Part shown: positions 1-11,074 of the stretch, in pieces
How positions within the stretch are numbered: position 1 is the first letter of the stretch
How the letters are laid out: each line of letters opens with the position of its first letter
Source of the DNA: Bacteroidales bacterium UBA1256
Lineage (GTDB): Bacteria; Bacteroidota; Bacteroidia; Bacteroidales; Paludibacteraceae
Direction of reading: 5' to 3'
NCBI GenBank assembly: GCA_002308195.1
Contig: DBVU01000057.1
Location: 1 to 11,074 of the forward strand
Length of the DNA: 11,074 bases
Made by a program: the position numbers and the translations under genes
The notes under the pieces: model-generated
Databases searched by the model: none
Told to the model about the DNA's origin: nothing
What the model saw: only the letters and a program-made list of their open reading frames with translations

Positions 1-282
1 CGTGAGTACAACGGACTCTATCCGAAACGTGAGCGCCACATCAATATCAACGACGCTTTGAACAATACGCTTAGCCGTACGTTCTCGACTTCTATGTCTA
101 CGTTCGTGGTATTGTTGGCTATCTTTATCTTCGGTGGCGAGACCATCCGTGGTTTCGTATTCGCACTCCTCATGGGTGTCATCGTTGGTACTTATTCGTC
201 TCTGTTCATCGCTTCGCCTATCGCTTACGATATTCAGCAAGCACAGGCTCGCCGCGCAGAGAAGAAAGCTGCTAAAAAATAA
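1..282 (+). CDS. secDF: SecDF protein translocase, C-terminal end of the SecF half (5'-partial)
   Basis: The reading frame is open from the first base of the window, so the gene begins upstream; the TTG at 58 is internal. The visible 93 residues hold the NxTLSRTxxTS segment typical of the SecF half near its last membrane segments, followed by two hydrophobic stretches (about residues 38-52 and 55-75) and a short basic, alanine-rich cytoplasmic tail ending in KKAAKK. SecDF is an inner-membrane RND-family protein that uses the proton gradient to pull Sec substrates to the periplasmic side; in Bacteroidota SecD and SecF are usually fused, which is why I call secDF rather than secF, though only the SecF end is seen here. 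It stops 21 bases before clpP, on the same strand, so co-transcription is possible. Family assignment is firm; the fusion is inferred. Confidence 0.88.
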
Positions 283-303
283 TATCCATTCAACATTGCT
301 ACA

Positions 304-987
304 ATGAAGAATGATTTCTTGAAATTTGCTTCTGCCCAAGGCCTTAACTCCATGCACGTGGAGAAGGTCTTGGCGCAGAGCGCAGATACTATTCAGGCTT
401 CGGCAGGTTATATCTCGCCTACTATCCTCGAAGAGCGCCAACTCAATGTGACGCAAATGGATGTGTTCAGTCGCTTGATGATGGACCGTGTTATTTTCCT
501 CGGCACCGAGGTGAATGACTATACGGCCAATGTCATCCAGGCTCAACTGCTCTATCTCGATTCGGTGGATAGCGAGCGTGATATTCATCTCTACCTTAAC
601 ACGCCCGGCGGCTCTGTTTATGCAGGCCTTGGTATCTACGATACCATGCAGTTCGTGCGTGCCAAGGTAGCCACTATCTGCACGGGCCTCGCTGCTTCTA
701 TGGGCGCTGTGTTGCTTGTGGCAGGCGAGAAGGGAATGCGTGCTGCGCTTCCTCATAGCCGTGTCATGATTCATCAGCCTCTTGGTGGTGTCCAGGGCCA
801 GGCTAGCGATATTGAGATCACCGCGAAGGAGATCCTCAAAATCAAAGACGAACTCTACACCATTATCTCCGATCATTCGGGCAAGGCCATTGACCAGATT
901 CGTCAAGATGCAGATCGTGACCACTGGATGACTGCCCAGGAAGCACTGGCTTACGGTATTATCGACAAGGTATATACCAAGAAGTAG
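304..987 (+). CDS. clpP: ATP-dependent Clp protease proteolytic subunit ClpP
   Basis: Serine peptidase (family S14) that forms the double-heptamer proteolytic chamber used by ClpX. The protein has 227 residues. The catalytic triad is visible with the same spacing as in E. coli ClpP: Ser132 in AASMG, His157 in MIHQP and Asp206 in ADRDHW (25 and 74 residues after the serine order is respected). The NTPGGSVYAGLGIYDTM segment (about 99-115) forms part of the substrate-binding and oxyanion region. The roughly 37 residues before the conserved ClpP core are longer than the E. coli propeptide, as is common in Bacteroidota, and may be processed. No Shine-Dalgarno sequence precedes the ATG, normal for this phylum. 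clpX follows after 19 bases, so the two form the standard clpPX unit. Confidence 0.98.
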   Translation: MKNDFLKFASAQGLNSMHVEKVLAQSADTIQASAGYISPTILEERQLNVTQMDVFSRLMMDRVIFLGTEVNDYTANVIQAQLLYLDSVDSERDIHLYLNTPGGSVYAGLGIYDTMQFVRAKVATICTGLAASMGAVLLVAGEKGMRAALPHSRVMIHQPLGGVQGQASDIEITAKEILKIKDELYTIISDHSGKAIDQIRQDADRDHWMTAQEALAYGIIDKVYTKK

Positions 988-1006
988 TTTTTAGTTGTAT
1001 TCAGTA

Positions 1007-2233
1007 ATGGCTAAAAAGAAACACGAAGTTTGTAGTTTTTGTGGGCGCGAGATGCCTAATATGTTCAGCGGGTTGAATGGCTCGCTGATTTGCTCCGAGT
1101 GTATCGAGGCGGGACATACGCTTTTGCTGACGATGCCAAAACCTTCGTCCGACCAGGGCGATGGCTTGAGCATGGCTACGCTCCCTGCGCCGCAGGATAT
1201 CAAGGCGTTCCTCGACCAGTATGTGATTGGTCAGGACGAGGCCAAACGATTCCTTGCGGTGGCTGTGTATAATCACTACAAACGCGTGTTGCAAGAGAAG
1301 GATGATGATGGTATCGAGATTGAGAAAAGCAATATCTTGCTCGTCGGTTCTACCGGTACTGGCAAAACGCTCCTCGCTCGTACTATCGCCAAACTTCTCA
1401 AGGTACCTTTCGCTATTGTCGATGCCACGGCTCTGACCCAGGCGGGTTATGTGGGAGAAGATGTCGAGTCCTTGCTCGTTCGTCTCTTGCAGGATGCTGA
1501 TTATGATCTTCAGAAGGCGCAGAAAGGTATCGTCTTTATCGATGAGATAGACAAAATCGCTCGTAAGAGCGAGAATCCAAGCATCACACGCGATGTGAGC
1601 GGAGAAGGCGTTCAGCAGGGCTTGCTCAAATTGCTCGAAGGATCTATCGTCAATGTGCCGCCACAAGGCGGACGCAAGCACCCGGAGCAAGAGTTTATTC
1701 ACGTAGATACTAAGAATATTCTCTTCATCTGCGGTGGTGCTTTCGATGGCATCGAGCGCAAGATTGCGCAACGAATGAACACGCAAGTGGTAGGATTCGA
1801 CTCGCAACAGAAAGCCGCAAGTGTGGATAAGAATAATCTGCTGCAATATATTGCTCCGCAAGATCTCAAGGCCTTCGGCCTAATTCCCGAGATCATCGGC
1901 CGTTTGCCTATTCTCACCTATCTCCAACCGCTCAACAGAGAGGCGCTGCGTTCTATTCTGACCGAGCCAAAGAATGCGCTCACCAAACAGTATATCAAAC
2001 TTCTGAAAATGGATGGCGTACAATTGCGCTTTGAGGAAGAGATGCTCGATTATATTGTAGACAAAGCACTCGAGTACAAACTCGGCGCTCGTGGTTTGCG
2101 CGGATTGATGGAGGCCGTGATGATTGATATCATGTACGAGCGTCCGCGTGATGGAGAATATGTCGTCACCAAGGCTTATGCAGCCGAACGAATAGAGAAA
2201 AGCGATTTAGCGCGAATGCGCGAAGCACTATAA
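1007..2233 (+). CDS. clpX: ATP-dependent Clp protease ATP-binding subunit ClpX
   Basis: AAA+ unfoldase that recognises tagged substrates and threads them into ClpP. I choose the ATG at 1007 (408 residues, MAKKKHEVC...) over the in-frame TTG at 995, because family members start just before the zinc-binding domain. That domain has its four cysteines at C9, C12, C29 and C32. Further on are Walker A GSTGTGKT (114-121), pore loop GYVGED (147-152), Walker B IVFIDEID (175-182), the RKH pore motif (223-225), the arginine finger in EIIGRLP (R299) and sensor 2 GARGLR (360-365). The ClpP-docking loop reads VGF (262-264) where E. coli has IGF, a conservative change. Full length, no defects. It is 19 bases downstream of clpP and is followed at once by a strong terminator. 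Confidence 0.98.
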
Positions 2234-2234
2234 A

Positions 2235-2267
2235 AAACGCCTCCTTTTTCCAGGGGGCGTTTCTTTT
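2235..2267. terminator. Bidirectional intrinsic terminator between convergent genes
   Basis: A 10-bp stem is formed by AAACGCCTCC (2235-2244) and GGGGGCGTTT (2253-2262), with one G-T pair and an 8-base loop. It is followed on the plus strand by TCTTTTAT-type sequence and on the minus strand by a run of six T. It lies 1 base after the clpX stop and 1 base beyond the end of the convergent minus-strand repeat gene, so it can end both transcripts. Confidence 0.85.
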
Positions 2268-2268
2268 A

Positions 2269-2703
2269 TCACAGTATCAATACCAAAATTGGTATCGGAA
2301 TAAATGTATCGAACGTATACAGAACAGTTCCGTACGTATTAGGTCCCTGATAAACATGCCCGTTAGTGATGGTGTACATCTTTGTTCCGTAGGTATTAGC
2401 TCCTTGGTAGATGTGCAATCCATCCCACGTATAAATCTTTTGCCCATACGTATTTGGTCCCTGATAAACATGCTCTCCATCCCAGGTGAGCAGTTTGGTT
2501 CCGTAGGTATTTGCGCCCTGATAGACATGTTTTCCGTCCCAGGTGTAAAGTTTCGTGCCGTAAGTGTTACCGCCTTGGTACAGATGTTCTCCGTCCCAAG
2601 TGTAGAGTTTGGTACCATAGGTGTTCGGACCTTGGTAGAAGTGTTGTGCTGACATAGTAATACAAGAGAATATTAGACAAAGAAGTAAGCCGATTTTTCT
2701 CAT
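2269..2703 (-). CDS. Secreted protein made of six 19-residue YQG-NTYG repeats, function unknown
   Basis: The protein has 144 residues. Residues 1-20 are a signal peptide (basic start, hydrophobic core, SAQ end) without a lipobox cysteine, so it is probably released to the periplasm. Residues 21-134 are six back-to-back copies of a 19-residue unit with consensus HxYQGxNTYGTKLYTWDGE; only the last two copies deviate at their ends. The final 10 residues (IPIPILVLIL) are entirely hydrophobic. The Y-x-G ... G ... DG-x-x-Y-x-G rhythm recalls MORN repeats but each unit is about four residues shorter than a MORN unit, so I describe it as MORN-like without assigning it to that family. Each unit probably forms a beta hairpin. 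It lies 13 bases after the DUF4270-like gene and is the last gene of that minus-strand unit. No known function recognised. Confidence 0.82.
   Translation of the reverse strand: MRKIGLLLCLIFSCITMSAQHFYQGPNTYGTKLYTWDGEHLYQGGNTYGTKLYTWDGKHVYQGANTYGTKLLTWDGEHVYQGPNTYGQKIYTWDGLHIYQGANTYGTKMYTITNGHVYQGPNTYGTVLYTFDTFIPIPILVLIL
2302..2643 (-). repeat. Six in-frame 57-bp tandem repeats within the secreted repeat protein
   Basis: Six consecutive 57-base units encode the 19-residue repeats. Unit 1 (from 2643) and unit 2 share 16 of 19 amino acids, yet eight of the matching codons differ only at the third base (for example CAC/CAT, GGT/GGC, TAT/TAC, CTC/CTT). The protein repeat is therefore conserved while the DNA has diverged, which argues against a recent expansion. 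Confidence 0.9.
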
Positions 2704-2716
2704 AATAGATTATAGG

Positions 2717-4132
2717 TTAGAATCCGCTATATACCAATTCCAGTTTCATGCCATTTTGGGCAGAACGTATCTTGGTAGCGGACATGGTTTGCTGTTGTTT
2801 TACGGCCGAAATAACCGTTTGTGACGAAGATGTACTGGTCGAAACAACCACAGGCATCAACATCATCGAAAGGGTGCTATCTACGGTCTCTTTACGCAAT
2901 TGTTGCGTGAGCAAAGTCGATAGGTCGAACGAGTAGTAATAAGTGGTATTTCCTATCGAATCTACTCCTTGTGTTAGGGATCCGAGTAGTGCGCATGTGT
3001 CCGATGGCAACTCTTTGTCGGCAAAGAATCGATCAATGCTCTGCTCACGAATCAGCAGCATGTATGCTGCAGGTTGCAACCAGTCGTTACGTTGTTTCTC
3101 TGCCTCTGTCCCGGAGAACACATTTTGCACCTCCACTTTCAGTTGTGCCAGATTCACATAAGGCCGCTTGTAGTATGTCGAGTCGTCTTGAGAGTGCTTC
3201 ATGTGGTTGTAGATGGTATCGGCCATCTGTTGCATCGGCAGTCTCAACCGAGTGTAAATACCGGCAGGCGATACAATGTAATTGTACTCGCTCGAATCAT
3301 TCTTCAGCGAATCTATCCACTCGGCTTTGTCGCGATAAAGCAGATGGTTGATAGTCCTTACTTCCGAGTTTGCGTAGAAGGCCTTCATGTCGTTGACTGT
3401 CGTGTCGCGGCCGGCTTTGTTGTACGTGAAGTGGTAGAACACGCCTAGCGCCACATCCGACACATTCAGCATAGTCGACGAACCGAACGAGGTCTCAATC
3501 AGCAGACCGTTGAATTGTTGGTTGAATGACTCTTGCGACTCAAAACTGCGAATGGCGCTGAAGGTATTCAGAAAATCGTCGTTGAGACGCATACGCAACA
3601 TCGGCACATACACATTGTTGCTATTGGCTATCGAGTCCAGTTTTTCGGCTGCAACCACTATTCTGTGGTTCACCAGGATGGCTTTCTCTCTCGAGCAGAA
3701 ATCGCTGATATTCAGGTCGGTAGGATAGGTGCGAGAATAAGCGAACGTCCCTCTGTCCATCAGGTATGCATTTACTGCCAAAGGCGAATAACCATCGCCC
3801 ACCCAACTCGAATAGTACATAAACAGGCAGATGGAATCTATCGTCGCTCCATCGGGGTAAGAATAACCTTCCGGACAAGCCAGTTGCGTCAGAATCGAAC
3901 CTCTCACGAGTCCGTAATCGGTCTCAATCTCGCCCAGCAGAAACGAATCGGCTTGCGAGATAATGGCCTTGCAACTGTCTATCTCCGAACGCAGAGCAAA
4001 CGTATCAGCTAGAACGATGATTTCGTCTTCATCGTCCAACACCGCTTGACCTGCCGTGCCCACATCATCTTTGCAGGCAGTCAATCCGATGCTCAGCAAA
4101 GCGAGTAACCATATGATTTTTCTCTGTTTGAT
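2717..4132 (-). CDS. DUF4270-like lipoprotein, large surface or periplasmic protein of unknown function
   Basis: The body matches my knowledge of the DUF4270 family of Bacteroidota lipoproteins: a DSFLLGEIETDYGLVRG stretch followed by an ATIDSICLFMYYSSWVGDG segment and many beta-rich segments. The signal peptide decides the start. The first canonical in-frame codon (TTG at 4099) leaves only MLSIGLTAC, too short to export. Reading back to the ATC at 4132 gives KQRKIIWLLALLSIGLTAC after the initiator, a proper lipoprotein signal with lipobox LTAC; an in-frame stop at 4162-4160 limits the search and no ATG, GTG or other TTG lies between. The ATG at 4112 is out of frame. I therefore give the ATC start (471 residues), 460 if TTG is used. 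After the cysteine comes KDD, resembling the K-(D/E)2 export signal for surface lipoproteins in Bacteroidota. It starts 4 bases after the upstream gene's stop. Function unknown. Confidence 0.85.
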   Translation of the reverse strand: MKQRKIIWLLALLSIGLTACKDDVGTAGQAVLDDEDEIIVLADTFALRSEIDSCKAIISQADSFLLGEIETDYGLVRGSILTQLACPEGYSYPDGATIDSICLFMYYSSWVGDGYSPLAVNAYLMDRGTFAYSRTYPTDLNISDFCSREKAILVNHRIVVAAEKLDSIANSNNVYVPMLRMRLNDDFLNTFSAIRSFESQESFNQQFNGLLIETSFGSSTMLNVSDVALGVFYHFTYNKAGRDTTVNDMKAFYANSEVRTINHLLYRDKAEWIDSLKNDSSEYNYIVSPAGIYTRLRLPMQQMADTIYNHMKHSQDDSTYYKRPYVNLAQLKVEVQNVFSGTEAEKQRNDWLQPAAYMLLIREQSIDRFFADKELPSDTCALLGSLTQGVDSIGNTTYYYSFDLSTLLTQQLRKETVDSTLSMMLMPVVVSTSTSSSQTVISAVKQQQTMSATKIRSAQNGMKLELVYSGF

Positions 4133-4136
4133 AGGT

Positions 4137-4988
4137 CTATTCTTCTTTTTCTTCTGGTTCTAACAGGCTGTTGTAGAAATCCCACTGACGTTTGCAGGCT
4201 TCTGTTATGTCTTCGGTCTCTGCGTACGGCAGAATCGGTTTTCCCTTAGTCTCTGCGTAGTTGACCAGTCGTTGGTTCACTTGCGGACGCGAGAATACGA
4301 TGGCATCTGAATAGTCGATGGCCAAGCGCATCAGTTCTTCGTATCCAACCGGGAAACCGGCTATCGAGCGAACGTCGCTGTTGGTGATTCCGTCTATGCG
4401 CAACTTGTCCGCAAAACGCGTGCCAAACGGAGTCTTGTATTCCATGTCGTCCAACGAAAGCACAATCTTCGATTGGTTGAAGAACGGCTCGTCGTTGTAG
4501 GCAGTCTTCAGGTAAAGTGGCAGCAGAGCGGTCATCCAACCGGAACACAATATGATATTTGGCGTCCAACGTTGTTTCTTTACGGCCTCTGCCACGCCGC
4601 GTGCGAAGAAAATAACTCGATCGTCATTGTCCGCATATTCTTTGCCTTGCTCGTCGGCCACACCTTTGCGGCGATGGAACAGGTCATCGTTGTCGATGAA
4701 GTAGATTTGGATGCGAGCTTGTTGTATCGAAGCTACTTTGATCAGTAGCGGATGGTCGGCATCCTGAATAATCAGGTTCATTCCCGACAGGCGAATCACT
4801 TCATGTAGTTGATTACGGCGCTCGTTGATCTCACCGAATTTAGGCATAAACGTACGAGTCTCATAACCGTGGCTCTGAAAGTATTCAGGCAACTTACGGT
4901 TAAGCATACGGATCGGCGTTTCTTCGGCCAAATAGGGGTACATCTCTTGCGAGATAAACAGGATTCGATTTGGCTCTTTCATAGGCAT
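4137..4988 (-). CDS. Single-domain glycogen/starch-synthase-like protein, probably not catalytic
   Basis: The protein has 283 residues from the ATG at 4988 (281 from the ATG at 4982; both fit). It resembles the N-terminal half of GT5 glycogen synthases: RILFISQEMYPYL at 8-20 corresponds to the start of GlgA, and residues 145-165 correspond to the GlgA helix containing HAHDWH. Key residues are absent: the K-x-G-G loop is replaced by AEETP (21-25), and HAHDWH is replaced by LCSGWM. The C-terminal GT-B domain, which binds the nucleotide sugar, is missing altogether (GlgA is about 480 residues). Short proteins of this kind are annotated as glycogen/starch synthase in Bacteroidota, but the sequence argues against glucosyl transfer. 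The protein is cytoplasmic and ends in an acidic tail. It is first in a unit with the DUF4270-like lipoprotein. The real role is unknown. Confidence 0.8.
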   Translation of the reverse strand: MPMKEPNRILFISQEMYPYLAEETPIRMLNRKLPEYFQSHGYETRTFMPKFGEINERRNQLHEVIRLSGMNLIIQDADHPLLIKVASIQQARIQIYFIDNDDLFHRRKGVADEQGKEYADNDDRVIFFARGVAEAVKKQRWTPNIILCSGWMTALLPLYLKTAYNDEPFFNQSKIVLSLDDMEYKTPFGTRFADKLRIDGITNSDVRSIAGFPVGYEELMRLAIDYSDAIVFSRPQVNQRLVNYAETKGKPILPYAETEDITEACKRQWDFYNSLLEPEEKEE

Positions 4989-5028
4989 TTATTTTAGGCG
5001 TAGCCGCAACACTACATTATTCGCAGTG

Positions 5029-5060
5029 CAAAATTACAACTTTTTTTTCAAATATGCAAA
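5029..5060 (-). promoter_or_regulatory. Bacteroidota-type promoter for the glycogen-synthase-like operon
   Basis: On the minus strand TTTG (5060-5057) is separated by 20 bases from TAATTTTG (5036-5029), matching the -33 TTTG / -7 TAnnTTTG pattern of the Bacteroidota primary sigma factor. Transcription would begin near 5022, giving a leader of about 35 bases before the ATG at 4988. Confidence 0.6.
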
Positions 5061-5148
5061 TATTTGAGAGTTTTTTTTTGAATTGCACTCCTTTTCACTT
5101 CTTTTGATCGAGACTATCACGAGACGATACCGTATCCTACCTATGCCT

Positions 5149-5169
5149 ATAATATACTTCGTATATTAT
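5149..5169. repeat. Perfect AT-rich inverted repeat, 9-bp arms with 3-base spacer
   Basis: ATAATATAC (5149-5157) and GTATATTAT (5161-5169) are exact reverse complements around TTC. It lies 45 bases upstream of the -33 box of the nucleotidase-lipoprotein-radical SAM operon, a plausible place for a regulator or recombinase-type protein to bind. A T-rich stretch follows at 5176-5189, so a weak terminator is the other reading. Chance is also possible in AT-rich DNA. Confidence 0.4.
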
Positions 5170-5213
5170 CGCGTGATTTTGATTTTTTTACTTCGAAAAA
5201 ACACGGACAATAG

Positions 5214-5245
5214 TTTGCGTATGTCAGAAATTTGTTGTACTTTTG
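5214..5245 (+). promoter_or_regulatory. Bacteroidota-type promoter for the nucleotidase-domain/lipoprotein/radical SAM operon
   Basis: TTTG (5214-5217) is followed after 20 bases by TACTTTTG (5238-5245), a match to -33 TTTG / -7 TAnnTTTG. Initiation would be near 5252, leaving a leader of only about 15 bases before the ATG at 5267. A perfect 17-base palindrome, CTTTTGCG-G-CGCAAAAG (5240-5256), overlaps the -7 box and start point; it may be an operator, though CGCAAA-like sequence after the -7 box is common in this phylum. Confidence 0.65.
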
Positions 5246-5266
5246 CGGCGCAAAAGTTTGGTGCAC

Positions 5267-5998
5267 ATGAAAAGAGTCGTTTTCTTCTTGTTGGTGTCGC
5301 TTGCTTTGATGGCTTGCCATCGCGCCGTACGCATAACGGGCGTAACGACCGAAGCGATTCCCGTAGATGCTTCTTGCGACCCTATCGCCGACAACGACTA
5401 TACCAACTATCTGCAGCCTACCAAACAGGCTTTGGCGCGCGAGATGGATGTGCAGATTGGCTTTGCGCCTGACATCCTCTGGGTGGCCAAACCCGAATGC
5501 CCGATGCTCAACTGGGCGAGCGATGCCTTGTGGGAAGCCGCCAAACGCGTTTGTCCCGAGCCTGTGGATATGGCGGTGGTCAATATCGGTGGCATGCGTT
5601 GCGACTGGTTGCCCGGACCTATCACGGTTGGCCATATCTACGAACTGATGCCCTTTGACAACCATTTGGTAGTGCTCACACTCTCCGGAGCGGATATTCT
5701 CGACCTCTGTACGGGATTTGCCGAGCGAGGTGGAGAAGGTGTCGCGGGACTGAGAATGACTGCCGTGGATGGACGATTGGCACAAGTTTTGATAGGAGAT
5801 AAAGTGATTGATGCCAAACGCAACTATCGCGTCGCTACGAGCGATTATTTGTCCGGAGGAGCCGACCAGATGGATGCGTTGACGCGTTATTCCAACTATT
5901 GGGATAGCGAATTGTTGATACGCGATGTCTATCTTGACATAGTCAAGGAACAGGATACGCTTCGCGCCAAGGTGGACGGAAGAATGAATTTATTGTAG
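5267..5998 (+). CDS. Lipoprotein consisting of a stand-alone 5'-nucleotidase C-terminal domain
   Basis: I start at the ATG at 5267 (243 residues), because the TTG at 5243 lies inside the promoter. Residues 1-17 are a lipoprotein signal peptide with lipobox LMAC (Cys17). The rest matches the C-terminal, substrate-binding domain of UshA-type 5'-nucleotidases: NIGGMR (106-111) near the nucleotide-binding arginine, ITVGHIYELMPFDN (119-132) with the aromatic base-stacking region, and SDYLSGGAD (192-200). The N-terminal metallophosphatase domain, which carries the two-metal catalytic centre, is absent. In other Bacteroidota the two halves may be encoded by neighbouring genes; here no metallophosphatase follows. 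Alone it could bind nucleotides or work with a partner encoded elsewhere. It is first in an operon with the small lipoprotein and radical SAM enzyme, 12 bases upstream of the former. Confidence 0.88.
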   Translation: MKRVVFFLLVSLALMACHRAVRITGVTTEAIPVDASCDPIADNDYTNYLQPTKQALAREMDVQIGFAPDILWVAKPECPMLNWASDALWEAAKRVCPEPVDMAVVNIGGMRCDWLPGPITVGHIYELMPFDNHLVVLTLSGADILDLCTGFAERGGEGVAGLRMTAVDGRLAQVLIGDKVIDAKRNYRVATSDYLSGGADQMDALTRYSNYWDSELLIRDVYLDIVKEQDTLRAKVDGRMNLL

Positions 5999-6010
5999 AT
6001 TTTTAGAGAT

Positions 6011-6298
6011 ATGAAAAAACTATTGGTAAAAATCAATGTATTGCTTGGCATAGCTAGCATGGCTCTGGCTGGTTGTCATAGCCAAAAGGCAGCTACAAAG
6101 ACTGAGACGGAAAGTGCAGATCAGCCTAAGCAAGAGGAAGTGGCTGAAGATCCTAAGGTAATCTGTATGTACGGCGTTCCCGCGTCGCTGCAGGTGGACT
6201 CAACGGCTACTCAGGCTCAGCAAGAGGAAGAAAAAGATCCTCCTGTTCGCCCGATGCTGAAATATGGTGTGCCTAACCCAAGACCAATGGTAAGATGA
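6011..6298 (+). CDS. Small lipoprotein with two YGVP motifs, probable substrate of the adjacent radical SAM enzyme
   Basis: The protein has 95 residues. The signal peptide MKKLLVKINVLLGIASMALAGC ends in lipobox LAGC with Cys22 as the lipidated residue. After that comes a low-complexity, Glu/Gln/Lys/Ala-rich spacer, then ICMYGVPASL (51-60, with Cys52), a second acidic spacer, and LKYGVPNPRPMVR at the very C terminus. The repeated YGVP motif stands out against the low-complexity background. From memory it matches the (C)MYGVP element of the Bacteroidota rSAM/lipoprotein system (substrate family TIGR04134, enzyme family TIGR04133), whose usual members are longer with a beta-sandwich domain following YGVP; that domain is missing here. 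The TGA overlaps the ATG of the radical SAM gene in an ATGA, implying translational coupling and balanced production. Substrate role is inferred. Confidence 0.85.
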   Translation: MKKLLVKINVLLGIASMALAGCHSQKAATKTETESADQPKQEEVAEDPKVICMYGVPASLQVDSTATQAQQEEEKDPPVRPMLKYGVPNPRPMVR

Positions 6299-7365
6299 AA
6301 TTTCGTCTAAAGTTAGCTTTGTGGTTAGAGCGTTGGCGTCGGCAGAATCTGAAGACGCTCCATCCGCTGCAACAGTTGTTCTGGGAAAGTACGTTGCGTT
6401 GCAACGTGCATTGCCTCCATTGCGGTAGCGATTGCGTCGCTTCTGTCACGCAACCGGATATGCCCGCCGAGGATTTTCTCCGTGTCATTGATACGGAAGT
6501 AACACCGCACGTCAATCCTCATCAGATCATGGTCATCATCTCCGGAGGTGAACCACTGATGCGCAAAGATTTGGCCGAAGTGGGCGCAGCATTGAAACAG
6601 CGCGGCTATCCGTGGGGAATGGTTACCAATGGTTTGGCGCTGACCGAGAAACGTTTCCGCGAATTGAGAAAAGCGGGCCTACGTTCTATCACGGTCTCGC
6701 TCGATGGATTGGAGGAAGATCATGTTTGGCTTCGCCAACATCCGTTGGCTTTCGAAGGCGCTTGCCGTGCTATCGGTCTCTGCGCAGCAGAGAAAGGACT
6801 GACTTGGGATGTGGTGACATGTGCCAACCAACGCAATATTGACCATCTGCCGGCTATTCGTGATATGCTGTGGAGTATGGGCGTGCGCGATTGGCGTGTC
6901 TTCGGTATCGATCCAATGGGTCGCGCGGCTACCAATCCTGAATTGCTGCTCAACGATGATCAATTCCGCTATTTGATGGATTTCATCGTTGCTGAGCGCG
7001 AAGCAGGTCGCCATGTCAGCTATTCGTGCGAAGGATATCTGGGAACGTACGAAGGCCGTGTCCGCGACCATTTGTATCAGTGTGCTGCGGGTATCAGCGT
7101 TGCCTCTATTCTGATTGACGGTAGCATTTCCGCTTGTACGAGCGTGCGTGGCAAATATTACCAAGGTAATATCTACAAAGATTCATTCTGGCGCGTATGG
7201 GAAGAAGAGTTCAAACCTTACCGTAATCGCGAATGGATGCACAAAATGGAACCGTGCAAAGATTGCAAGGCATTCGCTTTCTGCGAAGGAAATGGCATGC
7301 ATTTGCGCCGAGAAGATGGCAGCTTGATGCTTTGCCACCTGCAACGATTAGGACAAAAAAAGTAA
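6295..7365 (+). CDS. Radical SAM/SPASM enzyme of the rSAM/lipoprotein system
   Basis: The protein has 356 residues. The SAM-binding [4Fe-4S] motif is C36-x3-C40-x2-C43 (CNVHCLHC), and SGGEP (83-87) is the usual SAM-binding segment of the beta2 strand. The C-terminal region is SPASM-like: C245, C263, C281 (GSISAC gives the G-x4-C element), C321-x2-C324-x5-C330, and C347. The usual cysteine three residues after C330 is Gly334 (CEGNG), so the pattern departs from the textbook seven-cysteine SPASM layout; other members of this enzyme family, as I recall, share CEGNGMHLR. Such domains bind auxiliary Fe-S clusters and act on ribosomal peptides or proteins. The start overlaps the lipoprotein stop by 4 bases, naming the substrate candidate. 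It is cytoplasmic by its lack of signal or membrane segments, so modification would precede export. The reaction is unknown. Confidence 0.93.
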   Translation: MKFRLKLALWLERWRRQNLKTLHPLQQLFWESTLRCNVHCLHCGSDCVASVTQPDMPAEDFLRVIDTEVTPHVNPHQIMVIISGGEPLMRKDLAEVGAALKQRGYPWGMVTNGLALTEKRFRELRKAGLRSITVSLDGLEEDHVWLRQHPLAFEGACRAIGLCAAEKGLTWDVVTCANQRNIDHLPAIRDMLWSMGVRDWRVFGIDPMGRAATNPELLLNDDQFRYLMDFIVAEREAGRHVSYSCEGYLGTYEGRVRDHLYQCAAGISVASILIDGSISACTSVRGKYYQGNIYKDSFWRVWEEEFKPYRNREWMHKMEPCKDCKAFAFCEGNGMHLRREDGSLMLCHLQRLGQKK

Positions 7366-7370
7366 ATAGC

Positions 7371-8747
7371 CTAAGGAAGATATTTTAGGCACAGATTTTC
7401 ATCGAGGTAGTAGATTTTTTCTGCTGCCTCGAATTTTTCACACCCTATCGCTTTGGTTGAGTCGATGAGCGGACAATCGATTTGTGCCAGATGTAGCACC
7501 GAATGGAAAATTCCGTCAGTCGAGAAGCGTTGCGTGCGATGGGCTTGCAGTTGTCGCAATAATGGGCGATGACGATAGCGATAGTTCGGATTGGTCCAAA
7601 TCATCATCGGGACGTGCAATTCGCTGTAATTGTCCGTTAGATGGATATTGTCGCTGCCGATATATACCAAAACAGCAGGCTGATGCGTTACGCGCAGCGA
7701 ATCAGTCAGTTGGCGCAACAAGTACGGAGTCTGTGCAAATGAAATACTGTCGCGTCCGCCTTGCGTAGCCATCACTATCAGATGGCGTTGCAACGGTTGA
7801 CTCATTGCCTCGCGGAATGGCGTCAAAAGTGCCGTGTCCGGTTGGAATGGCAGATACGAAAGATACGAACAATCGTCTGCGATGCGCATCAAGAAATGGT
7901 CGTGGTAGCCGTAATTGCTGAGCCAAGCGGAATAGTAACCGGCCTCGTTGAAAGCGCGAATAAACCCTTTCTCTACAAAGAAAGGCAGAGGATCGGTTGG
8001 TGTGGCACGCGAGAAAAGCAATGGCACGGCTACGCCGCTGACAGGACAAGTGGTATAGACTGAGTCAAAATGGATAGCCAACGAATCTTGGTAGTCTAAT
8101 TCTTGCCACTGAGCATACGAAGTCTCGCCAAGGATGATAATCATAGTCTCGTCCGCTTTGCTCTTGTTAGGCGAGATATCGTACGAGTAATTGCGCTGTT
8201 CGGGCAAGGTGCGTTCTACGTGGATCGCAAATGCAGCCAAACTCTGGAGTTGCGACAAGAAACTCGTAGGACAGACGTGCATCGGACTAATGTAGAAAAT
8301 AGCTACCAAAGCTGCAAAAATAGGTAAGCGCCAACGCAAAGGTGCTATATGTTTTCGTTCTACGAAATAGTGAGCTACTACATAGAATCCGACCCAAAGA
8401 ATGAGTGTAGTAGGGATAATCCAGAAATAGTGCATTACCATCGACCACAAAACCTCGGGCGGCGTTTTGAACCACATATAGAGATAAAGCATCGATGTGG
8501 TGGAACCGCGCAAAAAGAGATGGAACATCTCGAAGATGGAGAATGCAAATCCCAAGGAAATCATGTAGAGATACGCTCGGCGATGGAAGATGCACAAACC
8601 TGCGCCGTACAAAGCAAGCGTAGTGAAGATATACAACAAACGGTCGCCAAAAGAGGATACATCGCTTGCCAAACATACTATCAATATATTTGGCAGCAAT
8701 GCAAAAAGCAGTAATGCTGCAAATACTATGATTTCTTTGGTTTTCAT
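7371..8747 (-). CDS. Phosphoethanolamine-transferase-like membrane protein with degenerate metal site
   Basis: The protein has 458 residues with the EptA/MCR-type layout. Residues 1-160 hold about five membrane segments (roughly 5-27, 35-54, 58-79, 103-127, 140-156); the rest is a periplasmic sulfatase-fold domain. LGETSY (206-211) gives Glu208, equivalent to a metal ligand of EptA/MCR-1. The nucleophile segment CPVSGVAVPLLFS (234-246) aligns with CGT-T-A-S-PCMFS of EptA and puts Ser237 in place of the catalytic threonine. The rest of the site is eroded: the SDHGES motif reads GSDNIH (364-369), the histidine-bearing loop before it reads MATQGGRDS (326-334), and the downstream LHG-P histidine segment is deleted. 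It is last in the operon: its ATG overlaps the LD-carboxypeptidase stop by 4 bases. It could be a transferase with altered chemistry or a pseudoenzyme; family membership is firm. Confidence 0.82.
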   Translation of the reverse strand: MKTKEIIVFAALLLFALLPNILIVCLASDVSSFGDRLLYIFTTLALYGAGLCIFHRRAYLYMISLGFAFSIFEMFHLFLRGSTTSMLYLYMWFKTPPEVLWSMVMHYFWIIPTTLILWVGFYVVAHYFVERKHIAPLRWRLPIFAALVAIFYISPMHVCPTSFLSQLQSLAAFAIHVERTLPEQRNYSYDISPNKSKADETMIIILGETSYAQWQELDYQDSLAIHFDSVYTTCPVSGVAVPLLFSRATPTDPLPFFVEKGFIRAFNEAGYYSAWLSNYGYHDHFLMRIADDCSYLSYLPFQPDTALLTPFREAMSQPLQRHLIVMATQGGRDSISFAQTPYLLRQLTDSLRVTHQPAVLVYIGSDNIHLTDNYSELHVPMMIWTNPNYRYRHRPLLRQLQAHRTQRFSTDGIFHSVLHLAQIDCPLIDSTKAIGCEKFEAAEKIYYLDENLCLKYLP

Positions 8748-9628
8748 CGCCTAGGCGAAGAAATGGTTAATTGCGTTTTATCGGATGCAACTATGAGAGT
8801 TGCCGACTGATGCAACCAAAGTGGCAGATTGCGTTCTACGTGACCAACCGGGAAATCGAATACGACCGGATAGTCATAATCTTTCACGGCCTCGAAAATG
8901 GTCTGAAGAATCGTTTCTGCGGGCATCGAAGGATCGTCTTCGCAATCGCTAAACTGGCCGACAATGAGTCCGCCCAGATTAGCCAGAACTCCGCTCAGGC
9001 GCAGATTGCGAATCATTCGATCGATGTGATAATGGCGTTCGCCAATATCTTCTATCAGCAGAATGGGTTTTTCTGCCGATTGGGATGGCAGCGCAAATGG
9101 CGTGGCCTGAAGGCCGTACAATACGCTCAGATTGCCGCCGATAATTTTGCCTTCGCACTTACCCTGTCGATTCAACGGATGCGAAGGAAGAGTATAATTC
9201 AAGGCTTCGCCTCGTAATGCTGCGCGGAGCGCAGTCAGCACTTCGCCATCTTCGGGCAACGTAGCAATATGTTTGCACATTACGCCGTGCAGCGAAGGTT
9301 GGCTGTTAAGGCCTGAAGCCTGATGCAAAGCCGTTATATCGCTAAAACCGAGTATCGGTTTGCAGATAGGAGGTACGCGGTCGATGATTCGTTGCAATCC
9401 GTATCCGCCTCGTGCGCAAAGAATCAAATCGACTTGCGGATCACTAAGTGCTTCGCACAAATCGGCCAAGCGCGCTTCGTCGGTTCCCGCAAAACGTCCC
9501 CATTCGTCGCGCGTATGTTGGCCTTCACTCACTTGCCATCCCCACGAACGCAAACGTGCTGAGGCTTGATCGATGAGCGTGGCATCCAAATGGCCGGAGG
9601 GCGATATGATACGAATATGCTGAATCAT
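8744..9628 (-). CDS. ldcA: LD-carboxypeptidase (S66 family, LdcA/MccF-like)
   Basis: I choose the ATG at 9628 (294 residues, MIQHIRIISPSG...), which matches the family length and start; the longer frame up to 9796 overlaps the SDR gene and adds no conserved sequence. The Ser-Glu-His triad is visible: Ser96 in LGFSDIT, Glu193 in LIEDIGE and His263 in FPVGH. LdcA enzymes cleave the terminal D-alanine from tetrapeptides during peptidoglycan recycling in the cytoplasm; no signal peptide is seen. The related MccF proteins cleave microcin C-type nucleotide peptides, and this cannot be excluded on motifs alone. The start lies 1 base after the SDR stop (TAA-A-ATG) and the end overlaps the next gene by 4 bases, so it sits tightly inside a four-gene operon. 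The gene is complete and normal. Confidence 0.92.
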   Translation of the reverse strand: MIQHIRIISPSGHLDATLIDQASARLRSWGWQVSEGQHTRDEWGRFAGTDEARLADLCEALSDPQVDLILCARGGYGLQRIIDRVPPICKPILGFSDITALHQASGLNSQPSLHGVMCKHIATLPEDGEVLTALRAALRGEALNYTLPSHPLNRQGKCEGKIIGGNLSVLYGLQATPFALPSQSAEKPILLIEDIGERHYHIDRMIRNLRLSGVLANLGGLIVGQFSDCEDDPSMPAETILQTIFEAVKDYDYPVVFDFPVGHVERNLPLWLHQSATLIVASDKTQLTISSPRR

Positions 9629-9629
9629 T

Positions 9630-10412
9630 TTAACTATAAACTTTCCATTCAATCCAATTGACCAATCTTTTTGGAAGAAGTCGGTCGAGTAAGCAGAGTA
9701 GGCGATAACTGAAACCGCCGATATATTGTGGTTTGGGGCTGCGACAAGTAGCGATGTGATAGAAGAGTCGTGCCATTTGTTTGGGCGACATTCCATTGCG
9801 TTCGTCGCGCTCCATGGTTGTTACGGCTTTGTTGGCGCCAAGGTAGATATCTTCTCCCGCCACCGATTTGCTGCGCGCGTCGGTAAAACCTGTGCTGACA
9901 TCGCCTGGCATCATAACCGAAACAGAGATTCCAAATTCGCGTACTTCGTTCGCCAAAGCCAATGCCAAGGCATTGATGGCGGCCTTGCTGGCCGAGTAGA
10001 ACGACTGGTAAGGCACGCTTAGAATGGCTGCTACGGAAGAGGTGAAAATGATGCGACCTCCGCGCTGCTTGCGCAGTTGGGGCAGAATAGTTTGTACGAA
10101 TCGTACGGCACCCATGAAATTCACGTCCATCTGTCGTTCTGCTTCGCGGATATCGGTAAACTCTACCGAACCGGAAATGCCGAAACCGGCATTGCTGATA
10201 ACCACATCAATAGAGTCGGTTTGACTGAGAACTGCCGCCACCGCATTTTGCACACTTTCGGCATCGCGCACATCGCAATCGATATGCCGAATATTGCCGT
10301 TTGAGAGTCCGTGACGACTTAACTCAAAGACACACCAGCCCCGCTCCGCAAAGAGCGAGGCTGTTGATTTTCCTATACCGGAACTACCTCCTGTGATAAC
10401 TAGCGTTTTCAT
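9630..10412 (-). CDS. SDR-family oxidoreductase, candidate 3-ketosphinganine reductase
   Basis: Classical short-chain dehydrogenase of 260 residues. Cofactor motif TGGSSGIG (7-14) and NAG (74-76) are clear; the catalytic tetrad is Asn98, Ser126 (TSSVAA), Tyr139 and Lys143 (YSASK). Asp47 in DCDVRD contacts the adenine. Ser32-Arg33 (LSRHG) after the second strand suggests NADPH. The C-terminal 25 residues (LLDRLLPKRLVNWIEWKVYS) are amphipathic and could touch the membrane. Enzymes of this type reduce ketones on acyl chains, sugars or sphingoid bases. Its ATG overlaps the stop of the serine-palmitoyltransferase-like gene by 4 bases, which suggests it reduces the 3-ketosphinganine made by that enzyme; human KDSR belongs to the same superfamily and has a similar TGGSSGIG. 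The SDR call is certain; the substrate is inference from position. Confidence 0.92.
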   Translation of the reverse strand: MKTLVITGGSSGIGKSTASLFAERGWCVFELSRHGLSNGNIRHIDCDVRDAESVQNAVAAVLSQTDSIDVVISNAGFGISGSVEFTDIREAERQMDVNFMGAVRFVQTILPQLRKQRGGRIIFTSSVAAILSVPYQSFYSASKAAINALALALANEVREFGISVSVMMPGDVSTGFTDARSKSVAGEDIYLGANKAVTTMERDERNGMSPKQMARLFYHIATCRSPKPQYIGGFSYRLLCLLDRLLPKRLVNWIEWKVYS

Positions 10413-11074
10413 AATTCAGGCGCGCCTTCTTGGAGTACGCGAGCTATGATACCAACTGCTTCATCAATGATGGGTTCGGTGTGAGTAGCCATGAGCGTGG
10501 TGCGTAGGAGACATTCGCCTTCGACACACGCGGGCGCGATGACAGGATTGACATAGACGCCTTCCTCGAACATCTTCTTGCCGTAATAGAGCGTATCAAG
10601 CGTCTTATAGGTGAAGATTGGGACGATAGGCGTAGGTGCTTCGATGATGCGTATTCCTGCTCCGATGAGTTGCTTCTGGAAATAGCGTGCGATATTCATC
10701 AGTCGCTCCGGACGTTTTGGGTCGAGAATGAGTTGATGAAGTGCTTCGAGCGCCGTGGCAGCGGAGCAAGGCGTGATACTAGCGGAGAAGATGAACGGGC
10801 GACTAACATGGCGCAACCAATCGGCCACGCGGTGGCTAGTCAGCATACATCCGCCAATAGAAGCGAGCGATTTGGAGAAAGTCAACATAGTGATATCCAC
10901 TTTGTCTGTCAGTCCAAAATGCGCCGCAGTGCCTCGTCCACCAGGGCCGAGTACGCCAAATCCGTGTGCATCGTCGACCATTACGCGAGCGTGGTATTTC
11001 TCTGCCAGTTTGCAAATCTCAGGCAGTTTGCAAATATCGCCGCGCATGGAGAAAACGCCATCGGTGACGATGAG
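10409..11074 (-). CDS. spt: Alpha-oxoamine synthase, probably serine palmitoyltransferase (5'-partial)
   Basis: The window ends inside the gene; 221 C-terminal residues are seen, starting LIVTDGVFSMRGD. It is a PLP enzyme of the alpha-oxoamine synthase family (SPT, KBL, BioF). Seen in order: VDDAHGFGVLG (33-43), with the PLP-ring-contacting aspartate and histidine, GRGTAAHFGL (46-55), and TFSKSLASIGG (65-75) with the Schiff-base lysine Lys68. The late segment EEGVYVNPVIAPA followed by LMATHT is what I associate with Bacteroidota serine palmitoyltransferase more than with KBL, which has shorter VRFP-type ends. SPT condenses serine with palmitoyl-CoA to 3-ketosphinganine, the first step of sphingolipid synthesis. 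Its TGA overlaps the SDR ATG. The N-terminal acyl-CoA-binding part is outside, so KBL or BioF activity cannot be fully ruled out. Confidence 0.85.
   Translation of the reverse strand, partial: LIVTDGVFSMRGDICKLPEICKLAEKYHARVMVDDAHGFGVLGPGGRGTAAHFGLTDKVDITMLTFSKSLASIGGCMLTSHRVADWLRHVSRPFIFSASITPCSAATALEALHQLILDPKRPERLMNIARYFQKQLIGAGIRIIEAPTPIVPIFTYKTLDTLYYGKKMFEEGVYVNPVIAPACVEGECLLRTTLMATHTEPIIDEAVGIIARVLQEGAPEL

What the first reader, a model, noticed from the sequence alone, without database searches (positions are those of the whole stretch)
6011..7365. Radical SAM enzyme coupled to a minimal lipoprotein carrying a duplicated YGVP motif
The lipoprotein is almost all low-complexity spacer except for two YGVP elements (residues 54-57 and 85-88, the second close to the C terminus), and it overlaps the radical SAM/SPASM gene by 4 bases. 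The known rSAM/lipoprotein pairs (TIGR04133/TIGR04134, from memory) usually carry one YGVP followed by a folded domain. Here the folded domain is missing and the motif is duplicated, which points to YGVP itself as the modified element and offers a very simple substrate. The chemistry is unknown; Tyr, Pro, or Cys52 beside the first motif are candidate sites.
Basis: partly seen in the sequence, partly recalled or inferred. Interest (0 to 1): 0.8.

Follow-up and report, generated by a model that had tools for sequence, protein, structure and literature searches.

The report
Radical-SAM enzyme with YGVP lipoprotein partner
A rumen bacterium makes a tiny membrane-anchored protein whose main conserved parts are its signal peptide and two short Tyr-Gly-Val-Pro tags; the enzyme gene next to it resembles enzymes that cut a piece out of a protein backbone at Tyr-Gly, so the tags are probably where a rare chemical change is made, which still has to be tested.

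Summary
Window 6011-6298 encodes a 95-aa lipoprotein with YGVP at residues 54-57 and 85-88, overlapping by ATGA a radical SAM/SPASM gene (6295-7365) that passes the TIGR04133 cut-off (516.6 vs 425 bits). It does not match TIGR04134. It is not an oddity: of 118 YGxP lipoproteins near such enzymes, 59 are short, 54 carry a TIGR04134-like domain, 5 are other long ones. In 120 homologues of the short type, Tyr and Gly of both motifs are 99-100% conserved, 44 of 52 spacer residues are under 30%, Cys52 is 23%.

New lead: the tree puts the enzyme on the side of the PlpX "splicease" family (98/95), which excises tyramine from X-Tyr-Gly. A PlpX-family enzyme in Nostoc sits beside a Nif11 peptide ending ALYGLPPELF, the same YGxP motif. 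I propose that TIGR04133 enzymes are lipoprotein spliceases making alpha-keto-beta-amino residues at X-Tyr-Gly. Motif-as-target is well supported; the exact chemistry is inferred (about 50%): the enzyme is far below the PlpX-family cut-off, lacks PlpY and has a different SPASM cysteine set. The main splicease papers could not be read.

The parts
6011..6298 (+). short lipoprotein, 95 aa, putative substrate
   Evidence: ORF; no TIGR04134 or Pfam match; coil outside the signal helix in AF2; 120 homologues analysed
6011..6076 (+). signal peptide up to lipobox Cys22; Asn9 (6035-6037) almost invariant
   Evidence: Asn9 98% in 120 homologues, Asn 9-16 residues before Cys in 111 of 111 with a lipobox found
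6170..6181 (+). first YGVP (residues 54-57), preceded by Met53
   Evidence: Tyr 100%, Gly 99%, Val 86%, Pro 78% in 120 homologues
6263..6274 (+). second YGVP (residues 85-88), preceded by Lys84
   Evidence: Tyr 99%, Gly 99%, Val 71%, Pro 98% in 120 homologues
6295..6298 (+). ATGA overlap of the two genes
   Evidence: same +3 end position in 21 YGxP lipoproteins
6295..7365 (+). TIGR04133 radical SAM/SPASM enzyme, 356 aa
6400..6423 (+). radical SAM cluster motif C36-x3-C40-x2-C43
   Evidence: invariant in the alignment of 31; Pfam PF04055
7081..7335 (+). SPASM region with six conserved Cys (263, 281, 321, 324, 330, 347)
   Evidence: PF13186; conserved in 29 TIGR04133 rows, while the seventh SPASM Cys of the PlpX-family enzyme is absent

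Best explanation
The pair is a substrate-enzyme cassette. The TIGR04133 enzyme acts in the cytoplasm, before or during export, on the unfolded lipoprotein and modifies each X-Tyr-Gly-x-Pro element (here Met53-Tyr54-Gly55 and Lys84-Tyr85-Gly86). [quoted passage not shown] The protein is then exported and lipidated at Cys22, carrying two backbone ketoamides on a floppy tether, possibly as electrophilic bait for proteases. Shown: gene pair, enzyme family, motif constraint, co-inheritance of TIGR04133 with TIGR04134. Supported: the enzyme lies on the PlpX side of the tree and the same YGxP motif occurs beside a PlpX-family enzyme. Inferred: tyramine excision, its timing, the biological use.
For: Tyr and Gly at 99-100% in 120 homologues while 44 of 52 spacer positions are under 30%; codons of 47 YGVP copies vary, so the constraint is on the protein. 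YGxP in 92 of 119 loci with a lipoprotein-like ORF within 130 nt of the enzyme; 95-fold over background in these ORFs, motif-less ones included. All 28 genomes with TIGR04134 over its cut-off are among the 51 of 198 with TIGR04133. Tree: TIGR04133 with PlpX and relatives against NirJ, PqqE, AhbD-like, TIGR04053 and TIGR04347 98/95, 97% of 200 bootstrap trees; with MftC among the outgroups 99/97. Shared residues G44, S45, T175, L192, W200, G247, R257. Nostoc TIGR04103 enzyme (853 bits, cut-off 725) beside a Nif11 peptide ending ALYGLPPELF and a 71-aa PlpY-sized protein. PlpXY acts on XYG, naturally MYG and LYG, without the RiPP leader, and both FtsZ tags that were accepted contain YGLP (PMC10533398 passages). 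The residue before Tyr in the short lipoproteins is K 197, L 53, M 45, V 2. The third residue may be Gly or Pro, which speaks against chemistry on its side chain.
Against: The window enzyme scores 114.5 bits on TIGR04103 (cut-off 725), a near tie with NirJ2 112.8 and AhbD 111.7; the divergent L171 ranks TIGR04103 tenth. Identity to the Nostoc enzyme is 28%. The TIGR04133 stem is long (2.0) and its sister is unresolved. No PlpY-like gene follows the enzyme; the next gene is on the other strand. One SPASM Cys is missing and C47, C176, C245 are new invariants. 15 of 119 adjacent lipoprotein-like ORFs have no YG at all, five of them resembling the TIGR04134 domain by eye, and 26 loci have no such ORF. 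Several relatives on the PlpX side (L188, L190-L195) showed no convincing XYG partner, and the L186 homologue of the L187 partner lacks the motif.
Confidence: 0.5

Rival explanations
1. The enzyme modifies Tyr-Gly of each YGxP, but by another radical reaction, for example a crosslink or oxidation at Tyr, or chemistry at the Gly alpha carbon or at Pro, not tyramine excision.
For: Same conservation. Nearest solved folds are enzymes of other peptide chemistries: SuiB, 5WHY (sactipeptide), anSMEcpe, PqqE. SPASM cysteines differ from the PlpX-family enzyme, with new invariant C47, C176, C245, H336. HMM scores alone do not single out PlpX.
Against: Tree side and shared residues; the same YGxP motif beside a PlpX-family enzyme. 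A crosslink to the third residue cannot be general, as it can be Gly or Pro; Cys52 is not conserved.
Confidence: 0.3
2. YGxP is a docking or sorting element: the enzyme binds it, or another protein does, and the chemical change lies elsewhere or on another molecule.
For: The signal peptide is conserved too: Asn9 98%, Gly13 99%, Ser16 96%, so more than one element is constrained. 26 of 145 loci lack an adjacent lipoprotein-like ORF.
Against: No other residue of the mature short protein reaches the conservation of Tyr-Gly; next is Asp63 at 91%. In 8 of 14 genomes whose enzyme has no YGxP lipoprotein within 2.5 kb, one is found at another place. One to five copies per protein fit repeated target sites better than one docking site.
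Confidence: 0.15
3. The two YGVP are chance in a low-complexity protein and the gene pairing means nothing.
For: None beyond the low complexity of the spacers.
Against: 2 of 200,000 shuffles; conservation; recurrence in 92 of 119 adjacent lipoprotein-like ORFs.
Confidence: 0.01

Closest known systems
TIGR04133 rSAM_w_lipo with TIGR04134 lipo_with_rSAM (NCBIfam hypothetical equivalogs)
   Same: Enzyme passes TIGR04133; a YGxP lipoprotein lies just upstream
   Different: The lipoprotein here has no TIGR04134 match and two motifs; none of the 20 members of alignment A2 matches TIGR04134 at E 0.01
PlpX-type spliceases of spliceotide RiPPs (TIGR04103; that PlpX is TIGR04103 is recalled)
   Same: Radical SAM/SPASM enzyme on the same side of the tree; X-Tyr-Gly target, YGxP in the Nostoc precursor
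   Different: Far below the TIGR04103 cut-off, no Nif11 or NHLP leader, no PlpY, one SPASM Cys fewer; substrate is a secreted lipoprotein
TIGR03913 GDL-motif peptide (DUF1843) maturases
   Same: Sister of PlpX in the tree (100/99 and 100/100); LYG and PYG near the start of some DUF1843 peptides
   Different: Substrate is a cytosolic 50-70 aa peptide without signal; one of the two L200 peptides has no PYG near its start; reaction not known to me
Anaerobic sulfatase-maturating enzymes (anSME)
   Different: Recalled: Cys or Ser to formylglycine in an enzyme active site; here the partner has no catalytic domain

Membership tests
TIGR04133 rSAM_w_lipo | score over the curated cut-off of 425 bits | tested here: met
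   516.6 bits
TIGR04134 lipo_with_rSAM | score over 39.8 bits with the folded domain | tested here: not met
   no match at E up to 1; no domain in the AF2 model
PlpX spliceases (TIGR04103) | score over the curated cut-off of 725 bits | tested here: not met
   114.5 bits
PlpX spliceases (TIGR04103) | X-Tyr-Gly in the substrate | tested here: met
   MYGVP and KYGVP; conserved in 120 homologues
PlpX spliceases (TIGR04103) | PlpY-like small partner next to the enzyme | tested here: not met
   next gene 7371-8747 is on the minus strand, a 458-aa sulfatase-domain protein; a partner elsewhere in the genome cannot be excluded (no genome held)
PlpX spliceases (TIGR04103) | Nif11 or NHLP leader on the substrate | tested here: not met
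   no such match among NCBIfam hits of the lipoprotein
PlpX spliceases (TIGR04103) | SPASM cysteine set as in the PlpX-family enzyme | tested here: not met
   six of seven SPASM Cys; second Cys of CX3C absent
PlpX spliceases (TIGR04103) | common clade with PlpX | tested here: inconclusive
   same side as PlpX with 98/95, but sister unresolved, few outgroup families, and the other rows of that side were gathered by TIGR04103 similarity
PlpX spliceases (TIGR04103) | tyramine excision | not testable with these tools
   needs mass spectrometry
RiPP precursors | removal of a leader to release a core peptide | not testable with these tools
   only a lipobox is seen; nothing shows that a core is released

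The most novel reading that the evidence does not exclude
TIGR04133 enzymes, found in 51 of 198 sampled Bacteroidales genomes, are lipoprotein spliceases: they install one to five backbone alpha-keto-beta-amino residues in exported, lipid-anchored tethers, mostly with Lys, Leu or Met side chains at the reactive position in the short type, giving membrane-bound multi-headed electrophiles. The almost invariant Asn of the signal peptide may help the enzyme tell its substrates from other lipoproteins before export.
Probability: 0.42. Interest if true: 0.85.

Novelty: new variant of a known kind. Interest (0 to 1): 0.62.

Why it matters
TIGR04133 and TIGR04134 are hypothetical equivalogs in NCBIfam, and searches of the held library found no paper with these names or with YGVP and radical SAM together. 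The data turn them into a cheap, sharp test: one enzyme, one 95-aa unfolded substrate, two sites, a predicted loss of 135.07 Da each. If right, a backbone-editing reaction known from RiPPs would be a regular modification of lipoproteins in gut and rumen Bacteroidales. The short unfolded substrate would also suit structural and labelling work.

Tried and rejected
Cys52 as modified site: same residue in 23% of 120 homologues, rejected. Crosslink to the side chain of the third residue: it can be Gly (YGGP in L058, L067, L111, L115) or Pro, rejected as a general rule. YGxP as the Bacteroidetes surface-export signal (recalled, next to Cys): distance from Cys to the first Tyr runs from 1 to 75 residues in short and 85 in other long ones (a few start or lipobox calls are wrong), rejected. 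PG1828 family: 23.4 bits, cut-off 50, residues 1-50 only, not pursued. Conserved wider operon: the 5'-nucleotidase-C lipoprotein is near the enzyme in 5 of 80 loci. HMM ranking as proof of kinship to PlpX: near ties, so trees were built. AhbD and PqqE outgroups from 80 Bacteroidota genomes each: one locus only, replaced by named plasmid records. A known protease-inhibitor domain in the KYGYP protein of L189: no meaningful Pfam or PDB sequence match.

Counts and drops. The 145-locus set is the window, the 80 loci (80 kept of 145 relatives), and TIGR04133 loci with tblastn E of 1e-30 or better; duplicate views L081-L086 and L117-L146 and non-TIGR04133 loci were left out. A stricter first regex found a YGxP lipoprotein in 84 of 143 loci, the looser one in 106 of 145 within 2.5 kb; 118 proteins from 102 loci end within 1.5 kb. 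Lipoprotein detection is my heuristic and holds some false starts (e.g. L033, L110, L113). The background rate (47 YGxP in 374,612 residues) uses six-frame open stretches of 150 aa or more, so part is non-coding. The 118 were chosen by having YGxP, so their 128-fold excess is biased; the 95-fold value is not. TIGR04134 matches 62 of 198 genomes at E 0.001, many without TIGR04133; only the 28 over the cut-off are used. Two of the 51 TIGR04133 genomes (G170, G081) have weak matches of 241 and 223 bits. Of 16 genomes searched two (L022, L032) proved on recount to have a YGxP lipoprotein within 2.5 kb, so 8 of 14 is given; that the second place is far from the enzyme was checked only within about 1.5 kb. 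The best 120 of 282 homologues were analysed. The class model for TIGR04134-like was built here from 17 hits. L157, L167, L172 and L173 in the short class (mature 95-100 aa) may hold a small domain, so 59 is an upper value. L094, L197 and L201 gave no enzyme row; L177, L178 and L208 were left out of the second tree.

Papers: passages only of PMC10533398, PMC11002830, PMC8326336, PMC10373908, PMC11117315, PMC9505594, PMC9484694, PMC12710340, PMC9415263. Not held and not read: Morinaka 2018, Scott 2022, Richter 2024. Scott 2022 names peptides and proteins in its title and may already treat lipoproteins.

Full report
OBSERVATION. The window holds a 95-aa lipoprotein (6011-6298) and a 356-aa radical SAM/SPASM enzyme (6295-7365) that overlap by ATGA. 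In 200,000 shuffles of the mature region two or more YGxP arose twice. AlphaFold2 predicts a helix at residues 2-20 and coil elsewhere; Pfam (E up to 10) and TIGR04134 (E up to 1) do not match.

PARTNERS. Of 145 TIGR04133 loci, 119 have a lipoprotein-like ORF within 130 nt upstream: 92 with YGxP, 12 with YG only, 15 with neither; 26 loci have no such ORF. In these ORFs, motif-less ones included, YGxP is 95 times as frequent as in background stretches. The 118 YGxP lipoproteins within 1.5 kb are 59 short ones, 54 with a TIGR04134-like domain and 5 other long, charged ones, of which four carry two or three motifs, several as YGSPE or YGPPE. In 21 of the 118 the Tyr follows the lipobox Cys directly. 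L001, the closest relative by enzyme, has a TIGR04134 lipoprotein and a two-motif short one upstream of the same enzyme. In 8 of 14 genomes whose enzyme has no YGxP lipoprotein within 2.5 kb, one was found at another place, so the enzyme may also serve substrates in trans.

CONSERVATION. In the best 120 of 282 homologues of the short lipoprotein, YGxP copies number 1 in 2, 2 in 71, 3 in 36, 4 in 10 and 5 in 1. Tyr54 100%, Gly55 99%, Pro57 78%, Tyr85 99%, Gly86 99%, Pro88 98%; 44 of 52 other residues of positions 27-52 and 58-83 are under 30%, with Asp63 at 91% as the main exception; Cys52 23%. The profile that gathered them contains the motif, so the contrast with the spacers matters more than the absolute values. 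Codons of 47 YGVP copies vary. The residue before Tyr is K 197, L 53, M 45, V 2; in the wider set of 118 it is K 43%, M 14%, E 13%, C 12%, L 9%. Asn9 of the signal peptide is 98%; in the wider set 77% of 93 YGxP lipoproteins have Asn at -22 to -10, against 28% of 71 other lipoprotein-like ORFs.

CO-INHERITANCE. Of 198 Bacteroidales genomes 51 have TIGR04133 at E 1e-60 (47 over the cut-off) and 28 have TIGR04134 over its cut-off; all 28 lie among the 51 (Fisher p 2e-20; related genomes are not independent). In 101 genomes of the family of G001 the short-lipoprotein profile has 10 matches: the 3 with E under 1e-10 are in genomes with TIGR04133, the 7 weak ones in 5 with and 2 without.

WHAT IT WORKS LIKE. 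Seven relatives of TIGR04103 or TIGR03913 rank TIGR04133 third (L184, L185, L186, L191, L198) or fourth (L189, L196) among NCBIfam models. From the TIGR04133 side the ranking is not decisive: TIGR04103 114.5, NirJ2 112.8, AhbD 111.7 bits for the window, TIGR04103 tenth for L171. A maximum-likelihood tree separates TIGR04133, PlpX, GDL and related rows from PqqE, NirJ, AhbD-like, TIGR04053 and TIGR04347 with 98/95, and with MftC added 99/97. Most other rows on the PlpX side were gathered by TIGR04103 similarity, the outgroup families are few, and the sister of TIGR04133 is unresolved. G44, S45, T175, L192, W200, G247 and R257 are shared by that side and rare in the outgroups. PlpXY excises tyramine from X-Tyr-Gly, naturally at MYG and LYG, without need of the RiPP leader (PMC10533398 passages; PMC11002830 passages). 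Products are described as protease inhibitors (PMC11117315 passage; PMC10373908 passage). The two FtsZ tags that PlpXY accepted contain YGLP, while most tags there were not accepted. A Nostoc TIGR04103 enzyme (853 bits) sits beside a Nif11 peptide ending ALYGLPPELF and a 71-aa protein of PlpY size. That PlpX itself is TIGR04103 is recalled. Other neighbours with XYG on this side: KYGYP five times and KYGYPG once in L189, MYG in a 35-aa ORF beside L198, LYGTP in L187, LYG and PYG in DUF1843 peptides. Against: L188 and L190-L195 showed no convincing partner, and the L186 homologue of the L187 partner lacks the motif.

MECHANISM. Shown: pair, family, motif constraint, co-inheritance. [quoted passage not shown] Use is unknown; electrophilic bait for proteases is a guess. 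Short members have few acidic residues after Cys (mean 0.14 at +2 to +6, against 0.53 in other lipoprotein-like ORFs); by the surface-export signal that I recall for Bacteroidetes, surface display should not be assumed.

MEMBERSHIP AND NOVELTY. The enzyme is TIGR04133. The lipoprotein is not TIGR04134. The enzyme is not a PlpX-family member by cut-off, partner or SPASM cysteines; it resembles one in substrate motif and tree side. Searches of the held library found no paper with TIGR04133, TIGR04134 or YGVP plus radical SAM; listings for splicease terms show none on lipoproteins by title, but the key splicease papers are not held, so earlier treatment cannot be excluded. I rate it a new variant of a known kind.

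Noticed in passing
L189 2955-3599 (Bacteroidales genome G151): A 214-aa protein directly after a TIGR03913/TIGR04103-like enzyme ends in a repeat tail with KYGYP six times, each but the last followed by Cys; it looks like a multi-site substrate.
   Followed up: partly
L198, 189 to 82 nt before the enzyme start (Agathobacter rectalis plasmid record): A 35-aa ORF with MYG near its end precedes a radical SAM enzyme of the PlpX side, a possible minimal peptide precursor.
   Followed up: no
window 6035-6037 and homologues: Asn9 in the signal peptide is almost invariant (98% of 120), unusual for a signal peptide; it may be a recognition element for the enzyme.
   Followed up: partly
L149, L171-L173, L176 and others: In 21 of 118 YGxP lipoproteins the motif follows the lipobox Cys directly (CYGxP), so a change at X would touch the lipid-bearing Cys.
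   Followed up: no
L102, L104, L110, L113: Long charged lipoproteins (coiled-coil-like by eye) with two or three YGxP, often YGSPE, beside TIGR04133 enzymes.
   Followed up: no
L007, L032, L040, L049, L054: Adjacent lipoproteins that resemble the TIGR04134 domain by eye but have no YG motif; possible non-substrate paralogues.
   Followed up: no
L042, L074, L078: Two or three YGxP lipoproteins in tandem upstream of one enzyme.
   Followed up: no
window 5243-5998: Lipoprotein-like ORF with only the C-terminal domain of 5'-nucleotidases (PF02872), just upstream of the pair; similar gene near the enzyme in 5 of 80 loci.
   Followed up: partly
window 2269-2703, minus strand: 144-aa repeat protein (YQGxNTYG..YTWDG) matching PF21786 Bflower_3, E 1.4e-29.
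   Followed up: no
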